A DNA stretch of 64,000 nucleotides from Kordiimonadales bacterium IMCC3096 (GTDB lineage Bacteria; Pseudomonadota; Alphaproteobacteria; Minwuiales; Minwuiaceae): positions 2,695,501 to 2,759,500 of the forward strand of contig CP018227.1 in the NCBI GenBank assembly GCA_016865035.1, given 5' to 3'. Position 1 is the stretch's first letter. Every line of letters begins with the position of its first letter. The position numbers were made by a program, and so were the translations under genes. Shown piece by piece: positions 1 to 64,000 of this stretch. Under the pieces are notes generated by a model. It was not told the DNA's origin and made no database searches. It worked only from the letters and a program-made list of their open reading frames with translations.

Positions 1-566
1 AGATGCAGGGTGGCCCCGGCGCCAAGCAGTTTGCAGTCGATGTTTCCGCCGAAGGCGCGCGGTACGATCGATGACTGGATGCCCCAGTGATCGGGCGGCG
101 CAACGCCCATGACACCGAAGAACGGAGACAGGGGCAGCGTCGTGCCCCAGGGCAGGCTTGCGGTCCTTGCCGCCTGATCGATCGGGATGTGCAGCAGACG
201 CGATTCATCGAAGTCTTCCGGCAGGGTGCCAGACAGGGGCCTGATCGCGTTCCAGCCCCAGTCGCAGATAAGCTCGACGCTCTCGATCTTCACCGACAGC
301 GCATCGCCGCATTCGGCATCCCTGATGCCGACCGGACCTGTCAGCGTGTGGCCGGGCGTCATCCTGTGCTTGACCTCGTCCAGGATGCGCCGGTGGTCAT
401 CGCGTACCGTCATCGGGGGAGGTGGCAGCACGCTCTCGCCGCCGGAGACGGTCTCGACAAGAACCTGTTCCCCGGCCTGAACCCAGGCAACCGCAGGGAG
501 TTTCGGGTCGAAATAGCCCCAATGAACAGTGTCCGGCGTTGCCGGAACATGCAGCGAATGGGCCAT
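1..566 (-). CDS. Acetamidase/formamidase family protein (partial, C-terminus beyond window)
   Basis: Members of this family hydrolyse formamide or short-chain amides to ammonia and the carboxylic acid in the cytoplasm. About 188 N-terminal residues are visible. The protein opens MAHSLHVPATPDTVHWGYFD and contains PVGIRDAECGDALSVKIE and the later segment VPRAFGGNIDCKLL, which resemble the FmdA/AmdA fold including the Gly-Gly-Asn-x-Asp part of the metal/active-site region. The ATG at 566 is preceded by a good ribosome-binding site (AGGAGAAGG). The frame is open to the window edge, so the C-terminal third is missing. It lies downstream of glnD on the same strand, 116 bp away. An ammonia-releasing amidase beside a nitrogen-sensor gene is suggestive but not proof of co-regulation. 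The exact substrate is not readable from the sequence. Confidence 0.85.
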   Translation of the reverse strand, partial: MAHSLHVPATPDTVHWGYFDPKLPAVAWVQAGEQVLVETVSGGESVLPPPPMTVRDDHRRILDEVKHRMTPGHTLTGPVGIRDAECGDALSVKIESVELICDWGWNAIRPLSGTLPEDFDESRLLHIPIDQAARTASLPWGTTLPLSPFFGVMGVAPPDHWGIQSSIVPRAFGGNIDCKLLGAGATLH

Positions 567-655
567 GGTCGCCTTCTCCTGGTCTGTGGACCGCGTTGCG
601 CGACGCGGGGTCTGCGCGTGCCCGGGGTCCTGAACATTGCCGAACTGATGCTGGC

Positions 656-679
656 GGTTCCGTGCCCGCCAACGGAACC
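656..679 (-). terminator. Candidate hairpin just after glnD
   Basis: Perfect 8-bp inverted repeat (arms GGTTCCGT and ACGGAACC) with an 8-nt loop, starting four bases after the glnD stop codon. No clear U-tract follows on the minus strand, so it may be a weak terminator or an mRNA-end stabiliser. Confidence 0.4.
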
Positions 680-682
680 TGC

Positions 683-3517
683 CTAGCGCTTTGTCGCCTT
701 CTGCGCCTTTGGTGTCTGCTTGGTTGCTGCCGGCTTCGCGGCCGCCGATTTCGCAGGCGTAGCCGCAGCCGGTGCCGCTGTCGTCTGCTGGATCGCCTCG
801 ATCAGGCGCTGGCGGATGCGTTCGTGGCGGTTGGGGTCGTCGATCTTCAGGCCGAACATGTCGCGGACATAGAAAACGTCCACGGCGCGCTCGCCGTAGG
901 TGGCGATGCGGGCGCGACCGACGTTCAGGGACAGATTGAACAGCGCCCAGGCAACATCGTGGATGAAGCCGGGGCGGTCGCGGCCATTGACCTCGATCAC
1001 CGTCCAGGTGTTGGAGATATTGTTGTCGATCAGGACGACCGGCTCGACCTTGAAGACCCGGGTGCGTTCCGCATAGCCCGGCTTGCGTTCGGCTATGACG
1101 CCGCGCGGCCTGACCTCGCCCGCCAGCGTCCGGGCAACGGCTTCGCGCAGCTTGTCCAGCCGCTGCGGGTCGGACAGGGCGTTCTCGTCCATGTCCTGCA
1201 CGATGAAGGTATCCACCGCCATGCCGTCATGGGTGGTGGAGATGCGGGCATCGACGATGTTGACCCGCGCCACGGCCATGGCGCCGGCAATGCGACTGAA
1301 CAGGCCCGGATGGTCGGCCGCATAGACCAGTATCTCCGTCATGGCCTTGAACTGGTCGGAGCGGGTGGCGATGGCCAGTTGTTCCTGGTTCTGGTCCGCC
1401 TTGCGCATGACCCCGGCGTGCCAGGCCTGGGTATCGGTATCGATGCCGAGCCAGTAGCCATCGTAGAAACGCTCCGTATGCGCCTCCAGATCTTCCGCCG
1501 ACCAGGTGTTGAGGACTTCGGCCAGGGCTTCTTTCGCCGCCGCGACCCGCTGCTTCGGACCCCTGGCGCGCATGTCGCCTGACAGGGCCTCCTCCGCCCG
1601 GTAGTAGAGATCGCGCAGCAGCTGGCCCTTCCAGCCGTTCCAGACTCCGGGACCGACGGCACGAATGTCGGCTACGGTCAGGATCAGCAGCAGGCGCAGC
1701 CGTTCCGGGCTCTGCACCAGGGCCACGAAGTCCTGGATGGTCTTGGCGTCGGACAGGTCACGCTTGAAGGCGGTTGCCGACATCAGCAGATGCGCGCGCA
1801 CCAGCCAGGCCACCATCTCCGTCTCGCCCGCACTGAAGCCGAGGCGCTTGCACAGCTTCAGCGCCACCTTCTCCCCCAGAACCGAATGGTCACCGCCACG
1901 GCCCTTGGCAATGTCGTGCAGGAAGACCGCCATGTAGAGCACTTCGCGCGACAGCACCTGGTGCACGATCTCGTGGCTCAGCGGATGCTCCTCCGCCAGC
2001 CCCCCCTGCTCGATCTTCCAGACCAGCCCGACCGCGCGCAGGGTGTGCTCGTCAACCGTGTAATGGTGGTACATGTCGTGCTGGGTCTGCGCCACGACCC
2101 GCCCGAAGTCGGTGATGAACTGGCCCAGGATACCGGCCTCGCTCATCCGCCGCAGGTGGGTCTCCGGGTCCTTCCTGGAGGTCATGATGTCCAGGAAGCA
2201 GCGGTTGGCTACCGGATCATTGCGCACCGCGCGATTGATCTTCTTGTGGTGACGCCGCAGCAGCCGGTGGGCATCGGGGTGAATGTCCAGATCGTTCGCC
2301 TGTGCCACCTGGAAGATGCGCAGCATGGCCACAGGGTCCTCGGCGAACATCTCCTCATCCTCGACATTCAGCCAGCTGCCTTCCGCCACGAAGCCGTCGA
2401 TCTGCTTCGTGCGCAGGCCGAAGCGGGGCAGGCGGAACAGCGGCTTCTTCTGGTTCTCCGCCTCGATGGAGGAGCAGATGACCCGCGTCAGGTCACCGAT
2501 GTCCCGCGCCACCAGATAGTAATGCTTCATGAAGCGCTCGATGGCCTGCGCACCGGCGCGGTCCGTATATCCCAGGCGGGTTGCCAGTTCGGTCTGCACA
2601 TCGAAGGTCAGGCGCTCTTCGGGCCGGTTGGTCAGCAGATGCAGGTGAAAGCGTACCGACCAGAGGAAGCGCTCCGCCTTGACGAAGCGCCGGTACTCTG
2701 CGGCAGTCATGATGCCCCGTTCCACCAGGTCACCGACGTCGGCCACCTTGTAGACGTACTTGGCTATCCAGGTCAGGGTGTGCAGGTCGCGCATCCCGCC
2801 CTTGCCTTCCTTCAGATTGGGCTCGTTGACGTAGCGCGAGTCGCCGAAGCGCTGATGGCGCTCATCGCGCTCCGCCAGTTTCAGTTCCACATATTCGGTG
2901 CCGCTGCCCTGCACCACGTCCTTGCGGAACCGCCGTTGCAGTTCCAGGAACAGGTTCTGGTCGCCGAAGATGAAACGGGCTTCCAGCAGTGCGGTGCGGA
3001 TGGTCGTGTCCTGCTTCGACAGGCGGATGCAGTCGTCGATGGTGCGCGTCGAGTGGCCCACCTTCAGCTTCAGGTCCCACAGCATGTAGAGCATGTATTC
3101 GATCATGCTCTCCGACCAGGCGGTCTGCTTGTAGGGCAGCAGGAACAGCAGATCCACATCCGACTGCGGCGCCATCTGGCCCCGGCCATAGCCGCCGACC
3201 GCGACGACGGACATCTGCTCGCCGTCGGTCGGATTGGCCGCGTGAAACACGTCGTTCAGGGCGTGGTCGTAGAGCAGCCGGATGATCTGATCGACCAGAA
3301 ACGCCATCGCCCGCGCTGACTGGTCCCCGGCCTCCCCATTCACGAAACGCTGCTCGATCGCCGCGCGGCCTTCCTCCATCGCTTCGCGCAGTTCGGCGAA
3401 GACGGCATTGCGCAGATCCGCCTCCTGCTTCTCGGCGAGGCTGGCGATACGGGTGCCCACGGCACGGCGGTCAATGATCTGTCGGCGATTGCGAACCTGT
3501 TCCATGCGGCGCAACAT
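683..3517 (-). CDS. glnD: Bifunctional [protein-PII] uridylyltransferase/uridylyl-removing enzyme GlnD
   Basis: GlnD senses glutamine and adds or removes UMP on PII proteins, so controlling nitrogen assimilation. At 944 residues it is near the family's usual length. The domain order is complete. A nucleotidyltransferase motif VGGYGRGQMAPQSDVDLLFL sits at about residues 107-126. A central HD phosphohydrolase domain contains FLHDIAKGRGGDHSVLG (uridylyl removal). Two C-terminal ACT domains contain YAADHPGLFSRIAGAMA and VNGRDRPGFIHDVAWAL. The last ~30 residues are a low-complexity Ala/Lys/Thr/Pro tail. Two start codons (3517 and 3505) are possible and neither has a clear ribosome-binding site. 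It is transcribed divergently from the luciferase-like gene, with 50 bp between them. No PII gene lies in the window. Confidence 0.97.
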   Translation of the reverse strand: MLRRMEQVRNRRQIIDRRAVGTRIASLAEKQEADLRNAVFAELREAMEEGRAAIEQRFVNGEAGDQSARAMAFLVDQIIRLLYDHALNDVFHAANPTDGEQMSVVAVGGYGRGQMAPQSDVDLLFLLPYKQTAWSESMIEYMLYMLWDLKLKVGHSTRTIDDCIRLSKQDTTIRTALLEARFIFGDQNLFLELQRRFRKDVVQGSGTEYVELKLAERDERHQRFGDSRYVNEPNLKEGKGGMRDLHTLTWIAKYVYKVADVGDLVERGIMTAAEYRRFVKAERFLWSVRFHLHLLTNRPEERLTFDVQTELATRLGYTDRAGAQAIERFMKHYYLVARDIGDLTRVICSSIEAENQKKPLFRLPRFGLRTKQIDGFVAEGSWLNVEDEEMFAEDPVAMLRIFQVAQANDLDIHPDAHRLLRRHHKKINRAVRNDPVANRCFLDIMTSRKDPETHLRRMSEAGILGQFITDFGRVVAQTQHDMYHHYTVDEHTLRAVGLVWKIEQGGLAEEHPLSHEIVHQVLSREVLYMAVFLHDIAKGRGGDHSVLGEKVALKLCKRLGFSAGETEMVAWLVRAHLLMSATAFKRDLSDAKTIQDFVALVQSPERLRLLLILTVADIRAVGPGVWNGWKGQLLRDLYYRAEEALSGDMRARGPKQRVAAAKEALAEVLNTWSAEDLEAHTERFYDGYWLGIDTDTQAWHAGVMRKADQNQEQLAIATRSDQFKAMTEILVYAADHPGLFSRIAGAMAVARVNIVDARISTTHDGMAVDTFIVQDMDENALSDPQRLDKLREAVARTLAGEVRPRGVIAERKPGYAERTRVFKVEPVVLIDNNISNTWTVIEVNGRDRPGFIHDVAWALFNLSLNVGRARIATYGERAVDVFYVRDMFGLKIDDPNRHERIRQRLIEAIQQTTAAPAAATPAKSAAAKPAATKQTPKAQKATKR

Positions 3518-3567
3518 ACAGCAACATTCAAGTAGACCAAATGACTGCGATCCGGGGAGGGTGAGCC

Positions 3568-4512
3568 ATGTCGATGACGCTGAACGAGGGGTTGAAGCTG
3601 GGGTTCATGGCGCGGATGTCGACCCGCGACGAAGCCGTCGCGGTGGTGGACCTGGCGGACCGCAACGGCTTCGACTCGCTCTGGCTGGGGGATCACCTGG
3701 TCTTCGCGGTGCCGATCCTGGATCCGCTGATCCAGCTTGCGCAGGCTGCGGCCCTGTCGGACAGGCTGACCGTGGCGACCGGTGTCTACCTGCTTGCCCT
3801 GCGGCACCCGACGCCCACCGCCAAGATGGCGGCGACGCTGGACCACATCTCCGGCGGGCGCTTCATCTTCGGCACCGGTGTCGGCGGTGAGTTCCCGGGG
3901 GAGTTTGCCGCCGCCGGGGTGCCGCACAAGGAGCGCGGCGCCCGAACCTCCGAATCCATCGAGGTCATCCGCAAGCTCTGGTCGGGGGAGGAGATCACCC
4001 ACAAGGGCCGTCATTTCGAGCTGCCGCCGACGCGGATGCTGCCCGCCCCGGTGCAGGCCGGTGGCCCGCCGATCTGGGTCGGCGGACGCTCCCCCGCCGC
4101 GCTGCGCCGGGCGGCCACGCTCTCCGACGGCTGGATCTCGTATGTGGTGACACCGGAGATGTTCGCCGAGTCGCTGGCCACCATCCAGGCCAACATGGCG
4201 GAGGCCGGGCGCAGCGTTGACGGCTTCGGGACCGGTCACCTGCTGTTCTTCCGCATCGACGATGACTTCGACACCGCCTGGGACAAGGCGACCGACCACC
4301 TGTCGACCCGCTACGCCATGGATTTCCGAAAGCCCGCCAAGCGCTATGCCGCGCTGGGCACGCCGGAGCAGGTGGCCGAGAGCGTGCGAAAGTTCCATGC
4401 CGCAGGTGTCCGCCATCTGGTGCTGGACCACACCGGCCCGCTGGACGAAAGCCACGCCCAGCTTCAGCGCTTCGCGACGGAGGTGAAGCCGCTGCTGGCC
4501 GACCTGCTCTGA
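3568..4512 (+). CDS. LLM class flavin-dependent oxidoreductase (luciferase-like)
   Basis: Single-domain TIM-barrel oxidoreductase of the bacterial-luciferase superfamily, 314 residues. Members use reduced FMN or F420. Recognisable stretches are DLADRNGFDSLWLGDHLVF near the N-terminus, the strand-loop ATLDHISGGRFIFGTGVGGE at about 90-110, and GGPPIWVGGRSPAALRRAA with SDGWISY at about 165-190. These match the subgroup often labelled TIGR03619 or F420-dependent LLM, but the cofactor cannot be decided by eye. The start at 3568 follows GGGGAGGGTGAGCC. The gene stands alone, divergent from glnD and convergent with the molybdenum hydroxylase operon 14 bp downstream. Substrate unknown. Confidence 0.9.
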   Translation: MSMTLNEGLKLGFMARMSTRDEAVAVVDLADRNGFDSLWLGDHLVFAVPILDPLIQLAQAAALSDRLTVATGVYLLALRHPTPTAKMAATLDHISGGRFIFGTGVGGEFPGEFAAAGVPHKERGARTSESIEVIRKLWSGEEITHKGRHFELPPTRMLPAPVQAGGPPIWVGGRSPAALRRAATLSDGWISYVVTPEMFAESLATIQANMAEAGRSVDGFGTGHLLFFRIDDDFDTAWDKATDHLSTRYAMDFRKPAKRYAALGTPEQVAESVRKFHAAGVRHLVLDHTGPLDESHAQLQRFATEVKPLLADLL

Positions 4513-4526
4513 GGCGTGCTGCCGGC

Positions 4527-6893
4527 TCAGGCGGACTGCAGCGTGTTCTCCACCCAGACCGGGCTGATGTGATGGTGCTGCAGTTCCGGTTGCCTGCCGT
4601 CGATCAGAGCCATCACCTTCGGCGGCGTCAGCGGCAGTGAGGAGACCTTCGTGCCCGTGGCGTCGGCCACGGCGCAGGCGACGGTGGCACCGACATTCAG
4701 GATCGGCACTTCTCCTGCGCCCTTCGTCCCCAGCGGACCGCAGGACGGTGCGCCTTCATAGAGGTCGAACTCCACCGGGATGACGTCGGCTGCCAGGGGA
4801 AGGTGATAGCTCTCGAACCCCTGCTGGTCAAAGGCACCGCTGTCATTGATGGTGATTTCCTCATGCAGGGCATAGCCCAGCCCCTGCGCGACACCGCCCT
4901 GGATCTGGCCGTGGATGGCGCGGGGATTGAGGGCGCGGCCGACATCCTGCACCACGCGGTAGGCGAGGATCTCGACCTGACCGGTGTCGGGATCAATGGC
5001 CAGTTCGCAGTCATGCACGGCGAAGACCGGCAGGTCGATGGCGTCCAGGAAATGCCCGGCAACACAGCCCGGCAGCGCGGAGACCGCGCCGGGGGCAGTG
5101 AAGGATCCATTGCCGGAGACGGGGCCTGTCCGGCTTTCCACCTCCGCGATCACCTGCTGGATGGTGGTGCCGGTACCGGGGCGTCCGGCGATCTCGATGC
5201 GGCCATCGGCGAGCACCAGTTCGCTGCGGTCGGTCTGCAGCATCTCGCTGGCGACATCCAGCAGCTTGGCCTTCACCTCCTCGCAGGCGGCGACGCTGGC
5301 GGCGCCTATGGAAACCGTGGTGCGTCCGCCGCCCACACCCAGATCGCGACCGGCGGCGTCGGTGTCGGCTGACTTCACGATGACCTGCTCCGGTGGGATG
5401 CCGAGACTGGCTGCCACGATCTGCGGCAGGGCCTGCATCATGGTGCCCTGTCCGATCTCCACGCCCGTCGTGACCAGTGTGGCGCTGCCATCGGAGTTCA
5501 GGTTCACCGTCGCGGCAGACAGGCCGACGAAGATGAACCATGTGCCGACCGTGGTGGCTCGGCCATAGAGCCTTCCGTCAGCCAGCGCCTTCCTGTCGCC
5601 GGAGCTGGCGCGCAGTGCCTCCATGCGGTCGATCATCGGGCCCAGCACGTTGCCTTCGAACACCTGGCCGGTGGAACCGAGGTCCTTGTCACCCAGCACG
5701 TTGCGGCGGCGGAATTCAAGGCGGTCCATGCCGATGGCATCCGCGATCTCGTCGGTGTGCCGTTCCAGCGCGAAGGTGTTGTAGACGCCGTTGCAGGCGC
5801 GGAAGGCCCCGTTGGGCGGCGTGTTGGTATAGATGGCGCGGCTGGAGAGGCGGGCCGTGCCGAGCCTGTAGTTGCCGCCCAGCGTGTGTGCGGTCATGGA
5901 TGTCAGGAAGACCTGTTCCCCGCCATAGGCCCCGCAGTCCATCAGCACGGTGGCTTCCCGTCCGACGATTTCCCCCTCCTGTGTGACGGCGGAGCGGATG
6001 CGGATCTCGGCATTCTCGCGGGAGAGGCAAGTCATCTGCTCCTCCCGGCGGGAATTGACGATCGAGACCGTGCGACCCGACATGCGCGCCAGGACCGCGG
6101 CGCAGGGTTCGATGGAGGCATCGAACTTCAGCCCAAAGCCGCCGCCGACGGCGGGCACGGTGACCCGCACCTGCGATTCGGGTACCCCCAGCGCGCGGGC
6201 AGTGACATCGCGGACGGTCCATGGGACCTGGGTGGAGGTGTGGATGTGGAAACGCCCGTCCTCGTAGGAGACCACAGCCGCGCGCGGTTCGAAGGGCACA
6301 TGACTCTGCCGTCCGACCTGATAGCAGCCCTCCACGATGGTGACGTCCGGGCGGGCGAAGGCGGCATCGGAGTCGCCGCGCGTCACGGTGGCTTCCCAGG
6401 CCACATTGCCCTGCCGCACCGAGCCTTCCGCCAGGACCTCGTAGCTCTTCCAGTCCGGGTGCACCAGCGGCGCATCCTCGGCCAGAGCGGCGGCCATCGT
6501 GGGCACGGCGGGAAGCGGGGCCAGCTCCAGCTCGATCACGGCCAGCGCGGCCCGCGCCTGATCCAGCGTGTCGGCGGCCAGTGCCACGATGGGTTCCCCG
6601 TGATAGCGGATGGCATCCCTAGCCAGCAGCGGGTGATCGGCAATGCCTATGCCGTACAGGCCCGGTGCATCGTCGGCGGTGGCGATGGCGCGGACCCCCG
6701 GCATCCGGCGGGCAGGCTCCACATCCAGCCGCACGATGCGCGCCGAAGCCACCTCCGCGCGCAGCAGTACGGCATGGATCACTTCCGACCCGCCGACATC
6801 GGTGGTGTAGCGGGTCCGGCCGGTGATCTTGTCCTGCGCATCCCGGCGCGGGAAGTTCATCACGGCCTTCTCGGCATGGCCTGCGTCGGTCAT
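4527..6893 (-). CDS. Xanthine dehydrogenase family, molybdopterin-binding (large) subunit
   Basis: Catalytic Mo-cofactor subunit of a three-part molybdenum hydroxylase, 788 residues. The N-terminal 'hammerhead' domain begins DAQDKITGRTRYTTDVG. The Mo-pterin domains follow, with VPAVGGGFGLKFD, GAFRACNGVYNTFALE and the C-terminal GTKGAGEVPILNVGA, which carries the expected catalytic glutamate. The active-site loop lacks the AYRCSFR signature of form I CO dehydrogenase, so this is not a true CoxL; an aldehyde, purine or N-heteroaromatic hydroxylase is more likely. The start at 6893 overlaps the stop of the iron-sulfur subunit (ATGA), showing translational coupling; an upstream in-frame ATG at 7070 would run through that gene. 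No cofactor-insertion gene (XdhC/CoxF type) is adjacent. Confidence 0.93.
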   Translation of the reverse strand: MTDAGHAEKAVMNFPRRDAQDKITGRTRYTTDVGGSEVIHAVLLRAEVASARIVRLDVEPARRMPGVRAIATADDAPGLYGIGIADHPLLARDAIRYHGEPIVALAADTLDQARAALAVIELELAPLPAVPTMAAALAEDAPLVHPDWKSYEVLAEGSVRQGNVAWEATVTRGDSDAAFARPDVTIVEGCYQVGRQSHVPFEPRAAVVSYEDGRFHIHTSTQVPWTVRDVTARALGVPESQVRVTVPAVGGGFGLKFDASIEPCAAVLARMSGRTVSIVNSRREEQMTCLSRENAEIRIRSAVTQEGEIVGREATVLMDCGAYGGEQVFLTSMTAHTLGGNYRLGTARLSSRAIYTNTPPNGAFRACNGVYNTFALERHTDEIADAIGMDRLEFRRRNVLGDKDLGSTGQVFEGNVLGPMIDRMEALRASSGDRKALADGRLYGRATTVGTWFIFVGLSAATVNLNSDGSATLVTTGVEIGQGTMMQALPQIVAASLGIPPEQVIVKSADTDAAGRDLGVGGGRTTVSIGAASVAACEEVKAKLLDVASEMLQTDRSELVLADGRIEIAGRPGTGTTIQQVIAEVESRTGPVSGNGSFTAPGAVSALPGCVAGHFLDAIDLPVFAVHDCELAIDPDTGQVEILAYRVVQDVGRALNPRAIHGQIQGGVAQGLGYALHEEITINDSGAFDQQGFESYHLPLAADVIPVEFDLYEGAPSCGPLGTKGAGEVPILNVGATVACAVADATGTKVSSLPLTPPKVMALIDGRQPELQHHHISPVWVENTLQSA

Positions 6894-7363
6894 GGCGCTG
6901 CCACCTCCTGCCCTGTCACGGAAAGGGCTGCATCGATGATGCGTTCGTAGCCCGTGCAGCGGCAGGCATTGCCCGAAAGTTCCGCCTTCAGTGCCGCGCG
7001 GGTCGGCTGGGCTGATGTCTCCAGAAAGGCGCTGAGGGTCATGACCATGCCGGGAAAGCACATTCCGCACTGCACCACATCATGATCCAGCAGCGCCTGC
7101 TGCACGGCGTTGAGCTGCGCGCCGCCACCGGCAATGCCCTCGATCGTCGTGACAGCCCGCCCGGCCAGCGTTCCCACCGGGATCAGGCAGGATACCATGG
7201 GTTCGCCATCCACATGCACGGTGCAGGCACCGCAGAACCCCTCCCGGCAGACGGACTTGGCCCCGGTCAGGCGCATGTGGTCGCGCAGCACATCGATCAG
7301 GGGAGTGCGCGGGTCGCCGGTGAAGGTGCGTTCCTCCCCGTTGACGCTGAGAGTCACGCTCAT
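6890..7363 (-). CDS. (2Fe-2S)-binding subunit of molybdenum hydroxylase
   Basis: Small electron-transfer subunit, 157 residues, carrying two [2Fe-2S] clusters that pass electrons from the Mo site to FAD. The N-terminal plant-ferredoxin-like cluster motif is CREGFCGACTVHVDGEPMVSC at about residues 39-59 (abbreviated pattern C-x4-C-x2-C, then a fourth Cys). The C-terminal helical domain has CGMCFPGMVMTL and CRCTGYERII for the second cluster. All expected cysteines are present. It sits between the FAD subunit (3-bp gap) and the Mo subunit (4-bp overlap), so the three are one operon in the order FAD, FeS, Mo. Confidence 0.95.
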   Translation of the reverse strand: MSVTLSVNGEERTFTGDPRTPLIDVLRDHMRLTGAKSVCREGFCGACTVHVDGEPMVSCLIPVGTLAGRAVTTIEGIAGGGAQLNAVQQALLDHDVVQCGMCFPGMVMTLSAFLETSAQPTRAALKAELSGNACRCTGYERIIDAALSVTGQEVAAP

Positions 7364-7366
7364 GGA

Positions 7367-8224
7367 TCAGTCCTCTCTTTCGGCAAGCGCCGTGAAGACA
7401 CGGGCCACCAGGCCCGGCAGAACCCGCTCCCGGTACCAGCCCGGTGCGTCCGTGGCATCGCGCCCGGTGAAGTCGCCGGCACGGGACGCGGAGATGGCCT
7501 TCATCCTGTCAGGGTCAGGCCGTTCGCCGACCAGCGCGGCCTCCAGTTCCGGCCAGCGGCGGGCAGTGGCCTCGACGGCACCCACAGCCACGGCGGCATC
7601 CGCGATGGTGTCGTCCGCCCCGGTGGCCACGGCGATGCTGACATGGGCAACCGGATACTCCCCCGCCTGGCGCAGCGTCAGGCGCGCATGGGCGCTGCGT
7701 CGGGCATGGCGGGGCAGGATGATGCGTGTGACCAGGTGGGTGGGGGTGATGTCCCCACGCTGCGCCAGGAATGCCGCGACGGGCATGATCGCGATGCCTT
7801 CCTGGTTCTGAACCTCGATCTCCGCGTCCAGTACCAGCAGCGGCGGAATCAGGTCCGCCGGGGCAAAGCCGGTGGTGCAGAGGTTGCCGCCGATGGTGGC
7901 CATGCGGCGTATGGCAGGCGTGGCGGACGATCCGGCAGCCATCGCCAGCGCCCGCAGGTCGGCGCAACTGTCCAGGGCGTTGGCGATCCGCGCATGGGTT
8001 GCCAGACAGCCGATGGACGCCTGCTCCGCATCGACCTGAATCTCGTGCAGCGCGGAAATACCCGCCAGGCTGACATAGGTCTGCGGCGGTGTCTCGCAGC
8101 GCACGGGGGCGCGGCTGATCCATGTCGCGCCGGCCAGCGCAACGCCGGTCCCGTTCAGGTCCCGCAGCAGGGAAACGGCCTGCGCGATGGTGGCGGGGGT
8201 GAGAAAACTGCTGCCTGCTGTCAT
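7367..8224 (-). CDS. FAD-binding subunit of molybdenum hydroxylase (CoxM-type)
   Basis: Medium subunit that binds FAD and hands electrons to the final acceptor; first gene of the three-gene operon. About 285 residues from the ATG at 8224; an in-frame GTG at 8230 is an alternative. It has the family's N-terminal start FLTPATIAQAVSLLRDLNG, the FAD-binding ALAGATW loop, and TPAIRRMATIGGNLCTTGF, which matches the conserved ATIGGN(L/I)xxxxP segment. The C-terminal CO_deh_flav_C-like domain follows. Nothing in the sequence fixes the substrate. Confidence 0.92.
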   Translation of the reverse strand: MTAGSSFLTPATIAQAVSLLRDLNGTGVALAGATWISRAPVRCETPPQTYVSLAGISALHEIQVDAEQASIGCLATHARIANALDSCADLRALAMAAGSSATPAIRRMATIGGNLCTTGFAPADLIPPLLVLDAEIEVQNQEGIAIMPVAAFLAQRGDITPTHLVTRIILPRHARRSAHARLTLRQAGEYPVAHVSIAVATGADDTIADAAVAVGAVEATARRWPELEAALVGERPDPDRMKAISASRAGDFTGRDATDAPGWYRERVLPGLVARVFTALAERED

Positions 8225-8375
8225 GTCCACTTGACGGCCAACCCTTGTCTGACGGCGCGCGCGGTCATGGGAACGACCGCCGGAATGCCGAACTGATACA
8301 GCGGCGAGTATTCGTCAGTGCGGACAGGGGAACAACGTCAAGCGACGCGCAGTGCGCCGTAGGCATGTCTAATGG

Positions 8376-9152
8376 TCAGTTGGCGCCAACCCGCACCGCC
8401 CCCAGGATCGGGCCGAAGCCGTCGGCCTGGACGATGACGGCGCAGCCGTCACGGCCCTCGGCCCAGACGGCCTGCATGTCCACCGGCAGGCTGAGGGCCG
8501 ACGTGCCGTCCCAGGTGCCGACGCGCTCCATCTTCCGGACGACATTGTAGTAGGCAAGCGTCTTGCCCCGGTTCTCGCCGCGCTGGATATCGACATCGTG
8601 GCGATTGTCGAAGGCGACAAGCCAGATGGTGGCGGGCGTTTCGAGATCGGCTGGCGCCAGATCGACGACCCACTGGCCCTTGCCTCGGCCCTTGTGGGTC
8701 GAGACGCTCACCATCGGGCGGCTGGCCGTGGCCTCGATCGCGGCCTCCACCGCACGCTTGTCGTGGCCGACGACCTGCTCCTTGCCGCCGATCACCAGTT
8801 GCGGGGTATAGACGTAGCGTCCGCCGACGCGACTGACGTAGCTGCGCTGGCGCTGCCCCGACTCCGGCATCGCGAAGGTGTCGTGCCAGCCGATGTAATC
8901 CCAGTAGTCGACGTGAAAGCTGAAGCCCAGCACATCGTCGCGCTTCACCAGTTCGCCCAGCAGTTCATCGGCAGGGGGACAGGAGTTGCAGCCCTGGCTG
9001 GTGAAGAGTTCCACCACGACCAGGGGGTGGTCGGCCGCGCGTGCATCCGGTGCGGCCACCAGCATGCCAAGGCCGGACGCCGCCAGCATGAGGGCAGCGG
9101 TGATGCCGCGACGTGCGCGACCGGGGAGTCTGTTCAATAGGTGATTTCGCAT
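8376..9152 (-). CDS. DUF1223 domain protein, secreted thioredoxin-fold
   Basis: 258 residues. The N-terminus has a basic start and hydrophobic stretch (ALMLAASGLGMLVAAPDARA) typical of a signal peptide. The mature part starts with VVVELFTSQGCNSCPPADELL, a thioredoxin-like CxxC at about residues 55-58, followed by DVLGFSFHVDYWDYIGW, which is highly characteristic of DUF1223. It is known as a periplasmic family with no assigned function; a redox role is inferred from the fold. It lies downstream of aconitase on the same strand, a neighbourhood I recall from other alphaproteobacteria but cannot check here. Confidence 0.9.
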   Translation of the reverse strand: MRNHLLNRLPGRARRGITAALMLAASGLGMLVAAPDARAADHPLVVVELFTSQGCNSCPPADELLGELVKRDDVLGFSFHVDYWDYIGWHDTFAMPESGQRQRSYVSRVGGRYVYTPQLVIGGKEQVVGHDKRAVEAAIEATASRPMVSVSTHKGRGKGQWVVDLAPADLETPATIWLVAFDNRHDVDIQRGENRGKTLAYYNVVRKMERVGTWDGTSALSLPVDMQAVWAEGRDGCAVIVQADGFGPILGAVRVGAN

Positions 9153-9173
9153 GCTGCGAAGGTAGGCGGCGGA

Positions 9174-9217
9174 CGAGGGGGCGACGAGTCACTTGTCAGT
9201 GAAATATCGCCCCCTCG
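9174..9217. terminator. Nested stem-loop between acnA and the DUF1223 gene
   Basis: Perfect 11-bp outer stem (CGAGGGGGCGA with TCGCCCCCTCG). The 22-nt loop contains a second 5-bp stem (TCACT with AGTGA). A T-run (GTTTTCG) follows on the plus strand only, so on the minus strand it could equally be an acnA 3' end or a leader structure 22 nt upstream of the DUF1223 start. Confidence 0.5.
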
Positions 9218-9239
9218 CGTTTTCGTTACACCGCCTTGA

Positions 9240-11912
<2,673 letters not shown>

Positions 11913-12120
11913 AAGCCAGCTCCTCTTCCCAAGAATTCATGAAACCCGAACCATCGACGGGCGACCCCCCATGCGGACGCCGGTGCCGGAATCCGGCCTG
12001 CCGTGTCGTCCCGCAACAGTCGCTCGCGTCGATAATAGACGAAGCAGTATCCGTATTCTTGCAATATTTACGTGACGTTCGGCAAGTCGGGCAGGGAAGT
12101 TTCCGTATCCCGGGGCCATG
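11913..12120. promoter_or_regulatory. Upstream region of acnA
   Basis: About 210 bp with no credible gene. It includes the AT-rich stretch around 12040-12072, unusual for this GC-rich sequence and a likely promoter area for acnA on the minus strand. No confident -35/-10 pair could be assigned. Confidence 0.35.
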
Positions 12121-12155
12121 GAAAATGCCGACCGCGCCTGTTTGACGCGACCGGC
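12121..12155 (-). terminator. Rho-independent terminator of wrbA
   Basis: On the minus strand a 10-bp stem (GCCGGTCGCG pairing with CGCGGTCGGC, two G-U pairs) closes a 9-nt loop and is followed by ATTTTCC. A second smaller hairpin (arms at 12162-12168 and 12175-12181) lies directly after the wrbA stop. Confidence 0.65.
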
Positions 12156-12181
12156 ATCCCCGGTTCCGGCGCTTCGGAACC

Positions 12182-12784
12182 TCAGGCGGACAGCTTTGCC
12201 GCCGTGCGTGCCACATGCGCACCCTGGAACCGCGCACCCTCCAGCTCGACTTCGGACGGCTGACGCGATCCGTCGCCGTCGGCGAGGGTCGTTGCACCGT
12301 AGGGCGATCCCCCCTTGATCTCGTCGAGGCCCATCTGGCCCTGGAAGCTGTAGGGCAGTCCGACGATGACCATGCCCTGATGCAGCAGCGTGGTGTGGAA
12401 GGACAGGATGGTGCTTTCCTGGCCGCCGTGCTGGGTGGCGGAGGACGCGAAGACACTGCCAACCTTGCCCACCAGCTTGCCCTGCACCCAGAGGCTGCCG
12501 GTCTGGTCGAGGAAATTGCGCATCTGCGCGGCCATCATGCCGAACCGGGTCGGGGTCCCGAAGATCACCGCATCATAGTCGGCGAGTTCCGACGGCTCGG
12601 CGACTGGGGCAGCCTGGTCGAGCTTGATGCCTGCGTTCCGTGCCGCCTCCTCCGGCACCAGTTCCGGCACACGCTTGACGGTGACTTCCGTACCGTCGAC
12701 GGAGCGCGCGCCGTCTGCGATTGCATTGGCCATGCTTTCGATATGGCCATAAGAGCTGTAGTAGAGCACCAGTACCTTGGTCAT
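12182..12784 (-). CDS. wrbA: NAD(P)H:quinone oxidoreductase type IV, flavodoxin-like WrbA
   Basis: FMN-dependent enzyme that reduces quinones by two electrons and so limits semiquinone stress. The 200-residue length is standard. It starts [20 protein letters not shown], the flavodoxin phosphate-binding loop (SSYGH). [20 protein letters not shown] at about 76-95 and [23 protein letters not shown] at about 115-135 are WrbA family signatures (the second abbreviated here to its ends). The start at 12784 has an upstream GGAAGGA. A longer in-frame reading exists upstream, but it runs through the start of the divergent ABC ATPase gene and shows no family similarity. Confidence 0.96.
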
Positions 12785-12986
12785 TGTCCCGGATCCTTCC
12801 GTTGGGATGTTCGATGGAAATCCATCTGGTCGGGACCGGTCCATTTGGCAGGGGTGCGCCGACATTGCTGACGGGGCAAACATTTCGGCAGTGGTGAAAT
12901 GGTGTCTAATGAATTGAATTTGCTTGTGTTTCCATGCCGTAAACAATCTGTTGCGTGGAACATGGCTTGACGTGCGGGGCAGCAGG

Positions 12987-13847
12987 ATGGGCGCAGCAGC
13001 CGTGATCGGCGGACAGGAGAACCACGGTGGCGACCGCCGCCTGCTGGCCCGTGCGCAGGCACTGGAGGTCCAGTTCGGCGGGCGCGCGGTACTGAGCGGC
13101 GTCGACATGGACATCGCGGCCGGAGAGATCGTGACCATCATCGGCCCGAACGGGTCCGGCAAGACGACCCTGGTCAAGGCCCTGCTCGGCCTGATCTCCG
13201 TGACGCAGGGCAGCGCCCGACTGATGCCGGGCACCCGCATCGGATATGTCCCGCAGCGTTTCGGCGTCGATGCCGTCCTGCCGCTTCGGGTCGACCGGCT
13301 GATGACGCTGACGGCGCCAGCCTCCGCCAGCGCCATCGGTGCGGCGCTGGAACGTGTGGGCGTGGCGCATCTGCGGCGCGCGGATGTCGCCAGCCTGTCG
13401 GGCGGCGAGACGCAGCGGGTGCTGCTGGCGCGGGCACTGCTGCGGCAGCCGGACCTGCTGGTACTCGACGAGCCGGTGCAGGGGGTGGATTTCGCGGGCG
13501 AGGCGGCGCTCTATGCACTGATCGGTGAGTTGCGTGACGAGATGGGCCTGGGGGTTCTGATGGTCTCGCATGACCTGCATGTGGTGATGGCTGCGACCGA
13601 TCAGGTGCTTTGCCTGAACGGCCACATCTGCTGTGCCGGGGTGCCGTCGGACGTTTCCCGCCATCCCGAGTTCCTGCGTCTCTTCGGGCGTCAGGCCGCG
13701 GCCACGCTGGCCGTGTACCGGCATGAACACGATCACGACCACGACCTGCATGGACATGTGGTGGCCGACGAAGCGGACGGTGATCACGCGCCGGACCCTC
13801 ACGGGCACGGTCACCATGCCCACCATTCGCATTCAGGGCATGAGTGA
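12987..13847 (+). CDS. znuC: Metal (zinc-type) ABC transporter ATP-binding protein, ZnuC-like, with His-rich tail
   Basis: ATPase of a metal importer, 286 residues from the ATG at 12987 (an ATG at 12924 is possible). Walker A is GPNGSGKTT at about 53-61, the signature is LSGGETQR at about 137-144, and Walker B is LLVLDEP at about 158. [12 protein letters not shown] is typical of the ZnuC C-terminal region. The last ~43 residues hold 15 histidines in His-Asp and His-Gly runs, more than needed for ATPase activity and likely a metal-binding tail. The next gene begins at its stop (TGATG). The Zn assignment rests on family resemblance and the His tail; manganese or iron cannot be excluded. No Zur-box was convincingly seen upstream. 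Confidence 0.9.
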
Positions 13848-14659
13848 TGCTTGATGATTTCCTGTTCCGGGCGCTGCTTGGCGGCGTGATGGTGGCGCTG
13901 GTCGCGGGACCACTGGGTTGCTTCGTGGTCTGGCGGCGCATGGCCTATTTCGGCGACACCATGGCCCATTCCGCGCTGCTGGGTGTCTCGCTCGGGCTGC
14001 TGCTCTCTATACAGCCGGTCATCGGTGTCGCGCTGGTGGTGGTGATCGCTGCATTTGCCCTGTTCTGGCTGGAACGGTTCCGGTGGCTGGCGAGCGACAC
14101 CGCGCTCGGCATGCTGGCGCACGGCAGTCTCGCCGTGGGCCTGGTGGTGGCCTCCACGGTGCCCGGCCTGCGGATCGACCTCATGAGCTATCTGTTCGGT
14201 GACATCCTTGCCATCGGACGCCAGGACCTGATCTGGATCGCCGCCGGTGTCGCGATCACCATGCTCGCCCTGGGCCTGATCTGGCGGGATCTGCTGGCTG
14301 CGACCGTACAGGCCGACCTGGCGAAGGCGGAGGGCGTGCCGGTGGGGCGGGTCCGTCTGATCTTCGCCCTGCTGGTGGCGCTGCTGATCGCGGCGGCGAT
14401 GAAGATCGTCGGAATCCTGCTTGTTACAGCCCTGCTGATCATTCCGGCAGCCGCCGCCCGCCGGGTGAGTGGCTCGCCGGAAGTCATGGCGCTGGTCGCG
14501 GCATTGCTGGGGGCGATCTCGGTTGGCGGGGGACTTGGTCTGTCGCTGTGGATCGATTCACCCTCAGGCCCCAGTATCGTCCTGGCCGCGATCATTCTCT
14601 TCGTGCTGGTGCTTGCCGGAACAGGTCTGGTCGCAGGCGGCACTGACAGGCGGCGCTGA
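13847..14659 (+). CDS. znuB: Metal ABC transporter permease, ZnuB-like
   Basis: Inner-membrane permease of the ABC-3 family, 270 residues with seven or more hydrophobic segments. Hallmarks are GPLGCFVVWRRMAYFGDTMAH near the N-terminus (abbreviated to its key residues G-C-F-V-V-W-R-R-M-A-Y-F-G-D), SYLFGDILAIG at about 115-125, and MKIVGILLVTALLIIPAAAAR at about 185-205. All are typical of ZnuB/TroC permeases. The ATG overlaps the stop of the ATPase gene by one base, so the two are translationally coupled. No metal-binding lipoprotein or ZnuA gene is present in the window. Confidence 0.93.
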   Translation: MLDDFLFRALLGGVMVALVAGPLGCFVVWRRMAYFGDTMAHSALLGVSLGLLLSIQPVIGVALVVVIAAFALFWLERFRWLASDTALGMLAHGSLAVGLVVASTVPGLRIDLMSYLFGDILAIGRQDLIWIAAGVAITMLALGLIWRDLLAATVQADLAKAEGVPVGRVRLIFALLVALLIAAAMKIVGILLVTALLIIPAAAARRVSGSPEVMALVAALLGAISVGGGLGLSLWIDSPSGPSIVLAAIILFVLVLAGTGLVAGGTDRRR

Positions 14660-14709
14660 AAACCTGTAGAGTGCGGAAATCACGCGCACATCTGCTCTGG
14701 GAGGGGCAA

Positions 14710-15351
14710 ATGCGGTCAAGATCACTCGCTGCCATCGTTCTGTTGCTGGGGACCGTTCTGACCGTCGGGGTGCGGGCGCATCCCCATGTCTGGATCGACA
14801 GTTCGGCGACGTTCCGGTTCGATGCTTCCGGGCAGGTCCGCGCCGTGACGCTCATCTGGCGCTTCGATGACCTCTATTCGGCCTTCGCCATCCAGGGGGC
14901 CGACGGGAACCGCGACGGTGTCACCACGCCGGAGGAACTGACCGAACTCGGCAGCATCAATGTCGAGTACCTGAAGCAGTGGAACTATTTCACCAGCATT
15001 CTGGCGGATGGGGTGCAGGTTGCCGTCGGCACGGTCGACAGCTTCAGCAATGTGAACGATGACGGCATCCTGACGTTCAGTTTCACGCTGCCTCTGGTCA
15101 CGCCGGTTGATCCCCGCCAGCAGCTGCTGCGCATGTCCAGCGTCGATCCCAGCTACTACATCGCGTTCCAGAATGACGCGGAGCGCCCGGCCGTGGCCAC
15201 CGGGGACATGCCGCCGGAATGCAAGGTCGCGACCTATGGACCCGAAGAGACGCCGAAGACGGTCAGCGACTCCCTGGCCATGAGCCTGGCCGCGGATCAG
15301 AACTGGGCCTCCAGCTTCGCGCCGAAGGTGGCGATTGAATGCACCGACTGA
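14710..15351 (+). CDS. DUF1007 family periplasmic protein
   Basis: 213 residues, starting MRSRSLAAIVLLLGTVLTVG, a signal peptide with likely cleavage before AHPHVWIDS. The AHPHVWID start of the mature protein and the acidic, EF-hand-like GADGNRDGVTTPEEL segment are family hallmarks. DUF1007 proteins are repeatedly found next to NicO/RcnA-type transporters and have been suggested to be periplasmic metal partners; function is not proven. The start at 14710 follows GGGAGGGGCAA. The gene lies 50 bp after the ZnuB-like gene and overlaps the next gene by 13 bp. Confidence 0.9.
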   Translation: MRSRSLAAIVLLLGTVLTVGVRAHPHVWIDSSATFRFDASGQVRAVTLIWRFDDLYSAFAIQGADGNRDGVTTPEELTELGSINVEYLKQWNYFTSILADGVQVAVGTVDSFSNVNDDGILTFSFTLPLVTPVDPRQQLLRMSSVDPSYYIAFQNDAERPAVATGDMPPECKVATYGPEETPKTVSDSLAMSLAADQNWASSFAPKVAIECTD

Positions 15352-16373
15352 TTTCCAGGTGCCTGCCGCTGCTGCTCCTGCTCGGCTGGCTCGGATTTGC
15401 GGGTTCGGCGGCGCTGGCGCAACAGGCCTCGCCCTTCCAGATGCCCGGCAAGCCCGCGGCCGCGGAGCCCGCCAGTGAACCTGGCATGTACGAGCGACTC
15501 ATGTTCCAGGTCCGGCAGGTCCAGTCGGAACTCTATCGCGAACTCTCACTTGGCGTGCGCGCCCTCAAGAAGGACTACAGCCTGTCCACGGCATGGGGCC
15601 TGATCGCGATCAGCCTGCTCTATGGTGTGTTTCACGCCGTCGGTCCGGGACACGGCAAGGCCGTCATCACCTCCTACCTGCTGGCCAACGAGCGCGCGGT
15701 GCGTCAGGGCATCGTGCTTTCCCTGCTCTCGTCGCTGATGCAGGGGGTCACGGCGGTGGTGCTTGTCGTGGGCGGGGCATGGGTCTTCGACCTCGCCGGG
15801 CAGCGTCTGCTCGACAGCGCCTGGTCGATGGAACAGTTCAGCTTCGGCCTGATTGCCGCCGTCGGCCTCTACATGATCTGGCAGGTGCTGACCGGTCGCG
15901 GGCATCATCACCATGATCATGACCACCATGAGGGACACGGTCATGACCACGACGGGCATGATCACAGCCACAGCCACGGTCACGATCATGGGCATGTGGC
16001 GCTGCCGCCAGCCAGTGGCGACGGGCAGGGGCTGACGCTGCGCCGGGCCGTGCCGATCATTCTGGCCGTCGGCATCCGGCCCTGCGGCGGGGCACTGATC
16101 GTGCTTGTCTTCGCATTGACGAACGGGCTCGTGTTCGCCGGCATCGGAGCGACCTTCGCCATGTCGCTGGGTACCGGCCTGACGGTCTCCGTCCTTGCCA
16201 TCCTGACGCTGACATCGAAGGGCCTGGTGCTGCGCTTCGCCCGGCGCGACATGTCCTGGGCGGGGCGGATCGAGACCGGGCTGCGACTGTTCGGCGGCCT
16301 GGCGCTTCTGGCCTTCGGTGCGCTGTTCCTGCTGGCAAGCATGGGTGCCCCGCGCTCACCCTTTGGCATCTGA
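15339..16373 (+). CDS. NicO/RcnA-type nickel-cobalt transporter with His-rich loop
   Basis: 344 residues, with an N-terminal signal-like hydrophobic segment, a linker rich in Pro/Ala, and about six further membrane segments. The first transport motif is HAVGPGHGKAVITSYLLAN at about 100-118, and the second is AVGIRPCGGALIVLVFAL at about 245-262. Between them a cytosolic or periplasmic loop (about residues 187-225) contains 17 histidines mixed with Asp and Gly. This is the NicO/RcnA architecture, known for Ni/Co efflux and in some subgroups for uptake or unknown metal. Overlap with the DUF1007 gene indicates coupled translation. Together with the ZnuCB-like genes it forms a four-gene metal module (see findings). 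Confidence 0.93.
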   Translation: MHRLISRCLPLLLLLGWLGFAGSAALAQQASPFQMPGKPAAAEPASEPGMYERLMFQVRQVQSELYRELSLGVRALKKDYSLSTAWGLIAISLLYGVFHAVGPGHGKAVITSYLLANERAVRQGIVLSLLSSLMQGVTAVVLVVGGAWVFDLAGQRLLDSAWSMEQFSFGLIAAVGLYMIWQVLTGRGHHHHDHDHHEGHGHDHDGHDHSHSHGHDHGHVALPPASGDGQGLTLRRAVPIILAVGIRPCGGALIVLVFALTNGLVFAGIGATFAMSLGTGLTVSVLAILTLTSKGLVLRFARRDMSWAGRIETGLRLFGGLALLAFGALFLLASMGAPRSPFGI

Positions 16374-16446
16374 GCCTCGTCCGGCTTGCTGCACAAGGTA
16401 TCTGCCCGTCATACTGCCCCGGTCAATCTCGGGGAGGATGAAGGAC

Positions 16447-17244
16447 ATGGCAGACACCGCCTGGAATGTAACGGAACCGGACACCTATGACTGGAAGGCG
16501 ATCGTCGATGGCCTGAACCAGTATCTCAGGCTCCGCACCACACCCATCGGCATGAAGCTGTTCCGCACGGTGGAGGAGATGGAGGCGATACCCCGCATCC
16601 GTCGCCCGCGCGCCATCCACACGACTGATCAGATCGTCGGGCAGGCATCCCGGCTGGGCTGGACCGTCGGCATCACGATGGCGGATCTGGTGGGGGCGCA
16701 GTGCGGCGCGGTCATCGGCCTGCGTCCGCAGGATGACGAATGGCAGTCGGGTCGCGGCATGGTCGGCGTCTGGTACGAGACGGAGACCGATACACGTGCG
16801 CACCAGGGGGCGATGAATGTGGTTCCTGCCGGTCAGTACGAGGCCATGGCCTGCTCCCCGCTGGTGGCGGGGCGGCTGGACCCGCCGGACATTGCGCTGA
16901 TCTATGCGACCCCGGCACAGATGATCCTGTTCATCAACGGCCTGCAGTGGGCCGGATACAGGAAGCTTGACTGGGCCTGCGTGGGGGAAAGCTCCTGCGC
17001 CGACAGCTGGGGCCGTGCGCTGAGCACCGGTGAACCCAGCCTGTCGATTCCCTGCTTCGCGGAGCGGCGCTATGGCGGCGTCATGGAGGATGAGCTGCTG
17101 ATGGCCATCCCGCCGAAGTTCCTGCCCAAGGTCATCGACGGACTGGCACACCTGTCCGGCAACGGCCTGCGCTATCCGATCCCGCAGTACGGCATCCAGA
17201 TGGATGTCCGCGCCGGCATGTCGGCGTCCTACGGCGACCGGTAG
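16447..17244 (+). CDS. DUF169 family protein
   Basis: 265 residues of the DUF169 family, whose biochemical role is not established. Typical segments are LRTTPIGMKLFRTVEEME near residue 30, a Cys-containing VGAQCGAVIGL, NVVPAGQYEAMACSPL and the late CVGESSCADSWGRA and SIPCFAERRYGG. Several conserved cysteines suggest metal or cofactor binding, which is inference. The chosen start at 16447 lies nine bases after GGGGAGG; an ATG at 16438 is too close to it. Transcribed alone, 73 bp after the transporter gene. Confidence 0.88.
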   Translation: MADTAWNVTEPDTYDWKAIVDGLNQYLRLRTTPIGMKLFRTVEEMEAIPRIRRPRAIHTTDQIVGQASRLGWTVGITMADLVGAQCGAVIGLRPQDDEWQSGRGMVGVWYETETDTRAHQGAMNVVPAGQYEAMACSPLVAGRLDPPDIALIYATPAQMILFINGLQWAGYRKLDWACVGESSCADSWGRALSTGEPSLSIPCFAERRYGGVMEDELLMAIPPKFLPKVIDGLAHLSGNGLRYPIPQYGIQMDVRAGMSASYGDR

Positions 17245-17262
17245 ACGGCTGAAGATACCGCG

Positions 17263-17304
17263 CTTTCCACTCCTGGGCGCACGTCGCGCCGCAGGAGCGG
17301 AAAG
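17263..17304. terminator. Bidirectional terminator between convergent genes
   Basis: Long hairpin: CTTTCC/GGAAAG, an A-C mismatch, CTCCTG/CAGGAG, a single-base bulge, then GGCGC/GCGCC closing a 5-nt loop. It occupies the gap between the DUF169 gene and argC, which converge on it. No good T-run on either side. Confidence 0.6.
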
Positions 17305-17311
17305 GCAGGTT

Positions 17312-18373
17312 TCAGGGGAACAGGGCGATCTGTTCGATGCCCGTGGTCTCGGGGAAGCCGAACATCAGGTTCATGTTCTGGATCGCCTCACCCGATGATC
17401 CCTTGACCAGATTGTCGATCACCGCGACGACGATGGCGCGGCCCGGAATGCGGTCGGCATAGAGGCCGATCTGGCAGTAGTTCGACCCCCGGACGTTGCG
17501 GGTGGCGGGGGAAACACCCTCCGGCACCACATTCACGAAGGGTTCGTCGGCAAAGCGGCTGGTGAGGGTCTGGCGCAGGTCGTCAACGCTGGCCCCGCCC
17601 ACCATGCGCACGTAGCAGGTGCACAGCTCACCCCGGTTCATCGGCATCAGGTGCGGCGTGAAGTTGACGTGGGTGTCGGCGCCGCCCGCAGCCTTGGCAA
17701 TCTCCTGCTCGATCTCCGGTGCATGCCGGTGGGTGCCGACGGAATAGGGATGAATGCCCTCGCCGACCTCACAGAACAGCAGGTTCTCCTTCAGGCCGCG
17801 CCCGGCACCGGAAACACCGGACTTGGCGTCGATGATGACATCGGCCACATCGACCTGCCCGGCGGCGGCCAGCGGCACCAGACCCAGCAGGGCGGCGGTG
17901 GGATAGCAGCCCGGATTGGCCACCAGCCGCGATGACCTCACCCCTTCGCGATAGAACTCAGGCAGGCCATAGACGGCCAGGGGCTGGATCTCCGGCGCAT
18001 AGTGCTCATGGCCGTACCATTCCGCATAGACGGCGGTGTCGTCCAGCCGGAAGTCGGCGGAAAGGTCCACGACCCGGATGCGGTCATTCTCCGTCAGGAT
18101 CTGTTTCACGATGTTCTGCGTCGTGCCATGCGGCAGGCCGCAGAAGACCACATCCGCATCGGCGGTCGGCCAGTCGATCTCGTCGATGCTGACCAGTTTC
18201 GGCAGGTCCAGGCCGATCAGATGCGGAAAGACCTCCGCGATCTGCTTGCCCGCGTGGCGGTCGGCGGTCATGAAGCTGATTTCGACATTCGGATGGCGGA
18301 CCAGCAGTCGCACCAGGTCGCCGCCGGTATAGCCGCTTGCCCCCAGAATGCCCGCCTTGATCATCTTGGCCAT
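17312..18373 (-). CDS. argC: N-acetyl-gamma-glutamyl-phosphate reductase
   Basis: Third step of arginine synthesis: NADPH-dependent reduction of N-acetylglutamyl phosphate to the semialdehyde. 353 residues. The N-terminal Rossmann motif is KAGILGASGYTGGDLVRLL, the catalytic-cysteine region is SSRLVANPGCYPTAALLGL at about 145-165, and HRHAPEIEQEI with PHLMPMNRGELCTCYV follow. This matches ArgC of the longer proteobacterial type. The ATG at 18373 has an ACAGGAACA site; an ATG at 18364 is also possible. Other arginine genes are not in the window, so it is presumably transcribed alone. Confidence 0.97.
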   Translation of the reverse strand: MAKMIKAGILGASGYTGGDLVRLLVRHPNVEISFMTADRHAGKQIAEVFPHLIGLDLPKLVSIDEIDWPTADADVVFCGLPHGTTQNIVKQILTENDRIRVVDLSADFRLDDTAVYAEWYGHEHYAPEIQPLAVYGLPEFYREGVRSSRLVANPGCYPTAALLGLVPLAAAGQVDVADVIIDAKSGVSGAGRGLKENLLFCEVGEGIHPYSVGTHRHAPEIEQEIAKAAGGADTHVNFTPHLMPMNRGELCTCYVRMVGGASVDDLRQTLTSRFADEPFVNVVPEGVSPATRNVRGSNYCQIGLYADRIPGRAIVVAVIDNLVKGSSGEAIQNMNLMFGFPETTGIEQIALFP

Positions 18374-18530
18374 TGTTCCTGTCCCGAATTGTCCGCTGCG
18401 TTCGTGCAGCCGCCGGGTTTTACGGGACTGCAGGGCAGTGTTGCAAGCGGCCACTGCCAATTCCCTCCCGCACCGATTCCGACTAGGTTCCGCCGCACCG
18501 CGCTGAAGCGGCCCTCTTGCCGGAGCCCGG

Positions 18531-19469
18531 ATGGAACCGATCCTGAATATCGTGCTGCCTGTCTTCGCCATCGTCGGCGCGGGATACCTGTGTGGTGTGC
18601 GCGGCCTCCTGGGGGAGGACAGTTCGGTTGCGCTGAACCGTTTCGTCTACTGGGTGGCGCTGCCCGCGATGCTGTTCCGGGCCATGGCGACGGTCGATCT
18701 GGCGCAGGTCTACAATCCTGGCTTCTTCCTGGGATTTCTCGGCGCTGTCGTGCTGATCGGGGTCATCACCACGGTCGTGGCCTGCCTGCTGTTCCGGCGC
18801 AATCTGGCGGAGGCGGCGATCCATGCCATGAACGGTGTCTATGGCAACTCCGGCTACATGGGCATCCCGCTGGCGCTGACCGCGTTCGGGGACGCCGCCG
18901 CGCTGCCCGCGATCGTGGCCACGGTCATCAATACCGCGCTGGTGGTGGGGGTCGCCATCTTCCTGATCGAGTTCGGGACCAAGGGCGGCGGCAATCCGTT
19001 CCGCGTACTGGGCAATGTGCTCTCCGCCATGGCCCGCAACCCGATGCTGGTGGCACCGGTCCTGGGCCTGTGCTGGGCGGCGACCGGCGTCAGCCTGCCC
19101 GTGCCGGTCGATTCCTTCACCAATATCCTGGGGGTCGCGGCGGGACCCTGTGCGCTGTTCGCCATCGGCCTGTTCATGGTGGGCAAGCCCCGCAGTGAGG
19201 GGCGGGTGGAGGTCGGCGTGATGACGCTGACCAAGCTGGTGGGTCAGCCTCTGGTCACGGCACTGATGGTGCTGGTGATCCTGCCGGTTGATCCGCTGTG
19301 GGCCAAGGTCGCGATCCTGATGGCGGCCCTGCCGACGGGGGCGGGCAGCTTCGTGCTGGCGCAGGCATACGGCGTCTATGTGCTGCGCACCTCGTCGATG
19401 ATCCTGACCAGCACGGTACTCTCGGTCGCGACGATCTCGGTCTATTTCATCTTCTTTCCACCCGGTTGA
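18531..19469 (+). CDS. AEC (auxin efflux carrier) family transporter
   Basis: Membrane protein of 312 residues with about ten hydrophobic segments. It begins ILNIVLPVFAIVGAGYLCG and has the family segments GNSGYMGIPLALTAFGD (about 105-121, with the conserved N-x-G-x-x-G-x-P motif) and LMAALPTGAGSFVLAQAYG in the C-terminal half. AEC proteins export or exchange small organic acids such as malate; the substrate here is unknown. It is divergent from argC (157 bp between them) and its end almost touches the convergent methyltransferase gene. Confidence 0.93.
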   Translation: MEPILNIVLPVFAIVGAGYLCGVRGLLGEDSSVALNRFVYWVALPAMLFRAMATVDLAQVYNPGFFLGFLGAVVLIGVITTVVACLLFRRNLAEAAIHAMNGVYGNSGYMGIPLALTAFGDAAALPAIVATVINTALVVGVAIFLIEFGTKGGGNPFRVLGNVLSAMARNPMLVAPVLGLCWAATGVSLPVPVDSFTNILGVAAGPCALFAIGLFMVGKPRSEGRVEVGVMTLTKLVGQPLVTALMVLVILPVDPLWAKVAILMAALPTGAGSFVLAQAYGVYVLRTSSMILTSTVLSVATISVYFIFFPPG

Positions 19470-19490
19470 GGGGGGCGGTGACGGCAGCAG

Positions 19491-20309
19491 TCAGGCGGTG
19501 ATGGCCCACAGGCTGCTCTCCAGCACCGGGACCGGGCGCGGGATGAAGCCTGCCAGCCGCGCGACGTCGTCGGCCATGTGGTCAAGGCAGTAGCGGCTGC
19601 CGAACAGGACGCGCAGCCTGCCGCCACTCAGCAGCGGTGCCACCCCGTTCTGTTCGTTGTAGCCGCGCAGGGCCCAGCTCCGCGGATAGCCGCCCGGCAG
19701 GAACATGTCGTGGATGTGGACCAGCACACCGGCGGGCAGGGCGGGAATGACATTGTTCAGCAGGTGATCGACATCGCTGCCGGGCATCAGGATGTGGCTC
19801 GAATCGATGGCCAGCAGATCGCCCGCGACCAGATCGGCGAAGCTGTCTGCCGGTGCCGCCTGAACCACTGTCTGCCGGATGCGGATGCCCAGGTCGTGAA
19901 TGTCGGCACGCGGTGCCGGATCGATGGCCAGCATGTTGACAGGGTAGCCGCCGTCGTCCGCCGCGCGCTTCATGAAACGGGTCGAATGCCCCGACCCGAC
20001 CTCGACGATGCGGGCAGGGCGGTGATGACGCACCATGCAATAGGCCGCCGCCGCGTCGAGACCGCCGAACCAGTCCTGCAGCCAGCGCGGCCGGGCCGTG
20101 TCATCGGTGGCCGAGATCGCCAGCAGGTCTTCCCTGTACCCGCTGATCACCTGCAGCAGGTTCAGGCAGTCGCCCCGTGCGGCGTGAAAGAGGTCAGCAA
20201 TTGCGGGATAGGCGACCACAGGCGCCGGTGCAGGTGTCACCACCTCCGCCGCGTGGCGATAGGGGATGAACCAGCCCTGCACGTCACCGTTCAGCGTCGC
20301 CTCCGCCAT
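19491..20309 (-). CDS. Class I SAM-dependent methyltransferase
   Basis: 272 residues. The glycine-rich SAM-binding motif I is RIVEVGSGHSTRFMKRA at about 100-116, followed by the acidic end of strand 2 (NMLAIDPAPR) and IDSSHILMPGSDVDHLL with LVHIHDMFLPGGYP, which are typical of the Methyltransf_24/cephalosporin-hydroxylase-like group. No target-recognition domain is visible, so substrate is unknown. It lies 65 bp after the metallo-hydrolase on the same strand and may be co-transcribed with it. Confidence 0.82.
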   Translation of the reverse strand: MAEATLNGDVQGWFIPYRHAAEVVTPAPAPVVAYPAIADLFHAARGDCLNLLQVISGYREDLLAISATDDTARPRWLQDWFGGLDAAAAYCMVRHHRPARIVEVGSGHSTRFMKRAADDGGYPVNMLAIDPAPRADIHDLGIRIRQTVVQAAPADSFADLVAGDLLAIDSSHILMPGSDVDHLLNNVIPALPAGVLVHIHDMFLPGGYPRSWALRGYNEQNGVAPLLSGGRLRVLFGSRYCLDHMADDVARLAGFIPRPVPVLESSLWAITA

Positions 20310-20374
20310 CGTGCGAACGCGTGTGGCGAAGTCGGGCTTGCCAGCGCCGGTGCCAGTGGTGCTCGATCTGGTGC

Positions 20375-21208
20375 TCAGGGCTCGATCACCATGCCTTCAC
20401 GGGCAACGATGGAGCCGGGCCGAGCGCTCTCCACATCCCTTGCCACACCGTCCATGAAGTCGTCGTCATGTTCCGGGTCGTGGTGGAAAACCACGTAGGT
20501 CTTCGCATTTGCCTCATCACACAGGCGGACGCCGGCCTCCCAGGTGCTGTGGCCCCAGCCGACGCGGGTCTTGTATTCCTCGTCGCTGTAGCTGGCGTCG
20601 TAGATCACCACATCGGCGTCGCGCAGGAACTCCACCAGAACGGGGTCATTGCCTTCGCCGGGATGCTCCGTATCGGTGATGTAGCAGATCGACTTGCCCT
20701 CGAACTCCACGCGATAGCCGCTGGCGTTGTTGGGGTGGATCAGGGGGGCCGTGCGTACAGTGATGCCGTCGCCCAGGTCCAGCGTCTCGCCGGAGCGGAA
20801 GTCGATGTAGTCGATGTTGGCATTGAAGATCGCGGGCGGCACCGGAAACAGGGGCGCGATCATCATGTCTTCCAGCACGCTGGACAGCGTGTGGTCGGGC
20901 AGCAGATGTCCGGCCCAGACACGAAAGTTCCAGCCGGGCACGAAGAACGGCACGAAGAACGGCAGGCCACAGACATGGTCGAAGTGGGTGTGGGTCAGGA
21001 ACATGTCGGCCTGGTGCGGCTTCTGCTGCGCCATCTTCTTGCCCAGGTAGCGGATGCCCGAACCGGCATCGAACAGCAACGTCCGGTCGCCCGCCGTGAC
21101 CTCCAGGGACGAGGTATTGCCGCCATAGCGGATCACATCCTGTGCCGAGCAGGCGATAGAGCCTCTTACGCCCCAGAACCGTACCGAGAATTCATTTTGA
21201 TCGGCCAA
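20375..21208 (-). CDS. MBL-fold metallo-hydrolase
   Basis: 277 residues starting at a TTG codon (21208) preceded by GGGGGAG at five bases. Motif HTHFDHVCGLPFF at about 75-87 gives the first two metal ligands, ITDTEHPGE and YDASYSDEEY supply later ligands, and FHHDPEHDDDFMD is the C-terminal histidine region. The opening VRFWGVRGSIACS with YGGNTSSLEV is typical of the RNase Z-like/phosphodiesterase-like MBL subgroup often attached to cyclic-nucleotide signalling. A much longer in-frame reading to 22687 exists but is antisense to two real genes and is not accepted. Physiological substrate unknown. Confidence 0.88.
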   Translation of the reverse strand: MADQNEFSVRFWGVRGSIACSAQDVIRYGGNTSSLEVTAGDRTLLFDAGSGIRYLGKKMAQQKPHQADMFLTHTHFDHVCGLPFFVPFFVPGWNFRVWAGHLLPDHTLSSVLEDMMIAPLFPVPPAIFNANIDYIDFRSGETLDLGDGITVRTAPLIHPNNASGYRVEFEGKSICYITDTEHPGEGNDPVLVEFLRDADVVIYDASYSDEEYKTRVGWGHSTWEAGVRLCDEANAKTYVVFHHDPEHDDDFMDGVARDVESARPGSIVAREGMVIEP

Positions 21209-21382
21209 GTGGCTCCCCCGATGAAGGTGCGCGGACCATTTGAATGATGGCTTGCAGGCGCCCGTGGACAGTGCGCCTGTCCTTCGACTACGTATACTGT
21301 GCTTTTGGACAGGAAAAGCCAAGAAACTGCGACGGTATGCACATACCGGTCGGGTTTTCGGCCACCGGGGGGAGAAAGACAC

Positions 21383-22141
21383 GTGGATCCATTGCAGGTC
21401 ACACGAGAGGGCGGTGTTGTCACCCTGCGGCTGAACCAGCCGGAGAAACACAATGCGCTGGATCTGGCAGCCATGCGGAACCTGACCGACACCCTGAACG
21501 ACCTCGGCTCCGACAGCACCATCCGTGTGCTGGTTCTGACCGGGGCGGGGGAGCGGACGTTCTGTGCCGGCGCCGACCTGACTGGCGTGGACGAGAACTT
21601 TCCCTGGTGGGAGAACCCGCTGGACACGATCTCGTCGCGGCTGGAGGCATTGCCCTTCGCGACCGTCTGTGCCCTGAACGGCGCCGTCTACGGCGGTGGA
21701 ACCGATCTGGCGCTGGCCTGCGACTTTCGAATCGGCAAGACGACGGCACGGACCTTCATCCCGCCGGCGCGCTTCGGCATCCACTATCCGATCAACGGGC
21801 TGCGCCGGGCGCAGGAGCGGATCGGCATGTCGGCGGCCAAGCGGCTGTACCTGGCCGGTGAGACCTTCGACGCGACCGAAATGAAGGCCTGCGGCTTTCT
21901 GGATCATGCCATTGATCCGGATCAGCACGCGGACTTCGTCACCAGTTACGTGGCGGAACTGGCGGCGATGGCCCCCCTGGCCGTCAAGGGGATGAAATAC
22001 GTCCTGAACGCCAGCGCGCGGGGCAACCTGGACTATGCCCGGGCGATGGAGGGGGTGCGTGAGTGCTTTACCTCCGACGATTTCCTTGAAGGACGTGCCG
22101 CCATTGCCGCGAAGCGCAAGCCGGTCTTCAGGGGCACCTGA
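21383..22141 (+). CDS. Enoyl-CoA hydratase/isomerase family protein
   Basis: Crotonase-fold protein of 252 residues, translated from GTG at 21383 with GGGGGGAG nine bases upstream. It contains LRLNQPEKHNALDLAAM at about 14-30, the oxyanion-hole segments GERTFCAGADLTG (about 57-69) and ALNGAVYGGGTDLALACDF (about 95-113), and a C-terminal RAAIAAKRKPVF tail. The second region lacks a clear catalytic glutamate pair, so hydratase activity is not certain; other crotonase reactions are possible. It is divergent from the metallo-hydrolase and followed 24 bp later by the editing protein. Confidence 0.9.
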   Translation: MDPLQVTREGGVVTLRLNQPEKHNALDLAAMRNLTDTLNDLGSDSTIRVLVLTGAGERTFCAGADLTGVDENFPWWENPLDTISSRLEALPFATVCALNGAVYGGGTDLALACDFRIGKTTARTFIPPARFGIHYPINGLRRAQERIGMSAAKRLYLAGETFDATEMKACGFLDHAIDPDQHADFVTSYVAELAAMAPLAVKGMKYVLNASARGNLDYARAMEGVRECFTSDDFLEGRAAIAAKRKPVFRGT

Positions 22142-22165
22142 GTCCGCCATGGAAGGAGAGACCTG

Positions 22166-22669
22166 ATGCCCGCAACGCGCGCAGACCTGCAGGCCCGCCT
22201 GGATGCCCTGGGGATCACGACGGAAACCATCGAGCATGAGGCCGTGTTCACGGTCGAGGAAGCCAAGGCCCATCGTGGCCAGATGTCCGGCGGCCACATC
22301 AAGAACCTGTTCCTGAAGGACAAGAAGGGCGGCCTGTGGCTGGTTGTCTGCCTGGAGGATCGCGGCGTGGACATGAATGCCCTGTCGAAACGGCTGGGGG
22401 CGCCCCGTTTCAGCTTCGGCAAGCCGGACCTGCTGATGGAGGTTCTGGGCGTGGAACCCGGTTCCGTCACGCCCCTTGCGGTCATCAATGACCCCGAGGG
22501 GCGGGTGAAGCTGATTCTGGACGCGGACCTGATGCAGCACGATCCGGTCAACGCCCACCCGCTGGTCAATACGGCGACGACGCGGATCGCGCCCGCCGAC
22601 CTGCTGACGTTCTGCCGCGACTGCGGTCATGAGCCGGTTCTGAGCCAGATCGACGAGCGCCAGGACTGA
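22166..22669 (+). CDS. YbaK/ProX-type aminoacyl-tRNA deacylase (prolyl-tRNA editing protein)
   Basis: 167 residues. The free-standing editing domain removes wrongly attached amino acids (classically alanine) from tRNA-Pro. The signature EHEAVFTVEEAKAHRGQMSGGHIKNLFLKDKK, here noted by its ends only at about residues 23-54, contains the conserved lysine and the GxH region. LGVEPGSVTPLAVINDPEGRV shows the GSVTP motif of the fold. It matches the ProX/PrdX subgroup rather than E. coli YbaK. The ATG follows GGAAGGAGAGACC. It lies between an enoyl-CoA hydratase and the thioredoxin-TPR gene. Confidence 0.9.
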   Translation: MPATRADLQARLDALGITTETIEHEAVFTVEEAKAHRGQMSGGHIKNLFLKDKKGGLWLVVCLEDRGVDMNALSKRLGAPRFSFGKPDLLMEVLGVEPGSVTPLAVINDPEGRVKLILDADLMQHDPVNAHPLVNTATTRIAPADLLTFCRDCGHEPVLSQIDERQD

Positions 22670-22768
22670 TTGGCCCAACCCGCGCATTGCCCTTCACCGC
22701 CGAACCCCCTACATCTTGGCCAGCTCCGCCGACCGGGGCCGGGATTGACGTGCAGAGGTAGGACAGAC

Positions 22769-23701
22769 ATGGAAACCATCATCGGACAGCCGCAGGGACA
22801 GGCACCGGGGCAGGCCGCCGCAGCGGACCTGATCAAGGACAGTTCCATCGCGACCTTCATGGAGGATGTGATCCAGGCATCGCAGGAAGTCCCCGTGCTG
22901 GTGGACTTCTGGGCGCCATGGTGCGGCCCCTGCAAGCAGTTGACCCCGGTTCTGGAGAAGGTCGTGACGGAAGCGGGCGGCAAGGTCCGCCTGGTCAAGA
23001 TCAACATCGACGAGAACCAGGAAATCGCGCAGCAGATGCGCATCCAGTCGATCCCGGCCGTCTTTGCCTTCAAGGGCGGACAGCCGGTCGATGGCTTCAT
23101 GGGCGCGCTGCCCGAAAGCCAGGTGCGGGAATTCATCGACAAGGTGGCCGGTGGTATCGGCCCCAGCCCGGAGGAACAGTTCCTGGAGGCCGGTACGGCG
23201 GCGCTGGAAGCAGGCGACGGCGAGACCGCAGCCGGTGCCTTCGCGCAGATGATCCAGGCCAATCCCGAAAGCCCGCAGGCCTTTGCCGGGCTGATCCGGG
23301 CCTATGTGCTGATGGGTGACTTCGACGGTGCCCAGCAGATCCTCGACCAGGTGCCGGTGGCGATTTCCACCCATGGCGAGATCGCCGGAGCGAAATCCGC
23401 GCTGGAACTGGCGCAGCAGACGAGCGATCCGGCCGCGATGCAGGAAGTCAGCCGCCTCGCCGCCGCGCTGGAGGCCGCGCCCGACGACATGCAGCTGCGG
23501 TTCGACCATGCCAATGCCCTGCTCGCCGCCGACCAGCGCGAGGAAGCGGTGGCGGAACTGCTGGAATGCTTCCGTCGTGACCGCGACTGGGAGGAACAGG
23601 CGGTTCGCAAGAAGCTGGTGCAGCTCTTCGAAGCCTGGGGCAACAAGGATCCGCTGACGCTCAAGTCCCGTCGGCGCCTCTCGACCCTGATGTTCAGCTG
23701 A
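22769..23701 (+). CDS. Thioredoxin-domain protein with TPR region (CnoX/YbbN type)
   Basis: 310 residues. An N-terminal thioredoxin fold (about 25-135) carries WAPWCGPCKQLTPVLEKV with the CGPC active site at residues 52-55, and RIQSIPAVFAFKGGQPVDGF with the cis-proline. The rest is alpha-helical, Ala/Glu-rich and TPR-like (YbbN C-terminal type). CnoX/YbbN proteins are co-chaperones that protect substrates and pass them to GroEL and DnaK. Unlike E. coli YbbN (SxxC), this one keeps both redox cysteines, as is typical in alphaproteobacteria. First gene of a probable operon with the LON-domain, Trm112 and DUF971 genes. Confidence 0.95.
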   Translation: METIIGQPQGQAPGQAAAADLIKDSSIATFMEDVIQASQEVPVLVDFWAPWCGPCKQLTPVLEKVVTEAGGKVRLVKINIDENQEIAQQMRIQSIPAVFAFKGGQPVDGFMGALPESQVREFIDKVAGGIGPSPEEQFLEAGTAALEAGDGETAAGAFAQMIQANPESPQAFAGLIRAYVLMGDFDGAQQILDQVPVAISTHGEIAGAKSALELAQQTSDPAAMQEVSRLAAALEAAPDDMQLRFDHANALLAADQREEAVAELLECFRRDRDWEEQAVRKKLVQLFEAWGNKDPLTLKSRRRLSTLMFS

Positions 23702-23720
23702 GGCCGGGGAGGTCGCACGC

Positions 23721-24386
23721 ATGGCCAATCCGGATCGCCCGACCGGGCCGGAGAGCCTGCCGGAGCGAATCGCGATCTTTCCGCTGCGGGGCGCCATCCT
23801 GCTGCCTGGCGGGCGGCTGCCGCTGAACATCTTCGAACCGCGCTATCTCGCCATGACCCGCGATGCGATGGCCGGTGGCCGGTTGATCGGCATGATCCAG
23901 CCGCGCGAGACGGACGAGGAAACCTACACGCCGCCGATCTATGGCATCGGCTGTCTGGGCCGCATCACCGAATTCGCGGAGACGGGCGACGGGCGCTACC
24001 AGATCGCGCTCACGGGCGTCTGCCGGTTCAGGGTGGCACAGGAAGTGGCAAGCGACACGGCCTACCGACAGGTGCTGGCCGACTATTCCGATTATCCGGA
24101 GGACTTTGGCGAGGAAGAGACCGCGGGGCGCAGCGTTGACCGCCAGCGTCTGGTGGGCAGCCTGCGGATGTTCCTCGACCGGCAGGGGCTGAAGGCGGAC
24201 TGGGAAGCTGCGGAACGGGCGAGCGATGTTGCGCTGATCAATTCGCTCTCGATGATGCTGCCGCTCGACCCCAGCGAGAAGCAGGCCTTGCTGGAGGCTG
24301 CGAATGTGCCGGAACGCGCGGATATACTGACGACGCTGATCGAGATGTCGCTGATGGCCGGCGATGGTGACTCGCCGGTGCAGTGA
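23721..24386 (+). CDS. LON N-terminal-type substrate-binding domain protein
   Basis: 221 residues made almost entirely of the Lon protease N-terminal domain, without AAA or protease domains. Typical parts are RIAIFPLRGAILLPGGRLPL (about 14-33), NIFEPRYLAMTRDAM and YGIGCLGRITEFAETGDGRY. Such stand-alone proteins are widespread; their role is unproven, possibly protein quality control. It lies 19 bp after the thioredoxin-TPR gene. The start follows GGGGAGG. Confidence 0.93.
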   Translation: MANPDRPTGPESLPERIAIFPLRGAILLPGGRLPLNIFEPRYLAMTRDAMAGGRLIGMIQPRETDEETYTPPIYGIGCLGRITEFAETGDGRYQIALTGVCRFRVAQEVASDTAYRQVLADYSDYPEDFGEEETAGRSVDRQRLVGSLRMFLDRQGLKADWEAAERASDVALINSLSMMLPLDPSEKQALLEAANVPERADILTTLIEMSLMAGDGDSPVQ

Positions 24387-24443
24387 AACGACCGGCCTGG
24401 CCGGATGGGAACCGCCCCTCAGGGGCAGGGCATGGGGCAAGAG

Positions 24444-24641
24444 ATGACACAGAACACGCTGGACCCGAAGCTGCTGGAGATCCTGGTCTGCCCGCTGACC
24501 AAGGGGCCGCTGGACTATGACGCGAAGGCACAGGAACTGATCAGCCGCCGTGCCGGTCTGGCATTCCCCGTGCGCGACGGCATCCCGATCATGCTGGTGG
24601 ATGAAGCCCGCAAGCTGGACGACGCCGAGGGCGCCGCCTGA
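24444..24641 (+). CDS. Trm112 family protein
   Basis: 65 residues (an upstream start at 24432 or 24405 is possible). It contains [20 protein letters not shown] and [18 protein letters not shown], the conserved core of the Trm112/YcaR family. In eukaryotes and archaea Trm112 activates several methyltransferases; the bacterial role is uncertain. Only one of the zinc-binding cysteines remains (CPLTK), so zinc binding is unlikely, a feature I recall for alphaproteobacterial members. Stop and next start overlap (TGATGA). Confidence 0.92.
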
Positions 24642-25027
24642 TGACATCCATGGAGATGTATGATCAGGCCGGGCGGCCACAGCCGACCGAAATCCGTCTG
24701 AAGAAGGCGGAGAAGGTGCTGGAGATCGATTTCGAGGACGGTCGCAGCTTCGTGTTTCCCGCCGAGTTCCTGCGGGTCGAAAGCCCGTCCGCTGAAGTGC
24801 GCGGCCACAGCCCGACACAGCGCCAGTGGGTGCCGGGAAAGCTGCATGTCGGCTTCGAGAGCCTGGAATCTGTCGGAAACTACGCTGTCCGCATCCGCTT
24901 CGACGACGGGCACGACACCGGGATCTACTCCTGGGGTTTCCTGTATGAATATGGCGACCAGTACGAGCAGATCTGGGACCGCTACTGCGAGACCCTGGAC
25001 GAAATGGGCCTCAGCCGGGAGCCCTGA
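24641..25027 (+). CDS. DUF971 domain protein (gamma-butyrobetaine hydroxylase-like N-terminal domain)
   Basis: 128 residues containing TEIRLKKAEKVLEIDFEDGR, FVFPAEFLRVESPSAEVRGH and GIYSWGFLYEYGDQYEQIW, which together define DUF971. Related domains sit at the N-terminus of 2-oxoglutarate-dependent dioxygenases and in Fe-S cluster carrier-like proteins; the free-standing role is unknown. It is translationally coupled to the Trm112 gene and is the last gene of the run before the hairpin repeat array. Confidence 0.92.
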   Translation: MTSMEMYDQAGRPQPTEIRLKKAEKVLEIDFEDGRSFVFPAEFLRVESPSAEVRGHSPTQRQWVPGKLHVGFESLESVGNYAVRIRFDDGHDTGIYSWGFLYEYGDQYEQIWDRYCETLDEMGLSREP

Positions 25028-25415
25028 TCAGCGGCCCCTGCGATCCTATCCCACGCCAGTGCGGCGCGCTGGGTACCCGGGTCAAGCCCGGGCACGACGT
25101 CGGTGGGGTGGGAGAGTTCGGCGAGACCGATCCCCTCCCTCCACGCCGCTCGCGGACTTGATCCGCGAGTCCAGTCTCCCACGCCGGTGCGGCACCCTGG
25201 GTACCCGGGTCAAGCCCGGGTACGACGTCGGTGGGGTGGGAGAGTTCGGCGAGACTGCCCCACCCATCACGCTGCTCGCGGACTTGATCCGCGAGCCCAG
25301 TCTCCGAGGTCGGTGCGGCACACCGGGCCGCCGGATCAGGTCCGGCGGCAACGTCCGTGTGGGTGGTGACGCCGGTGTTCCCTACACTTTCACACGCAGC
25401 CAGATGACAGTGCGC
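25028..25415. other. Gene-free region between convergent genes
   Basis: 388 bp with no supportable gene; it holds the hairpin repeat array described separately and a short non-repetitive tail. Open frames across it only reflect the repeat composition and do not resemble a protein family. Confidence 0.85.
25049..25349. repeat. Tandem 128-bp repeat (about 2.4 copies) made of perfect hairpins with 5-nt loops
   Basis: Two copies begin at 25049 and 25177 (period 128) and a diverged third begins near 25305. Each full copy holds two inverted repeats. The first has arms GTACCCGGG and CCCGGGTAC (25201-25223 in copy 2; 25073-25095 in copy 1 with one changed pair) and loop TCAAG. The second has arms CTCGCGGA and TCCGCGAG (25149-25169 and 25275-25295) and loop CTTGA. 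A fifth hairpin at 25327-25349 has arms GCCGCCGGA and TCCGGCGGC and loop TCAGG. It resembles palindromic intergenic (REP-like) repeats. Confidence 0.9.
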
Positions 25416-26426
25416 TCAGCCGTGCCATTCCGGCAGGCGGTCTTCCTCCACCGCGTGACAGGCGACCATGGCGGCGCCGACACTGACCGGTTTCGGGGCC
25501 TCGCGCTTGCAGCGGTCGGTTGCCAGCGGGCAGCGCGGATGGAAGGCGCAGCCCGACGGCGGGTCGATCGGGCTCGGCACTTCCCCGGCGACGGGCGTAC
25601 GGGCGCGGCCCGACATGTCGAGATCCGGGATCGCGTCCAGCAGCATCCGCGTGTAGGGATGGCGTGGCGCGGAGAAGATCACCTCCGTCTCGCCCCATTC
25701 CACCAGCCGTCCCAGGTACATCACACCGACCTTGGTCGAGACGTGATAGACCACGGCCAGGTCATGGCTGATGAACAGGTAGGTCAGCCCCAGTTCCCGC
25801 TGCAGCTTCTTCATCAGGTTCAGGATCTGGGCCTGCACCGAGACGTCCAGCGCCGAGGTCGGCTCGTCGCAGACAAGGAATTCCGGTGATCCCGCAAGCG
25901 CGCGGGCGATGGAGATGCGCTGGCGCTGCCCGCCTGAGAACTCGTGCGGGTACTTTTCGCCATCCGCCGCGGACAGGCCGACCTGTTCCAGCAGTTCGCC
26001 GACCCGTTCACGGATCGCGGCGTCACCCTTCACCAGCCGGTTGAACCGGATCGGCTCCGCGACGATGTCCATCACCCGCCAGCGCGGATTGAGGCTGGCG
26101 TAGGGATCCTGGAAGATCATCTGCATCCGGCGCTGGGCCGTGCGATTGCGGGATCGCGCGGCACCGGAGGAGATGTCCATGCCGTCGAATTCGAGGCTCC
26201 CGGCGGTGGGGTTGTAGAGGCCGACCACCAGCCGGGCGACCGTGGACTTGCCGCAACCGGACTCGCCCACCAGGCTGAATGTCTCACCCCGCCCGATCTC
26301 GAAGCCGACACCATCGACGGCCTTGACCACGGACCTTGGCCGACGCTCGATCACGCGGTTCAGCCAGGGCGGTGAAACATCGAAATGGCGGACCAGATTG
26401 TCGACCTTCAGCAGGGTATCGGTCAT
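25416..26426 (-). CDS. Peptide-type ABC transporter ATP-binding protein (DppF/OppF-like)
   Basis: 336 residues. ATPase of an importer for peptides or similar small molecules. It has Walker [10 protein letters not shown], the signature [15 protein letters not shown], Walker [15 protein letters not shown], and the C-terminal oligopeptide-transporter cap with [15 protein letters not shown]. An insertion between the start and the Walker motif ([19 protein letters not shown]) is normal for DppF. The start at 26426 overlaps the stop of the partner ATPase gene (ATGA). Last gene of the five-gene operon. Confidence 0.95.
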
Positions 26427-27412
26427 TGGCTGTCCCCCTGCGCCGCTTGTTTCTCCATCAGCCAGCAGGACGCGGAATGGCTGCCGTCGCCGATCAGGTC
26501 GGGACGCACGGTGTGGCACTTGAAATGCACCTTCGGACACCGGGGGTGAAAGGCGCAGCCATTGGGAATCGCGGTCAGACGTGGCATGGAGCCGTCGATC
26601 TGGGTCAGCAGGTCATCGCGCCCGCCGATGGTCGGGATCGCGCCCATCAGCCCCTCCGTATAGGGATGCCGGGCCCGCTTGATGACGTCCTGCACGGGGC
26701 CGACCTCCGCGATGCGTCCCGCATACATCACGGCCACGCGGTCCGCCGTTTCGGCGATGACGCCCATGTCGTGCGTTACCAGCATGATGGCGGTCTGGTG
26801 TTCGCGGCAGAGCCGTTTCAGCAGGGTGATGATCTGGGCCTGAATGGAGACATCGAGCGCCGTCGTCGGCTCGTCGGCGATGATCAGCCGTGGCTCCGCA
26901 CACAGCGCCAGGGCGATGACGACGCGCTGGCGCATGCCGCCGGAGAACTGGTGCGGGTAGTGGTCCAGCCGTTCCTCCGCCGCGGGAATGCCGACTTCCT
27001 TCAGCAGGTCCAGCGCCCGCGCCCGGGCCTGCTTCTCGGTCAGGTCCATGTGCGTGGTGATGGTCTCGATCAGTTGCTCCGACACCCGGTAGAGCGGGTT
27101 CAGGCTGGTCAGCGGATCCTGGAAGATCGCCCCGATCTCCTTGCCCCGGATCTTGCGCATCTCGTCATAGGACAGGTTGTCGATGCGGCGACCGTCCAGC
27201 AGGATCTCGCCATCCGCGACCCGGCCCGGCGGTTCGATCAGGCCGATGATGGCGGCGCCGGTCATGGACTTGCCGGCACCGGATTCGCCGACCACACCCA
27301 GCACTTCGCCCGGCGCGATACTGAGCGAGATGTCGTCCACCGCGACCAGCGTTCCCTTTCGCGTCGGGAACTCGACGCGCAGGTTTCGGACTTCCAGCAG
27401 AGGATTGGCCAT
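26423..27412 (-). CDS. Peptide-type ABC transporter ATP-binding protein (DppD/OppD-like)
   Basis: 329 residues with Walker [10 protein letters not shown], signature [15 protein letters not shown], Walker [15 protein letters not shown] and the C-terminal [15 protein letters not shown] motif. It pairs with the following DppF-like protein to drive the permeases. It follows the DppC-like gene by four bases and overlaps the next ATPase gene. Confidence 0.95.
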
Positions 27413-27416
27413 GGTG

Positions 27417-28349
27417 CTACCTCAGCTTCGGGTTCAGGGCGTCGCGCAGCCAGTCGCCCAGCAGATTGACCGACAGGACCAGCAGCGCCAGGAAGACACC
27501 GGGGAAGATCACGATCCACCACTCGCCGGAGAACAGGAAATCCTGCCCGATCCGGATCAGGGTGCCGAGCGATGGCTCGGTCGGCGGCACCCCGACACCG
27601 AGGAACGACAGGGTGGCCTCCAGCAGCACGGCAATCGCCAGGTTGATGGTACCGATGACCAGTACCGGCCCCATGACGTTGGGCAGCACGTGGCGGAACA
27701 TGATGGCGCGGCTGGACAGGCCGATGACCCGGGCCGCCTGCACGTACTCCTTGCTCTTCTCCACCATCGTCGACCCCCGGACGGTTCGGGCGAACTGGGG
27801 CCAGATGGACATGCCGATGGAGAAGATGATGACCACCAGCGCCAGCGTCTCGTGGCTGCTGCCCGGCAGGACGGAGCGCAGTACGCCGTTCAGCAGCAGC
27901 GCCACCAGCAGGGCGGGGAAGCTGATCTGCACATCGGCGATACGCATGATCACGGCATCGGTGGTGCCGCCGACATAGCCCGCGATCAGTCCCAGCGTGA
28001 CGCCGATGATGATCGACAGGATGACGGAGGCGAAGCCGACCCCGATGGAGATGCGGGAGCCGTAGAGGATCGCCGAATAGAGATCGCGCCCCTGATCATC
28101 GGTGCCCAGCGGGAAGCGCCATTGCCCGTCTTCCGTCCAGACCGGTGCCGTGAAGGCGTCGAGCAGGTCGAGGGAGGCCGGATCGAAGGGATCCTGCGGC
28201 GTGATCAGCGGGGCGATGACCGCGGCAACGATCATCACGATGGCCAGCACGGTGGCAACTACCGTCACCGGGCTGGTGCGGAAGCTGTACCAGATGTCGC
28301 TGTCGAGGAAGCGCGCGAAGTTGTCCTGGATGCGTGCGACGGGACCCAT
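27417..28349 (-). CDS. Peptide-type ABC transporter permease (DppC-like)
   Basis: 310 residues with an N-terminal OppC_N region, the first membrane helix at about 25-50 (VVATVLAIVMIVAAVIAPL), PLGTDDQGRDLYSAILYGSR preceding the transmembrane domain, and the EAA-like loop REYVQAARVIGL-type segment (here KEYVQAARVIGLSSRAIMFRH) before the final helices. Downstream gene overlaps are tight, and the upstream permease gene ends one base before. Inner membrane. Confidence 0.94.
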   Translation of the reverse strand: MGPVARIQDNFARFLDSDIWYSFRTSPVTVVATVLAIVMIVAAVIAPLITPQDPFDPASLDLLDAFTAPVWTEDGQWRFPLGTDDQGRDLYSAILYGSRISIGVGFASVILSIIIGVTLGLIAGYVGGTTDAVIMRIADVQISFPALLVALLLNGVLRSVLPGSSHETLALVVIIFSIGMSIWPQFARTVRGSTMVEKSKEYVQAARVIGLSSRAIMFRHVLPNVMGPVLVIGTINLAIAVLLEATLSFLGVGVPPTEPSLGTLIRIGQDFLFSGEWWIVIFPGVFLALLVLSVNLLGDWLRDALNPKLR

Positions 28350-28350
28350 G

Positions 28351-29334
28351 TCAGTGACCCCCGCCGCTGCGTTCGACCCGCAGTCTGGGATCGACGACGT
28401 AGTAGAGCAGATCCACGATCAGATTGATCACCACGAAGATGAACGCCACCAGGATCAGGTAGGTGGACATCACCGGAATATCGACGAACTGGATCGCCTG
28501 CAGGAACAGCAGCCCCATGCCGGGCCACTGGAACACCGTCTCCGTGATGATGGCAAAGGCGATCAGGGAACCGACCTGAAGGCCGGTGATGGTGATGACC
28601 GGGACCAGCGTGTTCTTCAGGGCGTGGCCGAAGTGCACCGCGCGGTTCGACAGGCCGCGGGCGCGGGCGAACTTCACGAAGTCCGTCCGCAGCACCTCCA
28701 GCATCTCGGAACGGACGAGGCGCATGATCAGGGCCAGCTGGAACATGCCGAGCGTGAAGGCCGGCATGATGATGCTCTGCCAGCCACTGACCGTCAGCAG
28801 ACCGGTATCCCAGAGGCCGATGTCAACGGTCTCGCCGCGCCCGAACGTGGGCAGCCAGCCAAGTGTCACGCCGAAGAGCAGGATCAGCAGGATACCGATG
28901 ACAAAGGTTGGCAGTGATATGCCGATCAGCGAAACCGTCAGGAATACATGCGATAGCCATCGTCGTGGATAGAGCCCGGTATAGACCCCCAGCGGCACGC
29001 CGACCACGATGGCGAAAAGGGCGGCGAGCAGGGAAAGCTCCAGTGTCGCGGGCAGCCGGTCGGCCAGCAGTTCATCCACCGGGCGTCCGATACGATAGGA
29101 AATGCCGAACTTGCCCTGCACCGTATTGCCGATGAAACGGGCGAACTGCAGCGGCACCGGATCGTTCAGGCCCAGGTCCTGGCGCAGCTTGGCGCGATCC
29201 TCCAGCGAGGTGTCCTGGCCGACCATCTGGGCCACCGGGTCGCCGACATAGCGGAACATGGTGAACCCGATCAGCGCCACCACGAGCATGACCAGCAGGG
29301 CCTGGAAGAGGCGGCGAATGACGAAGGCGATCAT
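28351..29334 (-). CDS. Peptide-type ABC transporter permease (DppB-like)
   Basis: 327 residues. It starts with FVIRRLFQALLVMLVVALIGF, typical of DppB, followed by LGLNDPVPLQFARFIGN and the conserved GISYRIGRPVDELLADRLP. The EAA loop is seen as DFVKFARARGLSNRAVHFGH. About six membrane segments. It forms the permease pair with the DppC-like protein. First of the four tightly packed genes; the binding-protein gene lies 152 bp upstream. Confidence 0.94.
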   Translation of the reverse strand: MIAFVIRRLFQALLVMLVVALIGFTMFRYVGDPVAQMVGQDTSLEDRAKLRQDLGLNDPVPLQFARFIGNTVQGKFGISYRIGRPVDELLADRLPATLELSLLAALFAIVVGVPLGVYTGLYPRRWLSHVFLTVSLIGISLPTFVIGILLILLFGVTLGWLPTFGRGETVDIGLWDTGLLTVSGWQSIIMPAFTLGMFQLALIMRLVRSEMLEVLRTDFVKFARARGLSNRAVHFGHALKNTLVPVITITGLQVGSLIAFAIITETVFQWPGMGLLFLQAIQFVDIPVMSTYLILVAFIFVVINLIVDLLYYVVDPRLRVERSGGGH

Positions 29335-29433
29335 TCAGCTTCCCCGGAAAATGAGAGGGGGGCGGCGGTTGCCGACCCTTGCCTGAACCGGATTCCCACC
29401 GGTCAGGCCGTCTTTCGAACGAACGGAAACGGA

Positions 29434-29468
29434 GACTCCGCCGCCATGCCGGGTATCGCGGCGGAGTC
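29434..29468 (-). terminator. Intercistronic stem-loop in the peptide ABC operon
   Basis: Perfect 11-bp inverted repeat (GACTCCGCCGC with GCGGCGGAGTC) around a 13-nt loop, 18 bp after the binding-protein stop and ~100 bp before the permease start. No T-run. It fits a structure that protects or partly terminates the transcript to give more binding protein than permease; this is inference. Confidence 0.6.
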
Positions 29469-29486
29469 CATCCGGTTCCTGATCGG

Positions 29487-31073
29487 TCAGTCGATGGTCA
29501 CGTGGCGCCATGCGAACTGGTTGTCCGCACGCTGCTTCACGTTCACACCGTCCCGTGCGCCCCAGGCCAGGGCCTGCTGGTGCAGCGGGATGTAGGCGAT
29601 GTCACGGGTGGTGTGCACCCACGCGTCGCGGATCATGGCATTACGCTTCACCGCATCGGTTTCCGACAGCACCTTGGCGGTCAGCTCGTCCACTTCAGGG
29701 TTGCAGTAGCGACCCAGGTTGAACTTGCCATTGCCGGTCTCGGCGTCGTAGCAGCCATGCAGGTTGAACAGCGGGTTCCAGCTGTCGAAGGAGCCCGGGG
29801 TCCAGCCCAGCAGGTAGAAGGAGGTATCCAGGCTGGGGGCCAGGACCTTCTTGAAGTACAGCGCCTTCGGCTGGGCCAGCAGGTTCACCTTCACGCCGAT
29901 CTTGGCCAGCATGGAGACCACGGCCTGGCAGATCGCCTCGTCATTCACGTAGCGATCGTTCGGGCAGTCCATGCCGACTTCGAAACCGTCCGGATAACCG
30001 GCGTCAGCCAGCAGCTTCTTGGCCAGATCCACATCCAGTTCCAGCCGCGTGAAGGCCGGATCGGACCCGTTGATGCCGGGGGCGACCATCAGGGCGCTCG
30101 GCTCCGACAGGCCACGCATCACCTTCTTCTTGATCGCTTCCACGTCGATGGCGCGATACATGGCTTCACGGACCTTGATGTCCTTGAACGGGTTCTTGCC
30201 CTTGATATTGGAGTACAGCAGCTCGTCGCGATGCTGGTCCATGCCGAGGAAGATGGTCCGCAGTTCCGGGCCCACCAGCATGGAGGTGCCGGAATTGCTG
30301 TCGACGCGGTTCATGTCCTGCACCGGGATCGGATAGGCCATGTCAACCTGACCGGACAGCAGCGCCGCCACACGGGTCGCGTCGGAGCTGATGGGCTTCA
30401 GCGTGACCTTGGTCAGATTGTGTTCCTTGTTGGCGTTGTCCCACCAGTTCGGATTGACGACGGCCACGGTCTGCACGTCGGCCTCGCGACTCTGCAGCAT
30501 GAACGGGCCGGTGCCGTTGGCGTTGCGGGTGGCGAAGTTTTCCTGGTCACCGGTCGCGGACTGTGCGGAAACCGCACCGTTCTTTTCCGCCCAGGTCTTC
30601 GACATTATGGCCCAGGTGGCCCATTCGAAGTGCAGGATCGGGTTCGCGGCCTCGGTCACGAAATCAACCGTGTGGTCATCGACCTTGATGATATCGGTGA
30701 CGCCGGCCAGGCGGGTCTTCAGGTCGGAACCTTCGCCCCGGACACGGTCCGCGGAAAACAGCACGTCATCAGCCGTGAAATCCTCGCCGCCATGGAACTT
30801 CACACCCTTGCGCAGATGGAAACGCCAGCGCGTCGGCTCGATGATCTCCCAGCTTTCCGCCAGGGCCGGTTCGATTTCCAGATTGGGACCGCGCCGGATC
30901 AGGCCTTCATAGATGTTCGCCATGAAGCCGAGCGTGAAGGTCTCATTCAGGTTGTAGGGGTCCATGGAATTGGCGTCCCCCTGGAAGGCGAACGTCATTT
31001 CCTTGGCTTGCGCCGCCCCGGCAGCAAGTGCAAGGACTGCCGCCCCGGCCAGCAAGGTATTGCGGATATTCAT
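29487..31073 (-). CDS. ABC transporter substrate-binding protein, family 5 (peptide/dipeptide type)
   Basis: 528 residues from the ATG at 31073, which has GGGAGA seven bases upstream. A signal peptide (NTLLAGAAVLALAAGAAQA, cleavage before KEMTFA) marks it periplasmic. FAFQGDANSMDPYNLNETF and the later LAESWEIIEPTRWRFHLRKGVKFHGGEDFTADDV region (noted by its ends, about 70-105) are standard for SBP_bac_5. NGTGPFMLQ and the RCNPEVDEL-like YCNPEVDELTAKVL follow near the C-terminus. The ligand is not predictable: peptides, opines, sugars and metals are all bound within this family. Promoter likely lies in 31074-31334. Confidence 0.94.
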   Translation of the reverse strand: MNIRNTLLAGAAVLALAAGAAQAKEMTFAFQGDANSMDPYNLNETFTLGFMANIYEGLIRRGPNLEIEPALAESWEIIEPTRWRFHLRKGVKFHGGEDFTADDVLFSADRVRGEGSDLKTRLAGVTDIIKVDDHTVDFVTEAANPILHFEWATWAIMSKTWAEKNGAVSAQSATGDQENFATRNANGTGPFMLQSREADVQTVAVVNPNWWDNANKEHNLTKVTLKPISSDATRVAALLSGQVDMAYPIPVQDMNRVDSNSGTSMLVGPELRTIFLGMDQHRDELLYSNIKGKNPFKDIKVREAMYRAIDVEAIKKKVMRGLSEPSALMVAPGINGSDPAFTRLELDVDLAKKLLADAGYPDGFEVGMDCPNDRYVNDEAICQAVVSMLAKIGVKVNLLAQPKALYFKKVLAPSLDTSFYLLGWTPGSFDSWNPLFNLHGCYDAETGNGKFNLGRYCNPEVDELTAKVLSETDAVKRNAMIRDAWVHTTRDIAYIPLHQQALAWGARDGVNVKQRADNQFAWRHVTID

Positions 31074-31334
31074 GAATTGTCTCCCGCTATGGTTCCCAGA
31101 CATGTTTCAGGCGCTTGGCACGCCATTTCGCGGGCATAGTGGGCGTCTGCCGGAACAACCGTCAACGCCTTTGTCGGATTTTTCAGGGTGTTGCGGGGTG
31201 CCCCGGCGTCAACATGCAAGGCCCCTTGGCCGGGTTCATGCAGCATGTGCGGTGCGTCGTTTGGCCATTGGGAATTCGGTCCGGGGCCAACTATCTGAGG
31301 GGCAGGTTCCAATAAACGTACCAAAGAGGTTGTC
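31074..31334. promoter_or_regulatory. Divergent intergenic region, binding-protein gene / cytochrome c gene
   Basis: 261 bp without a gene; it should carry both promoters. I could not assign a convincing -35/-10 pair on either strand. Confidence 0.35.
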
Positions 31335-31706
31335 ATGAAGAAGTTTGTAGTTGCAGCCACCATGGCGCTTGCGCTTGGCACCGGCGCCGCACAGGCCGCT
31401 GGCGATGCCGAGGCCGGCAAGAAGGTCTACAAGAAGTGCGCGATCTGCCATTCGCTGGAGGAAGGCAAGAAGAAGGTCGGGCCATCGCTGCATGGCGTGT
31501 TCGGGCGCACTGCCGGTACGCTGGATGGCTTCCGCTTCTCCAACGCCATGAAGGATTCCGGCATTGTCTGGAACGAGGAGACCATCGCGGCCTATCTGGC
31601 CGATCCGCGCGGTTACATCCCGAAGAACAAGATGGCCTTCCCCGGTCTGAAGAAGCAGAAGGATCTGGACAATATCATCGCCTTCCTGAAAGCGGAGACG
31701 ATGTGA
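31335..31706 (+). CDS. Class I c-type cytochrome, periplasmic
   Basis: 123 residues. A signal peptide (KKFVVAATMALALGTGAAQA) exports it to the periplasm. The heme-binding CAICH is at residues 35-39, and Met100 in PKNKMAFPGL is the sixth iron ligand. The pattern GPSLHGVFGRTAGT and the spacing fit the mitochondrial-like cytochrome c2 family, which carries electrons to terminal oxidases or peroxidases. The gene is transcribed alone, with AGAGGTTGTC before the ATG and a strong terminator after it. Confidence 0.96.
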   Translation: MKKFVVAATMALALGTGAAQAAGDAEAGKKVYKKCAICHSLEEGKKKVGPSLHGVFGRTAGTLDGFRFSNAMKDSGIVWNEETIAAYLADPRGYIPKNKMAFPGLKKQKDLDNIIAFLKAETM

Positions 31707-31736
31707 GAAGCTTTCGGAACGAGCTGAATTGAATTC

Positions 31737-31762
31737 ATGGGGCGCCGGAGACGGCGCCCCAT
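31737..31762 (+). terminator. Rho-independent terminator of the cytochrome c gene
   Basis: Perfect 11-bp stem (ATGGGGCGCCG with CGGCGCCCCAT) capped by a GAGA tetraloop and followed by TCTGTTTC, 30 bp after the stop codon. Confidence 0.85.
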
Positions 31763-31893
31763 TCTGTTTCTGAAATGATTGCCCGCTCCGCGCCCTTCTG
31801 CACCGGCACTGGCACATGCGCGTTGATGGAGTATTATGGTATCGCTGAGTGGATTTGCTGTTCCCGATGCAAACGGAAGGTGCCTCCCGGAAG

Positions 31894-32436
31894 ATGGTTT
31901 CAACCGAACCGGCTCATGATCAGGAATCACCGTCACAGGACCTCTGGGTCAATCTGGACCCGGGGATGGTGTGCCGCGATCAGTCGCTGCAGGAACTGCA
32001 CGGATATTGGGAAAGCAAGAAGAGGGGGCGGAAGTTTCCGTCCCGACGGGATATCGATCCGGCGGAAATCGTGCCTCACCTGGCCAACGTCATCCTCATT
32101 GATGTGTTTCACGACCCGCTGCGGCTGCGGTACCGATTGCTCGGCACCCGCATCACCGACGTCATGCGGCGCAATTCAACCGGCAAGTTCTATGACGAGA
32201 TCTATGAGCCAGAGCTGCTTGAAGCCATCTATCGCAGTTTTCGCTGGATGTTCCAGAACGGGCAACCGCTCAGGACGCATGGCGAAAGCTTCTACCCGGA
32301 CAGGAAGTTCTATACCTACGAGGCGCTGAATCTTCCCCTGTCGACGGATGGCGAGACCATCGACATGGTCTTTGGCGGGCTGGTGTTTCACCCGAAGCTG
32401 CCACCAGGGGACCAAACCGGTCCTGACTGGCACTGA
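31894..32436 (+). CDS. PAS_5-family (DUF-type PAS) protein
   Basis: About 180 residues from the ATG at 31894; in-frame starts at 31849 (GTG) and 31867 also exist and none has a clear ribosome-binding site. The sequence LQELHGYWESKKRGRKFPSR, DIDPAEIVPHLANVILIDVF and LRYRLLGTRITDVMRRNSTG matches PAS_5 (pfam07310), a single PAS-like domain common in alphaproteobacteria. There is no kinase, cyclase or DNA-binding domain attached. A sensory role is inferred from the fold; ligand unknown. It stands alone between the cytochrome terminator and a convergent gene. Confidence 0.8.
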   Translation: MVSTEPAHDQESPSQDLWVNLDPGMVCRDQSLQELHGYWESKKRGRKFPSRRDIDPAEIVPHLANVILIDVFHDPLRLRYRLLGTRITDVMRRNSTGKFYDEIYEPELLEAIYRSFRWMFQNGQPLRTHGESFYPDRKFYTYEALNLPLSTDGETIDMVFGGLVFHPKLPPGDQTGPDWH

Positions 32437-32445
32437 ACCGCGGGT

Positions 32446-33054
32446 TCAGCCCTCCCCGACGGCAGCCGGTCCCAGCAGGTGACGGCGGAACCGGTCCTTC
32501 AGCCATGCGCCATCCTTTGGCGGCAGGGCGAAGGGGGACGCCTCTGCCCGCACCTTCAGCCACGCGAATACAGGTCCCTTGCCGCTGGACACGGTCTGCA
32601 GCGCATCATCCAGTTCCGCGTTGGTATTGGCGCTGACGATGGTGGGGAAGCCTGCCGCGCGGGCGACCCCGGCCAGATCGACACCGGCGGCCGTGTGCGT
32701 CGCCTGCATGCCGGTCTCGCCATAGCTTTCGTTGTCGAAGACGACGATGGCCAGATTGGCAGGGCGCTGCACCGCCACCGTGGCGAGCGCGCCGAGACCC
32801 ATCAGCTGTTCGCCATCGCCGGTCACCACGATCACGCGTTTCTCGGGTTGCGCCAGGGCGAGCCCCAGGCCCATCGCCGCCGCACCGCCCATGGCACCCC
32901 AGAGCGGAAAGGTGCTGTGCCTGTCGCCCGCAGCCGTCAGATCCCAGACCGTGGCACCCAGTCCGGCAATGACAAGGGCGTCGGGATTGTCGTCCAGCAG
33001 CCGCTGCGCGACCTCGCGGCGGCGGATCTCGAAGCTGTTCGCGCGGTCGGTCAT
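32446..33054 (-). CDS. ThDP-binding decarboxylase, beta subunit (sulfopyruvate/phosphonopyruvate decarboxylase-like)
   Basis: 202 residues forming the pyrophosphate-binding half of a thiamine-diphosphate enzyme. The ThDP motif GDGEQLMGLGALATVAVQ...NLAIVVFDN (about 77-106) has the GDG start and terminal Asn. Upstream GAMGGAAAMGLGLALAQPEKR and downstream YGETGMQATHT match the ComE/phosphonopyruvate-decarboxylase C-terminal subunit. The complementary half is encoded at 34593-35105 on the same strand, but separated by a lysE/araC pair (see findings). It begins 36 bp after the LysE gene. Substrate: a short 2-oxoacid such as sulfopyruvate, by family only. Confidence 0.87.
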   Translation of the reverse strand: MTDRANSFEIRRREVAQRLLDDNPDALVIAGLGATVWDLTAAGDRHSTFPLWGAMGGAAAMGLGLALAQPEKRVIVVTGDGEQLMGLGALATVAVQRPANLAIVVFDNESYGETGMQATHTAAGVDLAGVARAAGFPTIVSANTNAELDDALQTVSSGKGPVFAWLKVRAEASPFALPPKDGAWLKDRFRRHLLGPAAVGEG

Positions 33055-33090
33055 GGCGTCATCCCCAGTCAGTCTCATCCCCGTATGGCG

Positions 33091-33684
33091 TCAGACTAAG
33101 GCAAAACCGACGGAGATGACGAGCAGGATTGCAAAGCAGATGTTGGCCATGCGTGACAGGCGCGGGTCCCGCAGTGCCGACGCGATCAGCGAACCGAATG
33201 CGAGCCAGGCGCTGTTGATGAGGACGATCAGCGGTGCCAGCGCCAGGATCTTGACCAGGCTGTCGGTCAGCACGTCTCCGCCGATCAGCTGATGGCCGGA
33301 GAAGACCGCACCAATGGCGGCAAAGGCCTTCGGGTTGGCAATGGCCAGCAGGAAGCCCGCGGTCAGGGAGGGACGCTTGCCCGCGTCCATGCCTTGCCCG
33401 AGCGGGGGCGCGGTCGCGATGCGCCAGGCGAGATAGAGGATGTAGCACGCCGCGACGATGGCGATGACGGAGCCAAGTGCCGGCACGGCCAGGATTGCAC
33501 CGGTGACGCCGGTCGCGACCAGCAACAGCACCCCGACAGTGCCGAGGATGATCCCGCAGAGGTAGGGCAGGGCAGGACGGGAGCCAAAGGCGGCCGCTGT
33601 CGCGGCCACGGTCAGGGTTGCCGGTCCCGGACTGCCCATCAGCGGGATCGCGGCCAGATAGAGCACCAACAGGTTTTCGTTCAT
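33091..33684 (-). CDS. LysE/RhtB family amino-acid exporter
   Basis: 197 residues with about six membrane helices. The N-terminal LVLYLAAIPLMGSPGPATLTV has the conserved GPG-like signature of the family, and GFLLAIANPKAFAAIGAVFS matches the central NPK motif. Members export amino acids or related metabolites. It is transcribed divergently from the AraC gene across a 61-bp gap containing a perfect palindrome, a common exporter/regulator arrangement. Longer upstream in-frame starts run through the regulator gene and are rejected. Confidence 0.93.
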   Translation of the reverse strand: MNENLLVLYLAAIPLMGSPGPATLTVAATAAAFGSRPALPYLCGIILGTVGVLLLVATGVTGAILAVPALGSVIAIVAACYILYLAWRIATAPPLGQGMDAGKRPSLTAGFLLAIANPKAFAAIGAVFSGHQLIGGDVLTDSLVKILALAPLIVLINSAWLAFGSLIASALRDPRLSRMANICFAILLVISVGFALV

Positions 33685-33694
33685 CGTCGCCTCC

Positions 33695-33717
33695 GTCAGA
33701 CTGGGGCGCAGTCTGAC
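33695..33717. promoter_or_regulatory. Candidate operator palindrome between lysE and araC
   Basis: Perfect 8-bp inverted repeat, GTCAGACT and AGTCTGAC, separated by 7 bp, placed midway between the divergent starts. Position and symmetry suit a regulator site. A further copy of GTCAGACT occurs at 33090-33097 at the end of lysE. Confidence 0.55.
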
Positions 33718-33745
33718 TGGTGTGTGAGGCGTGGGGATAGAACGT

Positions 33746-34585
33746 ATGTGCAGCGAACCGGATGTGGACATTCGGGCCGGGAACCGCTGGTCGGGGGGCG
33801 AGGTCGCGCCTGGCCTCGAATGGGCGGCAGCGGACTTTCCCGAGCACCAGTTCACGCCGCACCGCCATGATGGCTATGTGGTCGGTGTCACGGGCAAGGG
33901 TGTGCAGCGCTTTACCTATCGCGGTGCCGAAAGGCTGTCTCTGCCGGGGGAGGTCTTTCTGCTGCATCCGGACGAAAGACATGACGGACGTCCCGGAACC
34001 GAGGCGGGATTCGGTTTTCGCGCGGTCTACCTGTCACCGGATCATGTGCTGGCGGCGCTGGACCAGTCCGCCCTTCCGTTCAGTCCGGAACCGGTCCACG
34101 ACGCGCAGGCAGTTTCCGAACTCGTCCTCTCGGTCTTTGATGCCTGGTCCGGGGGGGCGCCTGATGAACTGGCGGTCAATGATGCCGTCTGTCAGATGGC
34201 GGACCTGTTCGAGCGCGTTTCGGACCAGCACGGTTCACCCGGAAAGGCACGGCGACGGAAACGGATCGATCCGCTGATCCGGCGCGTGCGTGAGGACCTG
34301 ATGTCGGTGGCGGATGCGCCGGTGATGATTCGCGATCTCGAGCGCCGTCACGGCGTGGACCGGTTCACCCTCAGCCGCGACTTCCGGCGCGCATACGGGG
34401 TGACGCCCAGTCGCTTCATCCTGCTGCGGCGGCTTGACCGTGCACGCCTCATGCTGCGGCAGGGCGTCTCCCTCGCCGATGTCGCCGTCGCGGCCGGGTT
34501 TGCCGACCAGAGCCACATGACGCGGCACTTCCGGGCGACCTATGGCCTGACCCCGGGACGCTGGCGCGACATGCAGGCGAACTGA
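33746..34585 (+). CDS. AraC family transcriptional regulator
   Basis: 279 residues from the ATG at 33746 (GGGGA eight bases upstream; a GTG at 33731 is possible). The N-terminal cupin effector domain includes HQFTPHRHDGYVVGVTGKGVQ and SLPGEVFLLHPDERHDG. The C-terminal two-helix-turn-helix domain spans about 175-279, with FTLSRDFRRAYGVTPSRFIL and LADVAVAAGFADQSHMTRHFRATYGLTP (second HTH, noted here by its ends). It most likely controls the divergent LysE exporter in response to a small ligand. Confidence 0.93.
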   Translation: MCSEPDVDIRAGNRWSGGEVAPGLEWAAADFPEHQFTPHRHDGYVVGVTGKGVQRFTYRGAERLSLPGEVFLLHPDERHDGRPGTEAGFGFRAVYLSPDHVLAALDQSALPFSPEPVHDAQAVSELVLSVFDAWSGGAPDELAVNDAVCQMADLFERVSDQHGSPGKARRRKRIDPLIRRVREDLMSVADAPVMIRDLERRHGVDRFTLSRDFRRAYGVTPSRFILLRRLDRARLMLRQGVSLADVAVAAGFADQSHMTRHFRATYGLTPGRWRDMQAN

Positions 34586-34592
34586 ACGGGGG

Positions 34593-35105
34593 CTATTTCC
34601 CGAAGTTCTTGGTGCCGATCAGCCGCTGCGCGATCAGCACGGCGACCGCCATCTGCCCCTCGAACGCCATGGCGGCGGCGGCGGCGGTCATCGGCCCCGC
34701 GTCTGCGGCATCGTCCAGCCGGAAGGTGCGGGTTCCCATCATCTCCAGCATCGGTCCGGCGGCCTGCCCCATGGAAAGCTGCCAGGGATTGAATTCCCCG
34801 AACTCGCCCCGCATCGTCACCAGCATCAGCAGCGGGAAGCGGCAGGTCTGGGTGGTCGCCAGCATGTTCGGGCAATTGCCGACGCCGCTCGACTGCATCA
34901 GCAGCGCGCCGCGCTGGCCACCCAGCCAGGCTCCGGCCAGGACCGCCGGTCCCTCCGCCTCCGTCGTCAGGGAGACGGCATGAATGGTGCTGTCCGCACG
35001 CGCACGCTCGATAAGCCGCTTGTGTCCGGCGTCCGGAACATAGGCGATCTGGCGCACGTCGGCACCCTGCAGCGCCTCGAAGATCTGATCCGGCCAATCG
35101 GACAT
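34593..35105 (-). CDS. ThDP-binding decarboxylase, alpha subunit (sulfopyruvate decarboxylase-like)
   Basis: 170 residues forming the pyrimidine-binding half of a ThDP enzyme. The segment HAVSLTTEAEGPAVLAGAWL at about 43-62 contains the conserved glutamate that activates ThDP. LLMQSSGVGNCPNMLATTQT and FPLLMLVTMRGEFGEFNPWQ match the ComD-type N-terminal subunit of sulfopyruvate and phosphonopyruvate decarboxylases. Its partner half lies at 32446-33054. It is divergent from the MFS transporter gene (100 bp between starts). Cytoplasmic. Confidence 0.87.
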   Translation of the reverse strand: MSDWPDQIFEALQGADVRQIAYVPDAGHKRLIERARADSTIHAVSLTTEAEGPAVLAGAWLGGQRGALLMQSSGVGNCPNMLATTQTCRFPLLMLVTMRGEFGEFNPWQLSMGQAAGPMLEMMGTRTFRLDDAADAGPMTAAAAAMAFEGQMAVAVLIAQRLIGTKNFGK

Positions 35106-35205
35106 GCGGTCCCCTCCCCACGGTCATACCAGCGTGACCCCGATGATAGTTGCGCTCCGCCTGCCGTCCACACAAACTGTCGGCCGATCCGGGGAGGGAC
35201 GAGAA

Positions 35206-36471
35206 TTGGCAGAGGCAGAGACAGGCGAAAGTGCCGGGGGCGGCATGTTCTACGGCTGGGTGATCGTCTGGGCCGCCTTCACCATCCTGTTCGTCAGCTT
35301 CGGCGCGGCCTACAGCTTTCCCGCCTTCTTCACCCCGTTGCAGAACGAGTTCGGGGCGACGCGCGGCGATACATCCTTCGTCTTCGGCATCGCCGGGTTC
35401 CTCTATTTCTTCCTCGGGGCCTTCTCCGGTCCCGCGGGTGACCGGCTGGGGCCGAAGCAGGTGGTGGTCTTTGGCGCGATCGTCGCGGCGCTGGGCCTCT
35501 ATTTCGCGGCCACGGCCACCCGGATCGAACAGGTCTACTGGGGCTACGGGCTGGGGGTCGGTGTCGGCGTCGGCTGCATGTATGTGCCCGCTGTCGGTGC
35601 GGTGCAGCGCTGGTTCGCGCGCCGCCGCGCCACAGCCTCCGGCCTGGCCATCACCGGCATCGGTGTCGGCACATTCGTCGCCCCGATGGCGGCGCATGAA
35701 CTCATCACGCTGCTCGACTGGCGGCAGACCTATCTGGTGCTCGCGGGCGTGGTGCTGGTGCTTGGGGTGATCAGCGGCCTGCTGCTGGAGAATTCGCCGG
35801 CCCGGCGCGGCCAGTTTCCCGATGGAGCCGCCACCCCGCCGGCTGCTGCCGATGCCGCCGAATCAATGGATGTCCAGGCCGCCCGCAGGACCCTGCCGAT
35901 CTGGCTGGTCTATTCTGGCTCCCTGCTGGTCTCCATCGGTCTTTTCATGCCGTTCGTTCACCTGAAACCCTTCGCACAGGACCTGGGACTGACGGCACAG
36001 CAGGGAATCTGGGTCGTCAGCTCGGTCGGTATCGGCTCCATCCTGGGGCGGATGATCCTGGGTCCGATTGCCGAACGTTTCGGGCGCAAGCCGGTGGTAC
36101 TGGGGCTCTTCATCGGTCTCGCCGCGATCTTCGTCTTCTGGTACCTGTCCGTCTCGCTCTGGATGCTGCTCTTCTTCGGGGTGGTCTTCGGCACGCTCTA
36201 CGGCGGCTTCGTCGCGCTCGCGCCGGCCCTGGTGGCAGACTATTACGGTGTCGGTCATGCGGGTGGCATCCTTGGGTTCGTCTATTCCTCCGTCGCGATC
36301 GGTGCGCTGATCGGCAACCCGATCGCGGGCTACATGTACGACGCGGCACAGACCTATGACCTGCCGATCCTCATCGGTGCCGGGTTGTGTGGTGTCGGTG
36401 CGCTCTGCATTCTGGCGATGCCGGCACCGGCGAAATGGCGGGCCCGGCGGTTCGGTGCCGCGCAGGGCTGA
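35206..36471 (+). CDS. MFS transporter (oxalate/formate antiporter-like)
   Basis: 421 residues from a TTG at 35206 with GGGGAGGGAC just upstream; an internal ATG at 35245 is possible. Twelve membrane segments are visible, starting FYGWVIVWAAFTILFVSFGA. The loop between helices 2 and 3 reads GPAGDRLGPKQVV, the MFS signature. GLAITGIGVGTFVAPMAAHEL and PIAERFGRKPVVL follow in the second half. The first-helix pattern resembles the oxalate:formate antiporter and monocarboxylate group. It stands divergent from the alpha subunit of the ThDP enzyme, so transport of that pathway's organic acid is plausible. Confidence 0.93.
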   Translation: MAEAETGESAGGGMFYGWVIVWAAFTILFVSFGAAYSFPAFFTPLQNEFGATRGDTSFVFGIAGFLYFFLGAFSGPAGDRLGPKQVVVFGAIVAALGLYFAATATRIEQVYWGYGLGVGVGVGCMYVPAVGAVQRWFARRRATASGLAITGIGVGTFVAPMAAHELITLLDWRQTYLVLAGVVLVLGVISGLLLENSPARRGQFPDGAATPPAAADAAESMDVQAARRTLPIWLVYSGSLLVSIGLFMPFVHLKPFAQDLGLTAQQGIWVVSSVGIGSILGRMILGPIAERFGRKPVVLGLFIGLAAIFVFWYLSVSLWMLLFFGVVFGTLYGGFVALAPALVADYYGVGHAGGILGFVYSSVAIGALIGNPIAGYMYDAAQTYDLPILIGAGLCGVGALCILAMPAPAKWRARRFGAAQG

Positions 36472-36491
36472 CCGGCAGGGGAGACACGGGC

Positions 36492-37337
36492 ATGAGCTGG
36501 AACACGATCCTCTACGCAGTCAGCGAAAGGGTGGCGACGATCACCCTCAACCGCCCCGAGCGGATGAACGCGATCAACGACGACCTGCCGCGGGAACTGG
36601 CAGAGGCAGTGCGCCGTGCCGACGATGACGACGATGTGCATGCGATCATCCTGCAGGGTGCAGGCAGCGCCTTCTGCGCCGGCTATGACCTGAAGCAATA
36701 TGCGGAGGGCGATCAGGAGAACGTTTATACCCAGTCCATGCCCTGGGATCCGATGATCGACTATCGCCTGATGAAGGCGAACACGGATGCCTTCTCCACG
36801 CTCTGGCGCTGCTACAAGCCGACGATTGCCAAGGTGCACGGCTTTGCTGTCGCGGGGGGCAGCGACATCGCGCTCTGCTGTGACCTGATCGTCATGGCCG
36901 ACGACGCGAAGATCGGCTATCCGCCGACACGGGTATGGGGCTGTCCGTCCACCGGCATGTGGGTGCATCGTCTCGGCGCGCAGCAGGCCAAGCGGATGCT
37001 CTTCACCGGCGACCTGATCGACGGGCCGGAGGCCGTGCGTATCGGTCTGGCGCTGGAGTCGGTTCCGGCAGACCAGTTGGACGCGCGCGTGACGGCACTG
37101 GCGGCGCGCATGTCCGGCGTGCCGAAGAACCAGCTGATGATGCAGAAGCTGATGATCAATCAGGCCATCGACGCACAGGGCATGCAGAACACCCAGATGA
37201 TCGCGACCCTGTTCGACGGCATCACCCGCCACAGCCCGGAGGGGCTCTGGTTCAAGGAACTGAGCGAGCAGGTCGGCTTCAAGGAGGCCGTGCGCAAGCG
37301 CGATTCCGGTGAACCGCTGGGGCCTGGCAGCAACTGA
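36492..37337 (+). CDS. Enoyl-CoA hydratase/isomerase family protein
   Basis: 281 residues, crotonase fold. ITLNRPERMNAINDDLPREL at about 17-36 opens the domain; GAGSAFCAGYDLKQYAEG (about 58-75) and KVHGFAVAGGSDIALCCDLIV (abbreviated, about 115-134) supply the oxyanion hole. The C-terminal tail (FKEAVRKRDSGEPLG) is typical of the longer short-chain group seen near acyl-CoA pathways. The start follows AGGGGAGACACGGGC. It lies 20 bp after the MFS gene and may be co-transcribed with it. Confidence 0.92.
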   Translation: MSWNTILYAVSERVATITLNRPERMNAINDDLPRELAEAVRRADDDDDVHAIILQGAGSAFCAGYDLKQYAEGDQENVYTQSMPWDPMIDYRLMKANTDAFSTLWRCYKPTIAKVHGFAVAGGSDIALCCDLIVMADDAKIGYPPTRVWGCPSTGMWVHRLGAQQAKRMLFTGDLIDGPEAVRIGLALESVPADQLDARVTALAARMSGVPKNQLMMQKLMINQAIDAQGMQNTQMIATLFDGITRHSPEGLWFKELSEQVGFKEAVRKRDSGEPLGPGSN

Positions 37338-37374
37338 TCCGGTTCCCGAACAGTCAGCGCGGATCCCTCGCGCC

Positions 37375-38145
37375 ATGATCACCGATCCCGTCTTCTATGC
37401 GGTCGCGATCCCCGCCCTGATGCTTGTCGGCATCTCCAAGGGCGGTTTCGGGTCGGGGATCGGCATCGTCGCGGCCCCGGCGATCTCCCTGGTGGTTCCG
37501 CCGCTGACCGCCATCGGCATCATGCTGCCGCTGCTCTGCCTGATGGACCTGGTCGGGGTCTGGAGCTATCGCCGGTCCTGGAGCCGTTCGATGATGCTCT
37601 ACCTGGCGCCGGGGGCCGTGCTGGGCATCGGTATTGCCACGCTGACGGCGGGGCTGGTGGATGAACACATGATCCGCGTCATGGTCGGGGCCATCGCGGT
37701 GCTGTTCTCGCTGGATCACTGGCGCAGGCAATGGCGGGGCAGGGGCACGGTCGTCGCGGCGAAGCCGGAGAACCGGGTCAGCGGTATCTTCTGGGCGGCT
37801 GTCTCGGGTTTCACCAGCTTTGTCGGACATGCGGGCGGCCCCCCGCTGCAGGTCTATCTGCTGCCGTTGCGGCTGGACAAGCGGGTCTTCGTCGGCACTA
37901 CGGTGATCTTCTTCATGGCAGTCAACTACGCCAAGCTGGTGCCCTATGCCTGGCTGGGCCTGCTGAACCAGACCAACCTGCTGACCGCGCTGGTTCTGGC
38001 TCCGGTCTGCCCGGTGGCCATGCGCGCCGGGATATGGCTGCACGACAAGGTGCCGGAGAAACCGTTCTACGCCCTCTGCTATGCCTTCGTATTCATCGTC
38101 GGGCTGAAACTGCTGTTCGACGGCGTCAGCGGCTGGGTGGCGTGA
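37375..38145 (+). CDS. TauE/SafE family sulfite/anion exporter
   Basis: 256 residues, about eight membrane helices. LMLVGISKGGFGSGIGIVAAP at about 14-34 and FTSFVGHAGGPPLQVYLLP at about 142-160 are the two duplicated motifs of TauE/SafE. The family exports sulfite, sulfoacetate or other organosulfur anions, though many members are uncharacterised. It follows the enoyl-CoA hydratase by 37 bp. With the sulfopyruvate-decarboxylase-like subunits upstream, a sulfonate role is possible but unproven. Confidence 0.94.
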   Translation: MITDPVFYAVAIPALMLVGISKGGFGSGIGIVAAPAISLVVPPLTAIGIMLPLLCLMDLVGVWSYRRSWSRSMMLYLAPGAVLGIGIATLTAGLVDEHMIRVMVGAIAVLFSLDHWRRQWRGRGTVVAAKPENRVSGIFWAAVSGFTSFVGHAGGPPLQVYLLPLRLDKRVFVGTTVIFFMAVNYAKLVPYAWLGLLNQTNLLTALVLAPVCPVAMRAGIWLHDKVPEKPFYALCYAFVFIVGLKLLFDGVSGWVA

Positions 38146-38194
38146 CGCTTGGCCATCTGTCCGGCGGACCGTCTGATCGGCTATTCCCCGGTTC

Positions 38195-39394
38195 ATGTTG
38201 CTCAGTTCCGCCATACTTCTGACCGTCGTCGCCACAGGATTGCTGCTGTGGTTGCCGCGGGTTCGCAGATCGGTGACCTGGCGGGCCATGACCACACCCC
38301 TGGCGTCGATCATCGGCAGCGGGTTCCTGGTGCTGGGACCGATCCTGGACGCGCAGTACGGCAGGTATGCCCCCCTCGTGATGGCGGCGCTGTGCATCGG
38401 TGCCTACCTCTACGGTGCCGCCATTCGATACAACATGGTGACGATCGACGCCGTGCATCGCGAGAGCCAGAGGCTGGTCAGGCAACTGGACACGCTTGCC
38501 TCATGGTCCCTCGGCTTCGCCTATATCGTCTCGGTCGCCTACTACCTGAACCTGTTCGGCGCGTTCGGTGTCAGCCTGACGGCGGCGAATGACCCGCTGA
38601 ATGCGCGGCTGCTGACCACGGCGGTCTTTGCGGTCATCCTGTTCGTGGGCTGGACGCGCGGCTTCAGATCGCTGGAACGCATGGAATATGTCTCGGTCGG
38701 TGCAAAGCTGGCGATCATTGCCGGGCTGCTGCTGGGACTGGCTGTCTACTTCGGTGACCGGCTGTCCACCGGCAGCCTGATCTTCAACGCCGCGGAACTG
38801 TCAGGGTGGCCTGCGATCACGCTGGCCTTCGGGCTGATCGTGACGGTTCAGGGGTTCGAGACCTCCCGCTATCTCGGTGCCACCTACGACCGCGCGGTCC
38901 GTCTGCGGTCGATGAAATGGGCGCAATGGGTCTCGACCGCCATCTACATGACCTATGTCCTGCTGCTGGCCTATGTGTTCGAGCGCGGGGAACTGAAACT
39001 CAGCGAGACGGCCATCGTCGGCATGATGGTGGTCGTGGCCCCGATCCTCCCCGTTCTGCTGGTCGCGGCGGCGCTGGCTGCCCAGTTCAGCGCGGCGGTT
39101 GCGGATACCAGCGGGTCAGGGGGGCTTGTCGCGGAACTCTCCGACAACCGCGTCAGCCCGCGGATGGCCTATCTCGTTCTGGGGGTTGTCGGACTCCTGC
39201 TGACCTGGGCTGCCGACATCTTCGAGATCATCAGCTATGCGTCGCGCGCCTTCGCCATCTACTACGCGCTGCAGGCGCTGATCGCGGCACTGACGGCCTG
39301 GCGCAGAAGGGACATCTGGCGCTGTCTCGGATTTGGCGCGCTGGCTGTGCTCGGGGCACTGATCATTGTCTTCGGTCAGCCGGTGGAGGGGTAG
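38195..39394 (+). CDS. Polytopic membrane protein, APC-superfamily-like, unidentified
   Basis: 399 residues with about ten to eleven hydrophobic segments and a weak ribosome-binding site. The layout (broken first helix around ASIIGSGFLVLGPILDA, later VQGFETSRYLGATYD) recalls amino-acid/polyamine/organocation permeases, but no diagnostic signature is complete. I do not recognise a named family with certainty. It ends 20 bp before the convergent recJ gene. Confidence 0.85.
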   Translation: MLLSSAILLTVVATGLLLWLPRVRRSVTWRAMTTPLASIIGSGFLVLGPILDAQYGRYAPLVMAALCIGAYLYGAAIRYNMVTIDAVHRESQRLVRQLDTLASWSLGFAYIVSVAYYLNLFGAFGVSLTAANDPLNARLLTTAVFAVILFVGWTRGFRSLERMEYVSVGAKLAIIAGLLLGLAVYFGDRLSTGSLIFNAAELSGWPAITLAFGLIVTVQGFETSRYLGATYDRAVRLRSMKWAQWVSTAIYMTYVLLLAYVFERGELKLSETAIVGMMVVVAPILPVLLVAAALAAQFSAAVADTSGSGGLVAELSDNRVSPRMAYLVLGVVGLLLTWAADIFEIISYASRAFAIYYALQALIAALTAWRRRDIWRCLGFGALAVLGALIIVFGQPVEG

Positions 39395-39414
39395 TCCGAC
39401 ACGACCGGTGACGG

Positions 39415-41259
39415 TCAGTCGATGCTCGCCGCATCCTCGATGATGAACTGTGCCCGCGCCGCGCCCTGCCAGTGATCGACGCGCAGGTGTCCGGCCAGAT
39501 GTATGCTGCCCCCCTTGCGGGCATTGCCCAGCAGGGCGGCGCCGAGCGGGCCGTCGGTGGCGCGGAAGGCGATCCCCGTGGCACGTCCGCCGGTCCGGCC
39601 GGAGAGAATGACGCGCACATGGTTCTCCCCCACCACGTCGGCCTTCACCAGCTTCGCATCGGTGACGGCGATGCGCGGTTCGGGGTTGCCCGCGCCGAAG
39701 GGACCGGCCCGCTGCATGGTCTCCGCCAGATCGATGCTGATGCCCTGCACCGCGACCGATCCGTCGATCTTCAGGCCTGATCCGGTGCGCGCCTGGGCGA
39801 CCGGGGTTGCCAGACGCTCCTCCAGAAAGTCACTGAAGGCCTCCAGCCGGTCGCTGGCAATGGTGATCCCCGCCGCCATGGCGTGACCGCCGCCATTGAT
39901 CAGCAGTCCAGCCTGTCGAGCCGCCGTGACAGCCGCCCCCAGGTCGACGCCCCGGATCGACCGGCCGGAACCCTTGCCCTGCGCCCCGTCCAGCGCGACC
40001 ACCAGACTGGGGCGACCGGTGCGGTCCTTCAGGCGGCTCGCCACGATGCCGATGACACCGGGGTGCCAGCCCTCCGCCGCGACGAGGGTGACAGCGCGAT
40101 TGTCCTGACCCTCGACGCGGGCCAGGGCTTCTTCCAGCACATTGGCCTCGATGCGCTTGCGTTCGTCATTCAGGCGGTCGAGTTCCATGGCGATGCCGAG
40201 CGCTTCCTCCCGGTCATCGGTGGTCAGCAGCCGGGCACCCAGATCGGCCTTGCCGACCCGCCCGCCCGCATTGACCCTTGGACCCAGCAGGAAACCGGCG
40301 TGATAGGTGCCGGGTGGACCATTGACGCGCGCCACGTCCGCCAGGGTCGTCAGGCCCAGGCTCTGCCGTTGGGCCATGACCTTCAGCCCCTGTGCCACCA
40401 GTGCCCGGTTCAGTCCGACCAGCGGCACCACATCGCAGACCGTGCCCAGCGCGACGATGTCCAGCAGGCCCATGAGGTCGGGTGCCTTCCGCTCGCTGAA
40501 CCATCCGGCGGCGCGCAGGGTGCGGTTCACTGCGATGGCCAGCATGAAGGCCACGCCGACAGCCGCGAGATAGCCAAGGCCGCTGCCGCAGTCAGGCCGG
40601 TTGGGATTGACGATGGCCGCGGCCCTGGGCAGGCGGCTCTCTGCCAGGTGGTGGTCGATCACCGCCACGCTGATGCCTTCCCCGGCCGCCTGTTCCAGCA
40701 CGTCGAAGGCGGCGATGCCGCAGTCAACGGTCAGCACCAGTGCCGCCCCCTCCGCATGCAGCTTGCGCAGTGCCGCGATATTGGGGCCGTAGCCTTCGGT
40801 CATCCGGTCGGGAATGTAATAGCGCACGGTCCCGCCCACCGCCTGCAGGAAGCGATAGAGCAGGGCGGAGGAGGTGGCACCGTCCACATCGTAGTCGCCG
40901 AAGATGGCGATGGGCCTGCCTTGCCGCACGCAGGCGGCCACCAGTTCGGCTGTCCGGTCCATGTCGGCGAAACAGGATGGATCGGGCAGCAGGTCCTTCA
41001 GGCGCGGTTCCAGATACCCCGGGGCTTCGTCCGGGGTGACGCCGCGGCTGACCAGCAGCCCCGCGACGATTTCGGGCAGACCCAGCTTCTGTGCCATGGC
41101 CTGCGCCAGACGCTCCTGTGCGGGGTCGATGGCGGCGATCCAGCGTCGCCCGGTGACGGACTGGCCGACACCCAGGAATGCGGGCTGCGGGTCAGCCGGA
41201 TTCAAGGGTTCATCTCGTTGCCCGGGTACGGCGCCGATCCTCTCCCCCCGGCGAGCCAT
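39415..41259 (-). CDS. recJ: Single-stranded-DNA-specific exonuclease RecJ
   Basis: 5'-to-3' ssDNA exonuclease used in recombination and mismatch repair. Up to 614 residues from the ATG at 41259. The first ~18 residues are not conserved, and a TTG at 41205 giving MNPADPQPAFLGVGQSVTGR is at least as likely. DHH-family motifs are present: IFGDYDVDGATSSALL (about 118-133), LVLTVDCGIA, VIDHHLAES (motif III) and the DHHA1-type INGGGHAMAAGITIA. It sits downstream of glpX, 72 bp away, on the same strand. Confidence 0.95.
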   Translation of the reverse strand: MARRGERIGAVPGQRDEPLNPADPQPAFLGVGQSVTGRRWIAAIDPAQERLAQAMAQKLGLPEIVAGLLVSRGVTPDEAPGYLEPRLKDLLPDPSCFADMDRTAELVAACVRQGRPIAIFGDYDVDGATSSALLYRFLQAVGGTVRYYIPDRMTEGYGPNIAALRKLHAEGAALVLTVDCGIAAFDVLEQAAGEGISVAVIDHHLAESRLPRAAAIVNPNRPDCGSGLGYLAAVGVAFMLAIAVNRTLRAAGWFSERKAPDLMGLLDIVALGTVCDVVPLVGLNRALVAQGLKVMAQRQSLGLTTLADVARVNGPPGTYHAGFLLGPRVNAGGRVGKADLGARLLTTDDREEALGIAMELDRLNDERKRIEANVLEEALARVEGQDNRAVTLVAAEGWHPGVIGIVASRLKDRTGRPSLVVALDGAQGKGSGRSIRGVDLGAAVTAARQAGLLINGGGHAMAAGITIASDRLEAFSDFLEERLATPVAQARTGSGLKIDGSVAVQGISIDLAETMQRAGPFGAGNPEPRIAVTDAKLVKADVVGENHVRVILSGRTGGRATGIAFRATDGPLGAALLGNARKGGSIHLAGHLRVDHWQGAARAQFIIEDAASID

Positions 41260-41331
41260 CCAGGATACTTGCCCGGGTGGCCGGTCGGAGGCGTGGGCCG
41301 GAACGGCACCATCATCAGGCAGACCTCACGC

Positions 41332-42294
41332 TCAGCCGACGATCCGGGTCCGGCCCTCGATACGGCGGATGGTGCCGGTGCGCGACCGCATCACGATGGA
41401 GTCGGTGATGATCTGGCCGTTGGCACGGCGGACACCGCGCAGCATGCCGCCGGTGGTGACGCCGGTCGCGGTGAAGATCACGTCACCCGCCGCCAGTTCC
41501 TCCAGGCCGTACTTGCGGTTCAGGTCGGTGATGCCGATCCGCTCCGCCCGGCCCTTCTCGTCATTGTTGCGGAACACCAGACGGCCCTGCATCTGGCCAC
41601 CGACGCAGCGCAGCGCCGCGGCGGCCAGCACACCCTCAGGTGCGCCGCCCGTGCCGATGTACAGGTCGACGGAGGTATCGGGGTCGGTGGTTGCGATCAC
41701 GCCGGCGACGTCGCCGTCGGGGATCAGCTGAATGCGGGCACCCGCCGCGCGGGAGTCGCGGATGATCTCGCCATGGCGGGGGCGATCAAGGATGCAGACA
41801 GTCAGATCGGAGATGGCGCAGCCCTTGGCCTCCGCGAGGCTGCCCAAGTTCTCGGCGACGGAGCGGTCAAGGTCCACGACCCCTTCCGGCAGTCCACCGC
41901 CGACCGCGATCTTGTCCATGTAGACGTCGGGGGAGTTCAGCAGCTTGCCCTTCTCCGACAGTGCCATGACGGCCAGCGCGCCGGGAGCGGCCTTCGCGGT
42001 GATGGTGGTCCCTTCCAGCGGGTCGAGGGCGATATCCACTTCGGGGCCGGTGCCGAGACCGACTTCCTCCCCGATGAAGAGCATCGGTGCCTCGTCACGT
42101 TCGCCCTCGCCGATCACCACGGTGCCCCGGATCGACAGACCGTTCAGCGCGGTGCGCATGGCGTCCACGGCAGCCTGGTCGGCAGCCTTCTCGTTGCCCA
42201 TGCCAATCCAGTTGCATGCGGCCACGGCGCCGGCCTCGGTCACGCGGACCGCTTCCAGCGTCAGATTGCGGTCGAGTTTCGCCCTGTCAGCCAT
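41332..42294 (-). CDS. glpX: Class II fructose-1,6-bisphosphatase
   Basis: Dephosphorylates fructose 1,6-bisphosphate in gluconeogenesis. 320 residues, the GlpX length. VAACNWIGMGNEKAADQAAV at about 24-43, IGEGERDEAPMLFIGEEVG at about 61-79, the metal-binding DPLEGTTITA at about 91-100 and LYIGTGGAPEGVLAAAALR at about 191-209 are family signatures. It lies 53 bp after hom and before recJ; this gene order recurs in alphaproteobacteria to my knowledge. Confidence 0.97.
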   Translation of the reverse strand: MADRAKLDRNLTLEAVRVTEAGAVAACNWIGMGNEKAADQAAVDAMRTALNGLSIRGTVVIGEGERDEAPMLFIGEEVGLGTGPEVDIALDPLEGTTITAKAAPGALAVMALSEKGKLLNSPDVYMDKIAVGGGLPEGVVDLDRSVAENLGSLAEAKGCAISDLTVCILDRPRHGEIIRDSRAAGARIQLIPDGDVAGVIATTDPDTSVDLYIGTGGAPEGVLAAAALRCVGGQMQGRLVFRNNDEKGRAERIGITDLNRKYGLEELAAGDVIFTATGVTTGGMLRGVRRANGQIITDSIVMRSRTGTIRRIEGRTRIVG

Positions 42295-42347
42295 TTGCGT
42301 TCATCCCTTCAGGCATTGCGACATGCCATAGTTTCGATTCTGGACCT

Positions 42348-43640
42348 CTACAGGTCCTTGATGCGGATCATATGCGGATTCTGCAAGATGCAGTCCAGCC
42401 CTTCGATCTGTTTCAGGGCGGCCAGCACCCGCGACTCGGGCGCGTCATGGCAGATCAGCACGATGGGTGCCGTGCCGCCTTCCGGCTCCCCGCGCTGCAG
42501 CAGCGACTCGATGCTGATCGCATTGTCACGCAGCACGGCGGCGAGATCGGCGATCACGCCGGGGCGGTCTTCCACCTTCAGGCGGATGTAGAAACGGCCG
42601 TGGGCCTCGCTGGCGCGTCCTGCGGGTTCGGCGGACAGATCCTTCACCGGAATGCCGAACACCGGGCTGGTCCGGCCCGCGGCGATGTCCACCAGGTCAC
42701 CCGCCACGGCGGATGCGGTGGCACCACCACCGGCACCGGGACCTTCGAGCAGCACCTGGCCGACGAAATCGCCTTCCACGATGACCGCATTGTTGACGCC
42801 ATCGACCTTCGCGATCGGGTCGTCCATCGCCACCAGGAACGGATGCACCCGTTCGGTGATGCTGTCACCGTTGCGTTCGGCGATGCCCAGAAGCTTCAGG
42901 CTGAAACCGAATTCGTCGGCATAGGCGATGTCGACGGGGGAAATGTCGCTGATCCCCTCCACCGTCACGCGGGAGAAGTCGACGCGGTGACCGAAGGCAA
43001 TGGCCGACAGCAGCGCCAGCTTGTGGGCAGCGTCGATGCCTTCCACGTCGAAGGTCGGATCCGCCTCCGCATAGCCGAGCGCCTGCGCCTCCCCCAGCAC
43101 ATCGGCGAAGTGGCGTCCGGTGCTGCGCATCTCCGTCAGGATGAAGTTGCAGGTGCCGTTCAGGATGCCATAGATGCGCTGCACGTCGTTCCCGGCCAGC
43201 CCTTCCTTCAGGGCCTTGATGATCGGAATGCCGCCTGCGACGGCAGCTTCGAAGCCCAGCGCCGCGTTGTTCAGGTCCGCCAGATCGGCCAGCTCATTGC
43301 CGTGTTCGGCCAGCAGGGCCTTGTTGGCGGTGACAACGGGGCGGCCATTGGCCAGGGCGCGACTGACGAGTTCGCGCGCTGCGCCATCGGCGCCGCCCAT
43401 CAGTTCGACCACGACATCGACGCCGTCCATGGTCGCAAGTTCGCATGGGTCATCGACCCAGGTCATGGCGGACAGGTCAATGCCGCGATCACGGCTGCGG
43501 TCCCGCGCCGAAACAGCGGTGACGGTCAGCGTCCGGCCTGCGCGTGCGGCAATCGTCGTGCCGTGCTGGCTCAGCAACTGCAGCAATGACGCCCCGACGG
43601 TGCCAAGGCCCGCCACTCCGATCCGCAAGGTCGCGCTCAC
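42348..43640 (-). CDS. hom: Homoserine dehydrogenase
   Basis: Makes homoserine from aspartate semialdehyde for threonine and methionine synthesis. 430 residues. The N-terminal dinucleotide fold is RIGVAGLGTVGASLLQLL. VVTANKALLAEHGNELA and GTCNFILTEM mark the substrate region, with LGYAEADPTFDVEGIDAAHKL nearby (abbreviated). A C-terminal ACT domain (LKVEDRPGVIADLAAVLRD, about 350-368) suggests amino-acid feedback control, usual for this form. It follows the aminotransferase gene by 56 bp. Confidence 0.97.
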   Translation of the reverse strand: MSATLRIGVAGLGTVGASLLQLLSQHGTTIAARAGRTLTVTAVSARDRSRDRGIDLSAMTWVDDPCELATMDGVDVVVELMGGADGAARELVSRALANGRPVVTANKALLAEHGNELADLADLNNAALGFEAAVAGGIPIIKALKEGLAGNDVQRIYGILNGTCNFILTEMRSTGRHFADVLGEAQALGYAEADPTFDVEGIDAAHKLALLSAIAFGHRVDFSRVTVEGISDISPVDIAYADEFGFSLKLLGIAERNGDSITERVHPFLVAMDDPIAKVDGVNNAVIVEGDFVGQVLLEGPGAGGGATASAVAGDLVDIAAGRTSPVFGIPVKDLSAEPAGRASEAHGRFYIRLKVEDRPGVIADLAAVLRDNAISIESLLQRGEPEGGTAPIVLICHDAPESRVLAALKQIEGLDCILQNPHMIRIKDL

Positions 43641-43696
43641 GATGGAAATCTCCCGCTCGTTCGGGTCACCCGCGACCGGGCGACCTGCCGGGCAGT

Positions 43697-44911
43697 CTAT
43701 TCGGCTGCGTCGCGGGGGGCGTCAACCGTCTTTTCGTCGCGACCGAGAAAGCGCCGCAGATTCCGGGCGGCCTGACGCACGCGCTGTTCGTTCTCGACCA
43801 GCCCGATACGGACATGATCGTCGCCATATTCGCCGAAACCGATGCCCGGCGCGACGGCGATGTCGGCCTCCTGCAGCAGCAGCTTGGAGAACTCCATGCT
43901 GCCCAGGTGGCGGAAGGGCTCCGGGATCGGCGCCCAGGCGAACATGGTCGCGGCGGGGGAGGGGATGTCCCAGCCCGACTGCGCGAAGGTCTTGATCAGC
44001 ACGTCGCGGCGCGACTGGTAGACGCTGCGAATCTCGTCGACGCAATCCTGCGGCCCGTTCAGCGCGGCGGCGGCAGCAACCTGGATCGGCGTGAATGCAC
44101 CATAGTCCAGGTAGGACTTGATGCGGGTCAGGGCGGCAATCAGTTCCTGGTTGCCGGTGGCGAAACCGATGCGCCAGCCCGGCATCGAATAGGTCTTGCT
44201 GAGGGAGGTGAACTCCACGGCCCGCTCCCGCGCACCCGGCACCTGCAGGATCGACGGCGGCGGGTTGCCGTCGAAATAGATCTCCGAATAGGCCAGGTCG
44301 GACAGGATGTAGAGACCGCGCTTGCGGGCGAAATCGACCACTTCACGATAGAAGTCCAGATCAACCACCATGGCTGTCGGGTTCGACGGGAAGTTCAGGA
44401 CCAGCAGGGTCGGCGCCGGAATGCAGTGCTTCATCGCCCGCTCCAGGCTGGTCATGAAGTCATGACCGGGCCCGACGGGGAAGTGGCGGATGACGGCACC
44501 GGCGATGATGAAGCCGTAGGGGTGGATCGGGTAGGACGGGTTGGGGGACAGGATCACATCGCCCGGTGTGGTGATCGCCATCGCCAGATGCGCCAGCCCT
44601 TCCTTCGAGCCCAGCGTGACGATGGTTTCCGTCTCCGGATCGACCGAGACCCCGAACCGGCGTTCGTAATAGGCGGAGACCGCCCGGCGCAGGCCGGGAA
44701 TGCCCTTGGAGGCGGAATAGCGGTGGGTCTTCGGGTTGCGTGCCGTCTCCACCAGCTTCTCGACGATATGTTCCGGCGTGGGCTGATCGGGATTGCCCAT
44801 GCCGAAATCAATGATGTCCCGGCCCTCGGCGCGGGCCTCCGCCTTCAGGCGATTGACCTCATTGAAGACGTAGGGGGGCAGGCGCTTGATCAGGTGAAAA
44901 TCGACTTGCAT
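43697..44911 (-). CDS. PLP-dependent aminotransferase (LL-diaminopimelate aminotransferase/AlaC-like)
   Basis: 404 residues, class I/II fold. DIIDFGMGNPDQPTPEHIVE at about 33-52 and the lysine that binds PLP in SLSKTYSMPGWRIGFATGN at about 232-250 are clear. The ILSPNPSYPIHPYGFIIAGA region matches enzymes annotated as LL-diaminopimelate aminotransferase or glutamate-pyruvate aminotransferase AlaC. The adjacent hom gene points to aspartate-family amino acid synthesis, but the substrate is undecided. Confidence 0.92.
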   Translation of the reverse strand: MQVDFHLIKRLPPYVFNEVNRLKAEARAEGRDIIDFGMGNPDQPTPEHIVEKLVETARNPKTHRYSASKGIPGLRRAVSAYYERRFGVSVDPETETIVTLGSKEGLAHLAMAITTPGDVILSPNPSYPIHPYGFIIAGAVIRHFPVGPGHDFMTSLERAMKHCIPAPTLLVLNFPSNPTAMVVDLDFYREVVDFARKRGLYILSDLAYSEIYFDGNPPPSILQVPGARERAVEFTSLSKTYSMPGWRIGFATGNQELIAALTRIKSYLDYGAFTPIQVAAAAALNGPQDCVDEIRSVYQSRRDVLIKTFAQSGWDIPSPAATMFAWAPIPEPFRHLGSMEFSKLLLQEADIAVAPGIGFGEYGDDHVRIGLVENEQRVRQAARNLRRFLGRDEKTVDAPRDAAE

Positions 44912-45002
44912 GGCAGACTGTACCTCCGCCGTCCGTCATGACGGCCGAATGCGCCGGAATCCGGTTCGGGATGCGGCAGGAGTGGGGCAGGGAACGGCGA
45001 CC

Positions 45003-46508
45003 CTATTCCAGGAAGATCTCGGCACGGCGGTTGCCGGACTCGCCGCTGGGCATGGCCTCGTTATAGACCGGCTCGTTGTCGCCCCTGGCCTCGACGATGA
45101 TCCGCTCATAGGGCACGCCAAAGGCGGCCATGCGGTCGGCGACGGCATTCGCCCGGTCGGCGGAGATCCGCAGGTTGACCAGCAGATGCGCGCCCACCGC
45201 CTGCTCGCGCGTGCGGCTGGAGGCATGGCCGACCACCCGCACAGTGGCGTTCTGGCGCAGGGCGTTCGCGGCCAGCTGCCGGATGACCGCATCGTCACTG
45301 GCGCTCAGTCGGGCGGAATTGTTGGCAAACAGGATCGTCGCGGCGGCGCCGCTGCGACCGGCGAAGGAGCGGGCGGTCGCGGGCTGATAGACGCCGTCGC
45401 CCGAAATCACCACCGGGCCGCTCGATCCGGCACCGGAACCGCCATAGCCGCCCGTGATCACGGCTGTCGACCCGCTGCTGCGCGGGGCCAGCCCGACGGC
45501 CTGCTCATAGGTCTGGGGCGCATTGAGCGACTGCAGATAGGTCTGCTGCACCACCGGGGAAACACTGCTGGGGAACTGGCCGGGCGCGACGGCAGCGGAG
45601 CCGCCGGCACCCTGGCCCGTCACCGGGTCGATACCGGCGGCACGCAGCTGGTCGCGATAGGTACGGTCCAGCGTCGTCTGGGGCTGCGGCGCGGTCAGGG
45701 CCGGCGCCGTGGTCGCCAGTGCGGCCGTGCTGGATGTGCCGGGACGCACATCGCTGTGGCTTGCAATGGCCGTTGCGGGTTCGGAGGAGATGATCGTGTC
45801 GTTGCCCGGATCGCGCGACGCCGTATCCGTTACCGGGGTCTGCGGATCACCCGGGCTGATGCTGGACGAGGGCTGCACGCTGGTGCGCCGCGCCACGACC
45901 GAGCCGTCGCGGCTGAACGACGGCGGCTGCTGGCCGCGCGTCATCGCGGCGATCATCGGGGTCGGTGAATTCCTGATCTCGTCATCATCCGCCGTGCGGG
46001 ATGACGCGCCCGCCGACGGTGCCGGGGCCACGGCCACGCGTGTGGCGCGGGTCTCCTGTGCGGTCACGGCGGGCATGACCGTGACCGGAGCGGCCGGTTG
46101 TGCCGCCTCGGCGCGCGGTGCGGCAACCTGTGGCGGGCGCACCTGCGTGGTGGCGGCCGGTGTCTCGATCCGGGTCACGGCAATCTCGGGGCGTGCCGCG
46201 GCAGCCGCGCGGATCTCGGCTGCCTCCGCCGCGCTGTCCTGTGTCACGGCGGCCACCTGGCGGACTTCGCTGTGGCGGACATTGGTGGTGTCTGCCGCGA
46301 GACCGGCGTCGGGCGCGGGCGGAATGGCGGTCGCGGCCCCTGCGCGGGTCACTGGCTGCGGCACCGGGCCATAGTCATTGCCGAAGGGGTCCGCCCAGTC
46401 GGGCAGCGAGCAGCCGCCGAAGAGCACCGGGGCCAGCAGCAATGCGGCGATCCGAACCCGGCGACCGACCCGGTCGCGCCCTGCGCGCATCGAGGAAATG
46501 TCCATCAT
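45003..46508 (-). CDS. OmpA-domain lipoprotein with long low-complexity region
   Basis: About 501 residues from the ATG at 46508, which has GGAG seven bases upstream (an ATG at 46523 is possible). A lipoprotein signal ends in LFGGC with Cys33, so the protein is lipid-anchored. Residues about 40-390 are rich in Ala, Pro, Thr, Val and Ser with no recognisable fold and probably span the periplasm. The C-terminal OmpA domain (about 390-501) has the peptidoglycan-binding pattern NLRISADRANAVADRMAAFG and YERIIVEARGDNEP. The usual TD/NR motif variants are present. It is divergent from phaC. Confidence 0.88.
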   Translation of the reverse strand: MMDISSMRAGRDRVGRRVRIAALLLAPVLFGGCSLPDWADPFGNDYGPVPQPVTRAGAATAIPPAPDAGLAADTTNVRHSEVRQVAAVTQDSAAEAAEIRAAAAARPEIAVTRIETPAATTQVRPPQVAAPRAEAAQPAAPVTVMPAVTAQETRATRVAVAPAPSAGASSRTADDDEIRNSPTPMIAAMTRGQQPPSFSRDGSVVARRTSVQPSSSISPGDPQTPVTDTASRDPGNDTIISSEPATAIASHSDVRPGTSSTAALATTAPALTAPQPQTTLDRTYRDQLRAAGIDPVTGQGAGGSAAVAPGQFPSSVSPVVQQTYLQSLNAPQTYEQAVGLAPRSSGSTAVITGGYGGSGAGSSGPVVISGDGVYQPATARSFAGRSGAAATILFANNSARLSASDDAVIRQLAANALRQNATVRVVGHASSRTREQAVGAHLLVNLRISADRANAVADRMAAFGVPYERIIVEARGDNEPVYNEAMPSGESGNRRAEIFLE

Positions 46509-46523
46509 GTTCGGCTCCGACAT

Positions 46524-46773
46524 TGAATGCCTGTGTCATCTGGGAAAGGTGATTCGCCAATTTAGCGGCAGATGCAAGGCTTGTCTGCGACCGATCCGCA
46601 AGATCGGCTCCGGCGGCCTGTCGAATGGTGCGGTGCGGCATAATTGTGCAATGCAGCATTTTTGCCTCGACCGTCTCCTGACGCTACGTTACTTACAGGC
46701 GCAGAAACTTGGTAAACAGACATGGCTGCCATGGCAGTCTGGAATCCGACCATCGACCTGGAGGAGACGGAAG
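46524..46773. promoter_or_regulatory. Divergent intergenic region, ompA-type lipoprotein gene / phaC
   Basis: 250 bp without a gene, AT-richer than the genes, with a hairpin at 46591-46607 (CCGATC, 5-nt loop CGCAA, GATCGG) and a TGC-AAT-GCA palindrome listed separately. It should contain the promoters of both genes. Confidence 0.6.
46647..46655. promoter_or_regulatory. Candidate PhaR operator (TGCAATGCA) upstream of phaC
   Basis: Nine-base palindrome TGC-N3-GCA in an AT-rich patch 119 bp before the phaC start. As I recall, alphaproteobacterial PhaR repressors bind CTGC-N3-4-GCAG-type sites; this site has TGC/GCAG with a G instead of the outer C. No phaR gene lies in the window. Confidence 0.35.
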
Positions 46774-48579
46774 ATGACCGACAAGACTCCCGACGACATG
46801 CCGACGCCGGATCCCGTGGAGCTCTCGCAGAACATGGCGCGGGTGGCGGCGCAGAGCCAGCGCCTGGTCCAGGAATTCCTGGAGAACCAGCAGGACACGT
46901 CCCCCGGACCCGTGGACCCGCTGAACATCTCCGAGGCCTTCATGGCCCTCACGACACAGATGATGCAGCATCCGGCTCAGGTAGCCCAGGCACAGATGGA
47001 CCTCTGGCAGAGCTACGTCCAGCTCTGGCAGAGCACGGCGCAGCGGATGCTGGGCCAGACCGACGACATCGTCGAACCGCCTGCCGCCGTGAAGAAGAAG
47101 GACAAGCGGTTCAAGGGTGAGGAGTGGGACGAGAACGAGGTCTTCAGCTTCATCAAGGAATCCTACCTGCTGACGTCGTCCTGGATGACGGAGACCGTTC
47201 GCAAGGTCGAGGGCCTGGATGACAAGACCGCCAAGAAGGTCGATTTCTACACCCGCCAGTTCGTCGATGCGCTGTCGCCGTCCAACTTCCTGATGACCAA
47301 CCCGGTCGTGCTGAAGGAAACGTTGGCCACCAACGGCGAGAACCTGGTGAACGGCCTGGAGAACATGCTGAAGGACCTGGAGCGCGGCAAGGGCAAGCTC
47401 GCCATCAGCATGACCGACATGGACGCCTTCGAAGTCGGCGGCAATGTCGCCACCACGCCGGGCAAGGTGGTGATGCAGACCGACCTGATGCAGCTGATCC
47501 AGTACGAGCCGGTGACGGAACAGGTCTACAAGCGCCCGCTGCTGATCTGCCCGCCCTGGATCAACAAGTTCTACATCCTGGATCTCCGCCCGGAGAATTC
47601 CTTCATCAAGTGGTGCACCGAGCAGGGGCTGACGGTCTTCGTGATCTCCTGGGTGAACCCGGACGAGAAGCTGTCGGACAAGACCTTCGAGGATTACATG
47701 AACGAAGGTCTGCTCGCCGCCCTCGATGGCGTGGAGCAGGCAACGGGGGAGCGCGAGGTCACGACCATCGGCTATTGCCTCGGTGGTTCGCTGATGGCGA
47801 CGACCCTCGCCTACATGGGGGCCATCGGTGACGACCGGATCAAGGCGACGACCTTCTTCACGGCCCAGGTCGATTTCTCCGAACCCGGTGAGCTTGGTGT
47901 CTTCATCGACGACGAGCAGCTGACCCATCTGGAACAGATGATGGAACAGAAGGGCTATCTCGACGGGGCGGAGATGGCGAGTTCCTTCAACATGCTGCGG
48001 GCCAATGACCTGATCTGGTCGTTCGTGGTGAACAACTACCTGATGGGCAAGGATCCCTTCCCCTTCGATCTGCTGTTCTGGAACGCGGACGCCACACGCA
48101 TGCCGCCGAAGATGCACAGCTTCTACCTGCGCGAGATGTACCAGCGGAACCACCTGATCGAGCCGGGTACGATCAAGATGAACGGTGTCGGCATCGACCT
48201 GTCGAACGTCAAGGTTCCGGTCTATCTGCAGGCAGGCAAGGATGATCACATCGCCCCCTACACCTCCGTCTTCAAGGCGACGAAGCACTTTTCCGGTCCG
48301 ACCCGCTTCATGCTGGCCGGTTCCGGGCATATCGCCGGGGTGGTGAATCCGCCGGAGCCGGTGAAGTACCAGCACTGGACCAACGACAAGCGCAAGAAAT
48401 ACGACACGCCCGAAGCCTGGCTGGCCGATGCCACCGAGCATCCGGGGAGCTGGTGGCCGGACTGGATCAAGTGGATGCAGAAGCATTCGGGCAAGAAGGT
48501 GCCGGCCAGGGTGCCGGGCGACGGCAAGCTGACCGTGATCGAGGACGCGCCCGGCAGCTATGTGAAGGTCCGTTCCTGA
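46774..48579 (+). CDS. phaC: Class I poly(3-hydroxyalkanoate) synthase
   Basis: Polymerises hydroxyacyl-CoA into PHA at the granule surface. 601 residues. The catalytic cysteine is Cys335 in the lipase-like box GYCLGGS, with Asp about 490 (GKDDHIAPY) and His519 (GSGHIAGVVNPP) completing the triad. Spacing agrees with class I synthases. The N-terminal ~100 residues are amphipathic and Gln-rich, typical for granule binding. The start at 46774 has GGAGGAGACGGAAG upstream. phaA, phaB, phasin and phaR are not in the window. A strong terminator follows. Confidence 0.97.
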   Translation: MTDKTPDDMPTPDPVELSQNMARVAAQSQRLVQEFLENQQDTSPGPVDPLNISEAFMALTTQMMQHPAQVAQAQMDLWQSYVQLWQSTAQRMLGQTDDIVEPPAAVKKKDKRFKGEEWDENEVFSFIKESYLLTSSWMTETVRKVEGLDDKTAKKVDFYTRQFVDALSPSNFLMTNPVVLKETLATNGENLVNGLENMLKDLERGKGKLAISMTDMDAFEVGGNVATTPGKVVMQTDLMQLIQYEPVTEQVYKRPLLICPPWINKFYILDLRPENSFIKWCTEQGLTVFVISWVNPDEKLSDKTFEDYMNEGLLAALDGVEQATGEREVTTIGYCLGGSLMATTLAYMGAIGDDRIKATTFFTAQVDFSEPGELGVFIDDEQLTHLEQMMEQKGYLDGAEMASSFNMLRANDLIWSFVVNNYLMGKDPFPFDLLFWNADATRMPPKMHSFYLREMYQRNHLIEPGTIKMNGVGIDLSNVKVPVYLQAGKDDHIAPYTSVFKATKHFSGPTRFMLAGSGHIAGVVNPPEPVKYQHWTNDKRKKYDTPEAWLADATEHPGSWWPDWIKWMQKHSGKKVPARVPGDGKLTVIEDAPGSYVKVRS

Positions 48580-48604
48580 CCCTGATCCGTGATGGATCGA
48601 CCGT

Positions 48605-48650
48605 GCGACCGCAGGGCGTGATTCTGTGCCCTTGCGGTCGCCTGTCTTTT
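48605..48650 (+). terminator. Rho-independent terminator of phaC
   Basis: Stem of GCGACCGCA plus GGGC pairing with GCCC plus TGCGGTCGC (one bulged T), a 10-nt loop, then CTGTCTTTT. 26 bp after the stop codon. Confidence 0.85.
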
Positions 48651-48713
48651 GCGCAATAACCCGCGGCTCGGCGTCCTGCCCGGTCTGTCATTCAGGCATT
48701 CGGGGTATTCGAG

Positions 48714-48741
48714 CCAGCGGGCCTTTCGGGACCCCCGCTGG
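48714..48741 (+). promoter_or_regulatory. Leader hairpin upstream of rpsF
   Basis: 8-bp stem (CCAGCGGG with CCCGCTGG) around a 12-nt loop, ending 28 bp before the rpsF start. Position fits a leader structure; many bacteria have an S6:S18-binding mRNA motif here, but the known motif details could not be matched with certainty. Confidence 0.45.
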
Positions 48742-48769
48742 TGGGCGCTGATCAACCCGGAAGGAAGCA

Positions 48770-49231
48770 ATGGCAACCTACGAAACTGTCATGATCGCGC
48801 GGCCGGATATTTCGGCCCAGCAGGTGGAGCAGCTCAACGAGCATTTCACCAACCTGATCAAGGAAAATGGCGGAGACGTGAAGAAGACCGAATACTGGGG
48901 TCTTCGCAGTCTCTCCTATCGCATCAAGAAGAGCCGCAAGGGCCACTATGTCCTGCACAACCTCGACGCTCCGGCGCCGGCGGTGCAGGAGATGGAGCGC
49001 CAGATGCGTCTGCATGACGATGTTCTGCGTTACATGACCGTGAAGGTCGAGGAACTGGAGGAAGGACCCTCCGTCCAGATGCAGAGCCGTGGTGGCGGAC
49101 GTGATGGCCGCCGTGGCGGTGGTCGCCCGGGTGACCGGGATCGTGGCCCGCGCCGCGACGACGACCGGGGTCCGCGTCGTGAAGGTGGTGGCCGCGAAGG
49201 TGGCGAACGCCGTGAGAGGGAGGCGAGCTGA
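48770..49231 (+). CDS. rpsF: 30S ribosomal protein S6 with long Arg/Gly-rich tail
   Basis: 153 residues. The first ~100 form the ordinary S6 domain ([58 protein letters not shown]). Residues about 107-153 are low complexity, with 16 arginines mixed with Gly, Asp and Glu. S6 binds S18 on the small-subunit platform. The ATG follows GGAAGGAAGCA, and the stop overlaps the rpsR start. Confidence 0.97.
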
Positions 49232-49506
49232 TGCAGACCACGACCGAACACAAGGGTGTTGTCCGCTCTGCCGTGAAGGGCGCACGCCGTCCGTTCTTCC
49301 GCCGCCGCAAGACCTGCCCGTTCACGGGCGAGGGCGCGCCGAAGATTGATTACAAGGATGTGCGGCTCTTGCAGCGGTACCTGTCTGAGCGCGGCAAGAT
49401 CGTGCCCAGCCGGATCACCGCCGTCTCGGCCAAGAAGCAGCGTGAGCTGGCCCGTGCGATCAAGCGCGCCCGCTTCCTCGCCCTGCTGCCTTACGTCCAG
49501 GACTGA
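49231..49506 (+). CDS. rpsR: 30S ribosomal protein S18
   Basis: 91 residues. [40 protein letters not shown] and [20 protein letters not shown] are diagnostic of S18. The N-terminal ~20 residues are basic and extended. Its start overlaps the rpsF stop (A of TGA), so the two are translationally coupled and made in equal amounts for the S6:S18 pair. Confidence 0.98.
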
Positions 49507-49537
49507 CGCAACCCTAGTTGAGGAAGGAGACAGACTG

Positions 49538-50176
49538 ATGAAAGTCATTCTTCTCGAACGGGTCGAAAAACTTGGCCAGATGGGTGACGTTGTCACCGTC
49601 AAGAACGGCTTCGCCCGCAATTTTCTGCTGCCGCAGGGCAAGGCAGAACGTGCCACCTCTTCGGCGCTGGAGGCTTTCGAGTCCCGTCGCGCGCAGCTTG
49701 AGGCACAGAACCTGAAACTGAAGGCCGAGGCCGAAGACCTTGCCGGTCGCATGAACGAGGTTTCGGTCGTGCTGATCCGTCAGTCGTCCGACAGCGGTCA
49801 GCTCTACGGCTCGGTCAATACCCGTGACATCGCCACGGCGGTGACGGAGGCCGGCTTCACCATCGACCGCAAGCAGGTTGAACTCGGTCGTCCGATCAAG
49901 ACGCTGGGTCTGCACGAGGTTCTGGTGCGGCTGCATCCTGAGGTGACGCTGACCGTCGAGGCCAATGTTGCCCGGTCCGAGGACGAGGCTGCCGCGCAGG
50001 CGCGTGGTGTCGACGTTCTGAATACCGAGGATGACGACGACGACGTGCTGGACATCGAAGAAGCCGAAGAGCTGTTCGAGGAAGGTGCCGCGACCGCCGA
50101 GGAACTGGTGGAAGCCATCACCGGCCAGAAGATGGAAGAGCTCGATCCGTCCGAATCGGATCAGCCGGAAGTCTGA
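49538..50176 (+). CDS. rplI: 50S ribosomal protein L9 with acidic C-terminal tail
   Basis: 212 residues, longer than the ~150 of E. coli L9. The N-terminal domain (KVILLERVEKLGQMGDVVTV, FARNFLLPQGKA) and the C-terminal globular domain (GQLYGSVNTRDIATAVTEAG, LHEVLVRLHPEVTLTVEANV) are intact. Residues about 164-212 form a strongly acidic tail with 22 Asp/Glu and one lysine. Start has GAGGAAGGAGA eight bases upstream. Last gene of the operon, 31 bp after rpsR, with a strong palindromic terminator. Confidence 0.97.
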   Translation: MKVILLERVEKLGQMGDVVTVKNGFARNFLLPQGKAERATSSALEAFESRRAQLEAQNLKLKAEAEDLAGRMNEVSVVLIRQSSDSGQLYGSVNTRDIATAVTEAGFTIDRKQVELGRPIKTLGLHEVLVRLHPEVTLTVEANVARSEDEAAAQARGVDVLNTEDDDDDVLDIEEAEELFEEGAATAEELVEAITGQKMEELDPSESDQPEV

Positions 50177-50208
50177 TACGCCTGTCGCACGATTGGTGAT
50201 TTCGTTTC

Positions 50209-50238
50209 GGGGGTCGGAACCATATGGTTCCGACCCCC
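50209..50238. terminator. Terminator of the rpsF-rpsR-rplI operon
   Basis: Perfect 30-bp palindrome: GGGGGTCGGAACCAT followed at once by its reverse complement; as RNA, a 13-bp stem with an ATAT loop. Followed by GTTTCGATTC, a weak U-tract. 32 bp after rplI. Confidence 0.75.
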
Positions 50239-50271
50239 GTTTCGATTCATGGCTGGCGTCGGGAGGTGTCC

Positions 50272-51117
50272 ATGCAACAGCGTCGCTTCATCCAGTGTGA
50301 TGTGTTCACCGACCAGCCGACCAGGGGCAACGGACTTGCGGTCGTTGTCGAGGCGGAGGGCCTCGGCGACCAGCAGATGCAGGATTTCGCCGCCTGGACC
50401 AATCTGGCGGAGACGACCTTCCTGCTGCCCCCGTCAGGGCCGGAGGCCGACTATCGGGTGCGGATATTCACACCGACGCGGGAGATGCCCTTCGCCGGAC
50501 ATCCGACCCTGGGCAGTTGCGCGGCCTGGCTGCACGCGGGTGGCAGGCCCGCGCAGCCCGATCTGGTGCGTCAGGAATGTGCGGTCGGCATCGTCGAGAT
50601 CGACCTTCGCGGCGACGTGCCTGCCTTCGTCGCCCCGCCGACGCGGATCATGCCCATGGATGACGCGCATCTGCAGTCCATTCTGGCGCGGCTGGAGATC
50701 CCCGCCGACAGGGTGCGCATGACAACGCAACTGGAGAATGGTCCCCTCTGGCAGGTTCTGGAACTGGCTTCTGCCGATGATGTGCGGGCGGTCGATGCGG
50801 TGCGGGTGCGATGGCCGGAGTACAAGGCCATCGGCCTGATCGGTGCCCATCCCGACGATGGCGACGCGGACTATGAAGTACGCATGCTCGCCCCTTCCAG
50901 CGGCATGAGCGAGGACCCGATCACCGGTTCCCTGAATGCTGCCATCGCCCGCTGGTTCCAAAGCCTGGGCCGCCTGGATCGCCCGTTGCTGATGGCTCAG
51001 GGCGGGTGCATCGGTCGTGTCGGCCGTGTCCACATCCGCCCCGACAAGACGGACCCTGACCGGATCCTGGTCGGTGGCCAGACCCTGCTGCTGATTGACG
51101 GGACGGTAACTCTCTGA
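50272..51117 (+). CDS. PhzF family isomerase/epimerase-like protein
   Basis: 281 residues, two-domain DAP-epimerase-like fold. IQCDVFTDQPTRGNGLAVVV at about 8-27 and LAETTFLLPP with YRVRIFTPTREMPFAGHPTLGS (noted by its ends, about 63-84; a conserved Glu and the GHPT motif) are the usual catalytic region. EDPITGSLNAAIARWF in the C-terminal half repeats the motif. Only one of the family is known to make phenazines; there are no other phenazine genes here, so a general isomerase role is more likely. Start follows GGGAGGTGTCC. Confidence 0.9.
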   Translation: MQQRRFIQCDVFTDQPTRGNGLAVVVEAEGLGDQQMQDFAAWTNLAETTFLLPPSGPEADYRVRIFTPTREMPFAGHPTLGSCAAWLHAGGRPAQPDLVRQECAVGIVEIDLRGDVPAFVAPPTRIMPMDDAHLQSILARLEIPADRVRMTTQLENGPLWQVLELASADDVRAVDAVRVRWPEYKAIGLIGAHPDDGDADYEVRMLAPSSGMSEDPITGSLNAAIARWFQSLGRLDRPLLMAQGGCIGRVGRVHIRPDKTDPDRILVGGQTLLLIDGTVTL

Positions 51118-51278
51118 GCCTGCGGTCCTGCCTTCCGGGGGCGGAAAAGGACACCTGGCAGGATGCATTTGTGCATCTGGTGCCAATTGCCCCTGTTCCA
51201 CCAGGCCCGGTCTGGCCACTAGACTGTCGGGCGCGCAAGACCCGCGCGCTTTGCCACTTGGAGGGACAGGAGGTTGCG

Positions 51279-52304
51279 ATGATCAATGCATTGGACTGCC
51301 AGCCGTCCCCCATGGGGGCCGCGACGGTCGTTGCCGATGTCAGTTGCATGCCGACGGCACAGCGTATCAGCGCCTGGACGGAATCGATCTACGAACACTA
51401 TTACCCGCTCGACCTGACTCCGACAGGCGACGCCTTCCGGCATGGCGAACTCAGGATCATGGATCTGCCCGGAATCAGGCTCGGTGCACTGGACAGCGAC
51501 GGCTACACGGTGCACCGGCGTCGGAACCATGTGGCTTCGAACGGGTCCGACTTCTATTTCATCCCGGTACCGCTGCACCATGCACTGGGTCTGCAGCAGG
51601 AAGGCCGGGATACGGTGCTGCATCCGGGCGAGGCCGCGGTGATCAACACCAGCAACGCCTATGCCTATCTGCAGCACACGCGTAACCGGGTCGCCACACT
51701 CCGCCTGGACGGGGCAGGCGTTCGGGCACGGGTGCCCTTCATCGATGACCTGGTTGCCGTTCCCTTTCGCCGCGACTCGGCCCTGACGGGCGTGATGGTC
51801 GACTTCATCCTGTCGGTGATGCGGTGCGCGGATGAGCTCGATTCCTGGTCCGCGCAGGCATTGTCCGACCAGATGCTGGACCTGATCGGACTGACGCTGA
51901 CTGCGGATGCCAATGCGGGCGAAAGCGGCGAGTCATCTGTCCGACTGGCGCATATCCGCCGCATCATTCGCGAGATTGACACCAGGCTGGAACAGTTCGA
52001 GCTGGGCGTCGAAGTGATCGCGGAGTCGCTGGGACTGTCGCGGCGCTATGTGCAGCGGCTGGTGGCGGAACGGGGCGAGACGGTGTCCGGCCTGATCCGC
52101 GACCGGCGCATTGCCGCCGCCCGCCGCCGCCTGGCTGATCCGGCGCTGTCCGGCGTATCCGTTGCAAGTATCGGCCATGCGGTCGGCTTTGCGGATTCAA
52201 CGCGTTTCAGCCGTGTGTTCCGTGAGCTCACGGACCGTTCCCCCGGCGAATACCGGCGCGAGATACAGGCCGGAATGCGGTCCTCTGCCGTCGGCGCTGA
52301 CTGA
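51279..52304 (+). CDS. AraC family transcriptional regulator (AraC_binding_2 type)
   Basis: 341 residues from the ATG at 51279 (AGGAGGTTGCG upstream). The N-terminal half matches the binding domain of regulators such as those of aromatic and N-heterocycle pathways (FYFIPVPLHHALGLQQEGRD region, DLVAVPFRR). The C-terminal AraC HTH spans about 230-335, with GVEVIAESLGLSRRYVQRLV and SIGHAVGFADSTRFSRVFRE. The gap to PhzF holds a small hairpin (GATGCA, TTTG, TGCATC at 51162-51177). Target unknown. Confidence 0.92.
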   Translation: MINALDCQPSPMGAATVVADVSCMPTAQRISAWTESIYEHYYPLDLTPTGDAFRHGELRIMDLPGIRLGALDSDGYTVHRRRNHVASNGSDFYFIPVPLHHALGLQQEGRDTVLHPGEAAVINTSNAYAYLQHTRNRVATLRLDGAGVRARVPFIDDLVAVPFRRDSALTGVMVDFILSVMRCADELDSWSAQALSDQMLDLIGLTLTADANAGESGESSVRLAHIRRIIREIDTRLEQFELGVEVIAESLGLSRRYVQRLVAERGETVSGLIRDRRIAAARRRLADPALSGVSVASIGHAVGFADSTRFSRVFRELTDRSPGEYRREIQAGMRSSAVGAD

Positions 52305-52449
52305 TCCGCCACGGGCGCTTCCGCCGTGCGACCGTATCCTCCCCGCGGACCTCACCGCCGGGCCGCGCGGTATCGGGATGCATCAGACAGTTGCGGCGGA
52401 GCCATTGCCTTGGCTATTTTTGACAGGTTAACGAGCCGAGAGGGCGATC

Positions 52450-53712
52450 ATGAACGCGCTCGCACGAAAATATCTGGGACGTCTGGTTAAGGTCGGTGAG
52501 CTTACGGTCATCGACCATACCGGCATGGCGACGGTCTTTCGCGGGGAAACACCCGGGCGGAAGTCGACCATTCGCCTGCATGACCGGAAGCTGGCGTTCG
52601 AGATGGCGATCCGGCCGCGGCTCGCGGTCGGCGAGGCCTACATGGATGGTCGCCTGACCATAGAGGAAGGCACCCTCTACGATTTCCTCGATCTCGCGGT
52701 TTCCAACCTCGCCCTGCTGAACCACCAGGAAACCCGCATCGGTCGTGTGATGCGCCGCTCCGCGACCGTGCTTGACCGCTACAATCCGGTTGGCCGTGCG
52801 CAGCAGAACGTGGCGCATCACTATGATCTGTCCGATGAACTGTTCGATCTGTTCCTGGATGCCGACCGTCAGTATTCCTGTGCCTACTACCGCACGCCCG
52901 ACGACACGCTGGAGGCCGCGCAGGACCAGAAGAAGCGCCACATCGCGGCCAAGCTGATGCTGCGACCGGGGCAGAAGGTGCTGGATATCGGCTGCGGCTG
53001 GGGTGGCATGGCGCTCTATCTCGCCACCGTGGAGGATGTCGAGGTCACGGGTGTCACCCTGTCGAAGGAACAGCATGCCGTTGCCACCCGCCGCGCGCGG
53101 GAGGCCGGGCTGGATCACCGGGTCACCTTCAAGCTGCAGGACTATCGCCACGAAGAAGGCCCCTACGACCGGATCGTCTCCGTCGGGATGTTCGAGCATG
53201 TGGGCAATCTGCACTACCGCGAGTTCTTCTCGAAGGTGCATGACCTGCTGACACCGGACGGCGTTGCGCTGCTGCACACCATCGGCTGTGCCGACCCGCC
53301 GGGACCGGTTGCCTCATGGATACGGAAGTACATCTTCCCCGGGGGCTATCTGCCGAGCCTCAGCGAGGTGCTGCCGCATCTGGAGCAGCTCGGCCTCTGG
53401 CTCAGTGACTTCGAGAGCCTGCGGACGCACTACGCCGAGACCCTGAAGGACTGGAACGAGAGGTTCCAGACCCACCGCGAGCACGTGCGCGACAATCTGT
53501 ATGACGAGCGGTTCTGCCGGATGTGGGAGTTCTATCTGCAATCCTGCGAGGCGAATTTCCGCAAGTCCTGGCTGACGGTCTTCCAGTTGCAGATGACCCG
53601 GTCGATCGACGCGGTGCCCTATACCCGCGACTACATGTTCGATTGGGAACGCCAGTCACCGCCCGCAACACCGATCGCGCCGCCGAAGCGGGAGATTCCC
53701 GAAGTTCACTGA
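52450..53712 (+). CDS. cfa: Cyclopropane-fatty-acyl-phospholipid synthase
   Basis: 420 residues. It adds a methylene group from SAM across double bonds of membrane lipids, often in stress or stationary phase. The N-terminal lipid-binding region includes GEAYMDGRLTIEEGTLYDFL. The SAM motif is GQKVLDIGCGWGGMALYLA at about 175-193, and SVGMFEHVGNLHYREFFSKV and GCADPPGPVASWIRKYIFPG are family signatures, with the usual catalytic Glu and His region. It stands alone and converges on the NtrC-class gene with 12 bp between the stop codons. Confidence 0.96.
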   Translation: MNALARKYLGRLVKVGELTVIDHTGMATVFRGETPGRKSTIRLHDRKLAFEMAIRPRLAVGEAYMDGRLTIEEGTLYDFLDLAVSNLALLNHQETRIGRVMRRSATVLDRYNPVGRAQQNVAHHYDLSDELFDLFLDADRQYSCAYYRTPDDTLEAAQDQKKRHIAAKLMLRPGQKVLDIGCGWGGMALYLATVEDVEVTGVTLSKEQHAVATRRAREAGLDHRVTFKLQDYRHEEGPYDRIVSVGMFEHVGNLHYREFFSKVHDLLTPDGVALLHTIGCADPPGPVASWIRKYIFPGGYLPSLSEVLPHLEQLGLWLSDFESLRTHYAETLKDWNERFQTHREHVRDNLYDERFCRMWEFYLQSCEANFRKSWLTVFQLQMTRSIDAVPYTRDYMFDWERQSPPATPIAPPKREIPEVH

Positions 53713-53724
53713 GCCTGGCGGCGC

Positions 53725-55152
53725 TCAGTCAGCGGCGTCCTGTTCCTCCAGCTCCCCGATCTTGCGATAGAGGGTGGAGCGACCGATCTTCAGGCGACGC
53801 GCGATCTCCGACATCTGCCCGTCGTAGTGTTTCAGGGCATGACGGATCACATCGCCCTCGATCTCTTCCAGGGGCCGGACGTGACCCTCATCGTCGTGCA
53901 GGTTCAGGATCGGCTTGCCGTTTGAAACACCGTCACCGGTCTCCATCGGTGCCTGGCCGCCCGGCATCGGCTGCTTGCCGGTGATCTGCGGGAAGTCCTG
54001 CGGCGTCAGCATGGTGTCTTCGGCCAGCACCACGGCACGGAACACCGCGTTCTCCAACTGGCGGACATTGCCGGGCCAGTCGTGGTCGCACAGGTGCGCC
54101 ATCGCCTCCGCCGTCACGCCCTGGATGTTCTTGTTCTCGCTGGCGGCGAAGGTGCGGGTGAAGTGGTTGATCAGGTCCGGCACATCCTCCGGCCGTTCCC
54201 GCAGCGGCGGCAGGGTGATCGGAAAGACGTTCAGGCGGTAATAGAGGTCCTCGCGAAACGTGCCCTCGCTGACCATCTGCGAAAGCGTGCGGTTGGTGGC
54301 CGAGATCAGTCGGATATCGACCTTCACCGGGCGGCTGGCCCCGACCGGATCGATCTCCCCCTGTTGCAGCGCGCGCAGCAGCTTCACCTGCATGTCCAGC
54401 TTCAGTTCGCCGATCTCGTCCAGGAACAGGGTGCCGGTCGATGCCTCCTGGAACTTGCCGATGGACTTGGCCGAGGCGCCGGTGAAGGACCCCTTCTCGT
54501 GCCCGAACAGGATGCTCTCGACCAGATTTTCCGGAATGGCGCCGCAGTTGACGGTGACGAAGGGACGGCCTGCGCGATCGCTGGTGCCCTGGATGGCGCG
54601 GGCGACCATTTCCTTGCCGACGCCCGATTCGCCCTCGATCAGGATCGGAATGTTCGACGATGCGCCCCGCTGTGCCAGGTGAATGGCGGCCTGCATGGCG
54701 GCGCTGTTGCCGATCAGGTCGTCGAAGGTCATTTCACCCGACATGCGCCGGTGCAGGCGCGAGATCTCGCCGGTCAGGGTGCTGAGTTTCAGTGAATTCT
54801 CCAGCGTGACCCGGATCCGTTCCGGCGCCGCTGGCTTGACCATGAAGTCGGAGGCCCCGGCCCGCATGGCCTTGACCACGGTATCGACACCACCATGCGC
54901 GGTCAGCACGACGATGGGCAGTTCAGGCCGCAGCGGGCGAACCTGTTCCAGCACCTCCAGCCCGTCGACCTCCGGCATCACCAGATCCAGCAGCACCACA
55001 TCGACACTGGCCCGCTGCTCGCCGGTCAGAAGTGCGATGGCCGCAGCGCCCCCGGCGGCCTTTTCCACCCGGAAGCCGGCCTTGGTCACGACACTTTCCA
55101 GCAATCTCAATTGTGTGGGGTCGTCATCGACAACAAGAACGGTTCGCGCCAT
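53725..55152 (-). CDS. Sigma-54-dependent response regulator, NtrC class
   Basis: 475 residues. Receiver domain (about 1-120) with DDD and phospho-acceptor Asp56 in LLDLVMP. AAA+ domain with Walker A GESGVGKE at about 174-181 and the sigma-54 contact loop GSFTGA at 221-226 (most family members have GAFTGA), then TLFLDEIGELKLDMQVKLLR and RLNVFPITLPPLRERPEDVP. C-terminal Fis-type HTH, RHALKHYDGQMSEIARRLKI. The start at 55152 gives a normal N-terminus; an upstream ATG at 55218 adds 22 unlikely residues. No histidine kinase is adjacent. Confidence 0.95.
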   Translation of the reverse strand: MARTVLVVDDDPTQLRLLESVVTKAGFRVEKAAGGAAAIALLTGEQRASVDVVLLDLVMPEVDGLEVLEQVRPLRPELPIVVLTAHGGVDTVVKAMRAGASDFMVKPAAPERIRVTLENSLKLSTLTGEISRLHRRMSGEMTFDDLIGNSAAMQAAIHLAQRGASSNIPILIEGESGVGKEMVARAIQGTSDRAGRPFVTVNCGAIPENLVESILFGHEKGSFTGASAKSIGKFQEASTGTLFLDEIGELKLDMQVKLLRALQQGEIDPVGASRPVKVDIRLISATNRTLSQMVSEGTFREDLYYRLNVFPITLPPLRERPEDVPDLINHFTRTFAASENKNIQGVTAEAMAHLCDHDWPGNVRQLENAVFRAVVLAEDTMLTPQDFPQITGKQPMPGGQAPMETGDGVSNGKPILNLHDDEGHVRPLEEIEGDVIRHALKHYDGQMSEIARRLKIGRSTLYRKIGELEEQDAAD

Positions 55153-55332
55153 TTGGGGAGTCCGGCCTCCGCTACACATTCCCGGGCGGCATTCATCACT
55201 ACCGCTTTCATGTTTCAATATGGGACATCAACTGCGTTTGGGCAAGGCATTCCTGCTCAGAAGACAGGTGAAATGCGGCGGCAGCGAAACTATGGTGCAG
55301 CGCATTAGAGGTATTGTGGTGGTGAGCGGAAG

Positions 55333-56316
55333 ATGACCATTCTGGTGACGGGCGCGGCGGGTTTCATCGGGTTCCATGTGGCCAGCAGGTTGCTGGCGCG
55401 GGGCGACAGGGTCATCGGGCTCGACAATCTGAACGATTACTACGATGTCAGCCTGAAACGGGACCGGCTGGCCATGCTGCAGGCGCAGTCGGGCTTCGAT
55501 TTCATCCAGACCGACATTGCGGACTTCGAGGGACTGAAGGGCGCGCTGGCTGGTGTCGGTCCGCTGCGGGGCATCGTGCATCTGGCGGCGCAGGCCGGTG
55601 TCCGCTATTCGCTGACCAATCCGCACGCCTATCTGCAGGCCAACCTGGCCGGGCATCTGAACATGCTGGAGATCGCGCGCCATTGCGACGGTCTGGAGCA
55701 CATGGTCTATGCCAGTTCGTCATCGGTCTATGGCGGCAACAAGGGGCTACCCTTCTCGGTCGACGACAGGGTCGATCATCCCGTCTCGCTCTATGCCGCG
55801 ACGAAGAAGGCGGATGAACTGATGAGCCACTGCTACGCGCATCTCTACCGCACGCCGCAGACGGGACTCAGGTTCTTCACCGTCTATGGACCGTGGGGGC
55901 GTCCGGACATGGCCATGTGGCTGTTCACGAAGGCAATCCTGGCCGGGAAGCCGATCCGCGTTTTCAACAATGGTGCGATGCAGCGCGACTTCACATATAT
56001 CGATGACATCGTCACCGGTGTTGTCGCGTCCCTGGACAATCCACCTGCTGACGGTGGCGAGGGCAAGCCGCCCTATCGCGTCTACAATATCGGCAATCAC
56101 AAGGCCGAACCGCTGATGCGGATGATCGGCCTGATCGAGGATGCGCTGGGGCGCAAGGCAGAGAAGATCATGGAGCCGATGCAGCCGGGCGACGTGCCCG
56201 CGACCTATGCGGATATCGAGGCGATCCGGCGCGACCTGGGCTTTGAGCCATCGACCCCGATCGATGTGGGCATTCCTGCCTTCATCGAATGGTACAAGAC
56301 CTATCACGGAGTCTGA
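55333..56316 (+). CDS. NAD-dependent nucleotide-sugar epimerase (UDP-glucuronate 4-epimerase-like)
   Basis: 327 residues, extended short-chain dehydrogenase fold. VTGAAGFIGFHVASRLLARG at about 5-24 binds NAD, and LDNLNDYYDVSLKRDRLAML at about 33-52 is typical of UDP-glucuronate 4-epimerases. YASSSSVYGGNKGLPF and the catalytic YAATKKADE (Tyr-x3-Lys) follow; FFTVYGPWGRPDMAMWLFTK is also characteristic. The product would feed cell-surface polysaccharide. Seven bases separate it from the first thioesterase gene. Start follows GAGCGGAAG. Confidence 0.95.
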   Translation: MTILVTGAAGFIGFHVASRLLARGDRVIGLDNLNDYYDVSLKRDRLAMLQAQSGFDFIQTDIADFEGLKGALAGVGPLRGIVHLAAQAGVRYSLTNPHAYLQANLAGHLNMLEIARHCDGLEHMVYASSSSVYGGNKGLPFSVDDRVDHPVSLYAATKKADELMSHCYAHLYRTPQTGLRFFTVYGPWGRPDMAMWLFTKAILAGKPIRVFNNGAMQRDFTYIDDIVTGVVASLDNPPADGGEGKPPYRVYNIGNHKAEPLMRMIGLIEDALGRKAEKIMEPMQPGDVPATYADIEAIRRDLGFEPSTPIDVGIPAFIEWYKTYHGV

Positions 56317-56322
56317 AACTGA

Positions 56323-56787
56323 ATGGATGTTGATCCGAAAACGCTGACCTGGGCCGAGAAGCTGGCGATGATGCTGGAAACCGGGCAGGGGCAGGCGAAG
56401 GCGCTCGGTCTGGCGCTGGAGAGTGCCACGCGCGAACGCACCGTCCTGCGCCTGCCGTGGCAGGAGAAACTGGTGGGCAATCCGGCGACGCGGGTGCTGC
56501 ATGGCGGCGTGATCACGACGCTGATCGATTCCGCCTGCGGCTATTCCCTGATGAGCTACTTCGAGAGCCTTCCCGATATCGCGACGCTGGATCTGCGCAT
56601 CGACTATCTGCAACCGGCGGAGCCGGACCGGGACGTGTTCGCAGGCGCGGAAGTCTACAAGGTGACATCGTCCATCGCGTTCCTGCGGGCCACCGCCTTC
56701 CAGACCGAAGGCGACCCGATCGCCAATGCGGTCGCCACATTCATGCTGGGTGCGAACGCGCCCAAGTACAACGCGAGACAGGGTTGA
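56323..56787 (+). CDS. PaaI-type hotdog thioesterase, copy 1
   Basis: 154 residues. Hotdog-fold family that hydrolyses acyl-CoA thioesters in the cytoplasm. The core LPWQEKLVGNPATRVLHGGV at about 44-63 with ITTLIDSACGYSL contains the conserved HGG and Asp of the PaaI active site. LDLRIDYLQPAEPDRDVFAG follows. It resembles copy 3 closely and copy 2 less so. Directly downstream of the epimerase and five bases before copy 2. Confidence 0.92.
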   Translation: MDVDPKTLTWAEKLAMMLETGQGQAKALGLALESATRERTVLRLPWQEKLVGNPATRVLHGGVITTLIDSACGYSLMSYFESLPDIATLDLRIDYLQPAEPDRDVFAGAEVYKVTSSIAFLRATAFQTEGDPIANAVATFMLGANAPKYNARQG

Positions 56788-56791
56788 GTTG

Positions 56792-57241
56792 ATGACAACG
56801 ACAATAGTGGACGCGGTGAAGGCTGCGCGGGAAAGCGGCGATTACCAGTCCGTTCTGGAAAGCATTCCCTACATGAAGTTCCTCGGCCTGGTGGTCGAGC
56901 CGGATGCCGCAGGCCCGATCTGCCGGATGCCGGGCAGCGACCACATCATCGGGAATCCCGTCCTGCCCGCCATCCATGGCGGTGTTGTCGGTGCGCTGCT
57001 GGAATCCACCGCGATCATGCACATCATGTGGTCGCACGAGAGCCTGCACGTGCCGAAGATCATCAATCTGACGGTCGAGTATCTGCGCTCCGCCCGTGTC
57101 GTGGACACCTATGCACAGGCGGTCATCACCAAGCAGGGCCGTCGCATCGCCAACATGCGGGTCGAGGCCTGGCAGGCAGACCGGACCAAGCCGGTTGCCG
57201 CCGCGCATGCGCATTTCCTGCTGCCGCGGGAAGAGGAATGA
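56792..57241 (+). CDS. PaaI-type hotdog thioesterase, copy 2
   Basis: 149 residues from the ATG at 56792. The motif is VLPAIHGGVVGALLESTAIM at about 58-77, where the position of the usual Asp holds Glu-Ser. INLTVEYLRSARVVDTYAQA matches the fold. The altered active-site residue could change activity or mean a different substrate or a structural partner. The stop overlaps the start of copy 3. Confidence 0.88.
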   Translation: MTTTIVDAVKAARESGDYQSVLESIPYMKFLGLVVEPDAAGPICRMPGSDHIIGNPVLPAIHGGVVGALLESTAIMHIMWSHESLHVPKIINLTVEYLRSARVVDTYAQAVITKQGRRIANMRVEAWQADRTKPVAAAHAHFLLPREEE

Positions 57242-57735
57242 TGGCGGACAGCAATCAGACCGTTCCGCCGGAGTGGTCCCGGTTCCCGGCGGTGACCTTG
57301 GCGGGGATGAACGAGCTGGAGGACAGGATTCCCCAGATCAGGGCCCTGGGTATCGAGGTCGTGTCCATTGACGGGCCGGTTGCCGTCTCCCGGCTGCCCT
57401 ATCAGGAGAAGCTGGTGGGCGATCCAGAGACCGGGGTGATGCATGGCGGCGTCATCACGACACAGATCGACAACCTGTGCGCCGTGGCCCTGCATTCGCG
57501 CATCGGCCACTACGTGCCCTGCGTGACCATCGATCTGCGCGTGGAGTACCTGAAACCCGCGGCGCCGGGTCTGGCCGTGCATGTCCGCGCCGAGTGTCGC
57601 AAGGTGACCCGGCAGGTGGCCTTCATTGCCGCGACCGCCTGGAACGAGGACGAGAACGACCCGATCGCCTTCGCTTCCTGTACCTACATGCTGCTGCCGG
57701 AGCGCGAGTCCACCATCTCCGGTTCCGGCGACTGA
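57241..57735 (+). CDS. PaaI-type hotdog thioesterase, copy 3
   Basis: 164 residues (an ATG at 57238 is possible). LPYQEKLVGDPETGVMHGGV with ITTQIDNLCAVAL repeats the copy 1 core and keeps the HGG and Asp residues. TIDLRVEYLKPAAPGLAVHV follows. Last of three tandem, translationally packed hotdog genes. Natural substrates unknown. Confidence 0.91.
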   Translation: MADSNQTVPPEWSRFPAVTLAGMNELEDRIPQIRALGIEVVSIDGPVAVSRLPYQEKLVGDPETGVMHGGVITTQIDNLCAVALHSRIGHYVPCVTIDLRVEYLKPAAPGLAVHVRAECRKVTRQVAFIAATAWNEDENDPIAFASCTYMLLPERESTISGSGD

Positions 57736-57768
57736 GCCCGTTTTTTCCGACCTGCGGGAGTACCTGCG

Positions 57769-59547
57769 ATGAATGACATGAGCACGCCCATGGACCTGCC
57801 GGTCTGGGACCTCGACGATCTCTACAAGGGCACATCGGATCCGGCCATCGCGGCGGATCTGGCCTGGCTGGAAGCGGAGTCCGCACGGTTTCGCGAGACC
57901 TGGGCCGGGCGCATCGCCACCCTGTCCGGTGACGAACTCGCCGACGCCATCGAGATGCAGGAGGCGATGTCGGACCGTACCGGCCGGCTGATGGCCTTCG
58001 CCTACCTGAACTATGCCACCGACATGTCGGACGGGGAGCGGACGCGGTTCTTCCAGGGCATTCAGGAGCGGATCAACGGGCTGACGGCGCAGACGCTGTT
58101 CTTCTCCATCGAGGTCAATCTGATCGACGATGCCGCACTGGAAGGGCTGTTCACGGTCTCGCAGCGGCTGGCGCATTACCGGCCCTGGCTGCGCGACCTG
58201 CGGACCATGCGCGACCACATGCTGTCGGATGAGCTGGAGCGTATGCTGCACGAACGCTCCATCACCGCCCGCAATGCCTGGACACGGCTGTTCGACGACA
58301 CCATTGCCCGGATGCGTTTCACCATCGACGGCAAGGAGATGCCGTCGCAGGACGCCCTGAACCTGCTGAGCGACCGCGACCGCGCGAAGCGCAAGAAGGC
58401 GGCGGAAGAGCTCTCGCGCGTCTTCGGCCAGCACATCGACACCTTCGCGCTGATCATGAACACCCTGATCCGCGACAAGCAGATCGAGGATGACTGGCGT
58501 CGGATCGAGAAGCCGGAGAACGGTCGCCACATGGTCAACCAGGTGGAGCCGGAGGTCGTGCAGGCCCTGCGCGATGCCGTCTTCGACAGCTTTCCGCGCC
58601 TTTCGCACCGCTATTACAGGCTGAAGGCCAAATGGATGGGCCTGGAGCGGATGGAGCACTGGGACCGCAATGCCGCGCTGCCGGACAGCGACGACACCGC
58701 GATTGCCTGGGGCGATGGCGTGAAGACCGTGCTGGATGCCTATGCCGGCTTCTCCGGCGACATGGCGGCAATCGGCCAGCGGTTCTTCGATAATGCCTGG
58801 ATCGACGCGGGGCCACGGCCCGGCAAGTCACCCGGTGCCTTCGCCCACCCCGTGGTGCCCAGCGCGCATCCCTATCTGTTGCTGAACTACCAGGGCAAGG
58901 TGCGCGACGTGATGACCCTGGCGCACGAACTCGGCCACGGCGTGCATCAGGTGCTGGCGGGGGGGCAGGGCACACTGATGTGCGACACGCCGCTGACCCT
59001 GGCGGAGACGGCCAGCGTCTTCGGCGAGATGCTGACGTTCCGCAAGCTGCTGGACAGCGCGAAGGATCCGAACCAGCGCCGCCTGATGCTGGCCTCCAAG
59101 ACCGAGGACATGATCAACACGGTGGTGCGCCAGACGGCGTTCTACGAATTCGAACTGCGCCTGCATCGCCAGCGCCGGGAGGGCGAGATCTCGGCGGAAC
59201 AGATCGGTCAGACCTGGCTGGATGTGCAGCGGGAAAGCCTGGGTCCGGTCTTCGACCTGCGGGACGACTACGCGACCTACTGGTGCTACATCGGCCACTT
59301 CGTGCATGTGCCGTTCTATGTCTACGCCTATGCCTTCGGCGACTGTCTGGTGAATGCGCTCTACGCCGAGTACCAGCGCGCGCCCGAAGGGTTCCCGGAG
59401 AAATACATGCAGATGCTGTCCGCCGGGGGCACCCTGCGCCACAAGGACCTGCTGGCTCCCTTCGGGCTGGATGCCAGTGATCCGGCCTTCTGGGGTCGTG
59501 GCCTGTCGGTGATCGAGGGCTTCATCGACGAGCTGGAACAGATGTAG
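57769..59547 (+). CDS. pepF: M3 family oligoendopeptidase (PepF)
   Basis: 592 residues. Cytoplasmic zinc peptidase that cuts short peptides. The zinc motif is LAHELGHGVHQVLAG (HELGH), followed by the third ligand region in ETASVFGEMLTFRKLL. WDLDDLYKGTSDPAIAADLA at the N-terminus and AHPYLLLNYQGKVRDVMTL before the HExxH also match the PepF/M3 group. Length is normal. Start follows GGGAGTACCTGCG. It ends 45 bp before the enoyl-CoA hydratase. Confidence 0.96.
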   Translation: MNDMSTPMDLPVWDLDDLYKGTSDPAIAADLAWLEAESARFRETWAGRIATLSGDELADAIEMQEAMSDRTGRLMAFAYLNYATDMSDGERTRFFQGIQERINGLTAQTLFFSIEVNLIDDAALEGLFTVSQRLAHYRPWLRDLRTMRDHMLSDELERMLHERSITARNAWTRLFDDTIARMRFTIDGKEMPSQDALNLLSDRDRAKRKKAAEELSRVFGQHIDTFALIMNTLIRDKQIEDDWRRIEKPENGRHMVNQVEPEVVQALRDAVFDSFPRLSHRYYRLKAKWMGLERMEHWDRNAALPDSDDTAIAWGDGVKTVLDAYAGFSGDMAAIGQRFFDNAWIDAGPRPGKSPGAFAHPVVPSAHPYLLLNYQGKVRDVMTLAHELGHGVHQVLAGGQGTLMCDTPLTLAETASVFGEMLTFRKLLDSAKDPNQRRLMLASKTEDMINTVVRQTAFYEFELRLHRQRREGEISAEQIGQTWLDVQRESLGPVFDLRDDYATYWCYIGHFVHVPFYVYAYAFGDCLVNALYAEYQRAPEGFPEKYMQMLSAGGTLRHKDLLAPFGLDASDPAFWGRGLSVIEGFIDELEQM

Positions 59548-59592
59548 GATCAGGGGCGGGTCGTGCGACCGGCCAATATCGGGGAGGATGTC

Positions 59593-60366
59593 ATGGGTGA
59601 ATTTGTCGAGACGGAAATTGATGGTCATGTCCTGACCGTCACCATCAACAGGCCGGAACGGATGAATGCCGTCCATCCCCCCGCGAATGCGGAGCTTGGG
59701 GCGGTATTCGACATGTTCGAGGCCAATGACGACCTCTGGGTCGCCATCATCACCGGGGCCGGGGACCGTGCCTTCTGCGCGGGCAACGACCTGGTCTATC
59801 AGGCGGAGGGGAACCCGAAATGGTATCCGCCGATGGGCTTCGGTGGCCTGACCGCCCGCTATGAGCGGACCAAGCCTGTGATCGCGGCCGTGAACGGGGT
59901 TGCCATGGGCGGCGGCTTCGAGATCGCGCTGGCCTGTGACCTGGTGATCGCGTCGGAAAATGCACGCTTTGCACTGCCGGAGCCGAAGGTCGGGCTGGCG
60001 GCGCTGGCTGGCGGGCTGCACCGCCTGCCGCGTCAGATCGGCCTGAAGCAGGCGATGGGCATGATCCTGACCGGTCGCCATGTCCCGGCGGCGGAGGGCA
60101 AGGAGCTTGGCTTCGTCAACGAGGTCGTGGCGCAGGGGGAGGCCCTGGAGGCCGCCCGCCGCTGGGCCGCGATGATCCTCGAATGCTCCCCGGTCTCCAT
60201 CCGCACATCGCTGGACGTCGTCCGGCGCGGGCTGGAGGAGGCGGACGTCTGGGATGCCAATCTGGTGGAATATGATTCGGTTGCCGTGCTGCGGTCGTCG
60301 GAAGACATGATCGAGGGGCCGAAGGCCTTCGCCGAGAAGCGCAAGCCGAACTGGAAGGGCCGGTGA
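59593..60366 (+). CDS. Enoyl-CoA hydratase/isomerase family protein
   Basis: 257 residues, crotonase fold. LTVTINRPERMNAVHPPANA opens the domain; GDRAFCAGNDLVYQAEG and AVNGVAMGGGFEIALACDLV (about 94-113) supply the oxyanion hole. LPRQIGLKQAMGMILTGRHV and RAF-like KAFAEKRKPNWKGR follow. The last codon overlaps the acyl-CoA dehydrogenase-like gene (GTGA), so they are translationally coupled. Third crotonase-family gene in the window. Start follows GGGGAGGATGTC. Confidence 0.93.
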   Translation: MGEFVETEIDGHVLTVTINRPERMNAVHPPANAELGAVFDMFEANDDLWVAIITGAGDRAFCAGNDLVYQAEGNPKWYPPMGFGGLTARYERTKPVIAAVNGVAMGGGFEIALACDLVIASENARFALPEPKVGLAALAGGLHRLPRQIGLKQAMGMILTGRHVPAAEGKELGFVNEVVAQGEALEAARRWAAMILECSPVSIRTSLDVVRRGLEEADVWDANLVEYDSVAVLRSSEDMIEGPKAFAEKRKPNWKGR

Positions 60367-61451
60367 GCGGGGCGGAAGCCCTCTCCCGCTTTGCCAGGGA
60401 ACATGTCGCACCGGTCGCGGACCGTCTGATCCGCGAACCGGACTTTCCACACGACATCTGGAAGGCCCTGGGTGCCGCCGGGCACCTGGGCTACGGGCTG
60501 GACGCCTGGGGCGGCACGAAGGCGGACCAGGGGCAGCTGTTCGACCTGGCTGAGTCGCTGGCTGACGGGGTGGAGGTGATCGGTTTCGCCACGTCCTGGA
60601 TGACGCACCACATGGTCGCGAACGGTGTCATCGCCCCCTTTGCCACGGAAGCGCAGGCGGCGGCCATTCTGCCACGGGTGGCGCGGGGCGAACTCTCCTG
60701 CTGCATCGCGATCTCCGAACCCGGTGCCGGGGCGCATCCGAAGCACCTGAAGTCCCGCGCGGAAAAGACGGCCGACGGATGGCGTCTGACCGGGGAGAAG
60801 GCATGGCTGACCAATGGCCCCATCGCGGGCCTGTTCGTCGTGGTTGCCATTGTCGCGGAAGACGCGGGGCGGAAGCGCTTCGGCGCCTTTCTGGTGCCTG
60901 AGGATGCCCCGGGACTGACGCGGACAGACAGCATCAGGATCGACTTCGCCCGCCCGTCCGGTCACTGCGGTATCCGCATGGACGGCGTGGAACTGCCGGA
61001 CGATGCCTTTCTGGGCGGTGCCGGTGATGCGGTGGAGACGGTTCTGAAACGGTTCCGCCGGATCGAGGATGCGATCGGGCTGGCGACATCCTCCGGCGGC
61101 ATGGCGGTCGAGATCCGCAGGCTTTCGGCGATTCTCTCCGCTGATCAGGCGGCGGAGTTGGGGGGGCTGGCGGCGGATCGGGCGCTGTTCCGGACAGCGG
61201 CGCGCGCGCTGCTGATCGAGTCGCAGGGCGATCCGGCAAGTCCGGCCCATGAGGCCCAGTTGCTGTCGTTGCGGGCCTTCGCGCGGGCCTTTCAGGGTCG
61301 GGTACGAGACCTGATCGCGGCGGCCATGCAGGATGACGGGTTCCTCAAGCTGTTGAGCCGGGATATGACGGAGCTAGGACGTGTGGCCGAACGGGTCGAT
61401 CAGGCGAAGCTTGCCCGGTCGGGCACCGTACTGTTGCGCGCTGCCGACTGA
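60363..61451 (+). CDS. Acyl-CoA dehydrogenase-like protein, C-terminus atypical
   Basis: 362 residues from GTG at 60363. The N-terminal helical region (ARFAREHVAP-like LSRFAREHVAPVADRLIREP) and the central domain (CCIAISEPGAGAHPKHLKSR, DGWRLTGEKAWLTNG) are standard acyl-CoA dehydrogenase. The C-terminal domain is weakly conserved and ends FLKLLSRDMTELGRVAERVD...; the usual I-Y-E-G-T motif bearing the catalytic glutamate is not visible. It may be inactive, use another base, or be a specialised partner. Coupled to the upstream enoyl-CoA hydratase, so an acyl-CoA role is likely. Confidence 0.85.
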   Translation: MSGAEALSRFAREHVAPVADRLIREPDFPHDIWKALGAAGHLGYGLDAWGGTKADQGQLFDLAESLADGVEVIGFATSWMTHHMVANGVIAPFATEAQAAAILPRVARGELSCCIAISEPGAGAHPKHLKSRAEKTADGWRLTGEKAWLTNGPIAGLFVVVAIVAEDAGRKRFGAFLVPEDAPGLTRTDSIRIDFARPSGHCGIRMDGVELPDDAFLGGAGDAVETVLKRFRRIEDAIGLATSSGGMAVEIRRLSAILSADQAAELGGLAADRALFRTAARALLIESQGDPASPAHEAQLLSLRAFARAFQGRVRDLIAAAMQDDGFLKLLSRDMTELGRVAERVDQAKLARSGTVLLRAAD

Positions 61452-61526
61452 TTGGTGCGCCGGACCGGGGGAGTGGTCCGGTGCCGAAACGAATGAATGG
61501 AATCTTCTGATGCAGGGGAGCAGGGC

Positions 61527-62471
61527 GTGACAGCCAAATGGCAGGACAAGCTGGCCAATCCGGGCCTGATCGATGAGGCCTTCGCGGGCCGGGGCTATAT
61601 TTCCAACGAGCGTATCGCGACCTCCGTCTTTCTGGCGCAGCACCTGCGGAAGCCCATTCTGGTGGAAGGCCCGCCGGGTGTCGGCAAGACGGAACTCGCC
61701 ATCGCCACCTCGGAGATGCTCGGCCTGCCACTGATCCGGCTGCAGTGCTACGAGGGACTGGACGAGGCGAAAGCACTGTACGAATGGAAGTATGGCAAGC
61801 AGTTGCTCTACACCCAGGTGCTGAAGGAAAAGCTGGGCGACCTGATGCAGGACGCCAAGACCCTGCCCGAGTCGATGGAGAAGCTGCATGGCTTCTCCGA
61901 TGTGTTCTTCAGCGAGGAGTTCCTGGAACCCCGTCCGTTGCTGAAGGCGCTGCAGGCCGAGAACGGTTCCGTGCTGCTGATCGACGAGATCGACAAGTCG
62001 GACTACGAGTTCGAGGCCTATCTGCTGGAGATCCTGTCGGCCTATCAGATCAGCGTGCCGGAAATCGGGGTCATCAAGGCAAAGGTGCCGCCGATCGTCT
62101 TCCTGACGTCGAACAACACCCGCGAGATGGGGGACGCGCTGAAGCGGCGCTGCCTGCACCTCTACATCCCGTTCCCGGACGAGAAGACGGAACGTCGGAT
62201 CGTTGCCGCGCGGGTGCCGGAAGTGGCCGAGTCGCTGCGCAAGCAGATCGTTGCCTTCGTGCAGGGACTGCGGGAGGAGGAACTGAAGAAGGTTCCGGCG
62301 ATCAGCGAGACCATCGACTGGGCGCGGACGCTGCTGCTGCTGAATGTCTCCGAACTGGATACGGAGACCGTGCGCCGCACGATCAATGTCCTGCTGAAGT
62401 TTCAGGAGGATGTGGAGATGGTGCAGCGCGGTCTCTACAAGCTGGTCTCCGACGCGAAGAACACCGTCTGA
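61527..62471 (+). CDS. MoxR/CoxD-type AAA+ ATPase
   Basis: 314 residues from GTG at 61527, with GGGGAG six bases upstream; an ATG at 61497 would add ten residues but lacks a site. Walker A is VEGPPGVGKTELAIATSEML at about 45-64, and the family's LPLIRLQCYEGLDEAKALYEW follows. Walker B is GSVLLIDEIDKSDYEFEAYL, and sensor 1 is IVFLTSNNTREMGDALKRRC. MoxR/CoxD ATPases act as chaperones that insert metal centres or assemble enzymes, normally with a VWA-domain partner encoded next door; none follows here (see findings). A terminator follows. Confidence 0.93.
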   Translation: MTAKWQDKLANPGLIDEAFAGRGYISNERIATSVFLAQHLRKPILVEGPPGVGKTELAIATSEMLGLPLIRLQCYEGLDEAKALYEWKYGKQLLYTQVLKEKLGDLMQDAKTLPESMEKLHGFSDVFFSEEFLEPRPLLKALQAENGSVLLIDEIDKSDYEFEAYLLEILSAYQISVPEIGVIKAKVPPIVFLTSNNTREMGDALKRRCLHLYIPFPDEKTERRIVAARVPEVAESLRKQIVAFVQGLREEELKKVPAISETIDWARTLLLLNVSELDTETVRRTINVLLKFQEDVEMVQRGLYKLVSDAKNTV

Positions 62472-62497
62472 GCCGACGCGGAACGTTTCACTGAAAC

Positions 62498-62527
62498 ACA
62501 GGGGCGCGAAGCAATTCGCGCCCTTGT
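62498..62527 (+). terminator. Rho-independent terminator of the moxR-type gene
   Basis: Stem of about 13 bp (perfect 9-bp core GGGCGCGAA with TTCGCGCCC, one G-U pair and three more pairs) with a GCAA tetraloop, followed by CGTTTTC. Confidence 0.85.
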
Positions 62528-62542
62528 CGTTTTCACAGCATT

Positions 62543-62555
62543 GATATGTAATATC
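62543..62555. promoter_or_regulatory. Candidate operator (GATAT-GTA-ATATC) upstream of the metallo-hydrolase gene
   Basis: Thirteen-base palindrome in an AT-rich patch 28 bp before the start codon. This resembles in style the AT-rich sites of ArsR-type sulfide sensors (BigR/SqrR) that control similar sulfur-dioxygenase genes, but the exact consensus does not match as far as I can recall. No regulator gene is nearby. Confidence 0.35.
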
Positions 62556-62583
62556 CCTCTGGATTTCTTGAGGGGAGGAACGG

Positions 62584-63468
62584 ATGGCCGCGCCGGACGT
62601 CGAAGGGTTCTTCGACCCCGATACATTCACGCTGACCTACCTCGTCGCCGACCCCGCGACGCGGGAAGCGGTGATCATCGACCCCGTGATGCAGTTCGAT
62701 CCGGTGACCGGTCGCCTGGATCCGACCCCAGCCATGCCGGTGATGCACCGCGCCCGGACACAGGGGCTGCGGGTCACGATGGTGCTTGAAACCCATCTGC
62801 ACGCGGATCACGTCAGTGCCGCGCCCTGGGTCGGTGCCGCGCTGGAGGCCCCTGTCGCAATCGGTGAGGGTGTTGCACGCAGTCAGACGATCTTTGCCGA
62901 CCTGTTCGACGCGGAGCCGGGGTTTCCCACCGACGGCTCCCAGTTCGACCGCCTGTTCAGGGATGGTGAAACATTCCAGGTCGGCGATATCGAGGCCTTC
63001 GCCATGTCGACCCCCGGTCATACGCCGGGGTGCATGACCTATGTGATCGGCGACGCCGCGTTCGTGGGGGACTGCCTGTTCATGCCGGACTTCGGGTCCG
63101 CCCGCTGCGACTTTCCGGGGGGTGACGCCCGCACGCTCTACCGCAGTGTCCGGCGCATCCTCGACCTGCCGCCGGAGACGCGGCTGTTCACCGCCCACGA
63201 TTATCAGCCGGATGGTCGCGAGCTGCGCTTCGAATCGTCCGTGGCGCAGCAGCGGGCGGAGAACCTGCACATGCGTGATGGTGTCGATGAGGAAAGCTTC
63301 GTGCGGATGCGCATGAGCCGCGACGCCACGCTCTCCATGCCGCGCCTGATGCTGCCCTCGGTCCAGCTCAACATGCGCGCCGGCAGCCTGCCGCCACCTG
63401 CCGCCAACGGTCGCCGCTATCTGCGCCTGCCGCTGGAAGTCACGCCACCGCCGGAGGGGGCGATCTGA
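62584..63468 (+). CDS. MBL-fold metallo-hydrolase (persulfide dioxygenase-like/ETHE1 group)
   Basis: 294 residues. The metal motif is ETHLHADHVSAAPWVGAAL at about 62-80. GHTPGCMTYVIGDAAFVGDC at about 141-160 and MPDFGSARCDFPGGDARTLY at about 163-182 are typical of persulfide dioxygenases and Blh-type proteins, which oxidise glutathione persulfide in sulfide detoxification. The opening FFDPDTFTLTYLVADPATRE also fits. Glyoxalase II or other hydrolase activity cannot be excluded. The ATG follows GAGGGGAGGAACGG. Confidence 0.9.
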   Translation: MAAPDVEGFFDPDTFTLTYLVADPATREAVIIDPVMQFDPVTGRLDPTPAMPVMHRARTQGLRVTMVLETHLHADHVSAAPWVGAALEAPVAIGEGVARSQTIFADLFDAEPGFPTDGSQFDRLFRDGETFQVGDIEAFAMSTPGHTPGCMTYVIGDAAFVGDCLFMPDFGSARCDFPGGDARTLYRSVRRILDLPPETRLFTAHDYQPDGRELRFESSVAQQRAENLHMRDGVDEESFVRMRMSRDATLSMPRLMLPSVQLNMRAGSLPPPAANGRRYLRLPLEVTPPPEGAI

Positions 63469-63544
63469 GGGGCGCTGCTTCACGGGCAAGAAACAGGATC
63501 CGGCAGATCGAAGCAATGCCGACAGAAGTGCTGGAAGGGTTTCC

Positions 63545-63793
63545 ATGTCTGGACAGAGGAACACCTACCGGATCACGTTGATCGACAGGTTCGTTCACTT
63601 TCGTCATCACATCCTCGACGGATTCCCTCTCGGTGGAAACAAGGCGGTGCTCATCACGCGCAAGTCCGGAAGGCTCAATTTCATCCTGAAGTTCTGGTAT
63701 CCCGGAATCGTGCAGTATCACGCCATGGACAGTGCGGAGCTCGAGAAGTTCGTTGGCGAACTCGAGATGGTCAGAAAAAGCCTGGCCGACTGA
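63545..63793 (+). CDS. Hypothetical small protein
   Basis: 82 residues, no family recognised. It contains YRITLIDRFVHFRHHILDGF and a basic N-terminal half with several His and Arg, then a hydrophobic strand (LNFILKFWYPGIVQY) and an acidic helical C-terminus. No membrane helix or signal peptide. There is no convincing ribosome-binding site (GGAAGGG lies ten bases upstream). Codon use is like its neighbours, which supports a real gene, but homology is needed. Confidence 0.6.
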   Translation: MSGQRNTYRITLIDRFVHFRHHILDGFPLGGNKAVLITRKSGRLNFILKFWYPGIVQYHAMDSAELEKFVGELEMVRKSLAD

Positions 63794-63825
63794 AGCGGCC
63801 CGGTACGCCGAAGCTTTGCTGATGG

Positions 63826-64000
63826 TCAGTTGATCTCCACCACAAGCCTGCGTTCCTGGGCTTCCGACAGCAGTCCGGCGAGGTCCTCGATGTCCAGGCG
63901 GTCAAAGCGTTCGGCCATCTCGGCGGCAAGGAAGCTGTCCCGTTCCATGATCCAGCGCAGGATCGTTCCCTGCTGTCCCGATCTCCGGATCACGCCTGCA
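63826..64000 (-). CDS. Hypothetical protein (partial, N-terminus beyond window)
   Basis: Only the last 57 residues are visible, ending ...SEAQERRLVVEIN at a TGA. The visible part is acidic, helical and unremarkable (WIMERDSFLAAEMAERFDRL). No family recognised. It runs convergent with the small gene before it, 32 bp apart. Confidence 0.6.
   Translation of the reverse strand, partial: AGVIRRSGQQGTILRWIMERDSFLAAEMAERFDRLDIEDLAGLLSEAQERRLVVEIN

Follow-up and report, generated by a model that had tools for sequence, protein, structure and literature searches.

The hairpin array at positions 25073-25349 of the window (the whole 64-kb stretch of DNA that was analysed) very probably represents a local cluster of CGTC-tagged REPs, in which an asymmetric head-to-head dimer of approximately 86 bp would be the unit that moves and is subsequently duplicated in tandem. 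The dimers are most likely non-autonomous elements that are tolerated at gene ends.

The array and its hairpin family

According to sequence reading and a hairpin scan the array comprises five hairpins, each with a 5-nt loop, between two convergent genes. These results agree with the original prediction of five such inverted repeats, four of them perfect, with the loops in the order TCAAG, CTTGA, TCAAG, CTTGA and TCAGG, and likewise with the predicted position between convergent genes, which encode a GBBH-like_N domain protein (+ strand) and an OppF-like ATPase (- strand). Hairpins 2 to 5 have perfect stems of at least 8 bp. The following features were assigned (loop positions in brackets):

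24641..25027, + strand: upstream gene, GBBH-like_N domain protein (PF06155), ending at 25027
25043..25072, + strand: dimer spacer remnant, resembling by inspection the 30-nt spacer of the complete dimers
25073..25095, + strand: REP hairpin 1, loop TCAAG (25082-25086), stem of 9 bp interrupted by one A-C mismatch, right-hand CGTC tag (as GACG)
25143..25228: complete head-to-head dimer 1 (hairpins 2 and 3), loop distance 53 bp, tags facing outwards and CCA tails inwards
25148..25170, - strand: REP hairpin 2, loop CTTGA on the + strand (25157-25161), corresponding to TCAAG on its own strand
25201..25223, + strand: REP hairpin 3, loop TCAAG (25210-25214), perfect 9-bp stem
25269..25354: complete head-to-head dimer 2 (hairpins 4 and 5)
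25274..25296, - strand: REP hairpin 4, loop CTTGA on the + strand (25283-25287), perfect 9-bp stem
25327..25349, + strand: REP hairpin 5, loop TCAGG (25336-25340), perfect 9-bp stem
25416..26483, - strand: convergent gene, oligopeptide (OppF-like) ABC transporter ATPase (PF00005 and PF08352), ending at 25416; the span is the chosen translated part of the ORF 25416-26540

The array had been predicted to extend from 25049 to 25349, limits that are to be adjusted, since hairpin 1 begins at 25073, the spacer remnant reaches back as far as approximately 25043 and the end of the last tag is near 25354. The left partner hairpin of the spacer remnant is missing, and the remnant lies beside the stop codon of the upstream gene. 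A repeat unit of 128 bp, as also predicted, matches the first direct-repeat spacing, whereas the second spacing is 126 bp.

Clustering of the hairpins by chance is excluded. Only six perfect hairpins with an 8-bp stem and a 5-nt loop were detected in the 64-kb window and four of them are located inside the 301-bp array stretch, compared to a maximum of one and a mean of 0.02 in 2000 dinucleotide-preserving shuffles of this stretch. The longest perfect hairpin in the window scan was found elsewhere, at 50208-50239, where inverted 14-bp arms match perfectly around a 4-nt centre, and at 31737-31762 a GAGA loop is closed by a perfect 11-bp stem. A search of the region 23000-27500 against Rfam (E up to 1) yielded no credible RNA family match; a sub-threshold hit to CcsR1 inside the upstream gene (20 bits against a cut-off of 65) was dismissed as chance.

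The hairpins of the array belong to a family that is spread over the 4.29-Mb genome, which is assigned to Minwuia through relatives detected with the upstream gene. Its core CGGRTCAAGYCCG occurs in 80 exact copies (37 on the + and 43 on the - strand) and the reversed core, used as a control, has no match in the same genome. A total of 125 hairpins were scanned in 32 fetched genome stretches, of which 107 were kept as family members and 18 were left out as unrelated. The stretches were picked from matches to the TCAAG core and to two stem patterns, the stem-pattern matches being those listed up to about 2.96-2.97 Mb, and the scan required a 5-nt loop with at most two mismatches to TCAAG, so that copies with other loops are under-counted.

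On the strand carrying the TCAAG loop the consensus reads CTGG - 9-nt arm - TCAAG - 9-nt arm - GNCGT, corresponding to ACGNC - hairpin - CCAG on the opposite strand. The stem pairs in 81-100% of the 107 hairpins at positions 1 to 9 (88% at pair 9) and in 1% at pair 10, and it is perfect over 9 bp in 73 of them. Stem variation occurs mostly by whole subtypes, namely GTACCCGGG, GCTCGCGGA, GCCGCCGGA and their relatives. The outermost stem pair is G-C in 93/107 hairpins, followed by C-G (58) or T-A (47). Among the 5-nt tags beside the stem (n = 107) ACGCC (42) is the most frequent, followed by ACGTC (21), ACGAT (8), ACGGC (6), ACGAC (5) and others; the CG of the tag is conserved in 95-98% and the exact CGTC forms a minority. 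The unpaired tail on the other side is CCAG in 78, CCAT in 11 and CCAC in 2 hairpins, with CCA present in at least 91 of the 107. In this loop-selected sample the loops are TCAAG (75), TCAGG (20), TCGAG (9) or other (3). If the loop was left free, 39 of the 77 listed matches to GCGGANNNNNTCCGC carried one of these three loops (counted by eye); the whole-genome total for GCGGANNNNNTCCGC is 99, compared to 32 for the reversed control.

Another type of hairpin (CTTCCCCC-loop-GGGGGAAG, the loop being TCGAT or GCAAG) was observed in four copies near arrays of this genome (G000 positions 1468929, 1784140, 2957576 and 4016374; L036, L041, L052 and L057) and looks like a further small repeat family.

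Dimer geometry and turnover among congeners

Neighbouring hairpins less than 200 bp apart are in opposite orientation in 66 of 69 cases in this genome, 32 of them with the tags outside and 34 with the tags inside, and only three point in the same direction. The tags-inside arrangement is about as frequent as the tags-outside arrangement because the dimers stand in tandem. Where the tags point outwards and the CCA tails inwards, the distance between the loops is rigid (53/54 bp in 28/32), whereas it is spread over 62-84 bp in 32 of the 34 tags-inside pairs. The 28 rigid dimers share a conserved, asymmetric spacer of 30/31 bp, e.g. CCAGTCTCCCACGCCGGTGCGGCACCCTGG, which was also found in its reverse form, and usually combine hairpins of different subtypes. 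The building block of the arrays is hence an asymmetric head-to-head heterodimer of approximately 86 bp with the ends ACG...CGT. Dimers share on average 90% identity within one array (9 pairs) and 74% between arrays (369 pairs).

A similar pattern emerged across the Alphaproteobacteria. In the 44 genomes classed as high-copy (20 or more cores on both strands together), which were picked by eye from the table of the 385 genomes searched, head-to-head orientation accounts for 439 close pairs and tail-to-tail orientation for 47, thus 486/508 in opposite orientation, and 22 pairs point in the same direction; the gap window used spans the tail-to-tail distances of the Minwuia genome only in part.

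The comparison with congeners points to turnover of the arrays. At the site of a six-hairpin array (L037, 1518134-1518437) the interval measures 466 bp in this genome versus 24 bp in G387 and 23 bp in G197, with matching flanks. From presence and absence at this one site we infer mobility, i.e. that arrays would be gained or lost on a within-genus time scale and then duplicated locally in tandem. A single deletion in a common ancestor of G387 and G197 would produce the same pattern at L037. At the window site G387 (Minwuia thermotolerans DHS20C03; L006) carries a different array with stems of the GCTGCCGGA and CACCCGGG types. The sequence to the right of the last hairpin is alignable between both genomes, and hairpin 5 of the window resembles the array units of Minwuia thermotolerans DHS20C03 at this site. 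The two genes next to the window array were not found as neighbours in the congeners G197, G082, G385, G368 and G386. The two flanks are located there on different contigs or far apart, so that gene order differs or is unreadable in these genomes, and gene order may be broken at the window array.

Loop pairing, gene ends and mobilisation

The original prediction regarded the complementarity of alternate loops as a potential kissing device, according to which adjacent TCAAG and CTTGA loops would have been selected to pair, either as RNA or as extruded single-stranded DNA. Neighbouring loops are indeed perfectly complementary in 36 of the 66 opposite-orientation pairs and, by inspection, a single G-U wobble could still allow the variants TCAGG and TCGAG to pair with CUUGA in the RNA of one of the two strands. 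However, shuffling the loops among copies gives 34.9 of 66 pairs with identical loops, close to the 36 observed, and no neighbouring pair shares a common variant loop, with 2.6 expected, or 2.0 if shuffled within stem type, so that compensatory change is not apparent. The minimum-energy folds of both strands of the window site use the stems, computed with a program that cannot model kissing loops. Since each dimer joins copies of a single palindrome in inverse orientation, and the TCAAG loop of this palindrome is asymmetric, TCAAG and CTTGA alternate, and inverting one conserved loop makes selection for pairing needless. The complementarity was to be put down to chance if the hairpins occurred only here or their loops varied freely; copies were detected genome-wide with conserved loops, but the complementarity nevertheless follows from their inversion. 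Taken together, a kissing-loop device is hardly credible, and loop complementarity is better read as a by-product of the opposite orientation of the copies.

A selected role for the two convergent genes, either as a strong bidirectional terminator, also part of the original prediction, or as a stabiliser of mRNA 3' ends, would be compatible with the placement of the family. Of 37 clusters, 27 are located between convergent and 10 between codirectional genes, with none between divergent genes or inside a called gene, whereas the other neighbouring gene pairs in the same fetched stretches comprise, by subtraction, 13 convergent, 85 codirectional and 29 divergent pairs (odds ratio of about 24 for convergent placement). 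The underlying genes were called by a home-made caller trained on long ORFs of the same stretches; at the window site it overlooked the OppF-like gene but still gave the correct convergent class. Furthermore, both strands of the window array fold more stably than shuffled sequences (z -3.1 and -3.7). On the other hand, a terminator scan detected no T-tract or U-tract after any of the five window hairpins, and the combination of a GC-rich hairpin and a U-tract typical of an intrinsic (Rho-independent) terminator is lacking. The same scan revealed no promoter-like site at the window site, and its sole terminator-like match (24918-24934) falls within the upstream gene instead of the array. Taking furthermore into account that two congeners with matching flanks lack the array at L037, and that placement at gene ends is explicable by avoidance of promoters and coding sequence, a selected function of this kind appears rather unlikely. 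A stabilising or pausing role at mRNA 3' ends is possible, tolerance at gene ends being the simpler reading.

As to the mobiliser, the dimers could be GTAG-type REPs or REPINs driven by a RAYT, and a head-to-head dimer layout predominates among GTAG REPs as well, according to Di Nocera et al. 2013 (PMC3733652). However, the suggested RAYT-type transposase was not detected: a search for PF01797 (Y1_Tnp, which covers RAYTs) gave no match in this genome, in three congeners or in one genome of the same family, with positive controls in E. coli and Caulobacter. The tag is moreover ACGYC-like and not GTAG. Class-wide, PF01797 was found in 72/385 genomes and shows no association with high copy number (9/44 high-copy versus 63/341 other genomes, p 0.69). 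A RAYT-driven origin is therefore very unlikely. Copy number also differs strongly between members of the same genus that both lack PF01797, as in genus g156 with no core in G172 and 125 exact cores in G268. Genus g176 behaves like g156, with cores ranging from 0-1 to more than 100 within the genus (rich G295/G203 versus poor G373), and such within-genus contrasts were seen in genomes as small as 1.7 Mb.

For CGTC-tagged REPs we envisage that the mobile or duplicating unit would be the dimer, i.e. two usually different hairpins with 9-bp stems and 5-nt loops inverted around a 30/31-bp spacer, which would reach new sites by an activity acting in trans other than a Y1/RAYT transposase of this genome. 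Tentatively, the dimers might spread in bursts via a non-Y1 activity, with the asymmetric loop and the ACG...CGT ends serving as recognition signals of an undescribed single-strand-processing enzyme. Arrays would then grow by tandem duplication of the dimer-plus-linker period of about 125 bp, and the dimers would be retained where they are least harmful, between gene 3' ends. Once transcribed, their hairpins may have the incidental effect of stabilising or pausing mRNA 3' ends.

The analysis thus places a described but poorly explained class of repeats in the Minwuia lineage and assigns the striking alternation of the loops to orientation instead of a kissing device. An orthologous site with and without the array among congeners provides material on what moves CGTC REPs, a question left by the 2013 paper. 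The same-genus pairs with 0 versus more than 100 copies, which are not explained by a Y1 transposase, bear on the same mobiliser question.

Comparison with known repeat families

GTAG REPs, REPINs and BIMEs are short palindromes that occur as inverted pairs in extragenic, often clustered positions and are often tied to a RAYT gene. The Minwuia repeats are likewise short inverted-pair palindromes that are extragenic and often clustered, but differ in their tag and in the lack of a RAYT gene in the genome.

Among the papers listed by the literature searches none pointed to a description of such repeats in Minwuia. The closest counterpart is provided by the CGTC-tagged REPs of Di Nocera et al. 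2013 (PMC3733652). As described in that paper, CGTC REPs combine an 8-9 bp stem and a 4-5 nt loop with the CGTC tag and a short tail of CCA consensus, and the families CGTC-3 and CGTC-4 have 9-bp stems and 5-nt loops. They occur in many copies, mostly in intergenic positions with convergent or codirectional neighbours, at gene 3' ends, mainly in Alphaproteobacteria, and are reported there as not associated with transposase genes. Head-to-head dimers with conserved spacers predominate, heterodimers are common, tail-to-tail dimers rare and head-to-tail dimers negligible. Rickettsia RPE-4 and RPE-6 as well as Neisseria dRS3 are placed in CGTC families by the same source, and by that placement would belong to the same superfamily as the Minwuia repeats.

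Three differences were noticed. The outermost stem pair of the Minwuia family is G-C and not A-T, which in CGTC stems occupies the first and second positions "almost invariably" (PMC3733652); since A-T pairs are not stated as defining in the parts of the paper considered, the G-C first pair is treated as a family variant. The Minwuia tag is mostly ACGCC, and tandem clusters of 3-7 hairpins are common in this genome, whereas CGTC REPs are said to form clusters larger than two only rarely (PMC3733652). In all other respects compared the Minwuia repeats resemble CGTC REPs: they share the CGTC-type terminal tag, the 9-bp stem, the 5-nt loop and the CCA tail, form head-to-head dimers with a conserved spacer in many copies at gene 3' ends, and are without a dedicated transposase, as judged here for PF01797 only. 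The prediction of a REP-like element thus holds, since the array agrees with how CGTC-tagged REPs are described.
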